A stretch of 64,000 nt of DNA from the NCBI RefSeq assembly GCF_034424315.1, contig NZ_CP139972.1:5394001-5458000 (forward strand), in the 5' to 3' direction. Source of the stretch: Chitinophaga sancti (GTDB lineage Bacteria; Bacteroidota; Bacteroidia; Chitinophagales; Chitinophagaceae). Shown in pieces: positions 1-64,000 of this stretch. Position numbers and translations under genes: made by a program. The notes under the pieces are model-generated. The model was not told the DNA's origin. It searched no databases and saw nothing but the letters and a program-made list of their open reading frames with translations. How positions within the stretch are numbered: the first letter of the stretch is position 1; every line of letters starts with the position of its first letter.

Positions 1-584
1 CGTTTAAACTAATGCCCAATACCTCCGGGGTACGTACTGCCAGCGAAGCGGTGTATGCTGCACAACTGGCAAGGGAAGCACTGGAAACAAACTGGGTCAA
101 ACTGGAAATACATCCGGATCCCCGTTACCTGATGCCGGATCCTGTTGAAACACTGCAAGCTGCGGAAGAACTGGTAAAACTAGGTTTCGTGGTCCTCCCT
201 TATGTACACGCAGATCCTGTATTGTGCAAAAGATTAGAGCAGGTGGGCGTAGCAGCAGTGATGCCATTGGGGGCACCCATAGGTAGTAACAAAGGCTTAC
301 GCACAGCCGATTTCCTGGAGATCATCATAGAACAGAGCCAGGTACCCGTAGTCGTCGATGCCGGGATTGGCAGCCCCTCAGATGCTGCAAAAGCCATGGA
401 GATGGGTGCCGATGCGGTTTTGGTCAACACGGCTATTGCGGTAGCAAAGGACCCTGTAGCCATGGCGCAGGCATTTGCAACAGCAATAGTGGCAGGCAGA
501 ATGGCTTACGAAGCAGGACTGGCACCGGTATACAGGCAGGCAGTAGCTTCCAGCCCTCTTATTGGATTCTTAGATGAAGTATAG
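1..584 (+). CDS. thiG: Thiazole synthase ThiG, 3' part (5' end outside window)
   Basis: ThiG builds the thiazole ring of thiamine from 1-deoxy-D-xylulose 5-phosphate, dehydroglycine (from ThiH in this type of pathway) and sulfur carried by ThiS. The reading frame is open from the left edge, so the gene is cut by the window; the ATG at 12 is an internal Met inside the conserved stretch PNTSG. The Schiff-base lysine lies in the motif WVKLE (codon near 99), and the phosphate-binding end of the TIM barrel is visible as [31 protein letters not shown]. Only 2 bases separate it from thiH, so the two are co-transcribed. The assignment is firm; the true start cannot be seen. Confidence 0.96.
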
Positions 585-586
585 CT

Positions 587-1696
587 ATGGCAGATTTTAA
601 AACACTCTTTTCCCAATACGATTGGGAGCAGGTAAAAGATAGCATTTATGCAAAAACAGCTGCAAATGTGGAGCAGGCATTGCATAACAAGCGGCGTACG
701 ATCGAAGACTTTAAGGCATTAATTTCCCCGGCTGCAGCGCCCTATTTACCAGCCATGGCTCACCTGAGTCAGCAGCTCACCCGGCAGCGGTTTGGTCATA
801 CCATGCAGTTATACATTCCGCTTTACCTGAGTAATGAATGTCAGAACATCTGTACCTATTGCGGGTTTAGTCTTGACAACAGGATAGCCCGCAAAACGCT
901 GAACAGGGAGGAGGTGCTGGCAGAAGTAAAGGCGATCAAGGAGATGGGATACGACCATGTATTGCTGGTAACAGGGGAGGCACAGCAGACCGTAGGACTT
1001 CCTTATTTCAGGGAAATGCTGGAGCTGATCCGGCCTTACTTTTCCAACATATCTATGGAGGTACAACCCATGGATCAGTCAGATTATGAAGCCCTCATTC
1101 CAATGGGTTTGCATAGTGTATTGGTGTACCAGGAGACCTATCATGAGGCTGACTATAAACTGCATCATCCCAAAGGACGAAAATCGAATTTCAATTATCG
1201 CCTGGAAACGCCCGACCGCCTGGGCAAAGCGGGTATTCACAAAATAGGACTGGGGGTATTGATTGGACTGGAGGATTGGCGTACAGATAGTTTCTTTACC
1301 GCATTGCATTTACAATACCTGGAAAGGACGTACTGGCAAACGCGGTACAGTCTTTCGTTTCCGCGTTTACGCCCCTGTGCGGGTGGCCTGATGCCCAAGG
1401 CGGTGATGAGTGACCGGGAACTGGTACAACTGATCTGTGCATATAGATTACTATCTCCTGAGCTGGAACTAAGTCTTTCAACACGGGAATCTCCCCGCTT
1501 CAGGGATCATGTGATCCAATTGGGTATTACTACTATGAGTGCAGGCTCACGTACCAACCCGGGTGGCTATACAATGGGGGATGATTCGCTGGAGCAGTTT
1601 GAAATTTCGGATGAACGGGATCCGGCGGAGATAGCGGCTATGCTTCGAAACAATGGATACGAGGCGGTGTGGAAAGATTGGGATAAAGCATTCTGA
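587..1696 (+). CDS. thiH: 2-iminoacetate synthase ThiH (radical SAM)
   Basis: ThiH cleaves tyrosine to p-cresol and 2-iminoacetate (dehydroglycine), the glycine-derived substrate of ThiG. The 369-residue length is normal. The radical-SAM cluster motif C-x3-C-x2-C is at C85, C89 and C92 in ECQNICTYCGFS, and the C-terminal half has the ThiH/biotin-synthase-like pattern, including SAGSRTNPGGY. It follows thiG by 2 bases, the usual thiG-thiH order of the anaerobic-type thiamine pathway of Bacteroidota. It is the last gene of the operon: two hairpins follow, one of them a good terminator. Confidence 0.97.
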   Translation: MADFKTLFSQYDWEQVKDSIYAKTAANVEQALHNKRRTIEDFKALISPAAAPYLPAMAHLSQQLTRQRFGHTMQLYIPLYLSNECQNICTYCGFSLDNRIARKTLNREEVLAEVKAIKEMGYDHVLLVTGEAQQTVGLPYFREMLELIRPYFSNISMEVQPMDQSDYEALIPMGLHSVLVYQETYHEADYKLHHPKGRKSNFNYRLETPDRLGKAGIHKIGLGVLIGLEDWRTDSFFTALHLQYLERTYWQTRYSLSFPRLRPCAGGLMPKAVMSDRELVQLICAYRLLSPELELSLSTRESPRFRDHVIQLGITTMSAGSRTNPGGYTMGDDSLEQFEISDERDPAEIAAMLRNNGYEAVWKDWDKAF

Positions 1697-1758
1697 CAGC
1701 GCTTTATGGCCACGCATACTGAACCGGTATTTCAAGCCCACCGTTGGTGTAACTCACC

Positions 1759-1801
1759 GGCGCGAAACGGCTTCCGCCTTCGGCAGAATTCGTTTCGCGC
1801 C
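1759..1801. repeat. 11-bp stem-loop downstream of thiH
   Basis: A perfect 11-bp inverted repeat (GGCGCGAAACG at 1759-1769, complement at 1791-1801) encloses a 21-base loop. It is followed by TATTTT, so it could act as a weak terminator for thiH or as a 3' mRNA-stabilising stem. It may also be a dispersed palindromic repeat, which cannot be judged from one copy. Confidence 0.5.
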
Positions 1802-1815
1802 TATTTTCCTGATAA

Positions 1816-1855
1816 AAAAATAACAGTTCCGCCTGCAGGCGGAACTGTTATTTTT
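1816..1855. terminator. Bidirectional intrinsic terminator between thiH and the DUF2383 gene
   Basis: A nearly perfect 20-bp palindrome, centred at 1835/1836, with A-run on the left and T-run on the right. It reads as a rho-independent terminator on both strands and separates the + strand thi operon from the converging - strand gene at 1997-2458. Confidence 0.85.
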
Positions 1856-1996
1856 ACCTAAATCCATTACTGAAATTTGTTACTTATAGACATAAGTAGC
1901 TGCTTAATATTCAAATGTAGGTTGCACATAATGAACAACAGCATTACGTTTCATTTTGAACAAAAAGAACAGCTATGCTTATAATGAACAATCTGT

Positions 1997-2458
1997 TCAG
2001 TGAACGACTTTTTCCAAATCACGATAAGTTCTCACCGTATCATGTGCACTTCTCAGCGCCCTGCGCTGATTGGCCACCAGCTCACGGATACTATATGGCA
2101 TGGTAATACCTGAGCCCAGCACATCTTCATACGTACGCTGGGTGGCATCTTCTCCATACTCGCATGAAGACAGGATAGAGTGCCTGTCATGCCCTGAAAA
2201 AGTAGCTTTTACATCCATCCAGGTTCTATAGAGTTTACCATAAATAGTAGTATTGTGTGTAGGTTCCTCGCCACCATCCTGCAATATACCTTTCAGTTGA
2301 TCTATATAAGTAATACTTTCTTCTCTCATTCTTTGGAACAGTGCTTTCAGATCGGCATCATCTGTCTGATCAATGGCCTTCAGGTATCCAGCTTCACGGT
2401 CATTATTGATCATGATCAGGTCATTCAGGGCTTCTATCAATTTCTCGTTCAATTGCAT
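1997..2458 (-). CDS. PA2169-type four-helix-bundle protein (DUF2383)
   Basis: A 153-residue, all-helical soluble protein. The N-terminal 110 residues match the DUF2383 / PA2169 ferritin-like four-helix bundle: LNDLIMINNDREAGYLKAI is the typical first helix, and ITYIDQLKGIL and YRTWMDVKATFSG follow in the expected order. Proteins of this family are small and stress-associated, and their biochemical role is not settled. No signal peptide is seen. It is a single-gene unit, convergent with thiH and divergent from the small membrane gene at 2783, a neighbour of the same stress/envelope kind. Confidence 0.85.
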   Translation of the reverse strand: MQLNEKLIEALNDLIMINNDREAGYLKAIDQTDDADLKALFQRMREESITYIDQLKGILQDGGEEPTHNTTIYGKLYRTWMDVKATFSGHDRHSILSSCEYGEDATQRTYEDVLGSGITMPYSIRELVANQRRALRSAHDTVRTYRDLEKVVH

Positions 2459-2782
2459 GATGATAGTTTTAAAAATGAATGAAGAATGTTGTGTTCTTTC
2501 AATATGAAATTCAAAAATTCTACCAGCCTTTTCGGATACGGGAGTTTAGCGGCTGATTCGCAATGAATATACTTACTGCTAACGGAAGATGCTTATCAGT
2601 AGCGTACATTTTACCTCCCTCCGGGGAATATGTTCTACAAAGCCTTTTGGCCGCAAATGCAGTATGTATAAGGATTCCGGGGCGCTAAAACGGTTTATAC
2701 CTCGGTTAGAAGCACATCTTAAAGAAGAACTGCTTAACTGGCATAAATTTTCTATTCCTTAAGATAACCAAATCTTTTTGAT
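2459..2782. other. Intergenic region with no convincing gene
   Basis: This 324-base divergent gap must carry the promoters of the DUF2383 gene (- strand) and the lmo0937-type gene (+ strand). A 57-codon + strand open frame (2589-2762) ends in a hydrophilic stretch, but it has no TAnnTTTG element, no clear ribosome binding site and no family resemblance, so I do not call it a gene. No tRNA or strong hairpin is seen. Confidence 0.5.
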
Positions 2783-2935
2783 ATGAACGGCTTACTTTAT
2801 TTAATTGCGATTATTCTGATCATCGGATGGATTTTGGGCGTGTTTGTTTACTCCGCAGGCAGCCTTATACATACCCTACTGGTTTTAGCGATTATCGCTA
2901 TCCTCGTAAATATTATACGCGGTAGGGCTGTTTAA
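2783..2935 (+). CDS. lmo0937-family small membrane protein (50 aa)
   Basis: Translation gives a 50-residue protein, MNGLLYLIAIILIIGWILGV onward, ending NIIRGRAV. It has two hydrophobic segments (about residues 3-22 and 30-45) separated by the short YSAGSLIH turn. This layout, the SAG turn and the IRG end match the lmo0937 / DUF5670 family of tiny inner-membrane proteins common in Bacteroidota. Function is unknown; relatives often sit near general-stress and envelope genes. A hairpin and then a strong terminator follow it. The start is the only ATG in frame. Confidence 0.8.
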   Translation: MNGLLYLIAIILIIGWILGVFVYSAGSLIHTLLVLAIIAILVNIIRGRAV

Positions 2936-2968
2936 CAGGCTACCTCAGAATAAGAAATTTCATCGGCA

Positions 2969-3007
2969 GCAGCCGACTGAAAGAGGGCATCCTCTTGAGT
3001 CGGCTGC
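2969..3007 (+). repeat. Two-part stem-loop after the lmo0937-type gene
   Basis: A 10-bp outer stem (GCAGCCGACT, 2969-2978, with its complement at 2998-3007) encloses a second 6-bp stem (AAGAGG/CCTCTT). It lacks a T-run. It lies directly before the intrinsic terminator at 3012-3048 and probably forms the 3' end of the 2783-2935 transcript. Confidence 0.6.
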
Positions 3008-3011
3008 ACAG

Positions 3012-3048
3012 AAAATTGCTTTTACCTCCGGTGAAAGCAATTTTTTTT
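3012..3048 (+). terminator. Strong intrinsic terminator
   Basis: Left arm 3012-3026 and right arm 3030-3044 form a stem of about 15 bp with a 3-base loop, followed by an uninterrupted T-run to 3048. It ends the transcript of the small membrane gene just before the promoter of the next gene. Confidence 0.9.
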
Positions 3049-3057
3049 GCAATAACG

Positions 3058-3065
3058 TACCTTTG
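3058..3065 (+). promoter_or_regulatory. TAnnTTTG (-7) promoter element, TACCTTTG
   Basis: An exact match to the Bacteroidota -7 consensus, only 5 bases before the ATG at 3071. If it is used, the transcript would start at or next to the start codon. Confidence 0.6.
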
Positions 3066-3070
3066 CCTCC

Positions 3071-4180
3071 ATGAGAAAATATCTTTTGTTTAGCCTGCTT
3101 TTTGCAGCCTGCAGCACCTCCCGTCATCCTGTGAATACATCGGATGTATCTCAGCTCCGCCTCTTACACAAACTCATCGTTCCATACAACACCACCTTCA
3201 ATGGCACGACAGTAGGAGGGCTCTCAGGCATCGACTACGACAGTGCCCGCAACGTATATTATCTCATTTGCGATGATCGCTCAGAACACGAAGCTGCCCG
3301 GTACTACACCGCCCGGGTGCCAGTCAATGGCGAACCGGTGACCTTCACTGCCGTGACTACACTCCCTATGCGCGATGGTCAGCCCTTTCCCGCCGGCAAA
3401 AACCTGGCACCCGACCCGGAAGCCATGCGTTACAATCCCAACACCGGTCACCTGGTCTGGAGCAGTGAGGGAGAGCGTATCGTCAACGCCAAAGACACCA
3501 TTCTAAAAGATCCTGCTGTATACGAAATATCCCGCGACGGGCATTTCCTTGATACTTTTTCTATCCCTTCTCAAATGCACATGCAGGCAGGCAGCAATGG
3601 CCCCCGCAGGAACGGCACTTTTGAAGGGCTGGGCTTTACCCCGGATGGTAAATATATGTTCGTGAGTGTGGAAGAACCCCGCTATGAAGACGGTCCCCGT
3701 GCAGGCCTGAAAGATACGACTGCCTGGATCCGCATTATAAAATACGACCTGCAAACGAGGCAAGCCATTGCCCAGTTTGCCTACAAACTGGCACCGGTAG
3801 CCGCCGCTCCGGTACCTCCCGATTCATTTGCCATCAATGGCATTCCTGATATTCTTGTGTTGTCAGAAAACCAGCTTCTCATCATGGAACGCTCTTTCTC
3901 CACAGGCGTAAAAAATTGTACTATCCGCCTCTACAAGGCAGACCTTTCTCATGCCACAAATGTATCGGCTATACAATCTTTGCAGACAGATACCCACTTT
4001 ACACCTGTTGTGAAAAAGCCTTTATTTAATTTTCAAAGTCTGCAGACATATGTAGATAATGTGGAAGGAATGACTTTTGGCCCCCGCCTGCCAAACGGCC
4101 ACAGGAGCCTTATTTGTGTGGCTGACAATAATTTTTCAAACAAAGAAGAAACGCAGTTCTATATCTTCGATATTGAATAG
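3071..4180 (+). CDS. Esterase-like activity of phytase family lipoprotein
   Basis: A 369-residue exported protein. The N-terminus MRKYLLFSLLFAACSTS is a lipoprotein-type signal with the likely lipidated Cys at 14. The rest has the phytase-like / esterase-like beta-propeller pattern (PF13449 type): GGLSGIDYD, the acidic DPEAMRYNPNTGHLVWSSEGE, and FEGLGFTPDGKYMFVSVEEP, ending VEGMTFGP..RSLICVADNNF. Substrate is unknown; family names rest on weak activities. It stands alone behind a terminator and has its own promoter. The lipobox has Phe at -3, slightly atypical, so anchoring is likely rather than certain. Confidence 0.85.
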   Translation: MRKYLLFSLLFAACSTSRHPVNTSDVSQLRLLHKLIVPYNTTFNGTTVGGLSGIDYDSARNVYYLICDDRSEHEAARYYTARVPVNGEPVTFTAVTTLPMRDGQPFPAGKNLAPDPEAMRYNPNTGHLVWSSEGERIVNAKDTILKDPAVYEISRDGHFLDTFSIPSQMHMQAGSNGPRRNGTFEGLGFTPDGKYMFVSVEEPRYEDGPRAGLKDTTAWIRIIKYDLQTRQAIAQFAYKLAPVAAAPVPPDSFAINGIPDILVLSENQLLIMERSFSTGVKNCTIRLYKADLSHATNVSAIQSLQTDTHFTPVVKKPLFNFQSLQTYVDNVEGMTFGPRLPNGHRSLICVADNNFSNKEETQFYIFDIE

Positions 4181-4314
4181 CAATAGTATTTTATCAATGA
4201 GTGGTATCATCTAACTGTATAGTTGGAGATCCAGACATTGTCTGCTATATTGGAGAATCATTCGGGAATCTGAATGTATAATCTATGCCAATTTTTAGAC
4301 TATCCGTGAAGACC

Positions 4315-5073
4315 CTATATTCCATTTGACGCAGTCAAAATAATAGGTTCTCCGCTCGTTACGAGCACCGTATGTTCATGCTGGGCCACAAAACTCCCAT
4401 CTTTGGTCACCAGGGTCCAGCCATCTCCTAATGTATCAGCATAGTTTGCCCCGGTAGAGATAAAGGTTTCAATAGCGACCACAGAATTGCTGCGGAAACG
4501 GTTTCGGTTGAACCGGTCGTAGAAGTTAGGGATCTCCCTGGGTGCTTCGTGCAGGCTTCTGCCTATACCATGGCCGACCAGGTTCCTGATCACCTTGTAT
4601 CCTTTTTCTTTGGCGGCATTTTCAACGATACGGCCAATGTGGGCCAGGCGAACTCCATCGCTGATATTGCTGATGGCCTTGTGCAGGATTTCGATAGAGG
4701 CATTGATAAGAGCAGTGTGCCTGAAAAGGTCTTCTCCCAGTACAAAAGAGGCACCGTTATCAGCATAATACCCCGCCAGTTCGCCAGATACATCAATGTT
4801 TACGAGATCGCCGGGTTGTAATATTTTCCCGGCGGAAGGGATCCCGTGGGCGACTTCGTTGTTCACGCTGATGCAGGTAAATCCCGGGAAATTATAGGTT
4901 AGTTTCGGTGCCGACCTGGCACCCATTTGAGTTAATAAAGCGCCGCCATACTCATCCAGTTCTTTTGTAGACATGCCGGGAGCGGCACATTGACGCATCA
5001 GCTGCAACACCTTGCCAACTACTTCGCTGATGGCCTGCATGCCGGATAGATCTGCTGTGGATGTAATGGACAT
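4315..5073 (-). CDS. map: Methionine aminopeptidase, type I
   Basis: Removes the N-terminal Met from new proteins in the cytoplasm. At 252 residues it has all five metal ligands of the pita-bread fold: D94 (NIDVSG), D105 (YYADNGASF), H168 (GHGIGRSLHE), E202 (AIETF) and E233 (QHEHT), with the substrate-binding H76 in NEVAHGIP. It is not in a ribosomal-protein operon here but in a short - strand group downstream of tmk (122 bases between). Bacteroidota often carry a second map among the ribosomal genes, so this may be the stand-alone paralogue. Confidence 0.95.
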   Translation of the reverse strand: MSITSTADLSGMQAISEVVGKVLQLMRQCAAPGMSTKELDEYGGALLTQMGARSAPKLTYNFPGFTCISVNNEVAHGIPSAGKILQPGDLVNIDVSGELAGYYADNGASFVLGEDLFRHTALINASIEILHKAISNISDGVRLAHIGRIVENAAKEKGYKVIRNLVGHGIGRSLHEAPREIPNFYDRFNRNRFRSNSVVAIETFISTGANYADTLGDGWTLVTKDGSFVAQHEHTVLVTSGEPIILTASNGI

Positions 5074-5195
5074 AGTTCCTCCTTTTTTTTCCGAAACGGG
5101 TTTTCATGGTTGATGGTGAATGCCCTGTTTCAGGCATACCTTTTCTGGAACAGGTTTTCGCTCTTCATTGATGAATTCCCTTTTTCATGAACCCT

Positions 5196-5888
5196 TTATA
5201 TCAGTTTGTCCAGACAGGCTACAATATTTGCGTGGATTTCCGCAATAGGTAGCATCTTGTCTGTTTTATCATAACATACTATTTTGGTAATGGCAGGGTC
5301 TGTATCTGCCAGTACTTCGTATTCTTTTCTGACTGCCAGCTGGAGGGAGAAATCCTTTTCATGGATGTCTTCCTTGCCATTCAGGTAGCTCCGGTCTTCA
5401 TTTTTCATTCTTTTGGTCAGCGCCTGTTCTGTATGGGAAAAGGGCACATCCAGGTAAATGGAGAGATCCGGCTGGGGAATACGGTTGTACCCGTACTCAA
5501 ACATGTTGATCCATTCACGCAATTCCTTTTTTTCGGCTTCAGTGCTCAGTTTGGCGCACTGAAAGGCGATATTGGACAGCACATACCTGTCTACCAGTAC
5601 GGTATATCCATTGGCCAGCCATTCATTGATGGTGCTGGCAAAGTCTTTTCTATCTTCTGCAAAAATGAGGGCAACCAGCTGTGGGTGTACATTTTTCACA
5701 TCCCCGAACTCCCCCCGCAAAAATTTAGCTACCAGGTCACCAAATACGCCACCGTTCTGACTTCTTGGAAAGTGGATAAAGCGGGTTTCTATGCCCTGCT
5801 GATGATAGTACCTGGTCAATAAGTCAATCTGGGTCGATTTTCCTGCTCCATCGAGTCCTTCTACGGCAATAAATCTGCTTTTCTGCAT
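5196..5888 (-). CDS. tmk: Thymidylate kinase
   Basis: Phosphorylates dTMP to dTDP for DNA synthesis. The 230-residue protein has the P-loop GLDGAGKST at 11-19, the DRY motif at 100-102 and a conserved nucleotide-binding FPRS motif (40-43). The Lid region (KRMKNEDRSYLN) is longer and less arginine-rich than in Escherichia coli, as usual for the Bacteroidota/eukaryote-like form. It is the first gene of a - strand group leading to map and has two copies of a TAnnTTTG element upstream. Confidence 0.95.
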   Translation of the reverse strand: MQKSRFIAVEGLDGAGKSTQIDLLTRYYHQQGIETRFIHFPRSQNGGVFGDLVAKFLRGEFGDVKNVHPQLVALIFAEDRKDFASTINEWLANGYTVLVDRYVLSNIAFQCAKLSTEAEKKELREWINMFEYGYNRIPQPDLSIYLDVPFSHTEQALTKRMKNEDRSYLNGKEDIHEKDFSLQLAVRKEYEVLADTDPAITKIVCYDKTDKMLPIAEIHANIVACLDKLI

Positions 5889-5905
5889 TGATCTGGTTTA
5901 GGGGC

Positions 5906-5944
5906 CAAAGATATTACATCTTTCAGGTATCCCGGCCAAAGATA
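5906..5944 (-). promoter_or_regulatory. Duplicated TATCTTTG promoter elements upstream of tmk
   Basis: On the - strand TATCTTTG occurs at 5913-5906 and again at 5944-5937, each inside a repeated 12-mer (GGCCAAAGATAT on the + strand) 31 bases apart. The proximal copy gives a leader of about 15 bases before the tmk ATG. The distal copy may be a second start or a chance duplication. Confidence 0.55.
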
Positions 5945-6007
5945 TAGGGATAAGCCCAGCCTGATCCGGTAATAAGCCGCAGATATTCCGCCTCTTTTAA
6001 GATGCGG

Positions 6008-6051
6008 GTTATAGGCGGCTTATAGGCGGGATATAGGCGGGTTATCTGCGG
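6008..6051. repeat. Four 11-bp tandem repeats (TTATAGGCGG type)
   Basis: Four head-to-tail 11-base units at 6008, 6019, 6030 and 6041 (GTTATAGGCGG, CTTATAGGCGG, GATATAGGCGG, GTTATCTGCGG), then a partial fifth at 6052. The array lies in the tmk/MutS-like divergent promoter gap, one helical turn per unit. It could be a phased protein-binding array or a neutral slippage product. Confidence 0.75.
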
Positions 6052-6174
6052 GTTATCTCCCTTATTGAGCCATGGTTAAGGGTTAGAGAAGATCACTGCA
6101 ATTTTTGAGTTTTCTTTAACATATCCTTAAGGGACTTATACATTACTTTTAAAGACAATAATTGAAACTGCTGT

Positions 6175-7392
6175 ATGTCCGAAGCTTTACCCATAGAAAA
6201 GGAGATCATCCGTTTGTTTGACTATACCCTGCATCCTTCTTCCAGCCAGCGCCTCTACGACATATTTTCGGGACCTCGTTTATCCTTTTCAGCGACGCTG
6301 GAGCGGCAGCAGTTATTACAGGCATTTTTATTTCACTGGGAGCGGATCCTGGGGTTTACCTATCATAAGGCGGATCTGCAGGAGGTGTATCAGTTTACGA
6401 CCTATATTGAGCTACCCGAAAGCTCTATATTTCAATACTTTGGGAAAGACAAGTACCAGTTGCAGGGCAGGTGTATGCAAGCGATCCGATTGCTGCGGAA
6501 TATTTATGGAAAATACCTGCTGCCATTACTGGGTACTCCTTTGCTGGAAGATTTTGCCGGGCCGGCGAAGGCGTATTATGAGGCGCTGGAAATAGACAAA
6601 TTACCGAAGGAGCTGACTTTTCAGCAGATCTTTGCATTTGCTGCGAAGTTGGTAATGTGCAGAGAGCGGGGCATAACGGCGAGGTTCTGGGATGCTTTGT
6701 TTGAATATGAGGCCTGGTGGTCGCTGGCTATGGGAACACGGAAGCATGGGTTTTCGATTCCGGCCTTTTCTGCGGATAATTTTGTGATAAAGCAGTTCTG
6801 GCACCCAATGGTGGAGAACCCGGTCAAAAACACCCTGCAAACGACGTGTAATATGATCGTATTAACGGGTCCGAATATGTCGGGGAAGTCGACGACCTTA
6901 AAAGCGATCGGGCTTTGTGTGGCATTGGCGCATTTGGGGCTGGCGGTGCCGGCGGAGGATTGCAGGATCCCGTTTTATGACCAGGTGTTGATTGCTATTA
7001 ATGTGACGGATGATCTGAAGAATGGGTTTAGTCATTTTATGCAGGAGATCGTGCATTTGAAGCATACGGCGATGCAGGCGAAGGAAGGGCAGCGGTGTTT
7101 TGCGATCTTTGATGAGATCTTCAGGGGTACGAATATCGATGATGCGATGGAGGTGACGGAGACGACGATTAGGGGATTGAGTCAGTTTAAGCAGTGTCAT
7201 TTTATTATATCTACGCATTTGTACCAGTTGCAGGGGGCATTGCCGGTGGCGTTGTATGAGCCTTACCAGTTGCGGGCGGGGATACGGGATGGGGTGCCAG
7301 TGAATAGTTATCAGCTGGATAGGGGCTGGTCTGATTTGAAGTTTGGAAGGCTGATATTTGAGCGGGAGGGGTTGGCGAAGTTGTTGGAATAA
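6175..7392 (+). CDS. MutS-family ATPase lacking the mismatch-recognition domain
   Basis: A 405-residue protein with only the MutS core and ATPase parts. Residues 1-220 are helical and resemble the lever/clamp region; the Walker A is GPNMSGKST at 232-240, the Walker B region is CFAIFDEIFRGT near 306-317, and the STH switch (IISTHLYQL) follows. There is no N-terminal domain with the Phe-x-Glu mismatch wedge and no Smr nuclease, so it is neither MutS nor MutS2. Short MutS-like proteins of this kind are widespread in Bacteroidota and their role is unknown. It is transcribed alone. Codon use changes to a strongly G-rich style over the last third. Confidence 0.85.
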   Translation: MSEALPIEKEIIRLFDYTLHPSSSQRLYDIFSGPRLSFSATLERQQLLQAFLFHWERILGFTYHKADLQEVYQFTTYIELPESSIFQYFGKDKYQLQGRCMQAIRLLRNIYGKYLLPLLGTPLLEDFAGPAKAYYEALEIDKLPKELTFQQIFAFAAKLVMCRERGITARFWDALFEYEAWWSLAMGTRKHGFSIPAFSADNFVIKQFWHPMVENPVKNTLQTTCNMIVLTGPNMSGKSTTLKAIGLCVALAHLGLAVPAEDCRIPFYDQVLIAINVTDDLKNGFSHFMQEIVHLKHTAMQAKEGQRCFAIFDEIFRGTNIDDAMEVTETTIRGLSQFKQCHFIISTHLYQLQGALPVALYEPYQLRAGIRDGVPVNSYQLDRGWSDLKFGRLIFEREGLAKLLE

Positions 7393-7465
7393 AGGATTTG
7401 TTTGCAGGGAGGGGATGTTGAAGTTGTTGAAATAAAGGATTTGTGGGAGGGAGGGGATGTTGATG
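7381..7465 (+). repeat. Imperfect 43-bp tandem duplication across the MutS-like stop codon
   Basis: The segment 7381-7423, which includes the last codons and stop of the MutS-like gene, is repeated almost exactly at 7424-7465 (TTGTTGRAATAAAGGATTTG, then GGGAGGGGATGTTGA). Copy 2 is one base shorter. It appears to be a recent local duplication that left the reading frame intact. Confidence 0.75.
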
Positions 7466-7612
7466 GCGCTATTAGGTATTGAAGCGGTTTATTGGTTTCG
7501 GTTTTGATATGTTTATAACCTGGGATGCTTTCGTGGTTATCTACCTGGGCTTTGCTTTTGTGGTTATCAGCGTTTTCAGATATGCAGCTCACGCTGTTAT
7601 CGGCTTTTTCAG

Positions 7613-8050
7613 TTATTGAGCAATCCGCTTCGCGGCAATTTTCCTATACGCTTTTAGGTATTTATTTAATCTCGCCACGTCTTTTTCTGTCACTTCCGGA
7701 ATGCGTTTCACATCCATATTATCAATAAGGTCGTTCATTTTTACGGCACAGGACAATGGATTTTGCAAGGTCCTATTTACAAAATGATCATAGTCTTCAT
7801 CCTCAGATAATTTAGTCACGCCTTTCAATGCTTCTACTAATTCCGGTGCCAATCCTTCATCAGCCAGTTGTTCGAAAGTCCAGTCTGTATCTTCGACGAC
7901 GTCATGTAATACGCCTACGATTTTTTCTTCGGGGGTAATGCCCATATTCATTACTCTTAGTACATGTGCAATGTAGGGGGCGCCGTATTTATCTTTCTGT
8001 CCATGATGGGCAGAAACGGCGATTTCAATGGCTTTTTCTAATGTCATCAT
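7613..8050 (-). CDS. Single-domain HD phosphohydrolase of the RelA/SpoT-hydrolase type
   Basis: A 145-residue stand-alone HD-domain protein. The SpoT/MESH1 hydrolase pattern is present: AHHGQKDKYGAPYIAHVLRV (His at 15 and 29), then VGVLHDVVEDT with the HD pair at 49-50 and ED at 53-54, and NDLIDNMD as the later Asp-containing helix. Full Rel/SpoT proteins carry synthetase, TGS and ACT domains, absent here, so this is likely a small alarmone hydrolase or a nucleotide/pyrophosphate hydrolase of related specificity. Two ATGs are adjacent at the start (8050 and 8047). It is a single-gene - strand unit. Confidence 0.82.
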   Translation of the reverse strand: MMTLEKAIEIAVSAHHGQKDKYGAPYIAHVLRVMNMGITPEEKIVGVLHDVVEDTDWTFEQLADEGLAPELVEALKGVTKLSEDEDYDHFVNRTLQNPLSCAVKMNDLIDNMDVKRIPEVTEKDVARLNKYLKAYRKIAAKRIAQ

Positions 8051-8333
8051 GCTTTAAGTTAGTAAATAAAATGGTTATGGCAAGGCGTGATGTATGTGCG
8101 ATTAAGGAACATGCCTGGCCATACCAGCATTAAAATGACTGAAATCTATCTTCAGTCATTACCCATGAATATGCTGGATGAAGAGAATTATAAAGTAATG
8201 CAGCTAATGGAATAAAACGGGGAAGGGCGGTGTACGCCCTTTCTCCTGCTTAATCCCTGCGGATTTAAAACATCACAAATTGCTGCAATTCAATAATTTA
8301 TCCTAATTTCATCAATCACTAAAAAAAGCGCTT
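8051..8333. other. Intergenic region with two small hairpins
   Basis: No gene is seen. A 9-bp hairpin (AATGACTGA at 8134-8142 and its complement at 8152-8160) and a 7-bp hairpin (8223-8229 with 8235-8241, AAGGGCG) are present. Neither has a good T-run on either strand. They may be remnants of terminators or small regulatory stems between the HD gene and higBA. Confidence 0.4.
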
Positions 8334-8362
8334 GTTACGTGACACGTAACATGGTATATTTG
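8334..8362 (+). promoter_or_regulatory. higBA promoter with embedded palindromic operator
   Basis: TTG at 8332-8334 and TATATTTG at 8355-8362 are separated by 20 bases, a good Bacteroidota promoter. Between them lies a perfect 17-base palindrome, GTTACGTG-A-CACGTAAC (8334-8350). A dyad that fills the spacer is where a HigA-type antitoxin would bind to repress its own operon. The -7 element ends 4 bases before the higB ATG, so the message may be leaderless. Confidence 0.75.
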
Positions 8363-8366
8363 TATT

Positions 8367-8645
8367 ATGATCGTCAGTATACAGCATAAAGGGCTTAAAC
8401 GCCTTTGGACAAAAAACGATGCGTCCAAGCTGCCACAAGATCAGGTAAGCAAGATCAGAACCATTTTGTTCCTGCTTAACAACGCCCAAAAAGTGGACGA
8501 TATGAACTTTCCAGGTTCCAATTTGCACCCGTTAAAAGGAGATTTAAACGAATAGTGGTCGGTTACAGTCCGCGCTAATTGGCGGATTATCTTCCAGTTT
8601 GAAGATGGGAAAGCCTATCTGGTGGATTATCTTGATTACCCTTAA
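8367..8645 (+). pseudogene. higB: HigB-type toxin interrupted by an in-frame amber codon
   Basis: HigB toxins are RelE/ParE-fold mRNA interferases that act on the ribosome. The frame from 8367 reads a normal HigB N-terminus (MIVSIQHKGLKRLW through NFPGSNLHPLKGDLNE) and stops at TAG, 8553-8555. The same frame then continues with the exact C-terminal part of the family, WSVTVRANWRIIFQFEDGKAYLVDYLDYP, and ends at TAA 8643-8645. Ignoring TAG, the length is 92 codons, the usual size. In relatives the residue before WSV is usually aromatic, so a single change of a Tyr codon would give TAG. The missing part contains the core strand and the catalytic-side Arg residues, so the 62-residue product should be inactive unless TAG is read through or is a sequence error. 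Confidence 0.85.
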
Positions 8646-8657
8646 AAGGATTTAGCA

Positions 8658-8987
8658 ATGCTAAAAAGAGGAATGCCGCCCGTTCATCCGGGCAATGTAT
8701 TAAGAGAATTATATTTAGAACCGCTGGGCCTGACAAACGGCGATGCAGCGGCCAATCTTGGTGTTACCCGTAAAACATTGTCTTTGTTGTTAAACGAACA
8801 CCAGGGCATCAGTGCGGAAATGGCGTTACGCCTTGCCAAAGCCTTTGGCACTACACCAGAATTATGGATGAATATGCAACGTGATTTCGATTTGTGGAAT
8901 GCAGGAAAGAAAGTGGCGATTACAAAGATTAAAGCATTTCGCCGTGTTAAAAAGGCTCCTGCCGAAAATGTTGTATTGAAGGGCTAG
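8658..8987 (+). CDS. higA: HigA-family antitoxin (XRE-type DNA-binding)
   Basis: A 109-residue antitoxin with the HigA signature PPVHPGNVLRELYLEPLGLT followed by an XRE helix-turn-helix (GDAAANLGVTRKTLSLLLNE) and TTPELWMNMQRDFDLW. It should neutralise HigB and repress the operon at the palindrome before higB. It starts 12 bases after the end of the (broken) higB frame with AAAGGA as ribosome binding site. The gene looks intact, so it is now an orphan antitoxin or autorepressor if higB is dead. The C-terminal end (KIKAFRRVKKAPAENVVLKG) is basic. Confidence 0.92.
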   Translation: MLKRGMPPVHPGNVLRELYLEPLGLTNGDAAANLGVTRKTLSLLLNEHQGISAEMALRLAKAFGTTPELWMNMQRDFDLWNAGKKVAITKIKAFRRVKKAPAENVVLKG

Positions 8988-9076
8988 GCAATTCGTCCTG
9001 TTCAGGTGTTGGCACACACATAATAAAAATGTCGCGCCGTTGTCATACAGATAACTTTCCTGTGCAACTCTTATGC

Positions 9077-9150
9077 AAATGGAAAAAGGCGTTCAATGAT
9101 AATCTCTAAAATCCTTTACCATCTTGTGCTCCCAACAGGGCATGCTCCTG
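9077..9150 (-). repeat. Displaced tRNA 3' end (attachment-site copy, far end of island)
   Basis: Bases 9120-9144 repeat without mismatch the 25 bases at 11215-11239, which form the 3' end of the tRNA(CAU) gene and its downstream flank. After one mismatch the match continues for six more bases. On the other side the similarity runs back to 9077, over a decayed copy of the tRNA terminator (compare 11171-11212). This is the arrangement left when an element inserts into a tRNA 3' end and restores it from its own copy. Confidence 0.8.
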
Positions 9151-9356
9151 TTCGGTGATGTAGTCTTAGCACGTCATGTAGTAATGATGGGTTTTTTACC
9201 TGAAAGGGATATAATATACCTGTATGAATTAGGCCGGATTATTCAATCCAAATACCCGGCTTCAATTCAAAATATAAACTGGTGACATACTACTTTGTTG
9301 AGTTCGAAGATTACATTGCGCGATTAATCAATTTTCAACATGAATTTCAACCTTAG
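9142..9356 (+). pseudogene. Possible frameshifted gene remnant at the island's left end
   Basis: From the ATG at 9142, inside the attachment repeat, a 47-codon frame reads MLLFGDVVLARHVVMMGFLP and on to YPASIQNINW before TGA at 9283. In the +1 frame the sequence continues as LVTYYFVEFEDYIARLINFQ and ends at TAG 9354. The two pieces are protein-like and would join by one frameshift near 9278. I recognise no family. It could be chance, since there is no clear ribosome binding site. Confidence 0.3.
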
Positions 9357-9442
9357 CTGCGTTTGGAATTCATTACCCTCCTACCCGATAACGTATTTTA
9401 AAATTGGTATCTTTATTAACCTAATTGGTGTAATGTATAGAT

Positions 9443-10516
9443 ATGAAGGATTTAACGAACTCAGTTGTTGATAGAAAAAATATATTAAATAATGATGTAG
9501 CGATCAAGGAAATCTACGATCAAATAGGTTTTCATGGAGTTATGTTTGACAGTAAATATCGTTACACTAAAGGGCAATTGGCTTACTTTTTTGAAGTTGA
9601 TGTAAGAACAATTGAACGACTCCTTGAAAACAATAATGATGAACTCGTAGAAAGTGGGTATGAATTATTCACAGGTAGGAGGCTGAGGGAATTGCGGGAG
9701 GCTTTTGTTACCTCTAAATCAAATTTTCAATCTGATGTTCCCGGCATTAATGTCGGAGACATCCAAGAATTAATTAATAATCAATCGATTAGTTCTAAAG
9801 CGGCGAGTATTGGTATTTTTACCTTTAAGGCCTTTTTAAATATAGGAATGTTGCTAACAAACTCGGAAAGAGCAAAAGATGTTAGGCAAGCTATTTTGAA
9901 TATTGTTATTGACGTCCTTAATAAGAAGCTTGGAGGAAGCACTAAGTATATTAATCAACGTGAGGAAGAATTTTTGCCAAGTGCTATAAGAGAATACAAT
10001 TATAGACAAGCCTTTACCAATGCCTTAGATCATTATATCCATGAAAATAAATTTAAATATGCACAGTTAACGGATAAGATTTATAAAAGTATTTTTAAGG
10101 AAAATGCTAAAGAGTACCGACAAATTTTAAATCTTAATTCAAAGGGAAATGCGCATTTCACAATGTACTCAGAGGTTCTTAATATTATTGTAAGTTATGA
10201 AAGTGGATTTGCGGATTTTTTAAAGAAGGAATACGAAAAGACCAATCAAAAACTAAGGCTTTCAGAAGCTCATATCGTTTTTAAAATATTTGAGGAACTA
10301 ATGGATGAAACGCTAGAGCCTTTAAGAGAGAAAGCTCGTGGTCTAATGGCGAGTAGAGATATGACGTTTCGAGATGCACTGGATGAAAAGCTAAAAGACT
10401 ACGTTTCAAACGTTAGTACAGATGACTTTAATAAATTTTTAGGAGAGAAAAGCAAGTCATTGGAAGAACGAATTGAGGAAAATAGAGACGTTTTTATTCG
10501 TTTAAAAGAGCGATAG
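9443..10516 (+). CDS. Antirepressor/RhuM-like DNA-binding protein, likely partner of Doc
   Basis: A 357-residue, mostly helical protein of no named family that I can assign with certainty. Residues 40-65 (TKGQLAYFFEVDVRTIERLLE) look like a helix-turn-helix of the RhuM/phage-regulator kind. Residues 127-155 (FTFKAFLNIGMLLTNSERAK) resemble the BRO/antirepressor motif. The rest is helical, with a charged C-terminal end (about 305-357) of the length and character of a toxin-neutralising segment. The stop codon is followed after one base by the doc ATG, so translation is coupled. By position it should be the antitoxin and autoregulator, though it is four to five times larger than Phd, the usual Doc antitoxin. 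Codon use is AT-rich, unlike the neighbours outside the island. Confidence 0.7.
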   Translation: MKDLTNSVVDRKNILNNDVAIKEIYDQIGFHGVMFDSKYRYTKGQLAYFFEVDVRTIERLLENNNDELVESGYELFTGRRLRELREAFVTSKSNFQSDVPGINVGDIQELINNQSISSKAASIGIFTFKAFLNIGMLLTNSERAKDVRQAILNIVIDVLNKKLGGSTKYINQREEEFLPSAIREYNYRQAFTNALDHYIHENKFKYAQLTDKIYKSIFKENAKEYRQILNLNSKGNAHFTMYSEVLNIIVSYESGFADFLKKEYEKTNQKLRLSEAHIVFKIFEELMDETLEPLREKARGLMASRDMTFRDALDEKLKDYVSNVSTDDFNKFLGEKSKSLEERIEENRDVFIRLKER

Positions 10517-10517
10517 A

Positions 10518-10946
10518 ATGGAATTATTATATTTTGATTTGGACCATGCAATTAAGGCGCATGACAAGGTATTAGAGGTCTCAGGTGGATTGTCTGGAAT
10601 TTTACATAGTGGTAGATTAGAAAGCATCTTAACACATGTTCAAAATGATGATTACTATTCATCATTTGAAGAAAAATTAACTCATATTGTTTTCTCGGCT
10701 ATTACATCACATTGTTTTTCTGATGGTAATAAAAGAACATCTATTGCTTTAGGTGCTTATTTTATGGGAATTAACGGGCTGGATATATTCGTCGATAAAT
10801 TTATTATAGAGATGGAAAATATTTGTGTCCACGTAGCTAATAATCTAATCGATAAGGAATTGCTCCAGGAAATAATAACATCAATTATAGAGGATGAAGA
10901 TTACAGCGAAGAACTAAAGTTAAAAATAATAGCGTCAATAGGTTGA
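10518..10946 (+). CDS. doc: Doc-family toxin (death on curing, Fic fold)
   Basis: A 142-residue protein with the Fic-fold core H65-C-F67-S-D69-G70-N71-K72-R73-T. The Asn-Lys-Arg end of the motif, in place of the Gly-x-Gly-Arg of AMP-transferases, is that of Doc, which phosphorylates elongation factor Tu and stops translation. Length is close to Doc (about 126 residues) with a short acidic C-terminal extension (IIEDEDYSEELKLKI). No inhibitory (S/T)xxxE(G/N) helix is evident within it, so inhibition must come from a partner, most simply the upstream protein. It starts one base after that gene's stop. AT-rich composition supports transfer. Confidence 0.85.
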   Translation: MELLYFDLDHAIKAHDKVLEVSGGLSGILHSGRLESILTHVQNDDYYSSFEEKLTHIVFSAITSHCFSDGNKRTSIALGAYFMGINGLDIFVDKFIIEMENICVHVANNLIDKELLQEIITSIIEDEDYSEELKLKIIASIG

Positions 10947-10959
10947 TGAGAATGTATTA

Positions 10960-10990
10960 GAGGCAATATTGTTTATGTACTTATTGCCTC
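10960..10990 (+). terminator. Weak hairpin after doc
   Basis: A 9-bp stem (GAGGCAATA 10960-10968 with TATTGCCTC 10982-10990) and a 13-base loop 14 bases after the doc stop. There is no T-run, so termination may be partial or rho-dependent. Confidence 0.45.
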
Positions 10991-11170
10991 AGACCCAGCC
11001 CAAACCTTATCCCCCCTTGATCACCCCCTTACCGGTATCCCCCCGATCAAACATTCAATTTGAATCCAAAAAATTACAAATACGTTTCGGTAACGTCCAG
11101 GGCTAATAAGAAGTTTTAATGGGTAGGAGGGGAGGAAATTCAATTTGAAATGTGTATCGTTTTATGTCTC
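10991..11170. other. Non-coding right end of the island, C-rich then AT-rich
   Basis: No gene is seen. TATCCCCCC occurs at 11008-11016 and 11036-11044, both close to GATCA. The palindrome ATTCAATTTGAAT (11053-11065) recurs in shortened form at 11138-11149, and GGGTAGGAGGG (11121-11131) is the inverse of 9376-9386. These may be recognition or recombination sites of the former element. Confidence 0.4.
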
Positions 11171-11176
11171 AAATGA

Positions 11177-11212
11177 AAAAAGGCTTTCAGCGTCAATTCG
11201 CTAAAAGCCTTT
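11177..11212 (-). terminator. tRNA terminator
   Basis: On the - strand, a 14-bp stem with one mismatch and a 6-base loop, followed by a run of T, 10 bases after the tRNA. A decayed copy of the same hairpin lies at 9080-9118. Confidence 0.85.
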
Positions 11213-11221
11213 CTCATCTTG

Positions 11222-11295
11222 TGCTCCCAACAGGGCATGATCCTGTGACCCCCTGATTATGAGTCAGGTGCTCTAACCAACTGAGCTATAGGAGC
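11222..11295 (-). tRNA. tRNA-Met (anticodon CAU)
   Basis: The - strand folds as a full cloverleaf: acceptor GCTCCTA with TTGGGAGC (one G-U pair), D-arm GCTC..GAGC with AGTTGGTT loop, anticodon stem CCTGA/TCAGG with loop CTCATAA, T-stem ACAGG/CCTGT, discriminator A. The anticodon is CAU. The GGGGTCACAGG variable/T region resembles elongator Met rather than the lysidine-type Ile tRNA, but CAU alone does not decide. The T-loop is ATCATGC, not the usual TTCRANY. CCA is not encoded. It is the probable insertion site of the adjacent island. Confidence 0.9.
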
Positions 11296-11405
11296 TGTTC
11301 TTTTCAGAACGAAATTATATATATAAACTTTCTCGGGTTCCCTTTGCGGGAGGGCGAAATTACTTAAAATTTATTCAATTTAACCAAACCCTCCCTAAAA
11401 AAATT

Positions 11406-13934
11406 TTATTCCTCCTCCTCCACCTCTATATAGAAATTCTCATCATCTATTTCAAAATCCCCTGCCGTCTGGTTATGAAGGGTCAGGGTCTTCCATTCAA
11501 GCGTAGGATAAATAAATCCCTGGCCCTTCACCCTCGCCGGCATGCGGAAATCCGCAACATCTGCCACCCAGCGATACTTCACCATTAAGTTAGCCCCCTT
11601 TTCAGCAAGAGAATATTCCAAACGGGGAATACGGGTGTAATGGAGATACTGATCGAATAAATAATGATAATCCTTTCCTGTAAAAGCGCAGATAAACTGC
11701 TCCAGCTCAGCAGCAGATAAAGTCTGGTAACGGAAATGCTCCTGGATAGCAGGTAGTAAACGTTGCCAGCGCGCACTGTCATTGATCACATTTTGTAAGG
11801 TGTACAACATCAGGCTTCCCTTGGTATACATATCATTGATATCATAAAAGATGTCATTCACATTGTAAAACCCGGTTACCGGGCACTTGTTCTTTACCTG
11901 CGCCCGCTGATCATTTAAAAACTCCCGCATCATCACCGCTCCGTCCCGGCACCCCGCATATACACTTTCTGCATAAGCCGCAAAAGCCTCATGGATCCAC
12001 ATATCCGCAATGTCTTTACAACTGATATTATTTCCCCACCACTCATGTGCCGCCTCATGCCAGACCATAAAGGCAAATTCAGGATGAGGGTCCGCAGGGA
12101 TCTTTCCGATACATACACCACTTTGGTGCTCCATGGGGTAAAGGCTTTCTACCAATGTAAAACCATCCTTCGGAAAAGGGTAGGGGCCAAAATGCTTTTC
12201 GTAACACGCTAACATTGCCGGCACTTCCCTGAAATAAACTTTTGCCTGCTCCTGGTGATAGGGCATCACGTAGTAGTTCACACCCTGATCCATATAGTGA
12301 GTATACTTTCCAATACTAAATGTGACATTGTAATTATTAATAGGATAACTCACCGCCCATTCATACCTGGTCTTGTGATCAGGTAGCGGTACCTGTCGCA
12401 GTAAGCTACCATTAGAGATTTCTGAAAACCCCTCCGGCACCGTGATCCAGATCCGCATACTATCCGGTTCGTCAGATAAATGATCCTTACAGGGCCACCA
12501 TAAACTAGCTCCTGATCCCTGACACACCACCTGTGCCCAGGGATTTCCCAGGTCATCCTGATCCCATAACACCCCACCATTCATAGGAATACTTTTATCC
12601 GGTACCTGGGGCACTCCTTCATAATATATAGAGATCTCCTGCTCTTCACCTGCAGGCTGCAACCCTGGAAACTGAATAAAGACAGCGTTTGCCTCGCGGG
12701 TATATTGCAAAGACTGCCCTTTGAACAGGATCTTTTGAATGCGCATATTCGCATAGAGGTCTACCTGCATCCTGTTGAAAGAGGAGATGATTTTATACCG
12801 CATAAGCGTATTGCCACTGATGGAATGCTGGTTAAGATCAACTTCCGCATCCAAATGATAAAAAGTCACATCATAGCAGGAGCGGAGCGGAGACAACATT
12901 CCCCTGAGTGTATCAGCATGGGTAAAATTCTGCGGCCGGCTGGAAACAATTGAATGTTGAGACAAGGAGGAACGACACGTATCTGGAGGGGGGATTTTCG
13001 TATTTGAAGAAGAAGCTTTTGTATTAGTAGAAGAAACACCTGTATCTGAATAAGAAACTTCTCTATTAACAGAAGAATTTAATGGTTTAAGCTGAGATGA
13101 ATCTACCAGAACACTTCCCATACCTGCATCCACCGACTTTACCGAAAGCAGAAAATCCGCCCGCCAGGGCGCATCTTTTATGCGCCGCTTTTTACTATTC
13201 ACCACCGTTTCCCAATGCCTTCTTACATCCTGCAAATAATACTTTCCACCCCGCTTTTGATACGTCATCACCACCTTTATCTGCTCAAACTCCATAGACG
13301 CTTTCAGATAAGCCGCCATCATTGAATACCGGATCCCCCCTCTGCCATGTCTGTTCACATGCCTGATCCCTGCCGGACTAGCTTGCATTTCACACTTCAC
13401 CAGCGCCAAATCTGCCGTATCTAAAAATAAGCGCGCACTCACAAATGCTTTCTTATTACGATCCTTCGGCATCACCGTTATCACCAGCTGATCCTCCATC
13501 AAAGTATCCACGTAGTAATTATAATACCTGAAATAACCGGGGTTCAATATTGAATACTTCGTATTCGCATATTTTATGATATCCTCATGCAATGCCCCTC
13601 CCGGTGCATTTGAAATATGACTGATCCAGTTGTAAAACGCGAAATCAGGATTATTGGAGAAAGATTTTTTTCGGCCGGACTTTGTCACCTTCCACTGATC
13701 TCCTTTTATTGCTAATTCAGATTCATTATAATTCAGGGTATCCTCCGCCAGCCGGATATTCTCCTGGTAAAATGCAGTCATTTGATAGGCCCCAGTATCA
13801 TAGTTCCGGGGAATAGCGGCAATCATCTTTTTTACAATTTCCAATCCCTGCCCCGGGCGAACAGCTACCTCCCGGAGTGTAACAACCTGGGCAAAAACGG
13901 TCACGGGAAACAACAGGAGAAACAAATACTTCAT
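11406..13934 (-). CDS. M1-family zinc aminopeptidase with extra N-terminal domain
   Basis: A secreted zinc peptidase. The frame is open to 13985, but the Met at 13934 starts a clean signal peptide (MKYLFLLLFPVTVFAQ), so I use that start (842 residues). Residues 20-265 are a domain (IVKKMIAAIPRNYDTGAYQMTAFYQEN) like that found in carboxypeptidase-regulatory-like outer-membrane proteins of Bacteroidota. A Ser/Thr-rich linker of heptads follows, then the M1 part with HEAAH at 626-630 and the third ligand E649 in WIHEAFAAYAE. The gene ends in an acidic tail (IEVEEEE). The usual GAMEN motif appears in altered form (LYPMEHQSG). It follows the AraC-type gene on the same strand. Confidence 0.88.
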   Translation of the reverse strand: MKYLFLLLFPVTVFAQVVTLREVAVRPGQGLEIVKKMIAAIPRNYDTGAYQMTAFYQENIRLAEDTLNYNESELAIKGDQWKVTKSGRKKSFSNNPDFAFYNWISHISNAPGGALHEDIIKYANTKYSILNPGYFRYYNYYVDTLMEDQLVITVMPKDRNKKAFVSARLFLDTADLALVKCEMQASPAGIRHVNRHGRGGIRYSMMAAYLKASMEFEQIKVVMTYQKRGGKYYLQDVRRHWETVVNSKKRRIKDAPWRADFLLSVKSVDAGMGSVLVDSSQLKPLNSSVNREVSYSDTGVSSTNTKASSSNTKIPPPDTCRSSLSQHSIVSSRPQNFTHADTLRGMLSPLRSCYDVTFYHLDAEVDLNQHSISGNTLMRYKIISSFNRMQVDLYANMRIQKILFKGQSLQYTREANAVFIQFPGLQPAGEEQEISIYYEGVPQVPDKSIPMNGGVLWDQDDLGNPWAQVVCQGSGASLWWPCKDHLSDEPDSMRIWITVPEGFSEISNGSLLRQVPLPDHKTRYEWAVSYPINNYNVTFSIGKYTHYMDQGVNYYVMPYHQEQAKVYFREVPAMLACYEKHFGPYPFPKDGFTLVESLYPMEHQSGVCIGKIPADPHPEFAFMVWHEAAHEWWGNNISCKDIADMWIHEAFAAYAESVYAGCRDGAVMMREFLNDQRAQVKNKCPVTGFYNVNDIFYDINDMYTKGSLMLYTLQNVINDSARWQRLLPAIQEHFRYQTLSAAELEQFICAFTGKDYHYLFDQYLHYTRIPRLEYSLAEKGANLMVKYRWVADVADFRMPARVKGQGFIYPTLEWKTLTLHNQTAGDFEIDDENFYIEVEEEE
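12978..13061 (-). repeat. Four degenerate 21-bp units in the M1 linker
   Basis: Units at 12978, 12999, 13020 and 13041 (each 21 bases beginning GTAT) encode four seven-residue repeats, read on the - strand as SDTGVSS, TNTKASS, SNTKIPP and PDTCRSS. They form the flexible linker between the N-terminal domain and the peptidase. Copy number may vary between strains. Confidence 0.7.
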
Positions 13935-13981
13935 GGAATCTTTTTTCCACAAAGCAAGGGGAATACCCGCCACCAGTCTAC

Positions 13982-15085
13982 TCAAATCCGGATTTGATCA
14001 TTCATTTTGATGTATTCTTTTGGTGACATCCCCACCATATTTTTGAAGGCCCGCTGAAAAGTGGGGAGCGAATTAAACCCACATTCCAGGGCAAGCCCCA
14101 TAATCGTAAGCTGTTCAAAACCGGGCTCCGAGACCTTTTTTTTGAAAGCCTCAATACGGTAACTATTTACAAATTCATTGAAGCTCTTATTCAGATGCTG
14201 ATTTAAAACCGCCGAAATACTTTTGGGAGGAATAGCAATATGCTCAGATAATAATGTAAGGTTCAATGCCGGGTTCAGGAATAATCGATCCTCCTCCATG
14301 GCTTTTTTCAATAAAGGCACCACAGTGGCAATCAGTCGTTCCTCCAGCGGGGCAGGACTGGCCTTTGTCTCCCTTTCCGGCAGCAACAAGCCTTTGATCC
14401 CTAAAAAGTACACGATCATTACCATCGGGATATATATGGGGTACCAATCCACCGCATCCAGGAGCTTATCCGTCAGCTGAGGGATTACATAGGGTATTAA
14501 ATAAATTAACCATAGTACCTGGAAAGCCATGAACACCCCGGTAAATTGTTTCATCCATTTCAAACGGTCTTTTGCCAGGTTGAAACCTTCCAGATGCCGG
14601 TAAGAAAGAAACAGATAGGTGCTAATCGATGCCCAGCGGGGTATATCCGAATACACATTATAGGTATCTATAAATTTCACCCAGGGCTGGCTATTTCTTG
14701 CGAACAGGCCCACGATTATGCCCCCTACATAGATGGCAGCCACCGCCTGGGGCACTACATCCAGGACCACTGGCCAGAAATGCCGGCGATCCTGCCGGCT
14801 TAAACGAAAATCCGGATCGGTGATCGACCTGACATAAAAAAAGATCAATGGTCCAAAGGGCATCACGATGATCAATGGCAAAAAATTCAGGATAAAGCGG
14901 ATAACATCAGGCAGCCTGGACACACCTTCCAGGTACATATTCAATACTGCCAGGGTGATTAATAAGATCAGGATCCCCAGCAGGCGATTCGCATATTTGT
15001 TCTTAGTGGAAAAGAAAAGTAGTCCACACATAATGAACCCCTGGAGGGTTCCCAACAACATCAATGTATTGAAAGTAAGATGCAT
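13982..15085 (-). CDS. AraC-family regulator with N-terminal membrane domain
   Basis: A 367-residue protein with about seven hydrophobic segments in residues 1-225, a short linker, then an AraC DNA-binding domain (about 265-365): LLSEHIAIPPKSISAVLNQH is the first helix-turn-helix and IMGLALECGFNSLPTFQRAF with FKNMVGMSPKEYI the second. Membrane-bound AraC regulators of this type are common in Bacteroidota and probably sense an envelope or extracellular signal. Its stop lies 48 bases before the M1 peptidase start, so they may be one transcript and the peptidase is a plausible target. Confidence 0.9.
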   Translation of the reverse strand: MHLTFNTLMLLGTLQGFIMCGLLFFSTKNKYANRLLGILILLITLAVLNMYLEGVSRLPDVIRFILNFLPLIIVMPFGPLIFFYVRSITDPDFRLSRQDRRHFWPVVLDVVPQAVAAIYVGGIIVGLFARNSQPWVKFIDTYNVYSDIPRWASISTYLFLSYRHLEGFNLAKDRLKWMKQFTGVFMAFQVLWLIYLIPYVIPQLTDKLLDAVDWYPIYIPMVMIVYFLGIKGLLLPERETKASPAPLEERLIATVVPLLKKAMEEDRLFLNPALNLTLLSEHIAIPPKSISAVLNQHLNKSFNEFVNSYRIEAFKKKVSEPGFEQLTIMGLALECGFNSLPTFQRAFKNMVGMSPKEYIKMNDQIRI

Positions 15086-15145
15086 GGAATCAGGTTAAAC
15101 AATCTGAAAATAAATAAAATTTTCGGGCATAGGCATTAATTTGCA

Positions 15146-15784
15146 ATGAACAGCAATAGTATTCAAAGTATGAAAGGCATTAAAAATATCATTTTTGACC
15201 TCGGCGGTGTGATCCTGAATATCGACTACCAGGCGACAAACAAGGCATTTGCAGACCTGGGTGTGGCGGACTTTACCAGTTTGTACAGTCAGTTCAAAGG
15301 CAATAAACTGTTCGACGACCTGGAAACGGGGAGGGTGAGTACAGAAGATTTCCTGGCAGAGATGCTGAAGCATGCTCCGGAAGGCACTACAGCACAGCAG
15401 GTCATTGATGCCTGGAATGCCATGCTGCTGGACTTTCCCCTGCGCAGATTGCAGTTATTGCAGCAACTGAGGCAGCATTATAACCTGTATTTGCTGAGTA
15501 ATACAAATGCTATTCACCTGGCGGCGTTTAATAAAATCCTGGAAAATAGCAGGGGAATCCCTTCATTGGCGGAGTTTTTTGACAGGACATACTATTCTCA
15601 TCTGATTGGCTACCGCAAACCAGAAAAAGAATCTTACCAGCTGGTATTGGATGAGAACGGGTTGAAACCTGGGGAGACCTTATTTATTGATGACACCCTT
15701 CCCAATATAGAAGGGGCTACAGCGGTCGGTGTGCAGACCATTCATCTTCTTGCACCCAAAACCATTACGGACATATTTAAATAG
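15146..15784 (+). CDS. HAD-family phosphatase, subfamily IA (YihX-like)
   Basis: A cytoplasmic HAD hydrolase of 212 residues. The nucleophile motif is IIFDLGGVI (D18), motif II is LYLLSNTN, motif III is the Lys in GYRKPEKESY, and motif IV is LFIDDTLPNIEGA. The DLGGV form of motif I is typical of the YihX/acid-phosphatase-like branch acting on sugar phosphates. Substrate cannot be read from sequence. The start may be 15146 or the Met at 15170 (MKGIKN); the latter fits family length better. Divergent from the AraC-type regulator. Confidence 0.88.
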   Translation: MNSNSIQSMKGIKNIIFDLGGVILNIDYQATNKAFADLGVADFTSLYSQFKGNKLFDDLETGRVSTEDFLAEMLKHAPEGTTAQQVIDAWNAMLLDFPLRRLQLLQQLRQHYNLYLLSNTNAIHLAAFNKILENSRGIPSLAEFFDRTYYSHLIGYRKPEKESYQLVLDENGLKPGETLFIDDTLPNIEGATAVGVQTIHLLAPKTITDIFK

Positions 15785-15901
15785 GAGCAGCGTATCTTTT
15801 TTGAAATTAATAAAACCGCGCACAGCCCCTTCCTACATGCCACAGGCAAGTGCAGGGAGGAGTGCTGGAAATTCAAACCCTTACCCGACGCAACGCAGGG
15901 A

Positions 15902-16162
15902 TTACTTGATTTCCTCAAAATCGAGGTAATCTCCTTTATCTGCTTTAGGCTTGGCCTGCTGGCGGTTGAAATTATCCGGCTGCTGTTGTTGCTGATAATA
16001 CTGTTGTTCCTGTTCGTACTGCTGACGCATACGGTCCTGGATGTCGCCCATCTGGCGGCGTACCTGCTTTGCGGTCTGGTACATGGGTAATACCAGGTTA
16101 AAGACGAACTTATAGAGTATATAGCAAACAATTACTGTTATAATAATATTAATCGGATTCAT
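15902..16162 (-). CDS. DUF4834 family small membrane protein
   Basis: An 86-residue protein with one N-terminal transmembrane segment (INIIITVIVCYILYKFVFNLVLP), a charged helical stretch, a Gln-rich linker (QQYYQQQQQP) and the conserved C-terminal KADKGDYLDFEEIK that marks DUF4834. Found in Bacteroidota; function unknown. A TACCTTTG element ends 4 bases before its ATG. Confidence 0.85.
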   Translation of the reverse strand: MNPINIIITVIVCYILYKFVFNLVLPMYQTAKQVRRQMGDIQDRMRQQYEQEQQYYQQQQQPDNFNRQQAKPKADKGDYLDFEEIK

Positions 16163-16166
16163 GGCA

Positions 16167-16174
16167 CAAAGGTA
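16167..16174 (-). promoter_or_regulatory. TACCTTTG promoter element of the DUF4834 gene
   Basis: An exact TAnnTTTG on the - strand, 4 bases before the start codon at 16162; it suggests a leaderless or near-leaderless message. Confidence 0.6.
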
Positions 16175-16246
16175 GCCCTTAATCCGGTTCAGGGGCCGAA
16201 AAGGAGGTGGATTTTAAGATTCCTTTAACAGGGTCATGGAAACTTG

Positions 16247-16276
16247 AAAAAAGCAGCGCCAGCTGAGCCGGCGCTG
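16247..16276 (-). terminator. Intrinsic terminator of the TM2/DUF2752 operon
   Basis: Read on the - strand: CAGCGCC, a 9-base loop, GGCGCTG, then CTTTTTT. It lies 9 bases after the TM2 gene stop. Confidence 0.85.
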
Positions 16277-16284
16277 AATAAGCT

Positions 16285-16638
16285 TTAGTACTGTTTGACC
16301 AGGGAAGCGGCTTCCATGGCAGCCTTTTTGTTATATTCCCATGCCAGTTTGCGGTGGTTTACAGCATCGACGATTGTTCCGATAAGACACAGTCCGCCGG
16401 TGAATAAGTATAGGATACCCATCCCTATCTGGTTGAGTACGAAGCGGTGGATACCAGCGCAGCATACCAGTCCTATCAGACAGCAAATGAGTACGGTCTG
16501 GGGGTCTTTACGGCGGCCCTGGTACAGGGCTATAAACTTGCGTTTATTGTCGTCGCTATAATCTTTAGTAAGTTCCTGCAGCCACAGGAGTTCTTCCTGG
16601 TCAACGCCAGGTAACATGGCAAAGGAGAAATCGGTCAT
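16285..16638 (-). CDS. TM2 domain-containing protein
   Basis: A 117-residue membrane protein. A hydrophilic N-terminus (1-45) precedes a TM2 domain: DPQTVLICCLIGLVCCAGIHRF, then GMGILYLFTGGLCLIGTIVDAV, the two helices with the conserved Gly-His-Arg-Phe and Asp of the family. Role unknown. Its ATG overlaps the stop of the upstream DUF2752 gene by 4 bases, so the pair is translationally coupled. Confidence 0.9.
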   Translation of the reverse strand: MTDFSFAMLPGVDQEELLWLQELTKDYSDDNKRKFIALYQGRRKDPQTVLICCLIGLVCCAGIHRFVLNQIGMGILYLFTGGLCLIGTIVDAVNHRKLAWEYNKKAAMEAASLVKQY

Positions 16639-16940
16639 GTATGATTGTTTTTAAGTCTCAATTGTGATTTGCCAACCTGGTAGGTTCTATGCAACAATAC
16701 TGCTACCGCAAAAGGGCTTAACACATGATAATGGATTGCATTCTTCAGATTCCCATGCAATAAATAATGGATGCCATGTCCCAATCCACATCCCGGGCAC
16801 CAGGTAAATCCGAGCCATTTGAAGGGGCAGAGGCTAAAATTGCCATCTGCGGCCGGATTCATGCAATACAGTAATATTAAGGCAACGGGCCAAATGATTA
16901 ACTCTATGTTAATGCGTTGTATGTATTGATTAATCGACAT
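16635..16940 (-). CDS. DUF2752 membrane protein
   Basis: About 101 residues from the Met at 16940 (an upstream Met at 16958 is possible but adds six unhelpful residues). The DUF2752 signature FTWCPGCGLGHGIHYLLHG is plain, preceded by LCPFKWLG and flanked by hydrophobic segments near residues 10-28 and 77-90. The CPxCG motif suggests metal binding or a structural disulfide, but function is unknown. DUF2752 next to TM2 is a recurrent pair. Confidence 0.88.
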   Translation of the reverse strand: MSINQYIQRINIELIIWPVALILLYCMNPAADGNFSLCPFKWLGFTWCPGCGLGHGIHYLLHGNLKNAIHYHVLSPFAVAVLLHRTYQVGKSQLRLKNNHT

Positions 16941-17060
16941 ATAACAAAACGCCCCCACGAAGGTATTAGAATTTGTTGCAATCTATACAAATAGTGGATT
17001 TCCTTATGTAAATTATTTCGTACAAGTTAAAGAAAATGTGCTTTGATCAAAATAAAATCC

Positions 17061-17068
17061 TAATTTTG
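17061..17068 (+). promoter_or_regulatory. TAATTTTG promoter element of the rimP operon
   Basis: An exact TAnnTTTG element 54 bases before the rimP ATG. Transcription from it would place the terminator-like hairpin at 17089-17120 in the leader. Confidence 0.65.
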
Positions 17069-17088
17069 CATAGGAAAATGATTCTAAC

Positions 17089-17120
17089 GAAGGGGACTGA
17101 AAGTCCCCTTCTCGTTTTTT
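17089..17120 (+). terminator. Terminator-like hairpin in the rimP leader (candidate attenuator)
   Basis: A perfect 10-bp stem (GAAGGGGACT 17089-17098 with its complement 17102-17111), a GAA loop, and TCGTTTTTTG after it. It has all traits of an intrinsic terminator but lies between the promoter and the rimP start at 17123, with the T-run ending 3 bases before the ATG. It may therefore attenuate the rimP-nusA-infB operon; NusA itself acts on such hairpins. Confidence 0.7.
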
Positions 17121-17122
17121 GT

Positions 17123-17587
17123 ATGGCAAACGAACAAGTGATAACAAGCATCCGGGAGCATGCAGATGCTATGCTCGCTGAATATCCGGAATATTTTGTG
17201 GTCGATATCAGGATAAAGCCCACTAATAATGTAAAGCTATTTGTGGACGGTGATAATGGTGTACCTGTGGATAAGCTGGTCTCATTCAACCGTAATTTGT
17301 ACGCGAGGCTGGAAGCAGCGACGTTGTTCCCTGACAACGATTTCTCTCTGGAAGTCTCCTCCCCCGGACTGGACGAACCTTTGAAACTGCACCGTCAATT
17401 TGTCAAGAACATTGGAAGAAAGGTAGCTATAACCCTGCTGGATGGTTCCGAAAAGGAAGGCACCCTGCTGGCGGCTACGGAAGAGGCGCTGACAATTGAG
17501 GAGACGATTGGTAAGAAGAAAGAGAAAAAAACTACAGACATAAACCTTAACGAAATCAAGCACACCAAGGTGTGCATCGTGTTTTAA
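17123..17587 (+). CDS. rimP: Ribosome maturation factor RimP
   Basis: Assists assembly of the 30S subunit. The frame is open from 17036, but that start precedes the promoter; the Met at 17123 (MANEQVITSIREHADAML) gives 154 residues, the normal size. The core motif FSLEVSSPGLDEPLKLHRQF with GRKVAIT and a C-terminal SH3-like part (INLNEIKHTKVCI) is diagnostic. Followed after 21 bases by nusA in the conserved rimP-nusA-infB order. Confidence 0.95.
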   Translation: MANEQVITSIREHADAMLAEYPEYFVVDIRIKPTNNVKLFVDGDNGVPVDKLVSFNRNLYARLEAATLFPDNDFSLEVSSPGLDEPLKLHRQFVKNIGRKVAITLLDGSEKEGTLLAATEEALTIEETIGKKKEKKTTDINLNEIKHTKVCIVF

Positions 17588-17608
17588 AATATATAATATA
17601 AGCAAAAC

Positions 17609-18856
17609 ATGGCTAGTATTAATCTGATTGAGTCATTCACGGAGTTTAAAGAAGCGGAAAACATTGACCGTCCTACGTTAATGAAGGTGTTGGAAGATGT
17701 GTTTAAAACCCTTCTCCGTAAAAAATATGGCTCTGATGAGAATTTTGACGTGATTGTAAATACTGAGAAAGGTGACCTGGAAATATTGCGCCGCCGTACC
17801 ATTGTTAACGATGGTGAGGTAGAAGATGATAATGCACAGATCGCTTATTCTGAAGCCATTTTAGTAGAACCGGATTACCAGGTAGGTGAGGATTTGTACG
17901 AAGAAGTTGAGATCATGGATTTTGGCCGCAGGGCCATACTGGCTGCGAAGCAGACATTGTCTGCCCGTATCGGTGACCTGAAAAAGAACATTTTAGTTAA
18001 GAAATATGCGGATAGGGTAGGTGAAATTGTAACGGGTGAAGTGTACCAGGTTTGGAAAAAAGAAGTTTTATTGCTTGATGATGAAAGGAATGAGTTAATT
18101 TTACCTAAATCTGAACAGATTCCTACCGATTATTTCAAGAAAGGTGAAAATGTAAGGGCAGTAGTAAAAAAAGTGGAGATGAAGAACAACGCTCCGCTCA
18201 TCATTCTCTCCCGCACCCATCCTACCTTCCTGGCTAAATTGCTGGAAATTGAAGTTCCGGAGATCTTTGACGGCCTGATTGTAATTAAGAAAATCGTTCG
18301 TGAGCCCGGCGAAAGAGCTAAAGTGGCAGTAGAATCTTATGACGACCGTATCGACCCTGTTGGCGCCTGTGTGGGTATGAAAGGAAGCCGTATCCATGGC
18401 ATTGTACGTGAGCTGAGAAACGAAAATATCGATATCATTAACTATACTGCGAATATTCAACTGCTGATTCAGCGTGCTCTGACACCTGCCCGTATCAGTC
18501 GTATGGAAATAGATAATGATAATAAGTATGCATCCGTTTTTTTAAAGGCAGATCAGGTATCCCTGGCTATCGGTAAGAAAGGAGTTAATATCAAATTGGC
18601 CTGTGAATTGACCGGATATGAAATAGACGTATTCCGTGATGAAGAACAAGAGCAGGCTGAGTACGATATCGACCTTTCCGAATTTTCAGATGAAATCGAA
18701 GAATGGGTACTGGATGAACTCAAACGTATTGGTTGTGATACCGCACGCAGCGTATTAGACCTGACGGTAGAGGAACTGGTACGTCGTTCTGATCTGGAAG
18801 AAGAAACTGTAAAGGACGTGAGAAGGATCCTGCAGGAAGAATTTGACAAAGAGTAA
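17609..18856 (+). CDS. nusA: Transcription termination/antitermination protein NusA
   Basis: A 415-residue RNA-polymerase-associated factor. In order: N-terminal RNAP-binding domain (1-130), S1 domain (about 133-200, GEIVTGEVYQVWKKEVLL), KH1 (VGACVGMKGSRIHGIVREL) and KH2 (KASVFLKADQVSLAIGKKG.. type, IGKKGVNIKLACELTG), then a short helical C-terminus with one helix-hairpin-helix (VLDELKRIGCDTARSVLD). The second acidic repeat of Escherichia coli NusA is missing, which is normal outside Gammaproteobacteria. Central gene of the rimP-nusA-infB operon. Confidence 0.96.
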   Translation: MASINLIESFTEFKEAENIDRPTLMKVLEDVFKTLLRKKYGSDENFDVIVNTEKGDLEILRRRTIVNDGEVEDDNAQIAYSEAILVEPDYQVGEDLYEEVEIMDFGRRAILAAKQTLSARIGDLKKNILVKKYADRVGEIVTGEVYQVWKKEVLLLDDERNELILPKSEQIPTDYFKKGENVRAVVKKVEMKNNAPLIILSRTHPTFLAKLLEIEVPEIFDGLIVIKKIVREPGERAKVAVESYDDRIDPVGACVGMKGSRIHGIVRELRNENIDIINYTANIQLLIQRALTPARISRMEIDNDNKYASVFLKADQVSLAIGKKGVNIKLACELTGYEIDVFRDEEQEQAEYDIDLSEFSDEIEEWVLDELKRIGCDTARSVLDLTVEELVRRSDLEEETVKDVRRILQEEFDKE

Positions 18857-18979
18857 GACCGCACCACCACTTCCCCGGGATGTGGGCTTACTTGACAGGA
18901 TTTTTTTTAAGTTATTGTTAATTGTTAAAAAGGAGTCCCGTTGATAAACGGGAAAAAAGGGGAGGCCCGAGATTACAAT

Positions 18980-21900
18980 ATGCCTGAAGTAACAAACAAC
19001 ACGCCGCGATTGCTGGCAGCAGCGAAAGAGTTTAATATTGGAAAGGAAACGTTGATCGACTTCCTTTCTAATAAAGGCTATGACATGGATGGATTCGGTT
19101 CACCCAATACACGCCTGACCTCTCAGATGTATACCGCCCTGCAATCTGAATTCCAACAGGACAAGGCTAACAAGCGCAAAAGCGATCAGATAGCTCTGCC
19201 CAAAGGAAGCGTGTTAGATGCAATGAAGAAGAAGGAAAAAGAGGAAGCCGAAGCAGCCGCTAAGAAAAAAGAAGCAGCTGCCAAGGATGAGCAGCCCACA
19301 GCCCCGGTAGCAGAGGTACCCAAACCAGAAGCTAATCCAGAACCCAAACCTGAGCCTAAGGTGGAACAACCTAAAGCTGAGCCGAAGCCCGAACCGAAAC
19401 CGGAGCCGAAGCCTGAGCCTAAACCAGAGCCTGTGAAGGCCCCGGTTGCCGAAGTTCCGCCAGTAGTGGTGAAGGAAGAGGTAAAACCGCAGCAACCGCC
19501 TGTAGCTCCTGTCGCTGAAAAAGCGCCGGAACCCAAGCCACAGCCGGAGCCACTACCTGAAAAGAAACCAGACGCACCAAGAATCAATGGTCCTAAGATC
19601 ATGGGTACCATCGATCTCGATGCACTGAACAGACACAATAAAAAACCTCAGCCTGCTGCAGCCAAAAAACCTGAACAGGAAGAGAAACCACCGGTTGCAA
19701 AACAACCGGAGCCAGTAGCCAAGGCACAGGAACCAGTACAGGCTCCTCCTGTACAACAGCCAGTTACTCCTCCTCCGGTTCAAACGCCTGTAGCGACAGT
19801 AAAACCTGCCGAACCAGAAGTGAAGCCTATACCGGTACAACAACAACAACCAATAGAAAAAGAAAAAATTTCAGCGCCTGCTGCTGAAAAAACTGCTCCA
19901 AAAGCTGTACAAGAGAAACAGGCGCCAGCTACCGAAAAACCGGCAGCTGCTCAGGAAAAAACAAAAGAACCGGCTGCTAAAGAACAAATTAAGCCGGCCG
20001 CACAGCATATGGACGTAGTTGCAGCAGCAGATATCACATCTGAGCAAGATGACAGCACCGGTTCTGCCGTGATATCAAATATTCAGGCAGAAAAACTGAC
20101 CGGTCCTAAGGTCATCGGTAAAATTGATCTCCCTGTTCATCAGGAAAGGAGAGACCGGGACACAAAAGGCAATAATAACTTCAACCGCGGTGGCAATAAT
20201 AACAATGCCGAAAACAACCGCAAACGCAAGCGTATTATTGTAGAAAAGAAACCTGAGCCTATTCAGCCAGGTGATGAAGCCAACAAGGGCGGTGAAGGTA
20301 ACCGCGGCGGTCATGGCGGCCATGGTAATAATAATAACCACGGCAACCGTGATGGTAACCGCAACTTCAACAGAGATAACCGTACCGGCGGTGGCAACCG
20401 TGATCACGGCGGCCATAATAATAACAATAACAACAACAATAATAATAACAACGCTAACCGTCCAGCCGGTCCAAGCAGACCACATACTGCTCCGAACCGT
20501 GACAACCGCCCCGGTGGTGGTCAGGGTCATCAGGGAGGCAACCGTGGTCCGGGTGGTCCAGGTGGTCAGGGCGGCAATCGCGGTCCGGGTGGCCAGGGTC
20601 ATCAGGGTGGTAACCGTGGACCAGGTGGACAGGGCGGTGGTTACAACCGTGGAGGTGGCCAATACGGCAATCGCCCAGGTGGTAGCAACTATAATAACCG
20701 TAACGCCAGACCGGAAGATAAGGAAATCGACAAAAACGAAATCCAGAACAAGATCAAGGAAACCATGGCCAAGATGGGCGGCGGTGGAAACCGTGGTAAG
20801 AACATCAAGGCGAAACAACGTCGTGAAAAACGTCATGAACGTGCAGAACACGAAGCAAACCAGGCTGGCGAAAACAACAAGCTGCAGGTTACTGAGTTCG
20901 TTTCTGTAAGCGAACTGGCCAACCTGATGGATGTAAGCTTTGCCGAAGTGATCTCAAAATGTATGGGGCTGGGTATCATGGTATCCATCAACCAACGTCT
21001 GGATGCGGAAGTAATCGAACTGGTAGCCGGCGAGTTTGGCTACGAAGTTGAATTCATCGGTGTCGATGAATCCGACGAAATGGAAGAAGAAGAAGTACAT
21101 GATAATGAAGAAGATCTGGTACCAAGAGCACCGATCGTTACCATCATGGGTCACGTTGACCACGGTAAAACTTCATTGCTTGACTATATACGTAATGCAA
21201 ATGTAGTATCCGGCGAGGCCGGCGGTATCACCCAGCACATTGGTGCCTACCAGGTAACAACGTCAGGTGGTAAGCGCGTGACCTTCCTCGATACCCCAGG
21301 TCACGAAGCGTTTACCGCGATGCGTGCCCGTGGTGCCAAGGTAGCGGATATTGCCATCATCGTGATCGCTGCGGACGATGCTATCATGCCTCAGACACGT
21401 GAAGCAATCTCCCACTCACAGGCTGCTGGCCTGCCAATGATCTTTGCGATCAACAAGATCGATAAGGATGGCGCCAACCCAGAGAAGATCAAAGAACAAC
21501 TGGCCGGTATGAACCTCCTGGTTGAAGACTGGGGTGGTAAATTCCAAAGCCAGGAAATCTCAGCGAAGAGTGGTCTGAACATTGACGTATTACTCGAAAA
21601 GATCCTGCTCGAAGCAGAACTGCTGGAACTGAAAGCTAACCCGAACAGGGAAGCATCCGGTAGCGTTATCGAAGCATCCCTGGATAAAGGCCGTGGTTAT
21701 GTGGCTACCCTGCTCGTACAGAGCGGTACCCTGCGCCAGGGCGATACCATCGCTTCCGGTTCTAACTTCGGTAAGATCAAGGCAATGTTCAACGAACGCG
21801 GTCAGCGTGTAGAATCTGCCGGACCATCTGCTCCTGTACAGGTGCTGGGTCTGAATGGTGCTCCACAGGCCGGTGAGAAATTCAAGATGTATGAAAATGA

Positions 21901-22627
21901 ATCTGAAGCGAAGGAAACTGCTAACCGTCGTGCACAGATCATACGCGAACAGGGTATCCGTACCAAGAAACATATCACACTGGATGAAATTGGCCGCCGT
22001 CTGGCACTGGGCAACTTCAAACAGCTGAACGTGATCATCAAGGGTGACTTCGATGGTTCTGTAGAAGCGCTGAGCGACTCCCTGCAGAAACTGTCTACCG
22101 AAGAAATCGTGGTGAGCGTGGTTCACAAGGCTGTAGGTCAGATCACCGAATCCGACGTATTGCTGGCTACCGCCTCCGACGCTATCATCCTCGGCTTCCA
22201 GGTTCGTCCTTCTTCTCAGGCTAGCAAACTGGCAGAGAAAGAAAATATCGAAATCCGTTCTTACTCCATCATCTATGACGCTATCGATGAACTGAGAAGC
22301 GCTATGGAAGGTATGCTGGAACCGAAAATCGAGAAGAGAGTGGTTGCAAACGTGGAAATCCGCGAAACCTACCGCTTCGAGAAGGTTACCGTTGCAGGTT
22401 GCTTTGTACTGGATGGTAAGATCACACGTAACACCCGTGTCAACCTGGTACGTGAAGGTATCGTGATCTACACCGGCGAGCTTCAATCCCTGAAACGCTA
22501 TAAGGATGATGTGAAGGAAGTTGCATCCAATATGGAGTGCGGTCTGAGTATCAAAAACTACAGCGACCTGAAGGTGGGCGATATCGTTGAAGGTTTCGAA
22601 GAAGTAGAAGTTAAACGTACGCTCTAA
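18980..22627 (+). CDS. infB: Translation initiation factor IF-2, with long low-complexity N-terminus
   Basis: The GTPase that brings initiator tRNA to the 30S subunit. I place the start at 18980 ([20 protein letters not shown], the IF2 N-terminal helical domain); a frame upstream to 18941 uses TTG. 1215 residues is long for IF-2: residues about 80-370 are Pro/Lys/Glu/Ala repeats (EPKPEPK units) and 390-590 are Asn/Gly/Arg-rich with a run of more than ten Asn. The GTPase G1 is GHVDHGKT at 724-731, DTPGHEAF is G3 and NKID is G4. The tail holds domains II-IV (C-terminal [18 protein letters not shown]). The gene is closed by a strong terminator. Confidence 0.97.
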
Positions 22628-22668
22628 TGCAGCCTGAATAAGGCTTTTACAGCAATAAAATTTTGTTA

Positions 22669-22702
22669 AAAAAATAAGCCGCTCTTACGCGGCTTATTTT
22701 TT
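22669..22702 (+). terminator. Intrinsic terminator of the rimP-nusA-infB operon
   Basis: A 14-bp stem (AAAAAATAAGCCGC with its complement) around a 6-base loop, with A- and T-runs; it can act in both directions. Confidence 0.92.
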
Positions 22703-22705
22703 GGT

Positions 22706-22713
22706 TATTTTTG
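22706..22713 (+). promoter_or_regulatory. TATTTTTG promoter element of the SurA-type gene
   Basis: An exact TAnnTTTG 24 bases before the ATG at 22738, directly after the infB terminator. Confidence 0.6.
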
Positions 22714-22737
22714 AGACTCACTGTGCTATTTAACAAT

Positions 22738-24126
22738 ATGAATAAATTTTTGGCTTTTTCTGCAGGCGTGATGCTGCTCGGTCAGTTTGCCTCTGCGCAG
22801 CAGCGAATGATAGCGGACAAAATTGCCGCTATAGTGGGGGATAAGATCATCCTGAGCTCAGATGTGGAAGGGGAGCTGGTAAATCTGGAACGCCAGGTCC
22901 AGGAGAACCATGCTCACATGCCTCCTGATGCAGCATGTACCATCATGCAACAGATCATTGCTCAGAAAGTAATGGTGATTCAGGCAGAAAGAGACAGCTT
23001 ACCCGTAAGTGAATCAGATGTGGACGGTCAGATCGACAACCGTATCCGTTACTTCGAACAGCTGTATGGTAGCAAGGAAAAAATGAAGCAGGTAACCGGT
23101 TATTCTGTTTACCAGCTGCGTGAACGCTTCCGTCAGCCTATCAAAGAAGGACTGCTGGCTAAGGCTATGCAGGACAAGATTACAAACGCAGTGAAAGTTA
23201 CACCTTCCGAGGTGAAAAAATATTTCGATGGCATTCCTAAAGACAGTCTCAAATTCTATGAGTCTGAACTGGAAATAGGTCAGCTCATCATCATTCCAAA
23301 GGCTACCAAAGAGATGGAACAATACACCATCGACCGCCTGAATGAATTCAAAAAAGAAGTACAGGAAAAGAAAGCCGACTTCGGTCGCCTGGCTATCCTT
23401 TACTCCCAGGACCCTGGTACCAAAGAAAACAATGGGATCTACATCCTGAACCGTACTGACAAGCAGTGGGATCCGGAATTCCTCGCGGCCTCCTTCAGGC
23501 TCAAGGAAAACGAAATCTCTTCTCCTGTAAAAAGCCAGTTCGGTTATCACCTGATCCAGTGCCTGAAACGCCAGGGTGACAACATCACCGTACAGCATAT
23601 CCTGCTCAAACCCAACATCGGTAAATCAGATATCGCTGCAGCGAAAGTAAGACTGGACACGATCCGTCAGAATATTGTATCCGGTAAAATGACCTTCTCT
23701 GAAGCTGTAATCAAATATAGCGACGAGCAAATGTCCAAATTCACCGGCGGTATGTTGCAGAATAATGTAGGTGGCGGTACCCTGATCACCATCGATCAGC
23801 TGGACCGGCCTTCTGAAAGAGATATCGTGCTGATGCTCGATACCCTGAAACCAGGCGGCCTGTCAGCCCCGGTACAGTATACAGATGACGAAAACGGGAA
23901 TACCAACCTGCGAATCGTTTACCTGAAAACACGTTCCAACCCTCACCGCGAAAACCTGAACGATGACTATGCCCGCATTCAACAGCGTACATTGGCCATC
24001 AAACAGGCAGACGCAAGAGATAAATGGCTGAGAGAAACAATCCCTACATATTACATCCATGTAGATAATGACTATAAGAAATGTAGCACGATAGCCCGAT
24101 GGATGGGAGCAGTAGCACAGAAGTAA
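22738..24126 (+). CDS. SurA-type periplasmic chaperone / peptidyl-prolyl isomerase
   Basis: Folds outer-membrane proteins in the periplasm. From the Met at 22738 the protein has a signal peptide (MNKFLAFSAGVMLLGQFASAQQ) and 462 residues. The SurA N-terminal domain (IAAIVGDKIILSSDVEGELVNL) is followed by a linker helix region and two parvulin domains, the first around FGRLAILYSQDPGTKENNG..QFGYHLIQCLKR, the second around QHILLKPNIGKSDIAAAKVR. The first domain has the better-conserved FGYHLI end. Single gene between two terminators. Confidence 0.92.
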   Translation: MNKFLAFSAGVMLLGQFASAQQRMIADKIAAIVGDKIILSSDVEGELVNLERQVQENHAHMPPDAACTIMQQIIAQKVMVIQAERDSLPVSESDVDGQIDNRIRYFEQLYGSKEKMKQVTGYSVYQLRERFRQPIKEGLLAKAMQDKITNAVKVTPSEVKKYFDGIPKDSLKFYESELEIGQLIIIPKATKEMEQYTIDRLNEFKKEVQEKKADFGRLAILYSQDPGTKENNGIYILNRTDKQWDPEFLAASFRLKENEISSPVKSQFGYHLIQCLKRQGDNITVQHILLKPNIGKSDIAAAKVRLDTIRQNIVSGKMTFSEAVIKYSDEQMSKFTGGMLQNNVGGGTLITIDQLDRPSERDIVLMLDTLKPGGLSAPVQYTDDENGNTNLRIVYLKTRSNPHRENLNDDYARIQQRTLAIKQADARDKWLRETIPTYYIHVDNDYKKCSTIARWMGAVAQK

Positions 24127-24133
24127 TTTACTG

Positions 24134-24165
24134 AAAAGGCGGATCAACTCGATCCGCCTTTTTTG
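24134..24165 (+). terminator. Intrinsic terminator of the SurA-type gene
   Basis: A 12-bp stem AAAAGGCGGATC with its complement, 5-base loop, then TTT; 8 bases after the stop codon. Confidence 0.92.
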
Positions 24166-24182
24166 TTTAGGATAATTCAACG

Positions 24183-24190
24183 TAACTTTG
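24183..24190 (+). promoter_or_regulatory. TAACTTTG promoter element of purF
   Basis: Exact TAnnTTTG, 19 bases before the purF ATG. No purine riboswitch-like fold fits in the short leader. Confidence 0.6.
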
Positions 24191-24209
24191 CGCCTTCAAT
24201 TCTAATGGG

Positions 24210-26057
24210 ATGAGCGATGCCATAAAACATGAATGCGGATTAGCATTTATAAGACTTAGAAAGCCTTTTTCTTATTATCAGCAACAATATGGAACGGTTT
24301 TCTACGGCCTCAACAAATTGTACCTGCTGATGGAAAAGCAGCATAACCGTGGACAGGATGGTGCAGGTATAGCCACTGTGAAGTTGAACACCGAACCCGG
24401 GGTTCCCTTCATGCACAGACTTCGAAGCAGCGCTCCCCAGGCAATAGGAGACATCTTTGCCAGGGTAAGAGAGGAAATCGACGAAATCGAGAAGTACCAA
24501 CCTGAAATCACCAAATACCCCGGCCTTATGAAAGGCCACATGCGTTTCCTCGGAGAACTCATGATGGGGCACCTCCGCTACGCCACCCAGGGCAAAAACA
24601 ATGTAGAACTCTGCCACCCATTCGTAAGATACAACACCGTTCCTGCACGCAACCTCTCTATCGCAGGTAATTTCAACCTCGTAAATGCTGATGAACTGTT
24701 CAAGTTCGTGAATGTAGACCCGGGAGAAACGCACCGTAACAGTGACCTCGCGGCCATGCTGGAAGTGGTGCACCATTTCCTGTGCAAAGAGGATGAAGCC
24801 CGTCAGAACGGACTGGATGTAAAGAAGATCCTGAAGGATGCCTTCTCTATGTTCGACGGTGGTTATCACGTATGCGGCCTGCTGGGTAGTGGGGATTCAT
24901 TTGTGATCCGCGATGGTCATGGTATTCGTCCTTCTTATTATTATGTGAATGACGAGGTGATCGTAGCCGCTTCTGAGCGTGCTGCTATCCGTACCGCATT
25001 CAACGTTGGGGAGAACGAAGTGCTGGAACTGATGCCTGGTAACGCACTGATCGTAAAAGAAAACGGCGATTACAGCATCGAACAGATCCTGGAACCACAA
25101 GAACGTAAGGCTTGTAGCTTCGAGAGGATCTACTTCTCCCGCGGTAACGACGAAAAGATCTATAAAGAGCGTACCCGCCTGGGTTACAACCTGGCAGAAA
25201 GAGTGCTTTCTGATATCAATAACGACCTGAAAAACACCATCTTCTCCTTTATTCCCAACACCGCTGAGATTGCCTTCTATGGCATGCTCAAGGGCCTGGA
25301 AGACTACCTGAACAAGATCAAGGTAGAAAGGATCGTATCATGGGGCAAAGACTTCGATGAGGAAAAGCTGACCGAAATGGTGAACCGCCGCATCCGCATC
25401 GACAAGATTGCCATCAAAGATGTGAAGATGCGTACATTCATCACTGCTGATACCAGCCGTAATGAGATGGTTCAGCACGTATATGATATTACATATGGTA
25501 CGGTTCGCCCGGGTGTAGATGCACTGGTGGTGATCGATGACTCTATCGTAAGAGGTACTACGCTGCGTGAAAGCATTATCAAGATGTTGGACAGACTGGG
25601 TCCAAAACGTATTATTATCGTTTCTTCTGCACCACAGATCCGTTACCCTGACTGCTATGGTATTGACATGAGCAAGATGGGCGATTTCGTGGCTTTCCAG
25701 GCAGCAATTGCCCTGCTGAAAGATCATGGTAAGGAACATATACTGCAGGAAGCATATGGTTTGTGCAATGAATTACAGCGTACGAACACATTGCATGCGC
25801 AGAATGTGGTGAGAAATATTTATAAACCATTTACCACTGAGCAGATCTCTGCAAAGATTGCGGAAATCATTACGCCGAAAGGGATCAATGCGAAGGTAAA
25901 CGTGATCTATCAGTCAATAGAAAGCCTCCACGAGGCTTGTCCTAATAATTTGGGAGACTGGTATTTTACGGGGAATTATCCTACTCCGGGAGGGAATAGG
26001 GTAGTGAACAAAGCGTTTATGAACTTCATGGAAGGAAAGAACGAAAGAGGATATTAA
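24210..26057 (+). CDS. purF: Amidophosphoribosyltransferase
   Basis: First committed enzyme of purine synthesis (PRPP and glutamine to phosphoribosylamine). The catalytic Cys is C9 in HECGLAFI, so eight residues would be removed as propeptide. The glutaminase part has RGQDGAG and HLRYAT, and the PRPP-binding motif VVIDDSIVRGTTL lies near 438-450. At 615 residues it is about 110 longer than the Escherichia coli enzyme, with insertions in the glutaminase half; this larger form is usual in Bacteroidota. It is monocistronic, with its own promoter and a very strong terminator. Confidence 0.93.
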   Translation: MSDAIKHECGLAFIRLRKPFSYYQQQYGTVFYGLNKLYLLMEKQHNRGQDGAGIATVKLNTEPGVPFMHRLRSSAPQAIGDIFARVREEIDEIEKYQPEITKYPGLMKGHMRFLGELMMGHLRYATQGKNNVELCHPFVRYNTVPARNLSIAGNFNLVNADELFKFVNVDPGETHRNSDLAAMLEVVHHFLCKEDEARQNGLDVKKILKDAFSMFDGGYHVCGLLGSGDSFVIRDGHGIRPSYYYVNDEVIVAASERAAIRTAFNVGENEVLELMPGNALIVKENGDYSIEQILEPQERKACSFERIYFSRGNDEKIYKERTRLGYNLAERVLSDINNDLKNTIFSFIPNTAEIAFYGMLKGLEDYLNKIKVERIVSWGKDFDEEKLTEMVNRRIRIDKIAIKDVKMRTFITADTSRNEMVQHVYDITYGTVRPGVDALVVIDDSIVRGTTLRESIIKMLDRLGPKRIIIVSSAPQIRYPDCYGIDMSKMGDFVAFQAAIALLKDHGKEHILQEAYGLCNELQRTNTLHAQNVVRNIYKPFTTEQISAKIAEIITPKGINAKVNVIYQSIESLHEACPNNLGDWYFTGNYPTPGGNRVVNKAFMNFMEGKNERGY

Positions 26058-26064
26058 AATACTA

Positions 26065-26103
26065 AAAATAAAGCCCGTTGCTCCGCAACGGGCTTTATTT
26101 TTG
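26065..26103 (+). terminator. Strong terminator of purF
   Basis: A 17-bp perfect stem (ending AAGCCCGTTGC, loop TCC) flanked by A- and T-runs, 8 bases after the purF stop. Confidence 0.95.
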
Positions 26104-26232
26104 GATGGTGGAGAGCAATGGGAATTATTAATTTTACTTTAAATCGGGTATTGTGTTGCAGTTTGCATTACTGCGTGATGCCGTAAAATCAGTAAATTAG
26201 TAAGTAACTAAATGTCAATTATCAATTAAAGG

Positions 26233-26733
26233 ATGAAAACGTTACTGCTGATCCGCCATGCAAAATCAAGCTGGAATGATCCGGATGTAGATGATTTTGA
26301 CAGGCCACTCAACAAACGGGGCAAGCAAAACGCACCTGAAATGGCCAGTCGCCTGCGTACCCGGGGCATTGTTCCCGAGTTACTGATCGCCAGCCCTGCC
26401 AAACGCACCAGGAATACGGCCCGTCTCATGGCCAAAGAATGGCACTATGACAAAGATGCCATCCTGCTGGAAGACGAACTCTATCTTTGCTACGCCTCTA
26501 CCTTCCTGAAAATGATCACCAAAATTGACGATGATATCGACACCGTCGCCATCTTCGCTCACAATCCCGGTATCACCGACTTTGCCAACTACATCACCCA
26601 GGAAATAAGGATAGACAATATCCCTACTACCGGTGTTTTTGCTGTAAAAGCCAATATCGATTCATGGAAAGAATTTGACAGCGCTAACAAGAACTTCCTC
26701 TTCTTTGATTACCCCAAAGCGGAAGTTGTCTAA
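26233..26733 (+). CDS. sixA: SixA-type histidine phosphatase
   Basis: A 166-residue histidine-phosphatase (phosphoglycerate-mutase fold) protein. The RHG-type motif is LLIRHAKSSW with RHA at 8-10, as in SixA, and the second catalytic His is in VAIFAHNPGITDFANY. LIASPAKRTRNTARLMA supplies the conserved Arg. SixA removes phosphate from histidine-containing phosphotransfer domains in Escherichia coli; whether the target is the same here is unknown. Converges with proC, with 23 bases between. Confidence 0.85.
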   Translation: MKTLLLIRHAKSSWNDPDVDDFDRPLNKRGKQNAPEMASRLRTRGIVPELLIASPAKRTRNTARLMAKEWHYDKDAILLEDELYLCYASTFLKMITKIDDDIDTVAIFAHNPGITDFANYITQEIRIDNIPTTGVFAVKANIDSWKEFDSANKNFLFFDYPKAEVV

Positions 26734-26756
26734 GCTTTCCGTCCTGTTTCTCCCTA

Positions 26757-27557
26757 TTAATCTTTCTGGATCTTATTGTAAGAGACCGTGATACCCTTGA
26801 TCAGCGAAGAGCTGAATCCCTGGTGTTCCATCTCGTTCAAACCGGCAATCGTACATCCTTTAGGGGTAGTCACCTTATCGATCTCTTCTTCCGGATGGCG
26901 TTTCTCTCGGATCAGCAATTCTGCCGCACCTTTCACGGTTTGTGCCGCGATCAGGTTTGCCGTGCGTACGTCAAAGCCGATTTCGATCCCCCCCTGGATA
27001 TTCGCCCTGATAAAGCGCAATGCATACGCAATACCGCAGGCACCCAATACAGTGGCTGCATCCATCAGCTTTTCGTCGATTGCTACTGTTACACCCAGCT
27101 GATCGAACATGTCCTTTACATAATCCTGTAGCGCCTGAGCCACATTCTTATAGCATACACAGGTCATTGATTCCTGGATGGCGATGGCTGTATTAGGCAT
27201 TGCCCGTACTACAGCAATACCACTACCACCTACTTTTTCCAGGTCATCCATAGATACACCAGTCATGACACTGATCAGTACCTGCCTGGTCGGGTCAAAA
27301 GCATCCTGCACCCTGCTCAGTACATCTTTCCAGTTGTACGGCTTCAGCGCAATGACAATGATCTCCGCACCACGGATGGCAGCTTCATTATCGGCAGTGG
27401 TATTTACACCTGCCGCCTGAAATTCCTTCAGGGCAGCTACGTTCCTTCTGGTAATGGTCAGATCGGCAGGTTTGGAAAACCCGCTTTTCAGTAAACCCTG
27501 TGCAATGGCAGCACCAAGATTGCCACCACCTATGATCGCTATTTTTTTGCTCGACAT
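26757..27557 (-). CDS. proC: Pyrroline-5-carboxylate reductase
   Basis: Last step of proline synthesis, NAD(P)H-dependent. The frame is open to 27686 but the family N-terminus is MSSKKIAIIGGGNLGAAIAQ at 27557 (266 residues, normal size). After the Rossmann GGGNLG comes VVRAMPNTAIAI and the C-terminal signature GAAELLIREKRHPEEEIDKVTTPKGCTIAGL. Divergent from the thermonuclease gene. Confidence 0.95.
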   Translation of the reverse strand: MSSKKIAIIGGGNLGAAIAQGLLKSGFSKPADLTITRRNVAALKEFQAAGVNTTADNEAAIRGAEIIVIALKPYNWKDVLSRVQDAFDPTRQVLISVMTGVSMDDLEKVGGSGIAVVRAMPNTAIAIQESMTCVCYKNVAQALQDYVKDMFDQLGVTVAIDEKLMDAATVLGACGIAYALRFIRANIQGGIEIGFDVRTANLIAAQTVKGAAELLIREKRHPEEEIDKVTTPKGCTIAGLNEMEHQGFSSSLIKGITVSYNKIQKD

Positions 27558-27685
27558 GTTGTTCACTATATGCTTTAAATCAAGGGGAAGGTATAACAAG
27601 ATATGGAGATGTGCAAATGAATCAGCCACAATGGTTAGGCTCTTCGGGGGAAAATTTGTTACTTCGCATCCCAAAATCCTATGCA

Positions 27686-28198
27686 ATGCCGACAGCTTTT
27701 TTTAGAGTGATCATGTGTATGCTCCTTTGTCTGTTTACTCAGACAATTGTTGCCAGCCCTCCGAAGAAAATAAAAGGAAAGGTAGTGCGGATCATAGATG
27801 GAGATACATTTGAAGTATTGGTAAAAAAGGAGACCGTCCGTATCAGGCTTGCAGCGATAGATGCACCGGAAAAAGGACAGGACTACTACCAAAAAAGTAA
27901 GCAGGCATTGTCCGATTTGTGTTTTAATAAGATAGTAACGGTCGAATTGTTACGAAAAGATAGGTACCAGCGTTGGATTGGCGATGTTTATAACAGCAAA
28001 GGTCAATATATAAATGGGTGGATGATATCCGGAGGGCATGCCTGGCATTATACAGAATATGCCAAAAGTGCACCACTGGCAGCGGCCCAGGCCACAGCCA
28101 GGCGTAATAAACAGGGCCTGTGGAAACAAGGTAAACCCATTGCTCCCTGGGAGTTCCGCGCAACTAAAAACAAAGACAAGAAGAAAAAAGCTGCTTAA
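27686..28198 (+). CDS. Exported thermonuclease-family nuclease
   Basis: A staphylococcal-nuclease-fold protein. The Met at 27686 starts a good signal peptide (MPTAFFRVIMCMLLCLFTQT..VAS), so I prefer it to the frame's earlier ATG at 27611. The mature part has GKVVRIIDGDTFEVLV, then VRIRLAAIDAPEKGQ, with the catalytic Arg, Asp and Glu, and RDKRYQ-like KDRYQRWIGDVY with the second Arg. The Lys-rich C-terminal tail (KNKDKKKKAA) may bind nucleic acid. A terminator follows. Confidence 0.9.
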   Translation: MPTAFFRVIMCMLLCLFTQTIVASPPKKIKGKVVRIIDGDTFEVLVKKETVRIRLAAIDAPEKGQDYYQKSKQALSDLCFNKIVTVELLRKDRYQRWIGDVYNSKGQYINGWMISGGHAWHYTEYAKSAPLAAAQATARRNKQGLWKQGKPIAPWEFRATKNKDKKKKAA

Positions 28199-28221
28199 GT
28201 AAAGACTTATAAAGATATTAG

Positions 28222-28258
28222 AGGGTGTATCATAATCGTTGATACACCCTTTTTTTTA
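28222..28258 (+). terminator. Intrinsic terminator of the thermonuclease gene
   Basis: An 11-bp stem AGGGTGTATCA with its complement, 7-base loop, and an eight-T run. Confidence 0.93.
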
Positions 28259-28307
28259 TTCAGTACCTTATCTCTAATTTCATGAAGGGGAAATCTGTTT
28301 TAATAAT

Positions 28308-31300
28308 ATGTCAGTGAATAACAGCGATAAAGCCCTCACCGGCCATATGTTGTATATGCGCCTGCTGGAAACCGGGGATGGGCAACAGCCGCTAGCTACA
28401 CTTCGTTCTTTACGGGGCGTGCTGGAGCAGTTATTCCGGCATCTTACCATGCATGAAGCCCGCAGCTTCAGCAACCTGTTCGCCCGTATGCAGTTTTACT
28501 TCGATAAGCATGGAGTAGCTGCCGATCAGCGGCGACAACTAACCATTCTCCGCATTCTCACGACCAAAGCGATGACTGGTGGCCTTCGCGCCGACCAGGA
28601 TGACGCCCTGCTCTGTATCCATACCCTGGCCACCGTCATTGAGCAATATTATGAAGTACCCCAGCCGGAAGCCCTGCTGGAACGCTGTGCTGCTGTAGCA
28701 GGGAAGACCCTGACACAGGGGCCGGTAGATAATAATCCCCTGGTGCCACTGCTTAAATGCCTGGTAACCGGGGTAGGGCCACTGCAAAAAACACCCGATG
28801 GGATAGCATTCTTTGTATTGCAAGGCAAAGATGACGAGGCAGGTGAAGTCCAGATCCACATCAGTTCCGTTTATCAGCCACATACCAGTGCCTTGCACAG
28901 GCAGGTACGTACATACGATACGGTGCATATACTGCATGCTGACTTTCATACCGGCAAGGGCCAGTACGAAGCGGTGAAAGCCACCCGCTTTATCCTCGAA
29001 CCAGACCTCCTCATCGACATCAGTGACCTGGCAGAATGCTTTGGCCGGGGCGGGCCGAATCCATTTTTATACCTGGTAAAGAAATTGGTACCACAGACCA
29101 CCGGCTTACCTGCTTTCAAGGGGAATATCGTCAACTCGCTGCTGGACAATGTATTGCGTCATCCGGAGATGAAACTCCGTGAATCCTTTGTGGAGGCTGT
29201 AGCCGAAAATGTATTGCAGGCTGCTGGCTATGGCAGACAGGAACTAAACAGCATGTATGCCGACATCCGGGAAACACACTGGCCTAATCTGCGGGAGGCC
29301 TCCCGGGAACTGAGAGACCGGCCGGTGAGAATAGAGCCCACCTTCTTCTCAGCCCTCTATGGCCTGCAGGGTCGCCTGGATATCCTGGCCGAAGATGATA
29401 CGGATCCTACCCGGAAAGAAATCTTTGAACTCAAAAGTGGCAGGGCGCCGGACTTCGGTGCCTGGAAGAACCATGAAATGCAGGTAACAGGCTATAACCT
29501 GCTGCTGCAATCTACTTTTGGCGATGAGCGCTGTGGCAGCTCGGCCATCCTGTATTCATCTGCTTCCAATAGTCCTTTGCGCAATGTAACGAACAACAGG
29601 CCTGCGGAAAATGAACTGCTCGCGCTGCGCAATGAAATCGTTTCCCAGTTATTACGCCTCTCCGCAGGAGAATATGATATACTTGATAAAATCACGGTAC
29701 TTGCTGCCGAAGGATTGCCTTCCTTCAGTGTCGTGCATTTTGCCAATTTCGAAGAAACCTATGGCAAGGCCAACCCCTTGCTGAAAACCTACTATCAGCA
29801 ATTCCTTTCATTCTTGTTGCGGGAATTCCTGCTGGCTAAGTGTGGCATGTATGCCTCCATGCACCGGGAAGAAGATGCGGAAGGATTTGCAGCGCTCTGG
29901 TTGCAGCCGGAATCGGAAAAGCGCTCCCGGTTTACGATTATTCCCGGCCTTTGTTTTCAGCACTTTGATGAAGCACAGAGTAGTGTAGTATTCAGCATCC
30001 AGAAGCCGGTGAATCACAATTTCCGCCCTGGTGATACTGCCATTATTTACCCGAGAGACACGACCGGGCTGGCCCCCCTGCAGCACCAGATCCTGAAAGG
30101 CCGGGTAGATGAACTACAGAAAGACAGGCTGACCTTTTCCCTGAACAACAGACAGATCACCCATGATTTCTTTGCTCACCAGCAACAATGGGTGATCGAG
30201 CACGATATTTATGAATCCAATTTCTGGATCTCCGCCACGGCACTGTTCCATGTACTGGAACCCCGCTTCGCTGCCAGGATGGAATTGTTGCTGGGCATGC
30301 GGGAACCTGTAAAGGCACCATTTCCACTACCAGCGCCTACGATGTTTAACAGCAACCAGCAGGAGATCCTGCAGGCAGCCCTGGATGCAAAAGATTATTA
30401 CCTGGTGCAGGGGCCTCCGGGTACAGGTAAGACCTCCTCTTTGCTCACTGCCATGGTAACTTCATTAGCCGCGGCAGGTACCCAGATGATGATAGTGGCC
30501 TTTACAAACAAAGCAGTAGATGAGATCTGTAAAAAGCTGGAGAGTAAAGGAGTACAGTACCTGCGACTGGGTGGACGGCGCTCGGCAGCGGAAAACCAGC
30601 TGAGAACCTATTGCCTGGAAGGGGATATTGCACAGGCCAGGGAGTACATTGCCAATCAGCAGATCTTTGTGGCGACGGTAGCAACGATGGCTACCAGGCT
30701 ACCCAACCTGCAATTACTGGGAGTAAAAATGGATACCCTCATCGTAGACGAGGCCTCTCAGTTGACAGAGCCACAGCTCTTAGGGTTGGTACTTCCATTC
30801 CGGAAATTCGTCCTGATCGGAGATCAGAACCAGTTACCACCGGTAGTAGCGCAGGCAGACAATTTCTGCCTGACAGAAGCCGGTCTTTTACACAGTACGG
30901 GGATCTCTGATCTACGCTGCACACTCTTTGAGCGGCTGATCCAGGCCTGTAAGCAACATGGCTGGCACCACGGATGGGGTATGCTGAACACCCACTTCAG
31001 GATGCATAATGACATTGCAAACCTGATCAATCACTATTATGCGTACCAGTTATCACCGGGTCAGCCCTTGCAGGCGGCACCATTTATCAGGCAGGATGCA
31101 GGGGATGGTAACTGGAGTCAGATCCTTTCCCGGGGGCGGACTATCTTTTTACCCAGTCCTATGGAACCGACTTCCAAGATGCATAAAACGGAGGCGGAGC
31201 AGGTGGTATCCTTGCTGACCTATTTGCAGGAGAGCAGGGGAGCGGCATTTAATAAGGATACAGTAGGAGTCGTCACGCCATGGCGTACCCAGATCAGTCT

Positions 31301-31604
31301 GATCAGGGAATTGATAGGCGCGAATGAAGCCTTGCAGGCCATCAACATAGATACAGCGGAGCGTTTCCAGGGGGCAGAGAATGACATCATTATTATTTCA
31401 CTGGCGGTATATCATCCTACCCAGTTGAACATGCTGCAAAGTTTGGGCACCTTCAGGTGGGAGGAGCATACGATAGAGGTAGACAGGAAGCTGCTGGTCA
31501 CCTTATCCCGGGCGCGGCAGCAGGTGATATTGATGGGGTATGAGCCGGCGCTGCGGAGCAGTTTACACTACGGGAAGGTGCTGGATAAGATCAGGGCACA
31601 ATAA
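28308..31604 (+). CDS. Dna2-like nuclease-helicase (PD-(D/E)xK plus SF1B)
   Basis: A 1098-residue DNA-processing enzyme. Residues 1-330 are a divergent N-terminal part with an OB-like segment. A PD-(D/E)xK nuclease core follows: GRLDILAEDD near 354-363 and the EIFELKSGR motif near 370-378, then QVTGYNLLLQ. The SF1B helicase has Walker A GPPGTGKTS at 702-710, motif II DEASQ near 815, and late motifs TAERFQGAENDIIIISL and VTLSRARQQVILMG. This order is that of eukaryotic Dna2 and its bacterial relatives. Cysteines in the cluster pattern expected for a Cas4/Dna2 iron-sulfur cluster are not seen. Likely role is end resection or repair; it has no functional neighbours here. Confidence 0.87.
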   Translation: MSVNNSDKALTGHMLYMRLLETGDGQQPLATLRSLRGVLEQLFRHLTMHEARSFSNLFARMQFYFDKHGVAADQRRQLTILRILTTKAMTGGLRADQDDALLCIHTLATVIEQYYEVPQPEALLERCAAVAGKTLTQGPVDNNPLVPLLKCLVTGVGPLQKTPDGIAFFVLQGKDDEAGEVQIHISSVYQPHTSALHRQVRTYDTVHILHADFHTGKGQYEAVKATRFILEPDLLIDISDLAECFGRGGPNPFLYLVKKLVPQTTGLPAFKGNIVNSLLDNVLRHPEMKLRESFVEAVAENVLQAAGYGRQELNSMYADIRETHWPNLREASRELRDRPVRIEPTFFSALYGLQGRLDILAEDDTDPTRKEIFELKSGRAPDFGAWKNHEMQVTGYNLLLQSTFGDERCGSSAILYSSASNSPLRNVTNNRPAENELLALRNEIVSQLLRLSAGEYDILDKITVLAAEGLPSFSVVHFANFEETYGKANPLLKTYYQQFLSFLLREFLLAKCGMYASMHREEDAEGFAALWLQPESEKRSRFTIIPGLCFQHFDEAQSSVVFSIQKPVNHNFRPGDTAIIYPRDTTGLAPLQHQILKGRVDELQKDRLTFSLNNRQITHDFFAHQQQWVIEHDIYESNFWISATALFHVLEPRFAARMELLLGMREPVKAPFPLPAPTMFNSNQQEILQAALDAKDYYLVQGPPGTGKTSSLLTAMVTSLAAAGTQMMIVAFTNKAVDEICKKLESKGVQYLRLGGRRSAAENQLRTYCLEGDIAQAREYIANQQIFVATVATMATRLPNLQLLGVKMDTLIVDEASQLTEPQLLGLVLPFRKFVLIGDQNQLPPVVAQADNFCLTEAGLLHSTGISDLRCTLFERLIQACKQHGWHHGWGMLNTHFRMHNDIANLINHYYAYQLSPGQPLQAAPFIRQDAGDGNWSQILSRGRTIFLPSPMEPTSKMHKTEAEQVVSLLTYLQESRGAAFNKDTVGVVTPWRTQISLIRELIGANEALQAINIDTAERFQGAENDIIIISLAVYHPTQLNMLQSLGTFRWEEHTIEVDRKLLVTLSRARQQVILMGYEPALRSSLHYGKVLDKIRAQ

Positions 31605-31681
31605 AAAATAAAGCCACCCGCCGTAAGGCAGATGGCTATATGTCAGACAACATCATATGATCATTCCTGACTAGTCAGGCT

Positions 31682-32251
31682 TTAATCCAGAGTAACATGG
31701 CTCCAGTTTTCACCGCTTTTGATACGGTATAACTGCATTTCGCTGATATCGAATTGTTCAGCGATCTGTTTCATGGTCTTGCGACCAGGCTTAGCCAGTA
31801 AGCGCTTGATGCTCTTTACTTTAGTAATGTTCAATTTCAACCCTTTAACGCGGTTACGTTGTTTTTCCTTGTAAGCGAGTTTGGCGGGGCTGAACTGCTG
31901 GTGGGCTTCCATTTCTTCTTTGGTAGCCCATTGGAGGTTTGTGGCTTTGTTGTTCTTCTTGTCGTAATCGATGTGGATCACGTACTTGTGAGAACGACCG
32001 GGCTTTTTGTTAAATAATTTCGCTACTTCTCTGTGAAGATACAGTGACTGGTAACTATCAGCGGGTTTTACATTGAGCACAGTATAACCTTCGACGGTAG
32101 AGCCGGAGAGCAGTTTACCGTCAGTTATCTCTTCATAATAGCTAATCACTCTTCCCATGTTAGATACTGCGTACTTTTTACGCAGGGCAGATTTGTTTTT
32201 GATCTGCAAGTCTTTCCAGACTTCATTTTTCAGATTTTTAATCGTGGCCAT
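31682..32251 (-). CDS. NUMOD4/HNH-type DNA-binding protein
   Basis: A 189-residue basic protein. A NUMOD4-like start (EVWKDLQIKNKSALRKKYAVSNMGRVISY) is followed by an HNH-like core (LYLHREVAKLFNKKPGRSHK, VIHIDYDKKNNKATNLQWAT) and a C-terminal resolvase-type helix-turn-helix (TMKQIAEQFDISEMQLYRIK). The pattern is that of phage and homing-type endonucleases, but there is no intron or mobile context: it sits 33 bases upstream of nothing mobile, just after the dusB stop on the same strand. It may be a resident gene used as a DNA-binding regulator or nuclease. Confidence 0.78.
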   Translation of the reverse strand: MATIKNLKNEVWKDLQIKNKSALRKKYAVSNMGRVISYYEEITDGKLLSGSTVEGYTVLNVKPADSYQSLYLHREVAKLFNKKPGRSHKYVIHIDYDKKNNKATNLQWATKEEMEAHQQFSPAKLAYKEKQRNRVKGLKLNITKVKSIKRLLAKPGRKTMKQIAEQFDISEMQLYRIKSGENWSHVTLD

Positions 32252-32283
32252 GTGAAAGAAAATTTAATAGTTGAACCTGGGGT

Positions 32284-33354
32284 TTATCCGTAAACGTTAC
32301 AATCTGCTACTTCATTGTCTAAGTTTACTGGCAGGTTTGAATTATCAGGAAGGGGGGAGTCCCTTTCTATAATGTGACCTTTGTAATGTTCTGCTATTGT
32401 ATCTAAGACTTCTTCTACTGCTGCCAGTGTACTGCAAGTTACTAATTGTTGCCTGAATTCTTTTATGTGCGGTAACCCTTTGAGATAATTCGAATAGTGT
32501 CGGCGCATTTCGAGAATACCTACTACATCACCTTTCCAGGCAAGGGATTGGCGCAGATGTTTCTTACATACATCGACCCTTTCCTGTACGGATGGTGGGG
32601 GCAGATGCTTGCCGGTAGCCATAAAATGTTTGATCTCATTGAAGATCCACGGATATCCTATTGCAGCGCGACCTATCATAACGCCGTCTATGCCATATTT
32701 TGCACGTGCAGCAATGACTTGTTCGGGCGTAGTGATATCGCCGTTACCGAATATAGGTATATGGATTCTTGGGTTATTCTTTACTTTTCCGATGAGGGTC
32801 CAGTCGGCATGGCCTTTATACATCTGGGTGCGGGTGCGCCCGTGGATGGTGAGGGCCTGGATGCCAACATCCTGCAGTCTTTCGGCAACTTCCTCAATGT
32901 TTTTACTATCGTCATCCCATCCCAGGCGGGTTTTTACTGTTACCGGCAGTTTGGTAGCCTTTACTACGGCTGCGGTCAGCCTGATCATTTTGGGAATATC
33001 TTTCAGGATACCGGAACCGGCACCTTTGCATACTACTTTCTTTACCGGGCAACCGTAGTTGATATCCAGCAGGTCGGGGTTAGTAGCTTCCACGATCTGA
33101 GCGGCCATGGCCATAGGCTCTTCATCGCCTCCAAAGATCTGGATACCCACCGGGCGCTCTTCAGGGAAGATGTCCAGTTTCTGCCGGCTTTTGATGGCGT
33201 CACGGATAAGGCCCTCCGAAGAGATAAATTCTGAATACATCAGGTCTGCACCCTTATCTTTACACACCGCACGAAAGGGTGGATCACTTACATCCTCCAT
33301 AGGAGCAAGTAATAGCGGAAAATCACCCAATTGTATGTTACCTATCTTTACCAT
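32284..33354 (-). CDS. dusB: tRNA-dihydrouridine synthase B
   Basis: A flavoenzyme reducing uridine in the tRNA D-loop. 356 residues, with LLLAPMEDVSDPPFR at the start of the barrel, the active-site Cys at 102 in DINYGCPVKKV, and the FMN-phosphate region GVMIGRAAIGYPWIF. The length and the PMEDVSD motif fit the DusB/nifR3 branch. It is 32 bases upstream of the NUMOD4 gene on the same strand and divergent from the CPBP protease. The C-terminal tail after residue 330 is extra and acidic. Confidence 0.94.
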   Translation of the reverse strand: MVKIGNIQLGDFPLLLAPMEDVSDPPFRAVCKDKGADLMYSEFISSEGLIRDAIKSRQKLDIFPEERPVGIQIFGGDEEPMAMAAQIVEATNPDLLDINYGCPVKKVVCKGAGSGILKDIPKMIRLTAAVVKATKLPVTVKTRLGWDDDSKNIEEVAERLQDVGIQALTIHGRTRTQMYKGHADWTLIGKVKNNPRIHIPIFGNGDITTPEQVIAARAKYGIDGVMIGRAAIGYPWIFNEIKHFMATGKHLPPPSVQERVDVCKKHLRQSLAWKGDVVGILEMRRHYSNYLKGLPHIKEFRQQLVTCSTLAAVEEVLDTIAEHYKGHIIERDSPLPDNSNLPVNLDNEVADCNVYG

Positions 33355-33459
33355 CTTTTTCTATTAAGGGCTGACCAAGGTGCCGGAATTTCCCGGATTG
33401 CAATTGTCAACTCAATTTCACACTGTAAATTTACGCAAAATTAATCTAAGACAGGTTAT

Positions 33460-34344
33460 ATGAAGCAGTATCCACCGTCCTTTCAGTTTGTAATATTCAT
33501 TGGCTTTTTCATCGGTTTCTACCTGCTTTACTTTCTATTTTTAATTATCGTTTTTCCTCATATCAGCGGGTATACCATCTTTACGCTACAAAGTCTGGAT
33601 TCGTCGGTTCCTAAAGTTCTCGGCTATAGGAAATTAACGCAAATACTTTATACTTTAGTCGTTTATCTTTTGCCGGCAGTAATTTTTGCCAGATTAGCTG
33701 CGCCAAAGCCATTGGAATATCTTTCCATGAACCGAGCTCCAAAGGTGATCCCCGCTATATTAGCGATTTTGATAATCCTTGCAAGTCTGCCAATGGTCGA
33801 CCTTTCGGCTCAATGGAACCAAATCTGGCCCGTTTCTGAAACCATGCGTATGCAGGAAGAGGTAGCAGAGAAGATGACACGCGATCTACTCAAAATGGAC
33901 TCATTTTCTACTCTATTAGGAAACATTTTATTTTTCGCAGTGATGCCTGCCATTGCCGAAGAGGCGTTTTTCAGAAGCGTGGTACAGCGGCTGATGATCA
34001 AAATGATGCCTGTCAAAAATGGTGCATGGGTAGCCATACTGGTTACAGCCCTGCTATTCAGTGCTGTGCACCTGCAATGGTTGTCGTTTGTTCCAAGAGT
34101 GATCCTGGGTTTCCTGCTGGGTATGATTTATTATCTTACCGGCAACCTGTGGTTGTCCATACTAGCGCATTCTATCAATAACGGCTTGCAGGTAGTATTA
34201 ATGTACCTGTTCCAGATGCACCTGATGCAAACAGATCCAATGGCAAGCGGGCAGTCCAATTGGCTGGCTGCCATCGCCAGTCTGGTGGTGACAGGCCTCT
34301 GGGTATGGGTGCTGCAACGCCGCGCAAAACCAGTAATTCAATAG
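33460..34344 (+). CDS. CPBP-family intramembrane metalloprotease
   Basis: A 294-residue protein with about eight hydrophobic segments. The CPBP (Rce1-like) motif EE-x3-R is IAEEAFFR (E167, E168, R172), with the following metal-site histidines in FSAVHLQWLSF (His near 205) and LAHSINNGLQV (His near 238). These enzymes sit in the inner membrane and are linked with CAAX-type or bacteriocin-related processing, although substrates in Bacteroidota are unknown. Located upstream of cdsA with 103 bases between; probably independent. Confidence 0.9.
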   Translation: MKQYPPSFQFVIFIGFFIGFYLLYFLFLIIVFPHISGYTIFTLQSLDSSVPKVLGYRKLTQILYTLVVYLLPAVIFARLAAPKPLEYLSMNRAPKVIPAILAILIILASLPMVDLSAQWNQIWPVSETMRMQEEVAEKMTRDLLKMDSFSTLLGNILFFAVMPAIAEEAFFRSVVQRLMIKMMPVKNGAWVAILVTALLFSAVHLQWLSFVPRVILGFLLGMIYYLTGNLWLSILAHSINNGLQVVLMYLFQMHLMQTDPMASGQSNWLAAIASLVVTGLWVWVLQRRAKPVIQ

Positions 34345-34447
34345 CAACCTGTTGAATATAAGACACATTTACGTGGTAATTTTACAAATACCATTTGCAC
34401 GGACTGTTTATTTTACCCATTTTTGTACAAACTATTTCTCTTAATAG

Positions 34448-35338
34448 ATGAAAACATTCTTTACCCGTACAGCTTCGGCGTTAGTATTTGTAGCGATCAT
34501 GCTGACCGGGATCCTATACAGTGAGTTTACCTTTTTCCTGCTATTCTTCCTGGTCAATTTTTTTGCCTTAAAGGAGTATTTCAAACTCCTCCGGCATATT
34601 GATCCTGACTATGGCAATGTATCCGGGTGGCATAAGAACGGGGTGCTGGTAGCCAGCTGTGCGCTGATTCTTGCTTTTACCGGAGATCATTTTGCGGGAG
34701 GTAACCTTTCTCTTGGTTTCCTGGGCTGGTGTATTGCCATCATCTTCCTGATGGTGCTGCCGATAGGCGAAATCCTGCTTAGCAATGAGTTCTCCCTGAA
34801 AAATATCGGCTATTCAGCGATGGGCCTTCTCTATATCACCGTTTCCTTTGGCCTGCTCATTCACCTTTGCCTGAACTATAGTACTATTCAATTCACAACC
34901 GGATCAGCCGGCATCGGAACCGGCCCCTTCTGGCTCATTCCTTTGCTCCTGATCACCTTTATATGGATCAACGATACGATGGCCTATATAGTAGGCTCCC
35001 TGATAGGCAGAACCCCCTTTTTCCCGGCTATTTCTCCCAAAAAAACGATTGAGGGTACGGTAGGAGGGATGATCCTGGCCATCGCGGCTGCAGGCGTATA
35101 TGGCTATTACTGGGGCAGTCAGTGGCTGGCGCTGCAACACTGGATGGCGCTGGCAGGCCTTGCTGCGGTAATAGGTACAGCAGGCGACCTGATGGAATCT
35201 AAGCTCAAGCGTATGGCGGGAGTGAAAGATTCCGGTAATATCATGCCTGGTCATGGAGGGTTTATGGATCGCTTCGACTCCCTCATCCTGGCCGCCCCCT
35301 TTGCATGGATTTACATCCATTTCTTTGCAATGAGTTAA
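34448..35338 (+). CDS. cdsA: Phosphatidate cytidylyltransferase CdsA
   Basis: Makes CDP-diacylglycerol in the inner membrane. 296 residues with about eight membrane segments and the family signature KRMAGVKDSGNIMPGHGGFM followed by DRFDSL near the C-terminus, with the acidic metal-binding NDTMAYIVGSLIGRTPFFP before it. The stop codon overlaps the promoter element of psd, so the two phospholipid genes are adjacent and co-oriented. Confidence 0.95.
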   Translation: MKTFFTRTASALVFVAIMLTGILYSEFTFFLLFFLVNFFALKEYFKLLRHIDPDYGNVSGWHKNGVLVASCALILAFTGDHFAGGNLSLGFLGWCIAIIFLMVLPIGEILLSNEFSLKNIGYSAMGLLYITVSFGLLIHLCLNYSTIQFTTGSAGIGTGPFWLIPLLLITFIWINDTMAYIVGSLIGRTPFFPAISPKKTIEGTVGGMILAIAAAGVYGYYWGSQWLALQHWMALAGLAAVIGTAGDLMESKLKRMAGVKDSGNIMPGHGGFMDRFDSLILAAPFAWIYIHFFAMS

Positions 35339-35343
35339 CTTTG
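35336..35343 (+). promoter_or_regulatory. TAACTTTG promoter element of psd, overlapping the cdsA stop
   Basis: An exact TAnnTTTG whose first three bases are the cdsA TAA. It gives psd a leader of about 35 bases, in addition to read-through from cdsA. Confidence 0.55.
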
Positions 35344-35382
35344 TATTCGCTTAACCAAACTATATCACCTAACAATTACAGC

Positions 35383-36036
35383 ATGAAGATTCATCGAGAA
35401 GGATTGGCCAGTATTCTGATCGCCTTTGTTGTACTCGCACTCATCAGCGGTGCAGTCATTTATTTCCTCCCCGGTATGCCCCTCGTCGGCAATATCGTAG
35501 CGGCCTTTTCCCTTGTATTATTCCTGTTCATCGTTTCTTTCTTCCGTATTCCAAGCAGAGAAATGAAACTGGGAGAAAGCCTGGTAATGGCTCCCTGCGA
35601 TGGTAAAGTTGTCGTAATCGAAGAGACTTACGAACCTGAGTACTTCAAAGACAAGCGTCTGCAGGTATCTATCTTTATGAGCCCTGCTAATGTGCACGTG
35701 AACAGAAACCCAATCAGCGGAGAAGTGAAGCTGTCTCAATACCATTCAGGTAAATACCTGGTAGCATGGCACCCTAAGTCTTCAACCGAAAATGAGCGCC
35801 ATACCGTAGTGATCGGCAATGGTAAGGCAGACATTCTGGTAAGACAGATTGCCGGTGCACTTGCCCGTCGTATTGTAAACTATCTGAAACCAGGCATGCA
35901 GGTAAATCAGAATGAGGAATTGGGCTTTATCAAGTTCGGTTCCCGCGTGGACCTGTACCTGCCTATCGGTACCAAAGTGGATGTTCAACTGGAGCAGGTA
36001 GTTCGTTCCGGTCAGACAGTGATCGCTACTTTATAA
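35383..36036 (+). CDS. psd: Phosphatidylserine decarboxylase (pyruvoyl type)
   Basis: Converts phosphatidylserine to phosphatidylethanolamine. From MKIHREGLASILIAF at 35383 the protein has 217 residues, two N-terminal membrane segments (10-30 and 33-54), then the catalytic part: MAPCDGKVVVIEE, SPANVHVNRNPISGEV and the self-cleavage site FGSRVDLYLP, where S187 would become the pyruvoyl group. It is the short, Sinorhizobium-like form. The earlier in-frame ATG at 35305 lies inside cdsA and is not used. Confidence 0.94.
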   Translation: MKIHREGLASILIAFVVLALISGAVIYFLPGMPLVGNIVAAFSLVLFLFIVSFFRIPSREMKLGESLVMAPCDGKVVVIEETYEPEYFKDKRLQVSIFMSPANVHVNRNPISGEVKLSQYHSGKYLVAWHPKSSTENERHTVVIGNGKADILVRQIAGALARRIVNYLKPGMQVNQNEELGFIKFGSRVDLYLPIGTKVDVQLEQVVRSGQTVIATL

Positions 36037-36082
36037 GTAGAAAAAGGCTAACTTTAAAAGGTAACAAAAAAAACGTCCAGCT

Positions 36083-36307
36083 ATGAAGAAGATGTTATTC
36101 AGTGCGATGACCCTGCTTTTCCTGACAGGTGCCGCTATGGCCCAGGATAAACAAAAGGCAAAAGCCTGCTGTAAGAAGGATGCTACCGGAAAAAGTGCCT
36201 GCTGCAAGCAACCGGCTAATACAGCCAGCCAGCGGGCAAAGGCGGCCAAACCCGCTCCGGCAACCACACAGGCTACGCCAGCAGCAAAACCTGCCAACAA
36301 GAAATAA
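36083..36307 (+). CDS. Small exported protein with CC pairs and Ala/Lys/Pro tail
   Basis: A 74-residue protein of no family known to me. A signal peptide (MKKMLFSAMTLLFLTGAAMAQ) leaves a mature 53-residue peptide with two Cys-Cys pairs (KACCKK and SACCKQ, 12 residues apart) and a basic low-complexity tail (AKAAKPAPATTQATPAAKPA). The cysteine pairs could bind metal or form disulfides in the periplasm. 46 bases after psd and ended by a shared terminator. Confidence 0.7.
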   Translation: MKKMLFSAMTLLFLTGAAMAQDKQKAKACCKKDATGKSACCKQPANTASQRAKAAKPAPATTQATPAAKPANKK

Positions 36308-36309
36308 TT

Positions 36310-36343
36310 AAAAAAGCCGGCTACCTGTAGCCGGCTTTTTTTA
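36310..36343. terminator. Bidirectional terminator
   Basis: A 14-bp stem (AAAAAAGCCGGCTA and complement, 4-base loop) with A- and T-runs on both sides. It serves the small exported-protein gene and, on the other strand, overlaps the stop of the HAD gene at 36341. Confidence 0.9.
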
Positions 36344-37039
36344 TAGAATATCTTTTAGCTCATGCAGATCCCGGATCACATAGGTCGGTGTTAAATCACC
36401 GGTCACAGGCACCAGGTTATTGAAATACACCTGGTCCATTCCCACATTATGTGCCCCGATAATATCAATATTCAGTGCATCACCGATCATAATACTTGAT
36501 TCAGCAGTAGCCCCAGCCAGGTTGATCGCGTAATCGAATATTTCGCGGTAAGGTTTGAGACTTCCAGCTGCTTCTGATGTGATGACGTGTGTAAAGAAAT
36601 GATCTATCCCGGAGCTTTTCATCTTGATCAGCTGCGTAGCTTCAAAACCATTCGTGATCATATTCATTGGATAGTTCTTTGCGGCCAGGTATTCCAATAC
36701 TTCTTTTGTATTGGGAAATAAAGCAGTTTTGTACGGCAATATTTCCAGGAACTGAGTACCCAGTGCATGTGATAATTTATCATCTCCTATCTTGAAATCC
36801 AGCAGGGTCCTGCTGAATCTTTTGGTTCTAAGATCATTTCGGGTGATAAATCCTTTGCGAAAGCGATCCCACAAGATCTCATTATGCATCATGTAAGTGC
36901 GGTGAAATACCTCAAATGAGGGCACTCCTCTGCTGGCAAGTGTATGTGTGTGGTATAATTCTTCTAAGACCTGGTAAGCATTTGTTTCAAAATCCCATAA
37001 AGTGTGGTCCAGGTCGAAAAATATATGCTTGTATTTCAT
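36341..37039 (-). CDS. YjjG-family noncanonical pyrimidine nucleotidase (HAD)
   Basis: A 232-residue HAD hydrolase from the Met at 37039 (MKYKHIFFDLDHTLWDFETN); the frame continues upstream to 37093 without family resemblance. Motif I is FFDLDHTLWDF, motif II MNMITNG, motif III the Lys in GSLKPYREIF and motif IV IMIGDALNIDIIGA. This set is that of YjjG, a 5'-nucleotidase that clears unusual pyrimidine nucleotides. Divergent from the SDR gene at 37099. Confidence 0.88.
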   Translation of the reverse strand: MKYKHIFFDLDHTLWDFETNAYQVLEELYHTHTLASRGVPSFEVFHRTYMMHNEILWDRFRKGFITRNDLRTKRFSRTLLDFKIGDDKLSHALGTQFLEILPYKTALFPNTKEVLEYLAAKNYPMNMITNGFEATQLIKMKSSGIDHFFTHVITSEAAGSLKPYREIFDYAINLAGATAESSIMIGDALNIDIIGAHNVGMDQVYFNNLVPVTGDLTPTYVIRDLHELKDIL

Positions 37040-37045
37040 GTACTG

Positions 37046-37053
37046 CAAAGATA
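37046..37053 (-). promoter_or_regulatory. TATCTTTG promoter element of the YjjG-type gene
   Basis: Exact TAnnTTTG on the - strand, 6 bases before the start codon at 37039. Confidence 0.55.
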
Positions 37054-37098
37054 CGGAATCCACATTTTTTACTATTTTCCAGCTTCTAAACAAGATTT

Positions 37099-37803
37099 AT
37101 GAACGCAGTAGTCACAGGTGCCAGTAAGGGTATAGGGAAAGCCATCGCCGAAAAACTGGCCGTGGAAGGATTTAACGTAGCCATCTGTTCCAGGGATGCA
37201 GCAAAACTGGAAGATGCCGCTGCTGATATTAAAGCAAAGGCACCACAGGCGGAGGTATTAACATTCTCTGCCGATATGAGTAAAAAAGAAGATGTATTGG
37301 CTTTTGCCAACAAAATAAAGGAGATATTCCAGACAGTGGATATCCTTGTAAACAATGCAGGACTCTACCTTCCCGGTGCCCTGCACGAGCAGGAAGACGG
37401 GCTGCTGGAGTACCTGATGGCCGTAAATGTATTTAGCGCACATACCATCACCCGGCAATTATTACCCTCAATGATCACACAACGTAAAGGACACATCTTT
37501 AACCTTTGCTCTACCGCCAGTTACCAGGCCTATCCGAATGGAGGGGCATACAGCATTACCAAATTTGCCCTGCTGGGCTTCTCAAAAAACCTGCGCGAAG
37601 AGCTGAAAAATCACAACGTGAAAGTAACCGCTTTGAGCCCCGGTCCAACCCTCACCGCATCCTGGGATGGATGGGATGGCCCGGCAGACAGAATGATGGA
37701 GCCTGCCGATGTAGCCAGGCTGCTATGGGCCGCCTACACCCTCTCCGCTCAGGCCGTTGTGGAAGAAGTCATTATGCGCCCGATTTTGGGTGATATTGGC
37801 TAA
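37099..37803 (+). CDS. Short-chain dehydrogenase/reductase
   Basis: A 234-residue classical SDR. VTGASKGIGKAIAEKLA (5-21) binds the cofactor, NNAG (91-94) and the catalytic Y-x3-K in GGAYSITKFAL are in place, with Ser of STASY before it. SRDAAKLE after the first strands suggests NADP preference. Close to the 3-ketoacyl-(acp) reductase-like, FabG-related type; substrate unknown. Single gene. Confidence 0.9.
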   Translation: MNAVVTGASKGIGKAIAEKLAVEGFNVAICSRDAAKLEDAAADIKAKAPQAEVLTFSADMSKKEDVLAFANKIKEIFQTVDILVNNAGLYLPGALHEQEDGLLEYLMAVNVFSAHTITRQLLPSMITQRKGHIFNLCSTASYQAYPNGGAYSITKFALLGFSKNLREELKNHNVKVTALSPGPTLTASWDGWDGPADRMMEPADVARLLWAAYTLSAQAVVEEVIMRPILGDIG

Positions 37804-37895
37804 ATCCCTTACAAGCAAGCGTTTTACGCCCTCATATCCATATTTTTTTAACTAACTTTTAACCGCGACAGCCTCTTTATGGGGTGCCGTTTGGT

Positions 37896-37903
37896 TAAAT
37901 TTG
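37896..37903 (+). promoter_or_regulatory. TAAATTTG promoter element of batD
   Basis: Exact TAnnTTTG, 9 bases before the batD ATG at 37913. Confidence 0.55.
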
Positions 37904-37912
37904 TTATACATT

Positions 37913-39901
37913 ATGAAGGTCATCACTGTTAGTATAAGGAGGTCGCTACTATCCCTGCTGTTTTTAATGGGCATAGTATCCAGCCTGCAAGCGCAGGAAT
38001 TTAAATTCACTACCACGGTATCAAGTAATAAGGTGGCACTGGATGAGCCATTCCAGATCCAGTTCATGCTGGAGAATGGCACGAATGTAACCCAGTTTAC
38101 ACCACCGAATTTCAATGACTTTGAACTGCTGCAGGGCCCTAACCAGATGCAGGGTACTTCCATCGTCAATGGCAGACGTTCTGATTATATCGCTCTCGTC
38201 TACCTGATCCGTGCAAAACGGGTGGGCAACTTTACCATACCTGCCGCTGCTGCACGTGTGAACGGTGATGTGGTGAAATCCAATCCTGTTACCATCGAGG
38301 TCGCAAAAGGAATCAGTGGTTCTGCTGCCCAACAGCTACAACCGCAACGCCAGCAGGTACCTGCCAATCCTTTTGCAGGCATGGGCCAGCGGAGTGCCCC
38401 CAGCCACCAGGCAGAGGAAATGGAAGGTGTGCTTAAAAACGGTGAAGACATCAATGCCAAGCTAAAAAAGAACATTTTTGTGAAAGTGGATGTTGACAAA
38501 ACATCCCTCTTCGAAGGCGAACAGCTGACTGCGACCTACAAGCTGTATACCCGCCTCCCGACTAATGCCAGTGTGACCAAAGTACCCGCCTTCAAAGGGT
38601 TTTCCGCCAAGGATATAGAATTACCAAACCCGCCACAGGCCAGCGAAGAAATGGTGAATGGCATTCCTTACAGGGTATTTGTGATCCGCAAAACCATGCT
38701 GTTCCCTATGCAATCCGGAACGCTGGAACTGGATCCGGTAGAAGTAGACAACCATGTAAGACTGGTGAAACTGGTGAAGAATGGTAAACGCAGAGATCCG
38801 ATGGCCGACCTGTTCAACGACCCCGCTTTCAAAGATGCCTTCAATGATCCTTTCTTTGATGACCTCTTTAACCGGCCGGAAGTTGAATACCAGGATGTGC
38901 CTTATAAGATCCAGACAGCACCGGTAAAAGTAACAGTTAAACCGCTGCCGATCGATAGCCGCCCGGCGAGCTACAATGGCGCAGTAGGTAAATTCACCAT
39001 GACTGCTGCTATAGACAAAAATAGCCTGTCTACCGACGATGCGCTTACCCTGAAAGTAACGATCTCCGGTCAGGGTAATGTGAACCTGCTCAATCCACCT
39101 AAAGTTGAGATCCCTGCCAGTTTTGATAAATACGACCCTAAGGTGTCTGACAATATTGAGAAGAACAGCAACCCGCTTTCTGGTAGCCGAACTTATGAAT
39201 ATGTGCTGATGCCTGTAGAAGCAGGGGAGCAGGTGATTCCCCCGGTGGAGTTCTCTTACTTTGATGCTGCCTCTAAAACTTATAAAACCGTTACATCACA
39301 ACCATTCAACATTCATGTAACTGCAGGTAAACAAACGAAGAGAGAGAAAGAAGACTTTAGCATTAACAAAAATGCGATCACGAATAACAGCCATAAGGTG
39401 CAGGATTGGGTAAAACACAATACCTGGTTCATTACCTCCATCTGGTTCTACCTGCTTCTGATCCTGCCACTGCTGGCCCTGATCGGTGCATGGCTGATCC
39501 GCCGCAGGCTTGACTACCAGCAGAATAATGCGGCCTTCCTGAAACATCGCTATGCAAATAAAGTAGCGCTTAAACGACTGGAACTGGCTGCCCGTTACCT
39601 GAAAGAAGGCAAGGACAAAGCCTTCTACGAAGAGACTTCCCGTGCTGTATGGGGCTATCTCAGTAACAAGCTGCATGTACCATTCGCTGATCTGAGCAAA
39701 CAACTGATCCAGGATAAACTGGCGCAGCAACAGATAAGTGAAGCATATACTGCCGACCTGTTTGACCTGCTGGATAATTGTGAAATAGCGCTGTATACAC
39801 CGAATCACAACAACACTAAAATGCAGGGTACCTATCAACAGGCCGTGCAGGTGATCAGCAAACTGGAAGATGAACTGACAAGGGCGAAGAGCGCCGTTTA
39901 A
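37913..39901 (+). CDS. batD: BatD-family protein (aerotolerance operon type)
   Basis: A 662-residue membrane-anchored exported protein. A signal peptide (to SLQAQ) is followed by repeated immunoglobulin-like domains (FKFTTTVSSNKVALDEPFQI, the typical start of BatD/'oxygen tolerance' proteins), a Pro/Gln-rich spacer (about 145-165), a membrane helix near residues 505-525 and a cytoplasmic helical tail. Bat proteins are linked to stress tolerance in Bacteroides and Leptospira; the mechanism is unclear. The usual batA-batB-batC partners are not within this window; only batE follows. Confidence 0.88.
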   Translation: MKVITVSIRRSLLSLLFLMGIVSSLQAQEFKFTTTVSSNKVALDEPFQIQFMLENGTNVTQFTPPNFNDFELLQGPNQMQGTSIVNGRRSDYIALVYLIRAKRVGNFTIPAAAARVNGDVVKSNPVTIEVAKGISGSAAQQLQPQRQQVPANPFAGMGQRSAPSHQAEEMEGVLKNGEDINAKLKKNIFVKVDVDKTSLFEGEQLTATYKLYTRLPTNASVTKVPAFKGFSAKDIELPNPPQASEEMVNGIPYRVFVIRKTMLFPMQSGTLELDPVEVDNHVRLVKLVKNGKRRDPMADLFNDPAFKDAFNDPFFDDLFNRPEVEYQDVPYKIQTAPVKVTVKPLPIDSRPASYNGAVGKFTMTAAIDKNSLSTDDALTLKVTISGQGNVNLLNPPKVEIPASFDKYDPKVSDNIEKNSNPLSGSRTYEYVLMPVEAGEQVIPPVEFSYFDAASKTYKTVTSQPFNIHVTAGKQTKREKEDFSINKNAITNNSHKVQDWVKHNTWFITSIWFYLLLILPLLALIGAWLIRRRLDYQQNNAAFLKHRYANKVALKRLELAARYLKEGKDKAFYEETSRAVWGYLSNKLHVPFADLSKQLIQDKLAQQQISEAYTADLFDLLDNCEIALYTPNHNNTKMQGTYQQAVQVISKLEDELTRAKSAV

Positions 39902-39918
39902 ATAAAATCATAGTCAAC

Positions 39919-40680
39919 GTGAAACACATCGTAACCGCTATACTTTTATGTATCCTGCTGAGCAGTACCCGCTTACTGGCGGCAGCAGCTCCCCAGCAGG
40001 ATTTTGAGAAAGCCAATTCCCTTTTCAGACAAAAACAATACACTGAAGCGGCTAACATCTATCAGCGACTGGTCGATGAAGGGTTCGATCAGCCGGAACT
40101 ATTGATCAATACAGGCAATGCCTGGTACAAGGCTAACCGTACCGGTCTGGCAGTGTATAACTACGAGAAAGCACTGCTTGTGGATCCGTTCAGCAAAGCA
40201 GCGCAACACAATCTCTCTATTGCCAATCAGCGGGTAGAGGGTTACGTCAATGAACTCCCTCAGCTGTTTTTCCAGCAATGGTGGACGGCAGCAAAATATA
40301 TGCATTCGCCCAATGGCTGGGCTACCGGCACGATTATTTTCTTCTGGCTCACGGTGATGGGAGGTATTATGCTCCTGCTGCGCCCTGTGTTGCTGCCCAC
40401 AGTAGTCAGGAGTGCTACAGGCTTACTGGGTTTACTTTTCGCCTTCTACCTGTTTATGAGTATCACAACTTATGTAAATGCTACTTCGCATGACAATGGC
40501 ATCATCATGGGGAGTGTGGTCAAGGTAAAGTCAGCGCCAGACCAGGATAGTAAGGATCTGTTCGAACTACATGAAGGTGTAAAAGTGCAGATTATTGATG
40601 GTACCAGTGAGTTTTGTAAGATAGAATTGCCAGATGGTAAAACAGGCTGGATGGCATGTGGGGAAATCAAAAAACTATAA
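39919..40680 (+). CDS. batE: BatE-type TPR/SH3 membrane protein
   Basis: A 253-residue protein starting at GTG, 17 bases after batD. It has a signal sequence, two or three tetratricopeptide repeats (FEKANSLFRQKQYTEAANIY, LINTGNAWYKANRTGLAVYN), two membrane segments near residues 135-180, and a C-terminal bacterial SH3 domain (VVKVKSAPDQDSKDLFELHE, TGWM). This order is that of BatE. It converges with the LytTR regulator and overlaps it by 6 bases. Confidence 0.85.
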   Translation: MKHIVTAILLCILLSSTRLLAAAAPQQDFEKANSLFRQKQYTEAANIYQRLVDEGFDQPELLINTGNAWYKANRTGLAVYNYEKALLVDPFSKAAQHNLSIANQRVEGYVNELPQLFFQQWWTAAKYMHSPNGWATGTIIFFWLTVMGGIMLLLRPVLLPTVVRSATGLLGLLFAFYLFMSITTYVNATSHDNGIIMGSVVKVKSAPDQDSKDLFELHEGVKVQIIDGTSEFCKIELPDGKTGWMACGEIKKL

Positions 40681-41430
40681 GCGTTCTATTCGCTCCATGA
40701 AATCCTGTTTCCTTTGCCGGGAGACGGGAATACAACTTCCATCATTCATAATAATTTCTCCTCCGTCACCCTTCAGGTAACGCTCCATGTAGTTCAGGTT
40801 TACTACATAGCTGTGGTGTACCCTGAAGAATCCTTTATTACGCAGCATATTTTCCATCTCTTTGAGAGATCGGAATACAATGGCCGGTTCCGGGGCGGAC
40901 AGCAGGTGTACGCGGGTATTGATCCCGTCTGCCATGCAATAGAGGATATCTTTTATCAGGATCATTCGTAAGCCCTCAGCACTGGGCAGCCCCAATCGCT
41001 CACCAGGGTGCAGCTGCTGATGCAGTAGTTCCATGGTATTACCTGTACGGACAGGAGGCTTTTCGGTACAATGTGCCTGGTGAACCATCGCCTTATCTAC
41101 CGCTTCCTGCAGATCATCTTTCAGAATGGGTTTCAGCAAAAAGTCAACAACACTGTGACGTATTGCCTCCAGGGCATATGCTTCGTGGGAGGTAGTGATA
41201 ATGATGGATGTATTGGTATGGCCGCAGGCTTTAATCACCTCAAAACCATTGAGGCCAGGCATTTCCACATCCAGGAATACCAGTTCGGGGCGATGTTTCT
41301 CTATGGCTTCAAGCGCCGACCGGCCATCAGCACATACTGCAACGACATTAACAGAGGGGCAATGTTTCTCCAGTAGTAGTTTTAGTACACTCCGGCTCAG
41401 CTTTTCGTCATCAACGATGATGGTTCGCAT
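40675..41430 (-). CDS. LytTR-family response regulator
   Basis: A 251-residue regulator: receiver domain 1-120 with phospho-acceptor D54 (LVFLDVEMPG) and K102 region FLLKPI, then a LytTR DNA-binding domain (about 150-250) with ILYCMADGINTRV and FFRVHHSYVVNLNYMERY. Its partner kinase is at 41637-42428 on the same strand with 206 bases between, so the kinase gene is upstream and may have a separate transcript. Confidence 0.93.
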   Translation of the reverse strand: MRTIIVDDEKLSRSVLKLLLEKHCPSVNVVAVCADGRSALEAIEKHRPELVFLDVEMPGLNGFEVIKACGHTNTSIIITTSHEAYALEAIRHSVVDFLLKPILKDDLQEAVDKAMVHQAHCTEKPPVRTGNTMELLHQQLHPGERLGLPSAEGLRMILIKDILYCMADGINTRVHLLSAPEPAIVFRSLKEMENMLRNKGFFRVHHSYVVNLNYMERYLKGDGGEIIMNDGSCIPVSRQRKQDFMERIERL

Positions 41431-41636
41431 GATTAGTTAATAATTGTATTCCTCTAATCTGATTTAGGGGTAGTGGTGTATAGAGATAATACTTTGATAA
41501 ATTGGTTTACGAGTAATGATTATCCTGCGATGAAAATACAAAATCTGCGGACATCGAAACTAATTTTAATTGCTTGCTGACGCCTGCGGTATGAGTATTC
41601 CCTGCGGCCGGCTTTAAAATAAAACGGCGCAAAGTG

Positions 41637-42428
41637 CTATACTTCATGCCCAGGCATCATTCGGCTGTTAACATGCAGCATAGAGATTTTAATACGGTGT
41701 CCGCTAGGATCTTCTTCTTCAGCTATCTGTGCCTGGATGTGATATTTTTCATTGATCACCTGCAGCCTTTCGCCGGCAATCGTAATCCCTTTAGTCAGGT
41801 AGGATTGCTGGTCCAGGTCGGGGGCATCCTGTTGCACGCCATTATCTTCTATGCATACGGCAATAGTATCTCCCTCGCGGTCAATGGTGATATTGAGCAT
41901 ACCACCTTTGCCCGGCCGCAGGAGCAGGCGACGCCAGATGACATCCTGTACATATGGCTGTATTAGCAGGGGAGGAATAAAAGTTAGCTGCTGAGCAACA
42001 GCAGGAAGTACTTCCAGCTGGTATTCGAACTGCGGGCCGAACCGGAGCTGTTCCAGTTGCAGATAGAGCTCCAGTGCCTCCACATCTTCTTCGAGGTTCA
42101 CCCATTCTTTGTTACAATTACGGATGATGAGCCGCATTAAGCGGGCAAAGCGTGTAAGGTAAAGGGATGCCAGATCCGTACTGGTAGTCAGGATGTAGTG
42201 GTGTATAGCATTCAGGCTATTAAAAATAAAGTGGGGGTTCATCTGCGCCTGAAATGCATGCATTTCAAGATGGACGAGTGCCAGCTGCCTGCTTATCTCT
42301 TTGGCTACATCCTTTTTCAGCTTATTTTCCCGGCTTCGGAACAGAATCAATACCAGGGTCAGGCTCAACAAAAAAAACAGCCAATATTGCCAACCCGCTG
42401 CATTGAACAAATCAAAGCAAAAACTCAC
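41637..42428 (-). CDS. LytS/YpdA-type sensor kinase with altered ATP-binding motif
   Basis: A 263-residue protein with one N-terminal membrane segment (14-30) and a short coiled linker. The His-kinase box is typical: QAQMNPHFIFNSLNAI, H66. In this family the N-box reads PxLVENAIKHG; here it is PPLLIQPYVQDVIWRRLL (about 152-169), with Gln-Asp in place of Glu-Asn and Arg in place of His. The G-box (IEDNGVQQD.., then TKGITIAGERLQVI) is also less regular. Nucleotide binding may thus be changed or lost. The partner regulator is downstream. Confidence 0.85.
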   Translation of the reverse strand: MSFCFDLFNAAGWQYWLFFLLSLTLVLILFRSRENKLKKDVAKEISRQLALVHLEMHAFQAQMNPHFIFNSLNAIHHYILTTSTDLASLYLTRFARLMRLIIRNCNKEWVNLEEDVEALELYLQLEQLRFGPQFEYQLEVLPAVAQQLTFIPPLLIQPYVQDVIWRRLLLRPGKGGMLNITIDREGDTIAVCIEDNGVQQDAPDLDQQSYLTKGITIAGERLQVINEKYHIQAQIAEEEDPSGHRIKISMLHVNSRMMPGHEV

Positions 42429-42520
42429 GCCTTATCGGTTTACTTTTCCAAGGATACAATTAACTCTTAGTTCGGAACGAAATGCAGATGTCTGACTATG
42501 ACTAACAATATCCGTCAAAT

Positions 42521-42532
42521 CCGCTTAAGCGG
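42521..42532. promoter_or_regulatory. 12-bp perfect palindrome upstream of the LytS-type kinase gene
   Basis: CCGCTTAAGCGG lies 93 bases before the kinase start in a gap without genes (42429-42622). It could be an operator. Apart from it and the terminator at 42617-42655 I see nothing in the gap. Confidence 0.35.
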
Positions 42533-42616
42533 GAAGCAACACTTATTACTAGGCAGTTTTTATACTAAAAACGGTGTCTATTGGCCGGTAAGTGGTAGGA
42601 GAAGCATGGTTTATAA

Positions 42617-42655
42617 AATAAAAATTGCGAAATACGTGATCCGCACTTCGCAATT
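42617..42655 (-). terminator. Intrinsic terminator of the gldH-kinase-regulator operon
   Basis: On the - strand: AATTGCGAA, a 15-base loop, TTCGCAATT, then a T-rich run; 26 bases after the regulator stop. Confidence 0.8.
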
Positions 42656-42680
42656 AAGTATCATTTGATAGGGCAGGGGG

Positions 42681-43388
42681 CTATTCTGTAAACTTATAAC
42701 CTACGCCTCTTACCGAATGGAAATATCTGGAATTCCGGCTATCTTCTTCGAAGTACTTGCGGAAATTGAGGATAAAGTTATCAATGGTACGTGTAGTAGG
42801 ATATACGTTATAGCCCCATACAACCTGCAGGATCTTTTCCCTGGTCACCACTTCTCCTTTATTCTCGATCAGGAGTTTCAGGAGCATGGTTTCTTTCTTG
42901 CTCAGCTCATAGTGTTTGCCATCTTTGCCAATGCATTCCTGTGCGGCGAAATCGATTTGATTATCACCGAAACGATAAACGTTTGAGACACTATCCTTGT
43001 CCTGGATCTTCTTGTTTTTTAAGATCAGCTTCTCTACACGCAGCAGCAGTTCTTCGAGGTTGAAAGGCTTGGTCATGTAGTCGTCGCCTCCTTTTTTCAG
43101 GCCCAGTACGCGGTCTGCACTGCTGTTCTTGGCACTGAGGAAGAGGATGGGTACTTCATTGTTCTGGATCCGGATGTTTTCGCACACGGCGATACCATCC
43201 ATTTCCGGCAACATTATATCCAGTATGATGAGGTCGAAATACTCGTTCTTTACTGCCTTTAAAGCAGCGGTTCCATTGTCTACAGCCGTTACTTCATAGC
43301 CTTCCAGCTCCAGGTTCAGCTTGAGTGCCTCCTGAAGATTCTCTTCGTCTTCTACCAGTAGTATGGATGCTTTTGTAGCTTCCTTCAT
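42681..43388 (-). CDS. OmpR-family response regulator
   Basis: A 235-residue regulator. The receiver domain has phospho-acceptor D57 (LIILDIMLPEMDG), T/S and K at FLSAK and TKPF; the winged-helix output domain (about 138-235) ends FHSVRGVGYKFTE. It lies 40 bases after the kinase gene on the same strand, so the two form a pair. Confidence 0.95.
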   Translation of the reverse strand: MKEATKASILLVEDEENLQEALKLNLELEGYEVTAVDNGTAALKAVKNEYFDLIILDIMLPEMDGIAVCENIRIQNNEVPILFLSAKNSSADRVLGLKKGGDDYMTKPFNLEELLLRVEKLILKNKKIQDKDSVSNVYRFGDNQIDFAAQECIGKDGKHYELSKKETMLLKLLIENKGEVVTREKILQVVWGYNVYPTTRTIDNFILNFRKYFEEDSRNSRYFHSVRGVGYKFTE

Positions 43389-43428
43389 AGTTTAAATTTC
43401 GATAAGCTTAAATTACTGATAATGTAAT

Positions 43429-44445
43429 TTACGCCGTTTGTACGGAATATACCGGCCATGTGATTTCAAAACATGCTCCGGTAGGTACATTATCTTTTAC
43501 AATGATAGTTCCGCCATGCTGCTGTACGATCCTTCTGGTAAGGAAGAGGCCTAACCCGGAACCTTTGGCTTTGCGGGTGTTCTCATTACCAATGCGATAA
43601 AATTTGAGGAAGATCCTTTCCCGTTCATCAATTGGGATGCCCGGCCCTTCATCTTTCACAATTAGTCTAAGCTGGCCGGCGTTTTCCTCTAACCGTACGT
43701 CTATGACCGTATTTCTGGGTGCATATTTAGCGGCATTCTCTACCAGGTTGTTCAGCGCAATCTGTAACATGAACTTGTCACCATTCAGCCATACATCAGG
43801 CAAAATATGTGCCTGTATGGCATGTGTGGCGATTCTGCCTTTGATTTCCTTCACCCCGGTGGCTACCAGTTCGGAGAAATTGAGGTCTTCGCGAAACAGC
43901 TTATAACGGTCTGATTCCATTTGGGATGCCAGTAGTATATTATTACAGAGCTGATCGAGACGATTGGTTTCGCGAATAGTATTGTCCAGGAGTTTGAGCC
44001 GCTTTTCCTCATCCAGTCTATGTTTACGAAGCGTTTCCAGATTGAGTTTGGCGGCGGCAATGGGGGATTTTAGTTCGTGTGTTACGGCCATCATGAAGTT
44101 TTGCTGTTGCTGGGAGAGCTTCATTTGCTTGTAGATGGAGCGGTATACAAAAAAGCCACCCATTAAGATGATGGCCAGAAAAATAATTCCCTCTCCGATA
44201 AACATGACAGTACGGCGGTATTCTGTCGTTTGGATCCGTGTCAGTTCCTGTTGATATTCTACCGGGTGTGCTACACTGTCAGTTCTCAGCACCAGGTTCT
44301 GGATTTCGAAGCGGGAGATCTGTTCGCTTTGCATAAACAGGAGTACACCCCACCATACGAGTGCCAGGATCGTGTATGCAAGTACAAACAGATAAATAAC
44401 GGAAATGGCTTTCCCGTCCTGTAATTTATTGAGTAGCTTTTTCAT
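43429..44445 (-). CDS. Sensor histidine kinase (HisKA type)
   Basis: A 338-residue kinase from the Met at 44445 (MKKLLNKLQDGKAIS). Two membrane segments (about 14-36 and 80-101) bound a small periplasmic loop of some 45 residues. The H-box is MAVTHELKSPIAAAK (H123), N-box NNLVENAAKYAP, G1 DEGPGIP and G2 GSGLGLFLTRR, all intact. No HAMP domain is evident. Its start overlaps the 3' end of gldH by 20 bases; the regulator follows. Signal unknown; the small loop suggests an envelope cue. Confidence 0.93.
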   Translation of the reverse strand: MKKLLNKLQDGKAISVIYLFVLAYTILALVWWGVLLFMQSEQISRFEIQNLVLRTDSVAHPVEYQQELTRIQTTEYRRTVMFIGEGIIFLAIILMGGFFVYRSIYKQMKLSQQQQNFMMAVTHELKSPIAAAKLNLETLRKHRLDEEKRLKLLDNTIRETNRLDQLCNNILLASQMESDRYKLFREDLNFSELVATGVKEIKGRIATHAIQAHILPDVWLNGDKFMLQIALNNLVENAAKYAPRNTVIDVRLEENAGQLRLIVKDEGPGIPIDERERIFLKFYRIGNENTRKAKGSGLGLFLTRRIVQQHGGTIIVKDNVPTGACFEITWPVYSVQTA

Positions 44446-44956
44446 TGGTCCGTAAACCGGCTTTCTCCACCCGTAAGCCAACATTCATGATATCCGGAAG
44501 CGGATTTTGCCGCATGTTTTGTTCAAAAGTAAACTTATAAATTCCCGGTTTGTTCAATATCGCCTTTGTCTGAATGGGAATTCTGTGTTCATAAATGTCG
44601 TCCAGTTTATTACCCTTTACGCCATTCGGGCCACTGCCCAACCACTTTCCGTTCACATCAGCCAGGGGTAGTTCAACCCTTTGGGATACAGGCTGTTCAC
44701 CCGGAAACTGTGTATTGATCAGCAGATAGATATTACTATAGGGGTATGCATCCTTGTGGCGGATATTCACATAGATGTTATACAAATAGGCGGTATCTGC
44801 CGGTTGCAGGGTGACCTCAAATGCTGGCTTATAGTTGTAGGCCCATTCATGCCCCGGAACCTCCAGGTTCTTTTCATAGGTATCCATCTTCATTGGCTCG
44901 CAGGATGCTGCTATCAGCAACATTCCTACAGCCATCATCCGGAAGAATTTATTCAT
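44426..44956 (-). CDS. gldH: Gliding motility lipoprotein GldH
   Basis: A 176-residue lipoprotein with lipobox LIAASC (C19). The body matches GldH: TYEKNLEVPGHEWAYNYKPA, YNIYVNIRHKDAYPYSNIYL and ALNKPGIYKFTFEQNMRQNPL-type end (AILNKPGIYKFTFEQNMRQN). GldH is required for gliding in Flavobacterium and accompanies the type IX secretion machinery, but is also present in non-gliding members. Co-transcribed with yicC upstream (24 bases) and the two-component pair downstream. Confidence 0.9.
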   Translation of the reverse strand: MNKFFRMMAVGMLLIAASCEPMKMDTYEKNLEVPGHEWAYNYKPAFEVTLQPADTAYLYNIYVNIRHKDAYPYSNIYLLINTQFPGEQPVSQRVELPLADVNGKWLGSGPNGVKGNKLDDIYEHRIPIQTKAILNKPGIYKFTFEQNMRQNPLPDIMNVGLRVEKAGLRTNEKATQ

Positions 44957-44980
44957 ATACTATTGCGATACGGTTTTTTA

Positions 44981-45856
44981 TTACAGCACATTCAGCACCT
45001 GCTCCTTCGCTTTCTCCAGTTCATCTTTCATGAGCACAACCCATTGCTGGATGTTGGCATCATTAGCTTTGGAACCGGTTGTATTGATTTCACGGCCTAC
45101 TTCCTGTAACACGAATCCCAGCTTTTTACCTTTGGATGGTTCTGCTTCTTTCAGGATCTCTTTGAAGTAGCGGCAGTGGTTTTCCAGTCTTACCAGTTCT
45201 TCAGAGATGTCCAGTTTTTCTAAATAAAATATGAGTTCCTGTTCAAGGCGATTTTCGTCTATGTTCTCTTTGCCTACGTATTCCGCCAGCAGAGATTCCA
45301 GTCTGGTTCTTACCCTGTCTTTACGCTGAGGATCCAGTTCTCTTACCTTAACGGTGTAGTTTTCAATATTCTCTATGCGTGTGAGCAGGTCTGCTGCCAG
45401 TACCTGGCCTTCGTCGAGACGATGTGCATCGAGGTCGGAGATAGCCTGTTGCAGGGCCTTTTCAACTTCTAACCATTCGTCTTCAGAGATCTGCTCATTC
45501 GCAGGACTTACTACTTCAGGAAGTTTCATCAGCACATTGAGCATATCTTCTTTAGGCAGTTTCAGTTCATCGGCCAGGGTAGTAATAGACTGATGGTAGA
45601 ACTTTGCCAGATCTGTATTAATGACCACCGGGCGGTTTGCTCCGTTCTGCCTGATATTAACACTGGCATCCAGCGTGCCACGTACTAACGTTTGCTGCAG
45701 CTGATTGCGTATATCAAACTCGTAGGGCTTTAACAACGGGGAAATTTTCAGGTTGACTTCAAACTGTTTTCCATTCAGTGATTTTATTTCTACCACCATT
45801 GTTGTCTCTCCCCGGGTTATTTCAGCCCGTCCGAAGCCGGTCATTGATTTCAGCAT
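44981..45856 (-). CDS. yicC: YicC/YloC-family endoribonuclease
   Basis: A 291-residue protein with the N-terminal signature LKSMTGFGRAEI, the central acidic helical region and the C-terminal GKKLGFVLQEVGREINTTGSKANDANIQ. YicC has been described as an endoribonuclease family. Likely first gene of the - strand operon yicC-gldH-kinase-regulator; the pseudouridine synthase gene is 63 bases upstream on the same strand. Confidence 0.93.
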   Translation of the reverse strand: MLKSMTGFGRAEITRGETTMVVEIKSLNGKQFEVNLKISPLLKPYEFDIRNQLQQTLVRGTLDASVNIRQNGANRPVVINTDLAKFYHQSITTLADELKLPKEDMLNVLMKLPEVVSPANEQISEDEWLEVEKALQQAISDLDAHRLDEGQVLAADLLTRIENIENYTVKVRELDPQRKDRVRTRLESLLAEYVGKENIDENRLEQELIFYLEKLDISEELVRLENHCRYFKEILKEAEPSKGKKLGFVLQEVGREINTTGSKANDANIQQWVVLMKDELEKAKEQVLNVL

Positions 45857-45919
45857 AATAGAGATTTGTAAGCAACAAACCTACCTAAATTAGCCCAAAG
45901 CGCAAAGAATCGTTCAAGA

Positions 45920-46510
45920 TCAGGCTTTAAAGAGCAGGTCGTAGAGCTCCTGTTTACTGTATTCCTTCATATCGCCCGGCTGCAAACCAGCGACAGTAGC
46001 CTTACCTATACGGTAACGTATAAGTCTCAACGTTGGAAACCCCACAGCTGCGGTCATTTTTCTCACCTGCCTGTTCTTCCCCTCCTTCAGCGACAATTTT
46101 ATCCAGGGAGCAGGTATGCTCTTACGGAAACGGATTGGAGGGTTGCGCTCAGGCACAGCAGGATCTTCCTCAAAAAGGCTCGCCCTGCAGGGCCGGGTTT
46201 TATACATCTTACCATCTATATTGATAGATACCCCCTGGCTCAACTGCAGAATAGCTGTATCGGTCACAGCACCATCTACCTGTACCCAATATTCCCGCTC
46301 ATGGGCAAATTTTGGATCAAGCAGCCGGTGATTGAGTGCCTTATCATTGGTCAGGACCAGGAGACCTTCACTGTCGTAATCCAGGCGACCTACCGGGTAG
46401 ACATCCGAAGGAACCTTAAAAAAATCTCCCAGGCTGGCTTTTCCTTCTTCTTTGCCGAAACGGGTAAGTACCTGGAATGGTTTATATATTATATAATAAT
46501 TAAATGCCAT
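45920..46510 (-). CDS. rluE: Pseudouridine synthase, RluE/RsuA family
   Basis: A 196-residue RNA pseudouridine synthase without an S4 domain. The catalytic Asp is D44 in PVGRLDYDSEGLLVLTND; the C-terminal EGKNRQVRKMTAAVGFPTLRLIRYRIG is typical. Absence of S4 and overall size point to RluE (23S rRNA U2457 in Escherichia coli) rather than RsuA or RluB. Divergent from the Crp/Fnr regulator. Confidence 0.9.
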   Translation of the reverse strand: MAFNYYIIYKPFQVLTRFGKEEGKASLGDFFKVPSDVYPVGRLDYDSEGLLVLTNDKALNHRLLDPKFAHEREYWVQVDGAVTDTAILQLSQGVSINIDGKMYKTRPCRASLFEEDPAVPERNPPIRFRKSIPAPWIKLSLKEGKNRQVRKMTAAVGFPTLRLIRYRIGKATVAGLQPGDMKEYSKQELYDLLFKA

Positions 46511-46561
46511 AAGGACTGCGCAGTGATGCGATTTTTTGCAGGTTTTAATCTACTAAATTAG

Positions 46562-46569
46562 TAATTTTG
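46562..46569 (+). promoter_or_regulatory. TAATTTTG promoter element of the Crp/Fnr gene
   Basis: Exact TAnnTTTG, 13 bases before the ATG at 46583. Confidence 0.6.
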
Positions 46570-46582
46570 AAGATCGAATACT

Positions 46583-47293
46583 ATGTGTACGCCTTTCCAT
46601 AATGCCTCGTGTATGAACTGTCAGGACCGCTTTGGATCAATTTTGTTCAAAGCGGAGAAGTGCAATCTGGAAGAGATAGACGCCGCCAAGGTATGCTCCA
46701 CCTATAAAAAAGGGGAAGTAGTATTCCAGGAAGGCACCTATCCCTTCGGCATTTACTGCGTAAATACGGGCAAAATTAAGCTCTCTCATTCCGGAGATGA
46801 TGGCCGCGAACAGATCGTCAGGCTGGCTAAGCCAGGTGACATCATCGGCTACAAGGCACTTCTATCCGCGGAAAGGTATACTGCTTCTGCTATTGCACTC
46901 GATGACTCCTCCGTGTGCTTTATTCCCAAAGACCTGTTTATGAGCATCCTGCAAAAAGATGCGAACCTCTCTTTTGAAATGATGCGCATCATTGCCAGCG
47001 AGCTGCGTAAGGCAGAAACCAAGATCACCCACCTGGCCCAGAAACCAGTGAGGGAAAGACTGGCCGAAACCCTTTTATTTATCAAAGAAACTTATGGTGT
47101 AGAACAGGATGGCACCACCCTCAATGTGCGCCTGAGCCGTGAAGAAATAGCTAACCTGGTAGGCACCGCCACCGAATCGGCCATCCGCCTGCTTTCTGAA
47201 TTTAAAAAAGACGGGCTGATCGAGCTCCAGGGCAAGAAAATCCGCCTGCTCAACCTGGAAGAAATCACCCGCACCGCCAACTTACAGGACTAA
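46583..47293 (+). CDS. Crp/Fnr-family transcription regulator, Cys-rich N-terminus
   Basis: A 236-residue regulator with a cyclic-nucleotide-binding fold (about 30-150; GEVVFQEGTYPFGIYCVNTGKIKL) and a C-terminal Crp-type helix-turn-helix (SREEIANLVGTATESAIRLLSEF), which has the Glu and Arg used to read TTGAT/TGTGA half sites. Cys at 2, 10, 13, 27 and 38 precede the core, so an oxygen-sensing iron-sulfur cluster as in Fnr is possible; spacing differs from Escherichia coli Fnr. It lies immediately before the cbb3 oxidase block, whose promoters carry Fnr-like dyads, and is its probable regulator. Confidence 0.9.
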   Translation: MCTPFHNASCMNCQDRFGSILFKAEKCNLEEIDAAKVCSTYKKGEVVFQEGTYPFGIYCVNTGKIKLSHSGDDGREQIVRLAKPGDIIGYKALLSAERYTASAIALDDSSVCFIPKDLFMSILQKDANLSFEMMRIIASELRKAETKITHLAQKPVRERLAETLLFIKETYGVEQDGTTLNVRLSREEIANLVGTATESAIRLLSEFKKDGLIELQGKKIRLLNLEEITRTANLQD

Positions 47294-47345
47294 TTATCAC
47301 CGTCCTGTCATTTCCCTTATTTCCTGATTGTTGTCACCCGCGTTC

Positions 47346-47359
47346 TTGACTTTTGTCAT
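47346..47359 (+). promoter_or_regulatory. Fnr-type dyad at about -42 of the ccoI promoter
   Basis: TTGAC-TTTT-GTCAT differs from the ideal inverted repeat by one base. Its centre (47352.5) is about 42 bases before the start expected from TATTTTTG at 47382-47389, the standard position for a class II Crp/Fnr activator. No TTG -33 element is present, in keeping with activator dependence. Confidence 0.65.
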
Positions 47360-47381
47360 TTTTCCCCCTTCCCATTGCCGG

Positions 47382-47389
47382 TATTTTTG
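47382..47389 (+). promoter_or_regulatory. TATTTTTG promoter element of ccoI
   Basis: Exact TAnnTTTG, 16 bases before the ccoI ATG at 47406. Confidence 0.6.
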
Positions 47390-47405
47390 CACCAAATCCT
47401 TTATC

Positions 47406-49805
47406 ATGGCTACATTTACTGCCGTTCCCGGTGTAGAGGTGGAGTGCGAACATTGCGGAGAGGCCTGTGCTGACACTACCATTGTTATTGGGGATAAGAT
47501 CTTTTGTTGTCAGGGATGTAAACTGGTGTACGAACTGCTCAATGAGAATGACCTTTGTGAATACTATAATCTAAATAATAAACCCGGACTTGCTCAAAGA
47601 ATTCCTGTGAGGAAGGACAAATTTGCCTTTCTGGAAGATAGTAAGATCCAGCAGCAACTGCTTCAGTACCGGGATGATGAATATACGCACATCACTTTTT
47701 ACATTCCACATATACATTGCAGCTCCTGCCTCTGGTTGCTGGAGAACCTGCACAAACTGGATAAGGGGGTTGAAAGTGTAACGGTGACCTTTACCCGTAA
47801 AGAAGCCCGTATTGTATACCGCCAGTCAGAAACTACCCTCCGGCACATTGCTGAAATACTGACCAGCATCGGCTACGAACCTTATATCAGCCTGCAGGAC
47901 ATGCAGAAAAAGAAACCCCGCGTTCAGCGGGATCTGATCTACCGGCTTGGAGTGGCCGGTTTTTGCTTTGGTAATATAATGATGCTCAGTTTCCCTGAGT
48001 ACTTTGGTAACTACGGTTATTCCGATGCGAAAATGAATGTAGTGTTCAGGATGCTGAATGTGAGTCTTTCACTGCCGGTATTCTTTTACAGTGCACAGGT
48101 ATTTTTCAAGTCAGCGTGGAGCGGCCTCAAAACAGGTTTCCTGAATATTGATGCGCCTATCGTTTTAGCCATCGTAGTCACTTTTGTGCGCAGCCTGGTC
48201 GATGTGATCTCAGGCACAGGCTCCGGTTATTTCGACTCCATGACCGGTATTGTGTTTTTCATGCTGATAGGCAGGGTACTGCAGGACAAGACTTACCAGG
48301 GTTTATCATTCGACAGGGATTATACCTCTTATTTCCCGTTAGCCATTACAATTATAAAAGATGGAAAGGAAGTGCCTACCGCACTTCCTGACATCAAAGT
48401 AAATGATACCTTACTCATACACGACAATGAGCTGATACCTGCAGATGGTATCCTGGTAAAAGGATCAGCGCTCGTAGACTACAGCTTTGTTACCGGGGAA
48501 TCGGTTCCCGTGAGCAAATCGATTGGCGAGATTGTGTATGCAGGAGGTAAACAATTAGAAGGGAACATCGAAATTCTGACGATTAAGGAAGTAGCACAAA
48601 GCTACCTGACCAGTCTCTGGAACAGGGATGAGCTGAAGCAGAAAACGACCCGTCAGGAATCATTTATTCACCTGGTGGCACGCAACTTTACCTGGATCCT
48701 GCTGGCAATTGCTGCATTATCTGCCCTTTACTGGTGGAAATTTGATCATACCAGGATCTGGCCGGCAGCCACTTCCATCCTGATAGTAGCCTGTCCGTGT
48801 ACATTATTATTAGCCGCTTCTTTTACCAATGGTCATATTCTCCGTATACTAAGCAGGTCTAAATTATACCTGCGCAATGCGGGTGCTATTGAAAGAATGG
48901 CTGGTATTACAGACATTGTATTTGATAAAACAGGTACCCTGACAGGCAACAAAGATATTCCCGTTACCTGGCATGGTCCTACACTCTCCAGGGCGCAGAT
49001 CATGAGTATTGCCTCTGTGGCAGCTCAATCTACCCACCCATTGAGTAAGCTGATCAGCGCATTTTATCACAATATTCCCAGGGTAGCTGTCAGCGGCTTT
49101 AAAACCACCACAGGTATGGGCATCAGCGCATACATCCAGGAAGAATCTGTGCTGTTAGGGAATGCAACATTTACCGGTACACGAACAGTTGCTAACCACA
49201 ACGACGGCAGTATCGTATATGTGGCTATCAATGAGCAGCCACTGGGGTATTTCCTGATCGGTAACCAATACCGTGAAGGGATCAGCACCCTCCTGCAGAG
49301 CCTGAAAACAAAGGGCTACAGCCTGTCACTGCTCTCCGGCGACAACGACAGGGAGGCGGACTACCTGAGATCATTGATGGGAGAGGGTGCCACGCTCCGC
49401 TTTACACAACAACCACAAGACAAACTAAACTACATACTGGACCTGCAAACGAAGGGCAGACGTGTGCTGATGATTGGTGACGGTCTCAACGACGCAGGGG
49501 CACTGAAACAGAGCGATGTAGGTATTTCATTAACAGAAGACAGCAACAACTTTACGCCCGCCAGCGACGGGATTTTAGAGGCAGGACAACTGACGAGATT
49601 GCCGAAGTTTATCAGGATCTGTATAGCGAATAAAAGGATCATTGTGATCAGCTTTATCATATCACTGATCTATAACGTGATCGGGTTGTCATTTGCAGTG
49701 CAGGGTTTACTATCACCGCTCACAGCGGCTATCCTGATGCCTGCGAACTCTATCAGCATGATTTTACTCTCATATGGCCTGAGCGAATGGGCCGACAGAC
49801 GCTAA
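47406..49805 (+). CDS. ccoI: Copper-type P1B ATPase for cbb3 oxidase assembly (CcoI/FixI)
   Basis: Inner-membrane copper exporter that feeds the cbb3 oxidase. From MATFTAVPGVEVECEHCGEA the protein is 799 residues: a Cys-rich N-terminal zinc-ribbon-like part (C14, C17, C34, C35, C38), a heavy-metal-associated domain with HCSSC (C105, C108), membrane segments, the transport motif CPC at 463-465, the phosphorylated D507 in DKTGTLTGN, and GDGLNDAGALKQSDVGIS. The N-terminal Cys-rich block plus HMA is the CcoI layout. The start at 47406 follows the promoter; an earlier frame start is not needed. It leads the cco genes. Confidence 0.93.
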   Translation: MATFTAVPGVEVECEHCGEACADTTIVIGDKIFCCQGCKLVYELLNENDLCEYYNLNNKPGLAQRIPVRKDKFAFLEDSKIQQQLLQYRDDEYTHITFYIPHIHCSSCLWLLENLHKLDKGVESVTVTFTRKEARIVYRQSETTLRHIAEILTSIGYEPYISLQDMQKKKPRVQRDLIYRLGVAGFCFGNIMMLSFPEYFGNYGYSDAKMNVVFRMLNVSLSLPVFFYSAQVFFKSAWSGLKTGFLNIDAPIVLAIVVTFVRSLVDVISGTGSGYFDSMTGIVFFMLIGRVLQDKTYQGLSFDRDYTSYFPLAITIIKDGKEVPTALPDIKVNDTLLIHDNELIPADGILVKGSALVDYSFVTGESVPVSKSIGEIVYAGGKQLEGNIEILTIKEVAQSYLTSLWNRDELKQKTTRQESFIHLVARNFTWILLAIAALSALYWWKFDHTRIWPAATSILIVACPCTLLLAASFTNGHILRILSRSKLYLRNAGAIERMAGITDIVFDKTGTLTGNKDIPVTWHGPTLSRAQIMSIASVAAQSTHPLSKLISAFYHNIPRVAVSGFKTTTGMGISAYIQEESVLLGNATFTGTRTVANHNDGSIVYVAINEQPLGYFLIGNQYREGISTLLQSLKTKGYSLSLLSGDNDREADYLRSLMGEGATLRFTQQPQDKLNYILDLQTKGRRVLMIGDGLNDAGALKQSDVGISLTEDSNNFTPASDGILEAGQLTRLPKFIRICIANKRIIVISFIISLIYNVIGLSFAVQGLLSPLTAAILMPANSISMILLSYGLSEWADRR

Positions 49806-49903
49806 AAAACAGGCCATTACCTTATTATAATACCTGCTCATTACCCCTGGGGTGACGGGCGGGTTTCTTAAGGTTCTCCAGATCAATTTCTTAAAGCAGG
49901 ATA

Positions 49904-49949
49904 CTGCTCAAGGGGTGCACTGATTTATATCAGCGAATTCCTTGAGCAG
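49904..49949 (+). promoter_or_regulatory. 46-bp nested dyad before ccoS (Fnr-like core)
   Basis: Perfect 10-bp outer arms (CTGCTCAAGG at 49904-49913, complement at 49940-49949) share their exact centre (49926.5) with an inner perfect dyad CTGAT-TTAT-ATCAG (49920-49933), which has Fnr-box geometry. The 6-base segments between arms are not complementary. The centre is about 65 bases before the start expected from TAGCTTTG at 49978-49985. Most likely a regulator site with two nested dyads; as RNA or extruded DNA it could also fold. Confidence 0.7.
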
Positions 49950-49977
49950 CATCATCGTTGCCGCAACCGTAGTAGGC

Positions 49978-49985
49978 TAGCTTTG
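49978..49985 (+). promoter_or_regulatory. TAGCTTTG promoter element of ccoS-ccoNOQP
   Basis: Exact TAnnTTTG with TTG at 49958-49960, 17 bases upstream. ccoS starts 25 bases downstream. Confidence 0.65.
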
Positions 49986-50010
49986 TTCATGGAAATTAAA
50001 ACAACTCACC

Positions 50011-50232
50011 ATGAGCGTGATCATTTTATTACTAGGAGCCAGTCTACTGGTAGCGCTATGTTTCCTGGCGGCCTTTATATGGTCGGTGCGAAGCGGACAG
50101 TTTGAAGATCATTTCTCGCCGGCCCATCGAATTCTTTTTGAGCACAAGCCAACCGAACGCGCCAGCGGATCTACACCAGCAACACCTTGTAACAACAACA
50201 GCACTGCCACTCCACCGAATTGCAAGCAATAA
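50011..50232 (+). CDS. ccoS: Cbb3-type oxidase assembly protein CcoS
   Basis: A 73-residue single-span membrane protein (VIILLLGASLLVALCFLAAFIWSV) followed by the typical RSGQFEDHFSPAHRILFE stretch. CcoS is needed for insertion of cofactors into the cbb3 oxidase. The Thr/Pro/Asn-rich tail after residue 48 is variable. First gene after the nested-dyad promoter, 63 bases before ccoNO. Confidence 0.93.
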   Translation: MSVIILLLGASLLVALCFLAAFIWSVRSGQFEDHFSPAHRILFEHKPTERASGSTPATPCNNNSTATPPNCKQ

Positions 50233-50295
50233 GTAATCAGCAACAGGAAGTTTAATTTTTTCTACGATCAACTCGTCATCCGTAATCGCACAAAT

Positions 50296-52404
50296 ATGTC
50301 TCTTGAAAAATTTGCGTACGACAACCGTACCGTGAAATGGTTTGCATATGCCAGTATTGGCTGGGGGCTTATTGGTATGCTGGCAGGTCTCTGGGCCGCG
50401 CTGGTACTGGTACTCCCGGGTCTCAATCTGGATTTTGCACCTACAACCTTTGGCCGTATCCGGCCCGTTCACACCAATGCCGTCATCTTCGCTTTCGTAG
50501 GTAACGGCATTTTCATGGGTGTGTACTATTCATTACAACGCTTATGTAAGGCTCGCATGTACAGCGACCTGCTAAGCAAAATTCACTTCTGGGGCTGGCA
50601 GACGATCATTGCCTGTGGCGCTCTTTCACTGTTCATGGGTTACACTACCGGTAAGGAATATGCCGAGCTGGAATGGCCGTTGGATATCGCTATCACGCTC
50701 ATATGGGTAGTATTCGGTGCCAACATGCTGGGAACCATCCTGAAGAGGAGAGAAGCCCACCTGTACGTAGCCATCTGGTTCTACATTGGTACATGGGTAG
50801 CTATTGCCATGTTGCACATCATCAACTCGTTCGAGTTGCCGCTGAGCTTCATGAAGAGTTATTCCTGGTATGCCGGTGTGCAGGATGCGCTGGTACAATG
50901 GTGGTATGGTCACAACGCGGTAGCGTTTTTCCTGACCACTCCTTATCTGGGCCTCATGTACTACTTTGTGCCTAAAGCGGCGAACAGACCGGTGTATTCC
51001 TACCGCTGGTCAATTATCCACTTCTGGGCGCTGATCTTTATTTACATCTGGGCTGGTCCTCACCACCTTTTATATACTGCTCTTCCTGAATGGGCACAAT
51101 CACTGGGTACAGTATTCTCCATCATGCTGATCGCTCCGTCATGGGGTGGTATGCTGAATGGTCTGCTTACACTGCGTGGTGCATGGGATAGAGTTAGAGA
51201 AGACGCTATACTGAAGTTCTTCGTAGTAGCATTGACCTGTTATGGTATGGCTACATTCGAAGGTCCGATGCTTTCCCTGAAAAACGTAAACGCAATCAGC
51301 CACTATACCGACTGGACTATCGCTCACGTACACGTAGGTGCACTGGGTTGGAATGGCTTCCTGACCTTCGGTATCCTGTACTGGATGCTGCCACGTATTT
51401 TCAGTACAGAACTGTATAACCGTAAATGGGCAAATACACACTTCTGGCTGGGTACCCTGGGTATCATCTTCTATGTGATCCCAATGTATTGGGCAGCATT
51501 CACCCAGAGCATGATGTGGAAAGAGTTTACTGCTGAAGGTCAACTGAGATACCAGTTCCTGGAAACAGTACATACAGTTGTTCCAATGTATGCACTGCGT
51601 GCAGTAGGTGGTATGTTCTACCTCTCTGGTGTGATACTGATGATCGTGAACCTGTATAAAACTATCAGCCGTGGTACGTTTGTAGCTGACGAAGCTGCAG
51701 AAGCTGCACCACTGCCAAAAGTGATCGAGGTACATGGTAAAGCACACTGGCACAACTGGATCGAACGTCGCCCGATTCAACTGGCGGTATTCAGCCTGGT
51801 TGTAGTAGCGATCGGTGGTTTACTGGAACTCGTTCCTACCTTCCTGATAAGAAGCAATATTCCTACTATCTCCAGCGTAAAACCTTATACTCCGCTTGAA
51901 CTGCATGGTCGTGACATTTACATCCGCGAAGGTTGTTATACCTGTCACTCCCAGATGATCCGTCCTTTCCGTGACGAGGTAATGCGTTATGGAGAGTATT
52001 CTAAAGCAGGTGAATTTGTGTATGATCACCCATTCCAGTGGGGTTCAAAACGTACAGGTCCGGATCTGGCCAGAATCGGTGGTAAGTATCCAGACTCATG
52101 GCATTTCAACCACATGTATGAACCATCTTCTATTTCTTCCGGTTCTATCATGCCAAGGTACCAATGGTTATTTACTGACAGGGTGGATAAGACAAAGACA
52201 CCAGCTATGATTACAGTAATGCGCAAACTTGGTGTTCCATATGCACCCGGATATGAAAATCAGGCAAACGCAGATCTGGAAAAACAGGCAAATGAGATTG
52301 TTAGTTCTCTGGAGAAATCCAAACTCAAGATTGGTAAAGATCGTGAAATCGTAGCGTTAATCGCTTATCTGCAGAGATTAGGTAAGGATATCAAAACGAA
52401 ATAA
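50296..52404 (+). CDS. ccoNO: Fused cbb3 oxidase subunits CcoN-CcoO
   Basis: A 702-residue fusion. Residues 1-470 are the haem-copper catalytic subunit CcoN with about twelve membrane helices and the haem/CuB histidines (RPVHTNAVIF, WWYGHNAVAFFLT, AGPHHLLYTALPEW, WTIAHVHVGALGWNGF). Residues 490-702 are CcoO, a mono-haem cytochrome c with CYTCH at 547-551 and the Met ligand in SGSIMPRY near 618. Such a fusion is established in Bacteroidota, so it is not an assembly fault. The oxidase has high oxygen affinity and works under microaerobic conditions. Confidence 0.95.
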   Translation: MSLEKFAYDNRTVKWFAYASIGWGLIGMLAGLWAALVLVLPGLNLDFAPTTFGRIRPVHTNAVIFAFVGNGIFMGVYYSLQRLCKARMYSDLLSKIHFWGWQTIIACGALSLFMGYTTGKEYAELEWPLDIAITLIWVVFGANMLGTILKRREAHLYVAIWFYIGTWVAIAMLHIINSFELPLSFMKSYSWYAGVQDALVQWWYGHNAVAFFLTTPYLGLMYYFVPKAANRPVYSYRWSIIHFWALIFIYIWAGPHHLLYTALPEWAQSLGTVFSIMLIAPSWGGMLNGLLTLRGAWDRVREDAILKFFVVALTCYGMATFEGPMLSLKNVNAISHYTDWTIAHVHVGALGWNGFLTFGILYWMLPRIFSTELYNRKWANTHFWLGTLGIIFYVIPMYWAAFTQSMMWKEFTAEGQLRYQFLETVHTVVPMYALRAVGGMFYLSGVILMIVNLYKTISRGTFVADEAAEAAPLPKVIEVHGKAHWHNWIERRPIQLAVFSLVVVAIGGLLELVPTFLIRSNIPTISSVKPYTPLELHGRDIYIREGCYTCHSQMIRPFRDEVMRYGEYSKAGEFVYDHPFQWGSKRTGPDLARIGGKYPDSWHFNHMYEPSSISSGSIMPRYQWLFTDRVDKTKTPAMITVMRKLGVPYAPGYENQANADLEKQANEIVSSLEKSKLKIGKDREIVALIAYLQRLGKDIKTK

Positions 52405-52415
52405 ACTGGTTTATC

Positions 52416-52580
52416 ATGAAGTTCATAAACTACCTGCAATCTATCACCGGTGTAAGTATTTACCCGATGATATCACTGGTCCTCTTTTCGCTGTTTTTTG
52501 TAGTAGCGGCGATCTGGGCTTTCAAAGCGCCCAAAGGCATGGTGGACCACATCAGTAATATTCCATTAGACGAAAGCTGA
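52416..52580 (+). CDS. ccoQ: CcoQ-type small subunit (54 aa)
   Basis: Translation gives a 54-residue protein beginning MKFINYLQSITGVSIYPMIS with one membrane span (about 15-36) and a polar tail ending SNIPLDES. Place (between ccoNO, 11 bases away, and ccoP, 13 bases away), size and layout are those of CcoQ, which stabilises CcoP in the complex. The sequence itself is little conserved, so the name rests on context. Confidence 0.8.
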   Translation: MKFINYLQSITGVSIYPMISLVLFSLFFVVAAIWAFKAPKGMVDHISNIPLDES

Positions 52581-52593
52581 AATCTGACCAACA

Positions 52594-53697
52594 ATGAAGA
52601 AAAGACTTTTTAATACAACACTGTTGTTCTCACTGCTGGCCAGCTTACCTGCGGCTGCGGAAGAATACACCTCCTACAAGCCAGATGGTCCATCAGAACT
52701 GGGCCACCCTGTAGCTATCGTACTCCTTACCGTAATCGTAGGCCTGTTCATCGCTATCGTAATTTTGGGTAGTGCAGTAATCGGCGCCATTGACATCTAC
52801 AAGGAAAGGCTGAAAAACAGCAAAGCCCTCCTGATCGGAGGTTTACTGGTAGGCTGCCTCTTCTCAGCATCTGGTGCTATGGCACAGGAAGCAGTGACAT
52901 CCACAGCAGCAACAAATACAATCAGCGGTCTGTCCAAATCATCCTTTTACCTGCTGATTTCTGTAATCGGCCTTGAACTCCTCGTTATCATAGCGCTGCT
53001 GTATGCACTTCGTATCCTGGTGGGTATTAAGAGCAGACGTAAAGTAAGAGCTGAGAAAGCTGAAAAAGAAGTAGCGGAAGGCAAAAAACGTCTTCACTGG
53101 CTGGAAAAGCTGAATGATACGAAAAGCCTGGATGCTGACTCTGAAGTGGAAGAAGACATGGGCCATGATTATGATGGCATCCATGAGCTGAATAATCCAA
53201 CACCTCCATGGTGGAGATATGGCTTCTATATTAGTATCATATTTGCAGTAGTATATCTCTACCGGTTCCAGGTTGCACACTCAGCACCATCACAGATAGA
53301 AGAGCTGGCTATGGCCAATGCGAAAGCGGATGAAGCAAAAGCTGCCTATCTGAAAAGTTCGGCGAACAATGTGGACGAGAATACTGTAAAACAGCTGACC
53401 GATCCTGCGGATCTCGCTGCTGCTCAAAAACTCTTCGCGGGCAACTGTGCTCCATGCCATGGCCCCCAGGGTCAGGGTGTGATAGGACCGAACCTCACGG
53501 ATGATTACTGGTTACACGGTGGAACTATCAATAAGGTATTTACTACTATCAAATATGGTGTGCAGGAAAAAGGGATGAAACCCTGGAAAGATGATTTCTC
53601 TCCTGTGCAGCTGGCACAACTGGCAAGCTATGTTAAGAGTATCCATGGCACCAACCCTCCTAATCCGAAGGCGCCAGACGGTATTCTGGAAAAATAA
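52594..53697 (+). CDS. ccoP: Cbb3 oxidase subunit CcoP (single haem c)
   Basis: A 367-residue cytochrome c subunit. An N-terminal signal-like segment and two extra membrane spans (about 40-65 and 115-140) precede the CcoP core DYDGIHELNNPTPPWWRYGF and its span, then one cytochrome c domain with CAPCH at 285-289 and Met in KGMKPWKDD. Proteobacterial CcoP has two haems; here only one motif is visible, as is common in Bacteroidota. Residues 80-100 look like a second signal peptide (VGCLFSASGAMAQ), suggesting an ancient fusion with a small exported protein. Confidence 0.92.
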   Translation: MKKRLFNTTLLFSLLASLPAAAEEYTSYKPDGPSELGHPVAIVLLTVIVGLFIAIVILGSAVIGAIDIYKERLKNSKALLIGGLLVGCLFSASGAMAQEAVTSTAATNTISGLSKSSFYLLISVIGLELLVIIALLYALRILVGIKSRRKVRAEKAEKEVAEGKKRLHWLEKLNDTKSLDADSEVEEDMGHDYDGIHELNNPTPPWWRYGFYISIIFAVVYLYRFQVAHSAPSQIEELAMANAKADEAKAAYLKSSANNVDENTVKQLTDPADLAAAQKLFAGNCAPCHGPQGQGVIGPNLTDDYWLHGGTINKVFTTIKYGVQEKGMKPWKDDFSPVQLAQLASYVKSIHGTNPPNPKAPDGILEK

Positions 53698-53762
53698 CCT
53701 TTTACGGGCCGGACTGACCAATTAAACGGAAACCAGTTCCGGCCCAATTTAATGCATTTACA

Positions 53763-55142
53763 ATGGATACAACGTTTCGAGACAGTTTGGCGACTGTGAA
53801 TAAACAAGGGAAACGCAATTGGATTTATGCACAGAGACCTAAGGGTAAACTTTATAATGCGAGAAGTATTCTTAGTTATCTCTATTTCATAGCGTTTTTC
53901 GCCGGACCGTTTATTAAAATAAACGGCCGGCCCCTTTTTCTGATTAATGTAGTTGAGGGCCGTTTTATCCTTTTCGGCACTATTTTCTGGCCCCAGGATT
54001 TCTTCATCTTTGGGTTGGCAATGGTAGCCTTTATTCTTTTCATAGTGATCTTCACGATGGCCTTTGGCCGCCTCTTTTGCGGTTGGGCATGCCCCCAGAC
54101 CATCTTTATGGAGATGCTTTTCCGAAAGATAGAATACTGGATAGAAGGTGATGCGGCAGCACAACGCGTACTCAATCAAGCCCCCTGGACTACAGACAAG
54201 ATTATCAAAAAGACCAGTAAACAAGTGTTATTTTACTTGCTTTCATTCGTGATCGCAAACACCTTTCTGGCTTATATTATAGGTATAGACAACCTTTCGC
54301 GCATTATTACGGAACCTGTAACTGAACATATTGGCGGCCTTACTGCCATTCTCATTTTTGCAGGCATTTTTTATGGAGTCTTTGCTTTTTTCAGGGAGCA
54401 GGTATGTACGATTGTCTGCCCGTATGGCCGTTTACAAGGTGCATTGCTGGACAAAAACTCGGTGATCGTAGCTTATGATTACTCAAGAGGTGAACCAAGA
54501 AGCCTTTTTAAGAAACAACAGGATACCACCTTTGGCGATTGTATCGACTGTGCACAGTGTGTGAAAGTGTGCCCTACAGGGATAGACATCCGTAATGGTA
54601 CACAGCTGGAATGTGTAGGCTGTACCGCTTGTATCGACGCCTGTAACTTCATGATGTCAAAGGTGAACAGACCTCTGAACCTGATCCGTTACGCATCAGA
54701 AGATGGTATTGCCAACAAGAAACCGCTTTCGATCACTGCCCGTATGAAGGTGTACAGCAGTATCCTGGTACTGATCCTTACCGCCATCACATTTTTGCTG
54801 ACAAGCAGACAACCGGTAGGTGGAGATATTATCCGTACTGCGGGTATGTTATACCAGGAGAGGGGCGATAGCCTATCCAATCTATACAGTATAAAGCTGA
54901 TCAACAAAACGACAGATAATATTCCGCTTACCATGAGACTGGAGGGTATTGAAGGCAGGATACAATCAATCGGAGATTCAATCATCCATGTAAAGGCAGA
55001 GGCACAGGGTCAGGGTACTTTCTTTATCGTATTGCCAAAGCGTGTAATTGATAAAAGAAAAACCATCCTGCATGTAGGATTATATGCAGGCGACAAGAAA
55101 ACCGGTTCTATCAAAGCTACTTTCCTGGGACCGATCCAATAA
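53763..55142 (+). CDS. ccoG: Cytochrome c oxidase accessory protein CcoG
   Basis: A 459-residue membrane iron-sulfur protein that helps copper delivery to the cbb3 oxidase. It has about five membrane helices, the motif GRLFCGWACPQTIFMEMLFRKIEYWIEG, CTIVCPYGRLQG, and two 4Fe-4S sites (CIDCAQCVKVCPTGIDIRNG and CVGCTACIDACNFMM). A periplasmic immunoglobulin-like C-terminal domain follows the last helix. 65 bases after ccoP. Confidence 0.95.
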   Translation: MDTTFRDSLATVNKQGKRNWIYAQRPKGKLYNARSILSYLYFIAFFAGPFIKINGRPLFLINVVEGRFILFGTIFWPQDFFIFGLAMVAFILFIVIFTMAFGRLFCGWACPQTIFMEMLFRKIEYWIEGDAAAQRVLNQAPWTTDKIIKKTSKQVLFYLLSFVIANTFLAYIIGIDNLSRIITEPVTEHIGGLTAILIFAGIFYGVFAFFREQVCTIVCPYGRLQGALLDKNSVIVAYDYSRGEPRSLFKKQQDTTFGDCIDCAQCVKVCPTGIDIRNGTQLECVGCTACIDACNFMMSKVNRPLNLIRYASEDGIANKKPLSITARMKVYSSILVLILTAITFLLTSRQPVGGDIIRTAGMLYQERGDSLSNLYSIKLINKTTDNIPLTMRLEGIEGRIQSIGDSIIHVKAEAQGQGTFFIVLPKRVIDKRKTILHVGLYAGDKKTGSIKATFLGPIQ

Positions 55143-55158
55143 CTTTAAATTAACCATC

Positions 55159-55596
55159 ATGAACTGGGGACATAGTATCATCGTAGTATTCGTTCTGTTT
55201 GCAGCCGGTATACTCACATTGGTTACCAAGAGTATGCATGCACATGTGGAAATGGTGAATAATGATTATTATGCAGAAGAGCTGAAATACCAACAGGTGA
55301 TAGATGGACGTAAAGAAGCTTCGCTGCTGTCGGCACCGGTTAAGATCGACCAGGCTGCCGATCAGATAGCCATCACCTTCCCACCTGAAATGCAGGGAAC
55401 ACCGCTGAGTGGAAAGATCTATTTCTACAGGGCAGCAGATTCCCGCAAGGATGTAACCGTACCTCTCCGCTCCGGTATTGAAGGCACCATAAGCATCAGC
55501 AAACAGAAACTGAGCAAGGGTCAATACCAGGTTCAGATGGAATGGGATGCAAAAGGCAAACACTACTTCCAGGAAGAGAATATATCGGTGAACTGA
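55159..55596 (+). CDS. ccoH: FixH/CcoH-family assembly protein
   Basis: A 145-residue single-span protein from MNWGHSIIVVFVLFAAGILTL at 55159; the frame runs upstream into ccoG without use. The periplasmic part has VNNDYYAEELKYQQVIDGRK, the FixH pattern. It is needed for stable assembly of the oxidase. 16 bases after ccoG. Confidence 0.9.
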   Translation: MNWGHSIIVVFVLFAAGILTLVTKSMHAHVEMVNNDYYAEELKYQQVIDGRKEASLLSAPVKIDQAADQIAITFPPEMQGTPLSGKIYFYRAADSRKDVTVPLRSGIEGTISISKQKLSKGQYQVQMEWDAKGKHYFQEENISVN

Positions 55597-55613
55597 TTTA
55601 AACATTACGCGCC

Positions 55614-56327
55614 ATGTTCCTGACATTTCTTTATGCACTTTCACTGGGTTTTATAGGCAGTTTTCACTGCATAGGTATGTGCGGGCCGATAGCGCTTACT
55701 TTGCCGGTTCAACACCTGGAAGGTACACGCAGGCTGGGAGGTATATTACTGTATAATGCAGGACGTGTAAGCGCTTATACTGGTCTTGGCATCTTTTTCG
55801 GATGGCTGGGCCGGCAATTTTATCTGGGTGGCCTGCAGCAATGGCTTTCTATTACAGTAGGAGTCTTATTGCTGCTGGTCATTTTTTTTCAGTATGGATG
55901 GAAATCCTTTCGTCTTCCTGAGATAGGAGGATTCTATACCAGGAGGATTAAAACGATCCTTGGTAACCTACTTCGTCAACGACGCTTCAGTACACTTTAC
56001 GCAATCGGTTTTTTCAACGGCTTATTGCCCTGCGGCCTGGTTTACTTTGCTATTGCAGGAGCTATAGCGACCGGAGCCACCTGGCAGGGAGCCATGTTCA
56101 TGACAGCCTTTGGAACAGGCACCTTACCGGCAATGGTGGCGGTGAGCTGGTTCACAGAGCTGATCAGTCTTCGCTTCCGTAACCGGATCAGGCGTTTTAT
56201 ACCTGTTATAGCAGGTATTATGGCCATCTTACTCATTATGCGTGGCCTGAACCTGGGCATACCTTATATCAGCCCGGTACTTTCCCCTCAGGAAGAGAGG
56301 GTTTCTTTACACTGTATTAAACCTTGA
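55614..56327 (+). CDS. SafE/TauE-like membrane protein of the cco cluster
   Basis: A 237-residue protein with six to seven membrane helices. It starts with the motif GFIGSFHCIGMCGPIALTLP, whose Cys-x2-Met-Cys resembles metal-handling (cytochrome c biogenesis/UreH-like) transporters, and has a second motif GFFNGLLPCGLVYFAIAGA. Annotated in relatives as 'sulfite exporter TauE/SafE', but its steady place after ccoH and the Cys pairs suggest copper or thiol transfer for the oxidase. 17 bases after ccoH and 5 bases before hemN. Confidence 0.88.
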   Translation: MFLTFLYALSLGFIGSFHCIGMCGPIALTLPVQHLEGTRRLGGILLYNAGRVSAYTGLGIFFGWLGRQFYLGGLQQWLSITVGVLLLLVIFFQYGWKSFRLPEIGGFYTRRIKTILGNLLRQRRFSTLYAIGFFNGLLPCGLVYFAIAGAIATGATWQGAMFMTAFGTGTLPAMVAVSWFTELISLRFRNRIRRFIPVIAGIMAILLIMRGLNLGIPYISPVLSPQEERVSLHCIKP

Positions 56328-56332
56328 TTAAA

Positions 56333-57691
56333 ATGACGCTCATTCAGAAATATAATACCGCCGCACCACGGTATACCAGTTATCCTACCGTTCCCTACTG
56401 GGATGAATCAACCTTCGATGCCGCCAGATGGAAAGAATCCCTGCAGGAATCTTTTAAGGCAACTAACTCAACCGAAGGTATCAGTATCTACATGCATCTT
56501 CCCTACTGCGAAAAATTATGTACCTACTGTGGGTGCAATAAGCATATAACCATCAACCACGGGGTAGAAAAGCCTTATATAGACGCTATCTTACGGGAGT
56601 GGGGCCTCTACATCAAACTGTTTGAAAAACGCCCCAGAATCCGCGAAATTCACCTTGGCGGGGGTACGCCTACTTTCTTCAGTCCGGAGAACCTGGCACA
56701 ACTCATTAGTGGCATCTACGAACATGCTGATCTGATCTCTGACGCGTCACTGAGTTTTGAAGGACATCCCAACAATACCACCGTGGCACATATGCAAACC
56801 CTGTACAATTTAGGTTTCAGACGTATGAGCCTGGGCATCCAGGATTTTGATCCGAAGGTACAGGACGTCATCAACCGTATACAACCTTATGAAACAGTAG
56901 AGCGGGTTACTAACGAGGCCAGGGAGATTGGTTATACTTCCATCAACTATGACCTGGTATATGGTCTGCCACTGCAAACAATGGAAAGTGTACGGGATAC
57001 AATTAACAAGATCATTCAATTGGTTCCTGACAGGATCTCTTTCTATAGCTATGCTCACGTACCCTGGATCAAAGGAAATGGTCAGCGCAAATATTCTGAA
57101 GCAGACCTGCCAAAAGATGAGGAAAAACGTGCGTTGTATGAATTAGGCAAAACAATGTTTGCCGAAAACGGGTATACCGAAATTGGAATGGATCACTTTG
57201 CCCGTCCACATGATTCACTGTATCGCTCAGCGCAGGCGGGTACCCTTCACCGCAACTTTATGGGTTATACAGATCATCATACATCCCTGATGATTGGCTT
57301 GGGCGCATCATCTATCGGTGATAGCTGGTATGCTTATACACAAAATGAAAAGACAATTGACCGCTGGATGCAACGGGTGAACAATGATGAGTTCCCGGTA
57401 GTGAGAGGACATATTCTGAGCACTGAAGACCTGATATTGCGCCGTCATATCCAGGCATTGATGTGCAACTTTGAAACTACCTGGAATAAAGCAGATGTAC
57501 AATGTGATGCAATCGTAGAAGGCTTACAAAGATTGCAGGAACTTGAGCGGGATGGTTTAGTTTCCGTAAAACCTAAGAAGGTTTTTGTAACAGAGAAAGG
57601 ACGTCCTTTTATCCGTAATATCTGTATGGCATTTGATGCCCGCTTATGGCGCAGACAACCACAATCACAGCTATTCAGTAGTGCTATCTAA
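56333..57691 (+). CDS. hemN: Oxygen-independent coproporphyrinogen III oxidase
   Basis: A radical SAM enzyme of haem synthesis that works without oxygen. From the ATG at 56333 (452 residues; a TTG three codons earlier also exists). The cluster motif is YMHLPYCEKLCTYCGCNK (C59, C63, C66) with the extra Cys of true HemN at 68; IHLGGGTPTFF and YDLVYGLPLQT follow, then the HemN C-terminal domain. It closes the cco block and supplies haem for the oxidase in low oxygen. Confidence 0.95.
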   Translation: MTLIQKYNTAAPRYTSYPTVPYWDESTFDAARWKESLQESFKATNSTEGISIYMHLPYCEKLCTYCGCNKHITINHGVEKPYIDAILREWGLYIKLFEKRPRIREIHLGGGTPTFFSPENLAQLISGIYEHADLISDASLSFEGHPNNTTVAHMQTLYNLGFRRMSLGIQDFDPKVQDVINRIQPYETVERVTNEAREIGYTSINYDLVYGLPLQTMESVRDTINKIIQLVPDRISFYSYAHVPWIKGNGQRKYSEADLPKDEEKRALYELGKTMFAENGYTEIGMDHFARPHDSLYRSAQAGTLHRNFMGYTDHHTSLMIGLGASSIGDSWYAYTQNEKTIDRWMQRVNNDEFPVVRGHILSTEDLILRRHIQALMCNFETTWNKADVQCDAIVEGLQRLQELERDGLVSVKPKKVFVTEKGRPFIRNICMAFDARLWRRQPQSQLFSSAI

Positions 57692-57775
57692 ATCTTATTG
57701 ACTTCATTCTTATTGCTTTATGCTGAGTGAGTATCCTGGGATTGGAATTTTTTCCAAAAAATGGAATATTCATGC

Positions 57776-57792
57776 TGTGATAAACGATCACA
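57776..57792. promoter_or_regulatory. Crp-like dyad TGTGAT-N5-ATCACA
   Basis: Perfect 6-bp arms with a 5-base spacer 85 bases after hemN. It resembles a Crp/Fnr-family site. There is no good promoter next to it, so function is uncertain. Confidence 0.4.
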
Positions 57793-57850
57793 TTACTACA
57801 AGATATTGATCGGCTGAAACATTGATGAATAAAGGGTTTCAGCGGACATA

Positions 57851-57883
57851 AAAAAAGTCTGACCGTTTTTACAATCAGACTTT
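57851..57883. terminator. Hairpin with the better T-run on the - strand
   Basis: AAAGTCTGA (57854-57862) pairs with TCAGACTTT (57875-57883) around a 12-base loop. On the + strand the T-run is broken (TTTCTTG), on the - strand it is TTTTTTT. It may end hemN transcripts, or a transcript that comes from the right on the - strand. Confidence 0.6.
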
Positions 57884-57980
57884 CTTGTTATGTGAATGGG
57901 TTAGTAAGTACAGGGAACAAAAATTCCCTACACAATATTAAAAAGAATTTTATCACAAAAGAAAAAAAATGCAAACTTTT

Positions 57981-58011
57981 TTATTCACAACATAAAAAAA
58001 AGTGTGGATAA
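57981..58011. promoter_or_regulatory. Two facing DnaA-box consensus matches in AT-rich DNA
   Basis: TTATTCACA at 57981-57989 (+) and TGTGGATAA at 58003-58011 (TTATCCACA on the - strand) both fit TTATNCACA exactly. They face each other 13 bases apart in a nearly pure A/T stretch. This could be part of a replication origin or a DnaA-titration/regulatory site; two boxes alone do not prove an origin. Confidence 0.5.
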
Positions 58012-58096
58012 CAACAGATAAAAACTGCAGCCGAAAGTTTTTTCAAGGCGATGATCAAACCAAATTTCCACGAACGATAATATCCCGATTCTCACC

Positions 58097-58104
58097 TACC
58101 TTTG
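58097..58104 (+). promoter_or_regulatory. TACCTTTG promoter element of the LpxD-like gene
   Basis: Exact TAnnTTTG, 21 bases before the ATG at 58126. Confidence 0.6.
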
Positions 58105-58125
58105 TTGCACTAAACAGCAGAATAT

Positions 58126-59070
58126 ATGAAGTTCAATGCTCCGATACCGGTAACCGAAATCGCCGAATACATAGGCGCAGAGCTGGAAGGCAACGATCAG
58201 CAAATGGCAACCGGCATTAACGAAATACATAAGGTTACTCCAGGTGATATTTCATTTGTAGACTTTGAAAAGTACTATGATAAGTGTCTGCGTTCCGCAG
58301 CAACAATTATTATCATCAATAAAAAAGTTGACTGTCCTCCCGGAAAAACACTGCTCGTATTACCTGATCCGTTCAGTGCTTATGTTAAAATTGTAAAAAG
58401 GTTCCGTCCTTTTGAACCCGCCACCAAACCCATCAGCGATACTGCGGTAATAGGGAAAGATACTATCATTCAGCCGAATGTGTTCATCGGTAATCACGTA
58501 ACTATCGGAGAAAACTGTTTGATTCACCCTAACGTTACAATCTACGATCATACCGTGATTGGTAACAACGTGATCATTCATGCAGGTACCGTGATTGGTG
58601 CAGATGCTTTCTATTTTAAGAAAAGAGCTGACAGGGAAGTAATGTATGATAAGATGGAAAGCTGCGGTCGCGTGATTATCGAAGATGATGTGGAAATCGG
58701 CGCCAGCTGTACAATTGACAAAGGTGTTAGTGGCGATACCATTATTGGTCGCGGCACCAAGTTCGACAACATGATCCACATCGGTCATGGTACGATCATT
58801 GGCCGTAACTGTCTCTTTGCTGCACAGGTAGGAGTAGGTGGTAAAGCACACATCGAAGACAATGTGATCCTCTGGGGTCAGGTAGGCGTATCCAAAGATC
58901 TGGTGATTGGTAAAGGAGCTATAGTACTGGCACAAAGTGGCGTTCCTGGTTCGCTGGAAGGAGGCAAAACCTATTTTGGTACTCCGGTAGATGATGCACG
59001 TGTGAAGATGAAAGAAGTAGCATGGCTCAAGCGTATCCCTGAAATCTGGGAGAAATTGAAGAATAAATAA
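58126..59070 (+). CDS. LpxD-like UDP-3-O-acylglucosamine N-acyltransferase paralogue
   Basis: A 314-residue left-handed beta-helix acyltransferase. The N-terminal LpxD uridine-binding domain (1-100; ISFVDFEKYYDKCLRSAATI) is followed by hexapeptide repeats (TIIQPNVFIGNHVTIGENCL and on) with the catalytic-type His in FDNMIHIGHGTIIGRNCL. It is shorter than canonical LpxD (about 340) and lacks its C-terminal helices. Bacteroidota often have two such genes, one canonical and one of this kind; this may act on lipid A or another acylated sugar. A terminator follows. Confidence 0.85.
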   Translation: MKFNAPIPVTEIAEYIGAELEGNDQQMATGINEIHKVTPGDISFVDFEKYYDKCLRSAATIIIINKKVDCPPGKTLLVLPDPFSAYVKIVKRFRPFEPATKPISDTAVIGKDTIIQPNVFIGNHVTIGENCLIHPNVTIYDHTVIGNNVIIHAGTVIGADAFYFKKRADREVMYDKMESCGRVIIEDDVEIGASCTIDKGVSGDTIIGRGTKFDNMIHIGHGTIIGRNCLFAAQVGVGGKAHIEDNVILWGQVGVSKDLVIGKGAIVLAQSGVPGSLEGGKTYFGTPVDDARVKMKEVAWLKRIPEIWEKLKNK

Positions 59071-59080
59071 ACGTATTTGT

Positions 59081-59116
59081 AAAATAGCTTCTGCCACCCG
59101 CGGAAGCTATTTTTTT
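59081..59116 (+). terminator. Intrinsic terminator of the LpxD-like gene
   Basis: An 11-bp stem AAAATAGCTTC with its complement, 11-base loop, and a T-run, 10 bases after the stop. Confidence 0.9.
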
Positions 59117-59117
59117 A

Positions 59118-59125
59118 TACATTTG
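59118..59125 (+). promoter_or_regulatory. TACATTTG promoter element
   Basis: Exact TAnnTTTG, 4 bases before the ATG at 59130 and directly after the terminator T-run; suggests a leaderless message. Confidence 0.55.
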
Positions 59126-59129
59126 AAAC

Positions 59130-59792
59130 ATGCTTTTCCGAACACTGCTTCTCCTGTTTTCGACCCTGACCGCTGTCGCCCAGAAAGGGCTCACAGAAGT
59201 TCCCGTTCCCATCAATGACGGTTGGTTTACTGCTAAAACAATATCCTTCGATAAATACACCACGGCAGACCGTAAAAACGGAATCGATCAACCTGCATCT
59301 GTCTCTTTCATAAAGAACCCTATTGATGCCTTCAATTTCCAGCTCCTGTGTGATACCTGCAAACAGGCTAATAAGGTTCAAATTCAGGCGCTTTACGCCC
59401 CCCATATTGCTTTTTCAGACCGTTCCTTACCTTCCGTACTGGAACATACAGCTGAAAATAATAAGTTCTTCTATATCGTCCTCCAGGCCGCAGATTCATC
59501 TTTAGGTAGCTGGGAAATGATCCTCCGGAATATGACCTACCTGGACCTCAATGAAAATAAACAGGCAGGTATACTCCGCTCCTCACTGGGTGAGTTCAAA
59601 GTCACCGCCAATAATCATTTTGGTATCGTAAATTCTTATGAAAATATCCGGTATGAATTTGTATTCCGGAAGAAGGTGGTGGCAGCCGTCATACCCGGTA
59701 AGAATCCCCGGGTATGGTTAGACCTGAATAATTTAAAAGAGGAGCAACGCATTGTTGTTGCAGCAGCAATGGCTGCCTTACTGCTGAGATGA
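59130..59792 (+). CDS. Exported protein of unknown function
   Basis: A 220-residue protein with a signal peptide (MLFRTLLLLFSTLTAVAQKG). The mature part is beta-rich with one CDTC pair (LLCDTCKQANKVQIQALY) that may form a disulfide or bind metal. I recognise no family. The last 15 bases overlap the end of the converging SDR gene. The first three residues of the mature end resemble other small Bacteroidota periplasmic proteins only in composition. Confidence 0.75.
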   Translation: MLFRTLLLLFSTLTAVAQKGLTEVPVPINDGWFTAKTISFDKYTTADRKNGIDQPASVSFIKNPIDAFNFQLLCDTCKQANKVQIQALYAPHIAFSDRSLPSVLEHTAENNKFFYIVLQAADSSLGSWEMILRNMTYLDLNENKQAGILRSSLGEFKVTANNHFGIVNSYENIRYEFVFRKKVVAAVIPGKNPRVWLDLNNLKEEQRIVVAAAMAALLLR

Positions 59793-60770
59793 GGACTGCA
59801 TCTTTTTCAGATATGCCTTACTCATACGGGCAACCGTTTCTTTCAGTGGTGTAAACGAAAAGTCCGGCAAAACTGCTTTTATCTTCTGGTTATTATAGTA
59901 TACTTTCAGCTGTGCAGTATGCGCGGTTTCTTTTGTTAACACCGCCTTTTTTCCGGTGATCTTACTCTTCAGGGTTTCTATACGCCATACTATTTCTGCC
60001 TGCCATGGTTTTACCAGTTTATGCGGCGGTTTTTTGCCCAGTTGTTGGGCCATTTCTGTAAACAGATCGACATAACGCCAGTTGTCTGCCGAAATCACGA
60101 AACGCTGACCGCTTATGTTACTCTCCATCAGCCGGAACATAATCTCTGCCACATCTTCCACATCTGTGAAACCAGTCACTCCCTCTGTATAATAAGGGAA
60201 TTCTTTCCATGCATTTTTGATGAGCAAACCAGAACCATCTTCCCAGAAATCAGGCCCCAGGATGATGGATGGATTCACAATTGCAGCGGGTAAACCTTCT
60301 GCAATACCTCTCCAAACTTCCATCTCGGCTTTATACTTGCTCACCGCATACTGTGAGTTGTGGGAACTATCCTGCCATTCCGTATTTTCATCGATCATCT
60401 GCCCGGTCTTAGCCCGGCCTAAAGCAGCTACAGAACTTACATGCACCAGTTTTTTCACGCCTGCATCCAGCGCCAGGTTTACCACATTTGCAGTACCATC
60501 TATGTTTACTTTCATGATCTGCTCACGCGCTTCCGGGCGGAATGACACCACACCTGCACAATGATAGACTTTTTCAACTCCTTCCATCGCTTCTTCCAGT
60601 GCTACCACATCCAGTACATCTCCCTTTATCCAGGTGATTCTGTCTGCGATGTCTTTGAGCTGTTCAGGAATTTCCTTGCGGTATAATGCCCTTACAGGTA
60701 CGCCTGTCTTCACCAGTTTTCGTAATAAATGACTGCCCAAAAATCCGGTTCCTCCTGTTACTAATATCAT
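59778..60770 (-). CDS. NAD-dependent epimerase/dehydratase family protein (extended SDR)
   Basis: A 330-residue extended SDR. ILVTGGTGFLGSHLLRKLV binds NAD(P), HCAGVVSF follows the third strand, and the catalytic set is Ser of VHVSSVAALG with Y-x3-K in SQYAVSKYKAE. Overall it resembles dihydroflavonol-4-reductase/3-beta-HSD-like proteins (NPSIILGP, FTDVEDVAE). Substrate unknown. 19 bases after the 3-hydroxyacyl-CoA dehydrogenase gene on the same strand, so likely one transcript. Confidence 0.9.
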   Translation of the reverse strand: MILVTGGTGFLGSHLLRKLVKTGVPVRALYRKEIPEQLKDIADRITWIKGDVLDVVALEEAMEGVEKVYHCAGVVSFRPEAREQIMKVNIDGTANVVNLALDAGVKKLVHVSSVAALGRAKTGQMIDENTEWQDSSHNSQYAVSKYKAEMEVWRGIAEGLPAAIVNPSIILGPDFWEDGSGLLIKNAWKEFPYYTEGVTGFTDVEDVAEIMFRLMESNISGQRFVISADNWRYVDLFTEMAQQLGKKPPHKLVKPWQAEIVWRIETLKSKITGKKAVLTKETAHTAQLKVYYNNQKIKAVLPDFSFTPLKETVARMSKAYLKKMQSSSQQ

Positions 60771-60789
60771 GTAATCTTGTTCCGTTTGT

Positions 60790-61659
60790 CTAAAGATAAT
60801 TATAAAACCCTTTCCCGGTTTTCTTTCCTAAATCACCCGCCTGCACACAGGCAATTTGTAAGGGGCTCGGCGTAAATCGGGGAGCCTTTGCAAAAGCATT
60901 GTACAGGGATTGCGTTACTGCCAGGTTTACATCATTGCCGATCAGGTCCATCAGGGCAAAAGGCCCCATTCTAAACCCTGCACTTTCCAGCAGGCGGTCG
61001 ATGGTTTTGTACGGCGCGATTCCTTCCGCAGCTACCTGCATGGCTTCCAGGTAATAATGCCTGGCCACCCTGTTAACAATAAAACCAGGAGTATCCCTTA
61101 CCTGTACGGATGTTTTACCCATTCTGGCTGCTAATGCATGCAACAACCGGGCAACACTGTCCGCTGTTTTTTCGCTACTCACAATCTCCACCAGTTTCAT
61201 TGCCGGTGCAGGATTAAAAAAATGCATCCCTGCTACCCGTTCAGGGTGAGGTACCTGCGCTGCAATGGATGATATGGAGAGAGAAGAAGTGTTGGAAGCG
61301 AAGATCGTTTGTTCACTGTTCACAGCCGCCAGTTCCCGGAATAACGCTGTTTTGATGTCGATTTTTTCTACGATCGCCTCTATGATCACATCTGCTGTTA
61401 CATCGCCGGTAACTGCCGTAAAGTGCAGGCGTTGCATGATCTGAGATGCCATCCCTTCCTTTAGTTTCCCCTTTTGTTCCAGGGTGGACAATTGACTACT
61501 GATCTGTTGCCTGGCTTTGTCCAGCATAGCCGGTTGTACGTCGAACAAAACTGTGTTGAAACCACTGGCAGCGGCTACCTGTGCGATACCCGCACCCATA
61601 GTACCAGCTCCGCATACAGCAATTGTTTGCATTTGTTCCAGGTTGATCATTGTCGTCAT
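60790..61659 (-). CDS. 3-hydroxyacyl-CoA dehydrogenase (HbdA/PaaH type)
   Basis: A 289-residue NAD-dependent dehydrogenase. The dinucleotide motif is AVCGAGTMGAGIAQ (13-26); the catalytic His is in VAGMHFFNPAPAMKLVEIV, and the C-terminal domain begins DTPGFIVNRVARHYYLEAM. The short single-function form is used in butyrate/phenylacetate-type or fatty-acid pathways. No beta-oxidation partners are adjacent. Start at 61659 (MTTMINLEQMQ) or the second Met. Confidence 0.93.
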   Translation of the reverse strand: MTTMINLEQMQTIAVCGAGTMGAGIAQVAAASGFNTVLFDVQPAMLDKARQQISSQLSTLEQKGKLKEGMASQIMQRLHFTAVTGDVTADVIIEAIVEKIDIKTALFRELAAVNSEQTIFASNTSSLSISSIAAQVPHPERVAGMHFFNPAPAMKLVEIVSSEKTADSVARLLHALAARMGKTSVQVRDTPGFIVNRVARHYYLEAMQVAAEGIAPYKTIDRLLESAGFRMGPFALMDLIGNDVNLAVTQSLYNAFAKAPRFTPSPLQIACVQAGDLGKKTGKGFYNYL

Positions 61660-61667
61660 TTGGGGTC

Positions 61668-61726
61668 CAAAAAAGAAAAACAGGAGAAAAGGCGTATGGA
61701 TGATCTATTGCGCGCTTTTCTCCTGT
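61668..61726 (-). terminator. Terminator of pheS on the - strand
   Basis: ACAGGAGAAAA pairs with its complement around a long loop of about 25 bases, then TTTTTCTTTTTT on the - strand; 29 bases after the pheS stop. Confidence 0.75.
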
Positions 61727-61754
61727 CTGTAAATATATTTAAATCTGCTTATTG

Positions 61755-62783
61755 CTAGACCGTTCCTTCAAATTGTTCCAGGAATCGAACATCATTTTCT
61801 GAGAACAGACGCAGATCTTTGATCTGGTATTTCAGCATTGTTATACGTTCTATACCCATACCGAAAGCAAAACCTGTGTATTTCTCAGGATCGATTCCAC
61901 AGTTCTCCAGCACTTTCGGATGCACCATGCCACAACCCAGGATCTCTACCCAACCGGTGTGCTTACACACGTTGCAACCCTTACCACCACAAATGATACA
62001 GGAAATATCCATTTCCGCACTCGGCTCAGTGAACGGGAAGTAGGAAGGACGGAACCTGATATTAACATCTTCGCCAAACAACTCTTTCACGAAGTGATAG
62101 AGGGTTTGTTTCAGATCAGCGAAAGAAACGTTTTCGTCTATGTACAGTCCTTCTACCTGGTGGAAGAAGCAGTGTGCGCGGGCAGAAATAGTTTCATTGC
62201 GGTATACGCGACCCGGGCAGATGATACGGATAGGCATTTCACCTTTCTCCATAGCCCTTACCTGAACAGAGGAAGTATGTGTACGCAGCAGCCAGTCCGG
62301 CGCTTTGCTGATGTAGAAAGTATCCTGCATATCCCTGGCCGGGTGGTTTTCCGGCAGGTTCAGTGCGGTAAAGTTATGCCAGTCATCTTCAATTTCAGGC
62401 CCTTCTGCTATTGCAAAACCCAGGCGCTCAAATATGTTGATGATGTTATTTCTTACTAAGCTGATAGGATGACGGGTACCCAGGCGGTGAGGCTCCGCAG
62501 GCAGGGTAAAGTCGGCATCGGTAGCGGCAGCACCGGCACCATCTTTCAGGTGTTCAAATTGCGCATAGCGCTCTTCTACGAATTGCTTAAACCCGTTGAG
62601 CAGTAAACCGAATTCTCTTTTCTGCTCTTTGGGCACGTTCGCCATTTCTCCGGATATAGCTTTTACAATCCCTTTGGTTCCAAGGAATTTGATACGGAAT
62701 GCCTCCAGGTCGGCAGCTGTGGCCGGCTCAAATGCCTGGATTTCCTGTTTGTAGGCAGCTATTTGCTGTTCTATGTGATCCAT
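61755..62783 (-). CDS. pheS: Phenylalanyl-tRNA synthetase alpha subunit
   Basis: Charges tRNA-Phe with the PheT beta subunit. 342 residues: N-terminal coiled-coil (1-85), then the class II core with HPISLVRNNIINIF, EGPEIEDDWHNF, motif 2 RAHCFFHQVEGLYID and motif 3 GFAFGMGIERITMLKY. A Cys-rich loop (CIICGGKGCNVC) is present, as in many bacterial PheS. pheT is not adjacent, which is usual in Bacteroidota. Confidence 0.97.
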   Translation of the reverse strand: MDHIEQQIAAYKQEIQAFEPATAADLEAFRIKFLGTKGIVKAISGEMANVPKEQKREFGLLLNGFKQFVEERYAQFEHLKDGAGAAATDADFTLPAEPHRLGTRHPISLVRNNIINIFERLGFAIAEGPEIEDDWHNFTALNLPENHPARDMQDTFYISKAPDWLLRTHTSSVQVRAMEKGEMPIRIICPGRVYRNETISARAHCFFHQVEGLYIDENVSFADLKQTLYHFVKELFGEDVNIRFRPSYFPFTEPSAEMDISCIICGGKGCNVCKHTGWVEILGCGMVHPKVLENCGIDPEKYTGFAFGMGIERITMLKYQIKDLRLFSENDVRFLEQFEGTV

Positions 62784-62790
62784 AAGACAG

Positions 62791-62798
62791 CAAAGATA
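62791..62798 (-). promoter_or_regulatory. TATCTTTG promoter element of pheS
   Basis: Exact TAnnTTTG on the - strand, 7 bases before the pheS start, in the 24-base gap after the response-regulator gene. Confidence 0.55.
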
Positions 62799-62807
62799 AT
62801 GATATAC

Positions 62808-63497
62808 TCAGAAAATTAATTTATAACCCACTCCACGGATATTGACAATTTGCACCCTTGGGTCATCTTTCAGGTAGCGGCGCAATTTGGTAATGAAAAC
62901 GTCCATGCTGCGGGCATTGAAAAAGCTATCGTCGCCCCATAGATCCAGCAGTACTGTCTTCCGTTCTATCACCTGGTTCAGGTTTTCTGACAGGCGCCGC
63001 AGTATCTCTGCTTCGCGGTGGGAGAGGAAGGCCGTTTCATGGTTACGGGTCAGGGTTTGCTTGGTGTAGTTAAACTGGTACTGGCCTATCTGGATCACAT
63101 CGGAACCGGAAGCCTCCTCCACCACCAGCTGACCATTGAACCGCTGCAGCAGGGCCTTGATCCTTACAATCAGCTCATCCATACTGAATGGCTTTTTCAG
63201 GTAGTCATTGCCCCCAAGTTCAAAGCCCTTTACCACATCCGCTGTCTGTGATTTGGCGGTAAGAAAAATGATGGGGGTGATCTTGTCCTGTTTCCTGATC
63301 TCTGTAGTCAAAGTAAAACCATCCATGTTAGGCATCATGATATCCAGCACCACCACATCCGGTTTATTTTTCTGGTACAATTCCAGACCTTCTTTTCCAT
63401 CTGATGCGAAGAACATTTCAAAACCACGCATTTCCAGACTATCTTTTACGATTTGACCCAGTTGCCATTCGTCTTCTATCAATAATATTTTAGCCAT
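62808..63497 (-). CDS. OmpR-family response regulator
   Basis: A 229-residue regulator from MAKILLIEDEW at 63497; upstream frame residues to 63560 overlap the kinase gene. Receiver with D52 (VVVLDIMMPNMDG) and K102-type KKPF, then a winged-helix domain (AFLSHREAEILRRLSENLNQ, MDVFITKLRRYL, VNIRGVGYKLIF). Pairs with the kinase 16 bases upstream. Confidence 0.95.
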   Translation of the reverse strand: MAKILLIEDEWQLGQIVKDSLEMRGFEMFFASDGKEGLELYQKNKPDVVVLDIMMPNMDGFTLTTEIRKQDKITPIIFLTAKSQTADVVKGFELGGNDYLKKPFSMDELIVRIKALLQRFNGQLVVEEASGSDVIQIGQYQFNYTKQTLTRNHETAFLSHREAEILRRLSENLNQVIERKTVLLDLWGDDSFFNARSMDVFITKLRRYLKDDPRVQIVNIRGVGYKLIF

Positions 63498-63513
63498 AGT
63501 ATCAGATTTAAAC

Positions 63514-64000
63514 TCAAACAGGTATCTGGATGATAAATTCACTGCCTTTGTCCTGTTCACTTTGCACCGTGATCCGGCCGCCGTGCAGCTCTACAATCTT
63601 TTTAACATAACTGAGTCCCAGCCCGAATCCTTTCACGTTGTGAAGATTGCCGGTTGGTACCCGGAAGAAAGTATCAAAAATGCTTTCCTGGTAGGTTTTA
63701 GGAATCCCGATTCCATTGTCTTTTACCCGTATAAACAGGTTACCGTTTTCGATGTAACTGCGGATATACACCACCGGTAATTCTCCTGAATACTTGATCG
63801 CATTATCCACGAGATTGTTGATTGCATTTGACAGGTGTGTACGATCTACATCCACCAGGCGGTCACCAATCAGGGTATCATACCTGAACTGTACAGACCT
63901 GTTGGTTTTCAGCTGATGATTGGTGATAATCGTATCCATGATCTCATTGATGTCGGTATCTTCCCTGTACAGCTCTATTTCTTCTCTTTCTTCCGATGCG
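63514..64000 (-). CDS. Sensor histidine kinase, C-terminal part (cut by right edge)
   Basis: The frame is open to the window edge, so only the ATP-binding domain is seen (about 162 codons; the Met at 63939 is internal). N-box NNLVDNAIKYSG, G1 VKDNGIGIP, F-box FDTFFRVP and G2 GFGLGLSYVKKIVELHGG are intact. It forms a two-component pair with the regulator downstream; the sensor part lies outside. Confidence 0.92.
   Translation of the reverse strand, partial: ASEEREEIELYREDTDINEIMDTIITNHQLKTNRSVQFRYDTLIGDRLVDVDRTHLSNAINNLVDNAIKYSGELPVVYIRSYIENGNLFIRVKDNGIGIPKTYQESIFDTFFRVPTGNLHNVKGFGLGLSYVKKIVELHGGRITVQSEQDKGSEFIIQIPV

Follow-up and report, generated by a model that had tools for sequence, protein, structure and literature searches.

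A two-gene, CIME-like segment at the tRNA-Met(CAU) gene of Chitinophaga sancti is probably the remnant of an integrative element

Cis-mobilizable elements (CIMEs) are described as elements that have kept their attachment sites and lost their genes for integration and transfer (PMC5704250, PMC7563491), with a size of 1.2-13 kb being given for classical examples (PMC7563491). For Escherichia coli, mobile-element hotspots are described in which defence modules are exchanged at fixed integration sites (PMC10121019). Here an AT-rich segment of about 2.1 kb is analyzed, which lies within a 64-kb stretch (termed here the window) of the 8.42-Mb, single-contig genome of Chitinophaga sancti and which holds two genes, PDC-M59A and PDC-M59B (together M59AB), between two copies of a tRNA 3' end. 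This segment (9120-11239) is probably a CIME-like remnant at a hotspot of turnover: a tyrosine integrase would have placed an integrative element in the 3' end of tRNA-Met(CAU); the probability of this reading is put at about 0.72. A literature search found nothing in print on either PDC-M59 or this tRNA site.

The window's sole tRNA gene, as called by ARAGORN, is that for tRNA-Met(CAU), and its position and strand (Table 1) identify a 25-bp exact repeat as the 3' end of this gene. The 25-mer occurs only twice across the window and is embedded in a 49-nt match of 90% identity (9103-9151 versus 11198-11246); the left copy covers only about 31 nt (25-31 nt) of the tRNA 3' end. Both copies adjoin a terminator, and the left terminator has decayed, as judged both from the right one and from its intact counterpart in the sister genome G014 (fold -19.6 kcal/mol, z -4.8); the left copy and adjoining terminator (9061-9151) are 83.7% identical to the left copy of G014. 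The initial annotation of this DNA, which had proposed a 25-bp exact repeat of the tRNA end, extended on the left by a decayed copy of the terminator, is borne out on both points.

Beyond the left copy, the imperfect direct repeat at its terminator possibly corresponds to the arm sites of an older element, and the HigB-HigA pair is perhaps likewise an older layer; no significant match to a further tRNA copy was found in 7001-9077. An inverted repeat flanking M59AB (9366-9391 and 11116-11141) was set aside as too weak to read. When 8-20 kb downstream of each of the genome's 59 tRNA genes were searched, a separate partial 3' copy was found for two only: the tRNA at 1482635, with an 18-bp copy 4.1 kb away, and tRNA-Met(CAU), which alone has a 25-bp copy. 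All other matches proved to be complete tRNA genes nearby, except for one of 23 bp (87%) inside a tRNA cluster.

Table 1. Features at and around the tRNA-Met(CAU) gene (positions within the window).
Feature	Position	Strand	Basis
HigB-like toxin truncated by a premature stop, outside the left copy	8367..8555	+	Pfam PF05015
HigA-like antitoxin, outside the left copy	8658..8987	+	Pfam HTH_3
Imperfect direct repeat adjoining the left terminator, of a type unlike the right-end repeat	9059..9081	-	By-eye comparison with other loci
Decayed copy of the tRNA terminator	9077..9118	-	RNA fold -5.8 kcal/mol, z -0.75
Displaced tRNA 3' end on the left (exact part 25 bp, 9120-9144)	9120..9151	-	Sequence comparison
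PDC-M59A, predicted winged-helix plus helical DNA-binding partner	9443..10516	+	PADLOC 1.4e-92; alignment; structure model and fold search
PDC-M59B, Doc-like Fic protein with intact HCFSDGNKR motif	10518..10946	+	PADLOC 3.9e-32; Pfam Fic; TIGR01550 DOC_P1; alignment
Putative arm-type site for an integrase, related to the genus elements' ATGTATCAAA repeats	11163..11174	+	Matrix match; ungapped alignment with element right ends
Intact hairpin terminator of the tRNA	11170..11217	-	RNA fold -23.7 kcal/mol, z -6.5
Attachment-site-like right copy of the exact 25-bp repeat	11215..11239	-	Sequence comparison
tRNA-Met(CAU), target gene (3' end on the 11221 side)	11221..11295	-	ARAGORN

The segment has a G+C content of 33.6%, versus a mean of 46.4% (sd 2.1, minimum 41.2) in the 114 other 2-kb intervals, and is filled by two ORFs of 357 and 142 aa, neither of which is an integration or transfer gene. 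Its tetranucleotide distance is 0.446, versus a mean of 0.214 (maximum 0.364) elsewhere, but when normalized for G+C merely equals the maximum of the other intervals (0.368), so that much of the tetranucleotide signal is AT content. The window yielded no integrase to a purpose-built profile and contains none of the genome's 12 matches to PF00589, five of which sit within 2 kb of other tRNA 3' ends; nor are there, between the tRNA copies, replication genes of the kind found in PICI-like phage satellites. A six-frame comparison of the two inner flanks (9145-9450 and 10940-11220) with the ORF set revealed no relic of an integrase or of other backbone genes. The initial annotation was right to describe an AT-rich stretch with two intact genes and no integrase.

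Both genes match, in the same order, the PADLOC phage-defence candidate PDC-M59. M59B scores above the cut-off of TIGR01550 DOC_P1 (2.8e-14) and also matches the PHROG Doc-like toxin and Doc proteins in the PDB; its Fic motif residues are invariant in all five aligned M59B proteins. Doc phosphorylates EF-Tu. M59A matches no Pfam or NCBIfam family, including Phd/YefM, and finds just two chance-like matches among PDB sequences; its predicted structure may, according to a fold search, have a fold like that of DdrC (winged helix plus helical bundle).

The same tRNA site was compared at 40 loci, which were picked non-randomly, by match score and the presence of two tRNA matches, from at least 71 genomes of the genus. 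Conserved genes lie on the right of the tRNA in these loci and the 3' side is variable, relatives having either a single-tRNA site or other cargo. Neither M59A nor M59B was found by tblastn at this tRNA in any of the 40.

Four of the 40 loci carry elements of 9-15 kb between a 45-nt copy of the tRNA 3' end (in each case its 3' part only) and the tRNA itself, arranged in the order left tRNA copy - integrase - cargo - relaxase region - tRNA, with the integrase adjoining the left copy. The relaxase and primase-like protein of one (G064) were confirmed by Pfam, and the other three (G038, G054 and G045) encode proteins whose starts match those of these relaxase/primase-type proteins. Their cargoes are a CAP12/Pycsar-type TIR protein (G064), a ThsB-like TIR protein (G038), an IetS-like subtilase (G054) and a 507-aa protein for which no match was found (G045). 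Empty sites are available for two: in G044 the sequence matching the left flank of the G038 element (80% over 2720 columns) leads directly to a single tRNA, as does, in G059, the match to the left flank of the G054 element (89% over 1605 columns). The window's left copy is shorter than the 45-nt copies of these integrase-bearing elements, which counts against a remnant. The C. sancti genome encodes no close relative of the integrase of these tRNA-Met elements, the best match being 42% over 52 residues (E 6.4e-6).

Twelve single-tRNA loci, extended 20-40 kb leftward, gave no left copy and no integrase (integrase calls at the genus loci, as at the M59AB loci below, rest on purpose-built profiles, which distant integrases may escape); eight of the twelve have GATACATG-type repeats beside the tRNA, of the same kind as the right ends of the elements, with neither a left copy nor an integrase within about 50 kb. 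This suggests much decay at the tRNA-Met site. It also means that a right-end repeat alone proves no live element, and the eight loci count against a remnant as well. In G048 the 2.6 kb that separate the tRNA from a decayed tRNA-like copy of full length encode a type II restriction enzyme and a DNA methylase, and in G030 (AbiD) and G057 (HipA) toxin-antitoxin or defence genes adjoin the tRNA without a left copy; such neighbours were chosen by eye from the ORF lists of 24 of the 40 loci, many of which have ordinary genes.

Each of the four 20-kb element loci has exactly four copies of the repeat ATGTATCAAA, all on the one strand, with two copies 12 bp apart just inside each element end and none elsewhere; because the G064 integrase has the arm-DNA-binding domain PF17293, these repeats are read as arm-type sites. 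When a weight matrix built from the 16 sites, none of them from the window, was used to scan both strands of the 64 kb, position 11163 ranked third. Because this match lies at the expected place, next to the terminator, the segment's right end would most likely derive from the tRNA-Met element family or from one near it. The matrix recognizes one unit of the right arm pair and neither its second unit nor any of the left pair, an observation that counts against a remnant.

Three sister genomes (G031, G014 and G046) form one clade with the window (support 100/100), and a clade of these three that excludes the window is rejected (p 0.0006). Of the three, G031 is closest to the window, with support of 99/98 on a 5.5-kb alignment and of only 81/62 on 2.6 kb. 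After the tRNA, all three have an insert of about 0.7 kb that contains only YefM and YoeB, lacks an integrase and ends in a tRNA 3' copy of 48-58 bp, again a 3' part only (the pair was identified by Pfam in G014 and, in G031 and G046, by near-identical translations). The cassette of G031 is about 90% identical to that of the G014/G046 pair over 578 bp. If it was gained once, then the YefM-YoeB cassette is ancestral and was later lost or replaced in the window's lineage; the alternative is that it was gained independently.

Elsewhere, a match to M59B follows M59A in 69 of 70 loci (67 distinct), the exception sitting at a contig end. A tRNA less than 1 kb away, with its 3' end facing M59B, occurs at five of the 70, the window included, versus 0.35 expected (P 3e-5), and the excess persists when the window is left out (four loci, P 4.6e-4). 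The five tRNAs are those for Met (the window), Phe (C. skermanii), Glu (Chitinophaga sp. YR573), Asn (Flavihumibacter) and Arg (Flavobacterium). The other 65 loci have no facing tRNA 3' end within 1 kb, which counts against a remnant. Among the matches listed, the right flank of the tRNA-Phe locus is shared with other genus members up to about 60 bp or less from the tRNA 3' end, and the closest matches to the tRNA-Glu locus (G013 and G051) start at the tRNA 3' end and extend to its right, leaving M59AB unmatched. No left tRNA copy was found in the roughly 10 kb searched at these two loci (L033 and L054, respectively), and no integrase match in 20 kb. Also among the matches listed, M59AB DNA is present in at least three of 118 other genomes (G116, G009 and G035), all at other sites. 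The initial annotation had interpreted the locus as an insertion into a tRNA 3' end, predicting empty sites in relatives and proposing a search for the two genes beside tRNA ends, and it had held that the two genes and both tRNA-end copies at the same place in distant relatives, with normal composition, would speak against this; the relatives' sites and the five tRNA-facing loci agree with that interpretation.

A complete 4.0-kb form occurs in Flavihumibacter (L044), where an exact 42-bp tRNA-Asn copy is followed by an integrase, M59A, M59B, a HEPN protein and the tRNA-Asn gene, with an identical 22-bp repeat pair inside both ends. More generally, an integrase lies within 2.2 kb of M59AB at nine of 89 loci (two of the nine being flagged duplicates). 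M59A matches one plasmid record and four phage records, four satellite phages of streptococci carrying relatives of it; in Javan742 a small gene and then the integrase come after M59A, and in Javan319 the integrase comes next, with no annotated gene between. A tRNA scan of 17 of the 18 IMG/VR loci found none, apart from one odd tmRNA call in L280 (locus L289, in which a mere fragment matched, was omitted). The family is sparsely distributed: at class level 11 of 395 genomes have it and at order level 10 of 396, both counts including this C. sancti genome.

The reading favoured here brings together the two tRNA-end copies, the two terminators, the lack of an integrase, the foreign composition, the match to an arm site on the right and the differing occupants in relatives. 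Further support comes from the integrase-bearing elements at this tRNA in the genus, from the complete Flavihumibacter form, which is built to the same design, and from the excess of M59AB loci with a facing tRNA 3' end. An integrative element would have entered the 3' end of tRNA-Met(CAU) by means of a tyrosine integrase (the family presumably responsible), supplying a fresh tRNA 3' end together with a terminator of its own and an arm site for the integrase, and displacing leftward the old tRNA end and terminator, which would have decayed there. The integrase and any transfer genes would have been lost later, leaving the two attachment-site copies around M59AB; that the element once carried its own integrase is presumed only, because the inner flanks retain no relic of it. 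If the parent resembled the four genus elements, then two deletions would be needed, or else a different parent element, because in those elements the mobilization genes lie on the tRNA side of the cargo; both points count against a remnant. M59AB was presumably retained because the two proteins work as toxin and antitoxin or in abortive infection: Doc-like M59B would modify a cell target unless restrained by the DNA-binding M59A. Addiction-driven retention would fit the locus, because the toxin-antitoxin pair found there in the sister species is a different one. The best reading of the site as a whole is that toxin-antitoxin or defence modules are among the last survivors at a tRNA-Met turnover hotspot.

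The initial annotation had left undecided whether the segment is such a remnant or a small satellite dependent upon a helper, and the comparative data favour the former. The satellite would never have had an integrase; it would have consisted of a tRNA 3' end, a terminator and arm sites around one defence module, and would have been moved in trans by the integrase of a tRNA-Met element entering the cell. Two unrelated integrase-free cassettes (M59AB and YefM-YoeB) at one site in sister species are what such a satellite would produce, the arm-like site at the right end has been kept, and the M59AB loci at tRNA-Phe and tRNA-Glu in two other Chitinophaga likewise lack an integrase match; but the left arm pair is not recognized, those two loci have no left tRNA copy, and the genome, despite its PF00589 proteins, has no close relative of the required integrase. 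A satellite origin is improbable, and equally doubtful is the broader proposal that Chitinophaga tRNA 3' ends are docking sites for integrase-free, single-module cassettes, which would be swapped between lineages by integrases acting in trans and held by addiction; such cassettes, comprising little beyond an attachment site, a terminator and arm sites, would include YefM-YoeB, PDC-M59AB and perhaps a restriction-modification pair.

Because G031 and the G014/G046 pair share YefM-YoeB and the window groups with G031, replacement, or loss followed by gain, is likely in the window's lineage, and this lends something to the idea that homologous recombination between tRNA repeats and flanks exchanged YefM-YoeB for M59AB, with no integrase acting in this lineage. 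That idea is nonetheless very unlikely: the right-end terminator and the repeat that follows it are unlike those of the sisters and resemble those of the genus elements, and no YefM-YoeB trace was seen in the inner flanks. Least probable is an origin of the left copy from a second, tandemly arrayed tRNA gene, M59AB being an ordinary insertion between two tRNA genes. G048, with its full-length tRNA-like copy, offers a precedent, but the window's left copy is confined to the tRNA's 3' end and is not called as a tRNA by ARAGORN, and the left copies of the sisters and of the four integrase-bearing elements are also 3' parts only; the second decayed tRNA gene against which the initial annotation had cautioned was not found.

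Taken as a series, the sister species present an integrative-element tRNA site cut down to attachment-site copies and one toxin-type module, with survivors that differ between lineages. PDC-M59 gains a mobile context through its occurrence at tRNA 3' ends, in satellite phages and in a complete 4-kb element linked to an integrase. The locus also provides a compact case for asking whether integrase-free remnants remobilize and whether addiction keeps them.

Among known systems, the toxin-antitoxin operon Phd-Doc shares with M59AB a two-gene arrangement with the toxin second, M59B being Doc-like with its Fic motif residues kept; it differs in the partner, M59A being a 357-aa protein with a predicted, possibly DdrC-like fold rather than of Phd/YefM type. 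The Flavihumibacter element likewise has M59AB between a tRNA 3' copy and the tRNA, in the same orientation as in the window, but it has in addition an integrase, a HEPN protein, paired repeats at both ends and an exact 42-bp copy. The genus elements (L087-L090) use the same tRNA and have the same kind of right-end repeat, and three of the four carry defence-type cargo; they differ in having an integrase, relaxase/primase-type genes and 45-nt copies, whereas the window has none of these genes and a copy of 25-31 nt. Unlike integrative and mobilizable elements (IMEs), the segment has no integrase or mobilization genes of its own, and unlike PICI-like phage satellites it has no integrase and replication genes around its cargo, although relatives of M59A do sit in such satellites. 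With the E. coli hotspots, as described, it shares a fixed site with exchanged modules; that survey counts islands of at least 10 genes, whereas the window's island has two genes and no integrase (PMC10121019).

The closest likeness is to CIMEs. The segment keeps attachment-site copies and cargo, lacks integration and transfer genes, and falls within the 1.2-13 kb given for classical examples (PMC7563491); its site, as described for CIMEs, is also used by related integrative elements (PMC5704250, PMC7563491). Flanking attL and attR sites are represented by the 25-bp exact copies and the arm-like site on the right, the left arm pair being unrecognized. It differs in that its descent from an integrative and conjugative element (ICE) or IME would be read from a right end that resembles those of the genus elements, with no gene relic in the flanks, and in that it does not lie in tandem with a living element; moreover, the window is from the Bacteroidota, whereas the CIMEs described in these sources are from streptococci (PMC5704250, PMC7563491). 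Because the definition of a CIME includes mobilization in cis after accretion with a living element, the segment is best called CIME-like rather than a CIME. It is, in other words, a known kind of element, of which it provides a well-documented new example.

The tRNA-Met site, whose 3' side varies across the genus, also differs in its surroundings: both in the window (11406-15085) and in its three sister genomes, the M1-peptidase and AraC-type genes lie 5' of this tRNA, but on its 3' side in two other Chitinophaga genomes, G041 and G048, which indicates that, in the clade of the window, the tRNA and this gene pair swapped places. In the HigB-HigA pair, which lies beyond the left tRNA copy, the HigB reading frame is cut by a premature stop and the HigA frame is open; the two genes are possibly an older, further decayed layer of the hotspot. 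Within the island, the two-gene phage-defence candidate M59AB (PDC-M59A and the Doc-like PDC-M59B) is flanked by a weak 26-nt inverted repeat (77%; 9366-9391 and 11116-11141), which may be due to chance.

Coordinates of tRNA-associated segments and genes (L, numbered genomic locus)
Feature	Location	Setting
HigB-HigA pair	window 8367-8987	immediately outside left tRNA copy
restriction-modification pair, sole cargo	L113 13734-16446	bounded by decayed full-length tRNA-like copy and tRNA-Met
erythromycin-esterase-family gene	L120 8204-10060 (G027, another Chitinophaga)	between weak terminator + tRNA 3' end copy and tRNA-Met
candidate tRNA-bounded segment, 4.1 kb	L235 ~135-4320 = G000:C1:1482635-1486820	window's own genome
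complete tRNA-Asn element, 4.0 kb	L044 8372-12474	Flavihumibacter MAG

At L113 the decayed copy is called as tRNA-Ile (aat), and no integrase was found at the locus; in G027 the sequence that repeats the tRNA 3' end with its terminator is a weak match (78%). The L235 segment, where the tRNA 3' end is copied exactly over 18 bp and a search nearby for an integrase gave no match, is possibly a second tRNA-bounded segment in the window's genome.

Integrase-bearing elements at tRNA-Met in four loci of the genus (L087-L090) form a family, each member of which contains the ATGTATCAAA repeat four times, with a cargo that varies among TIR, Thoeris-like and subtilase genes. By eye, an IS3-type transposase seems also to lie inside L090. 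In the tRNA-Asn element, an integrase accompanies M59AB itself, together with a HEPN protein.
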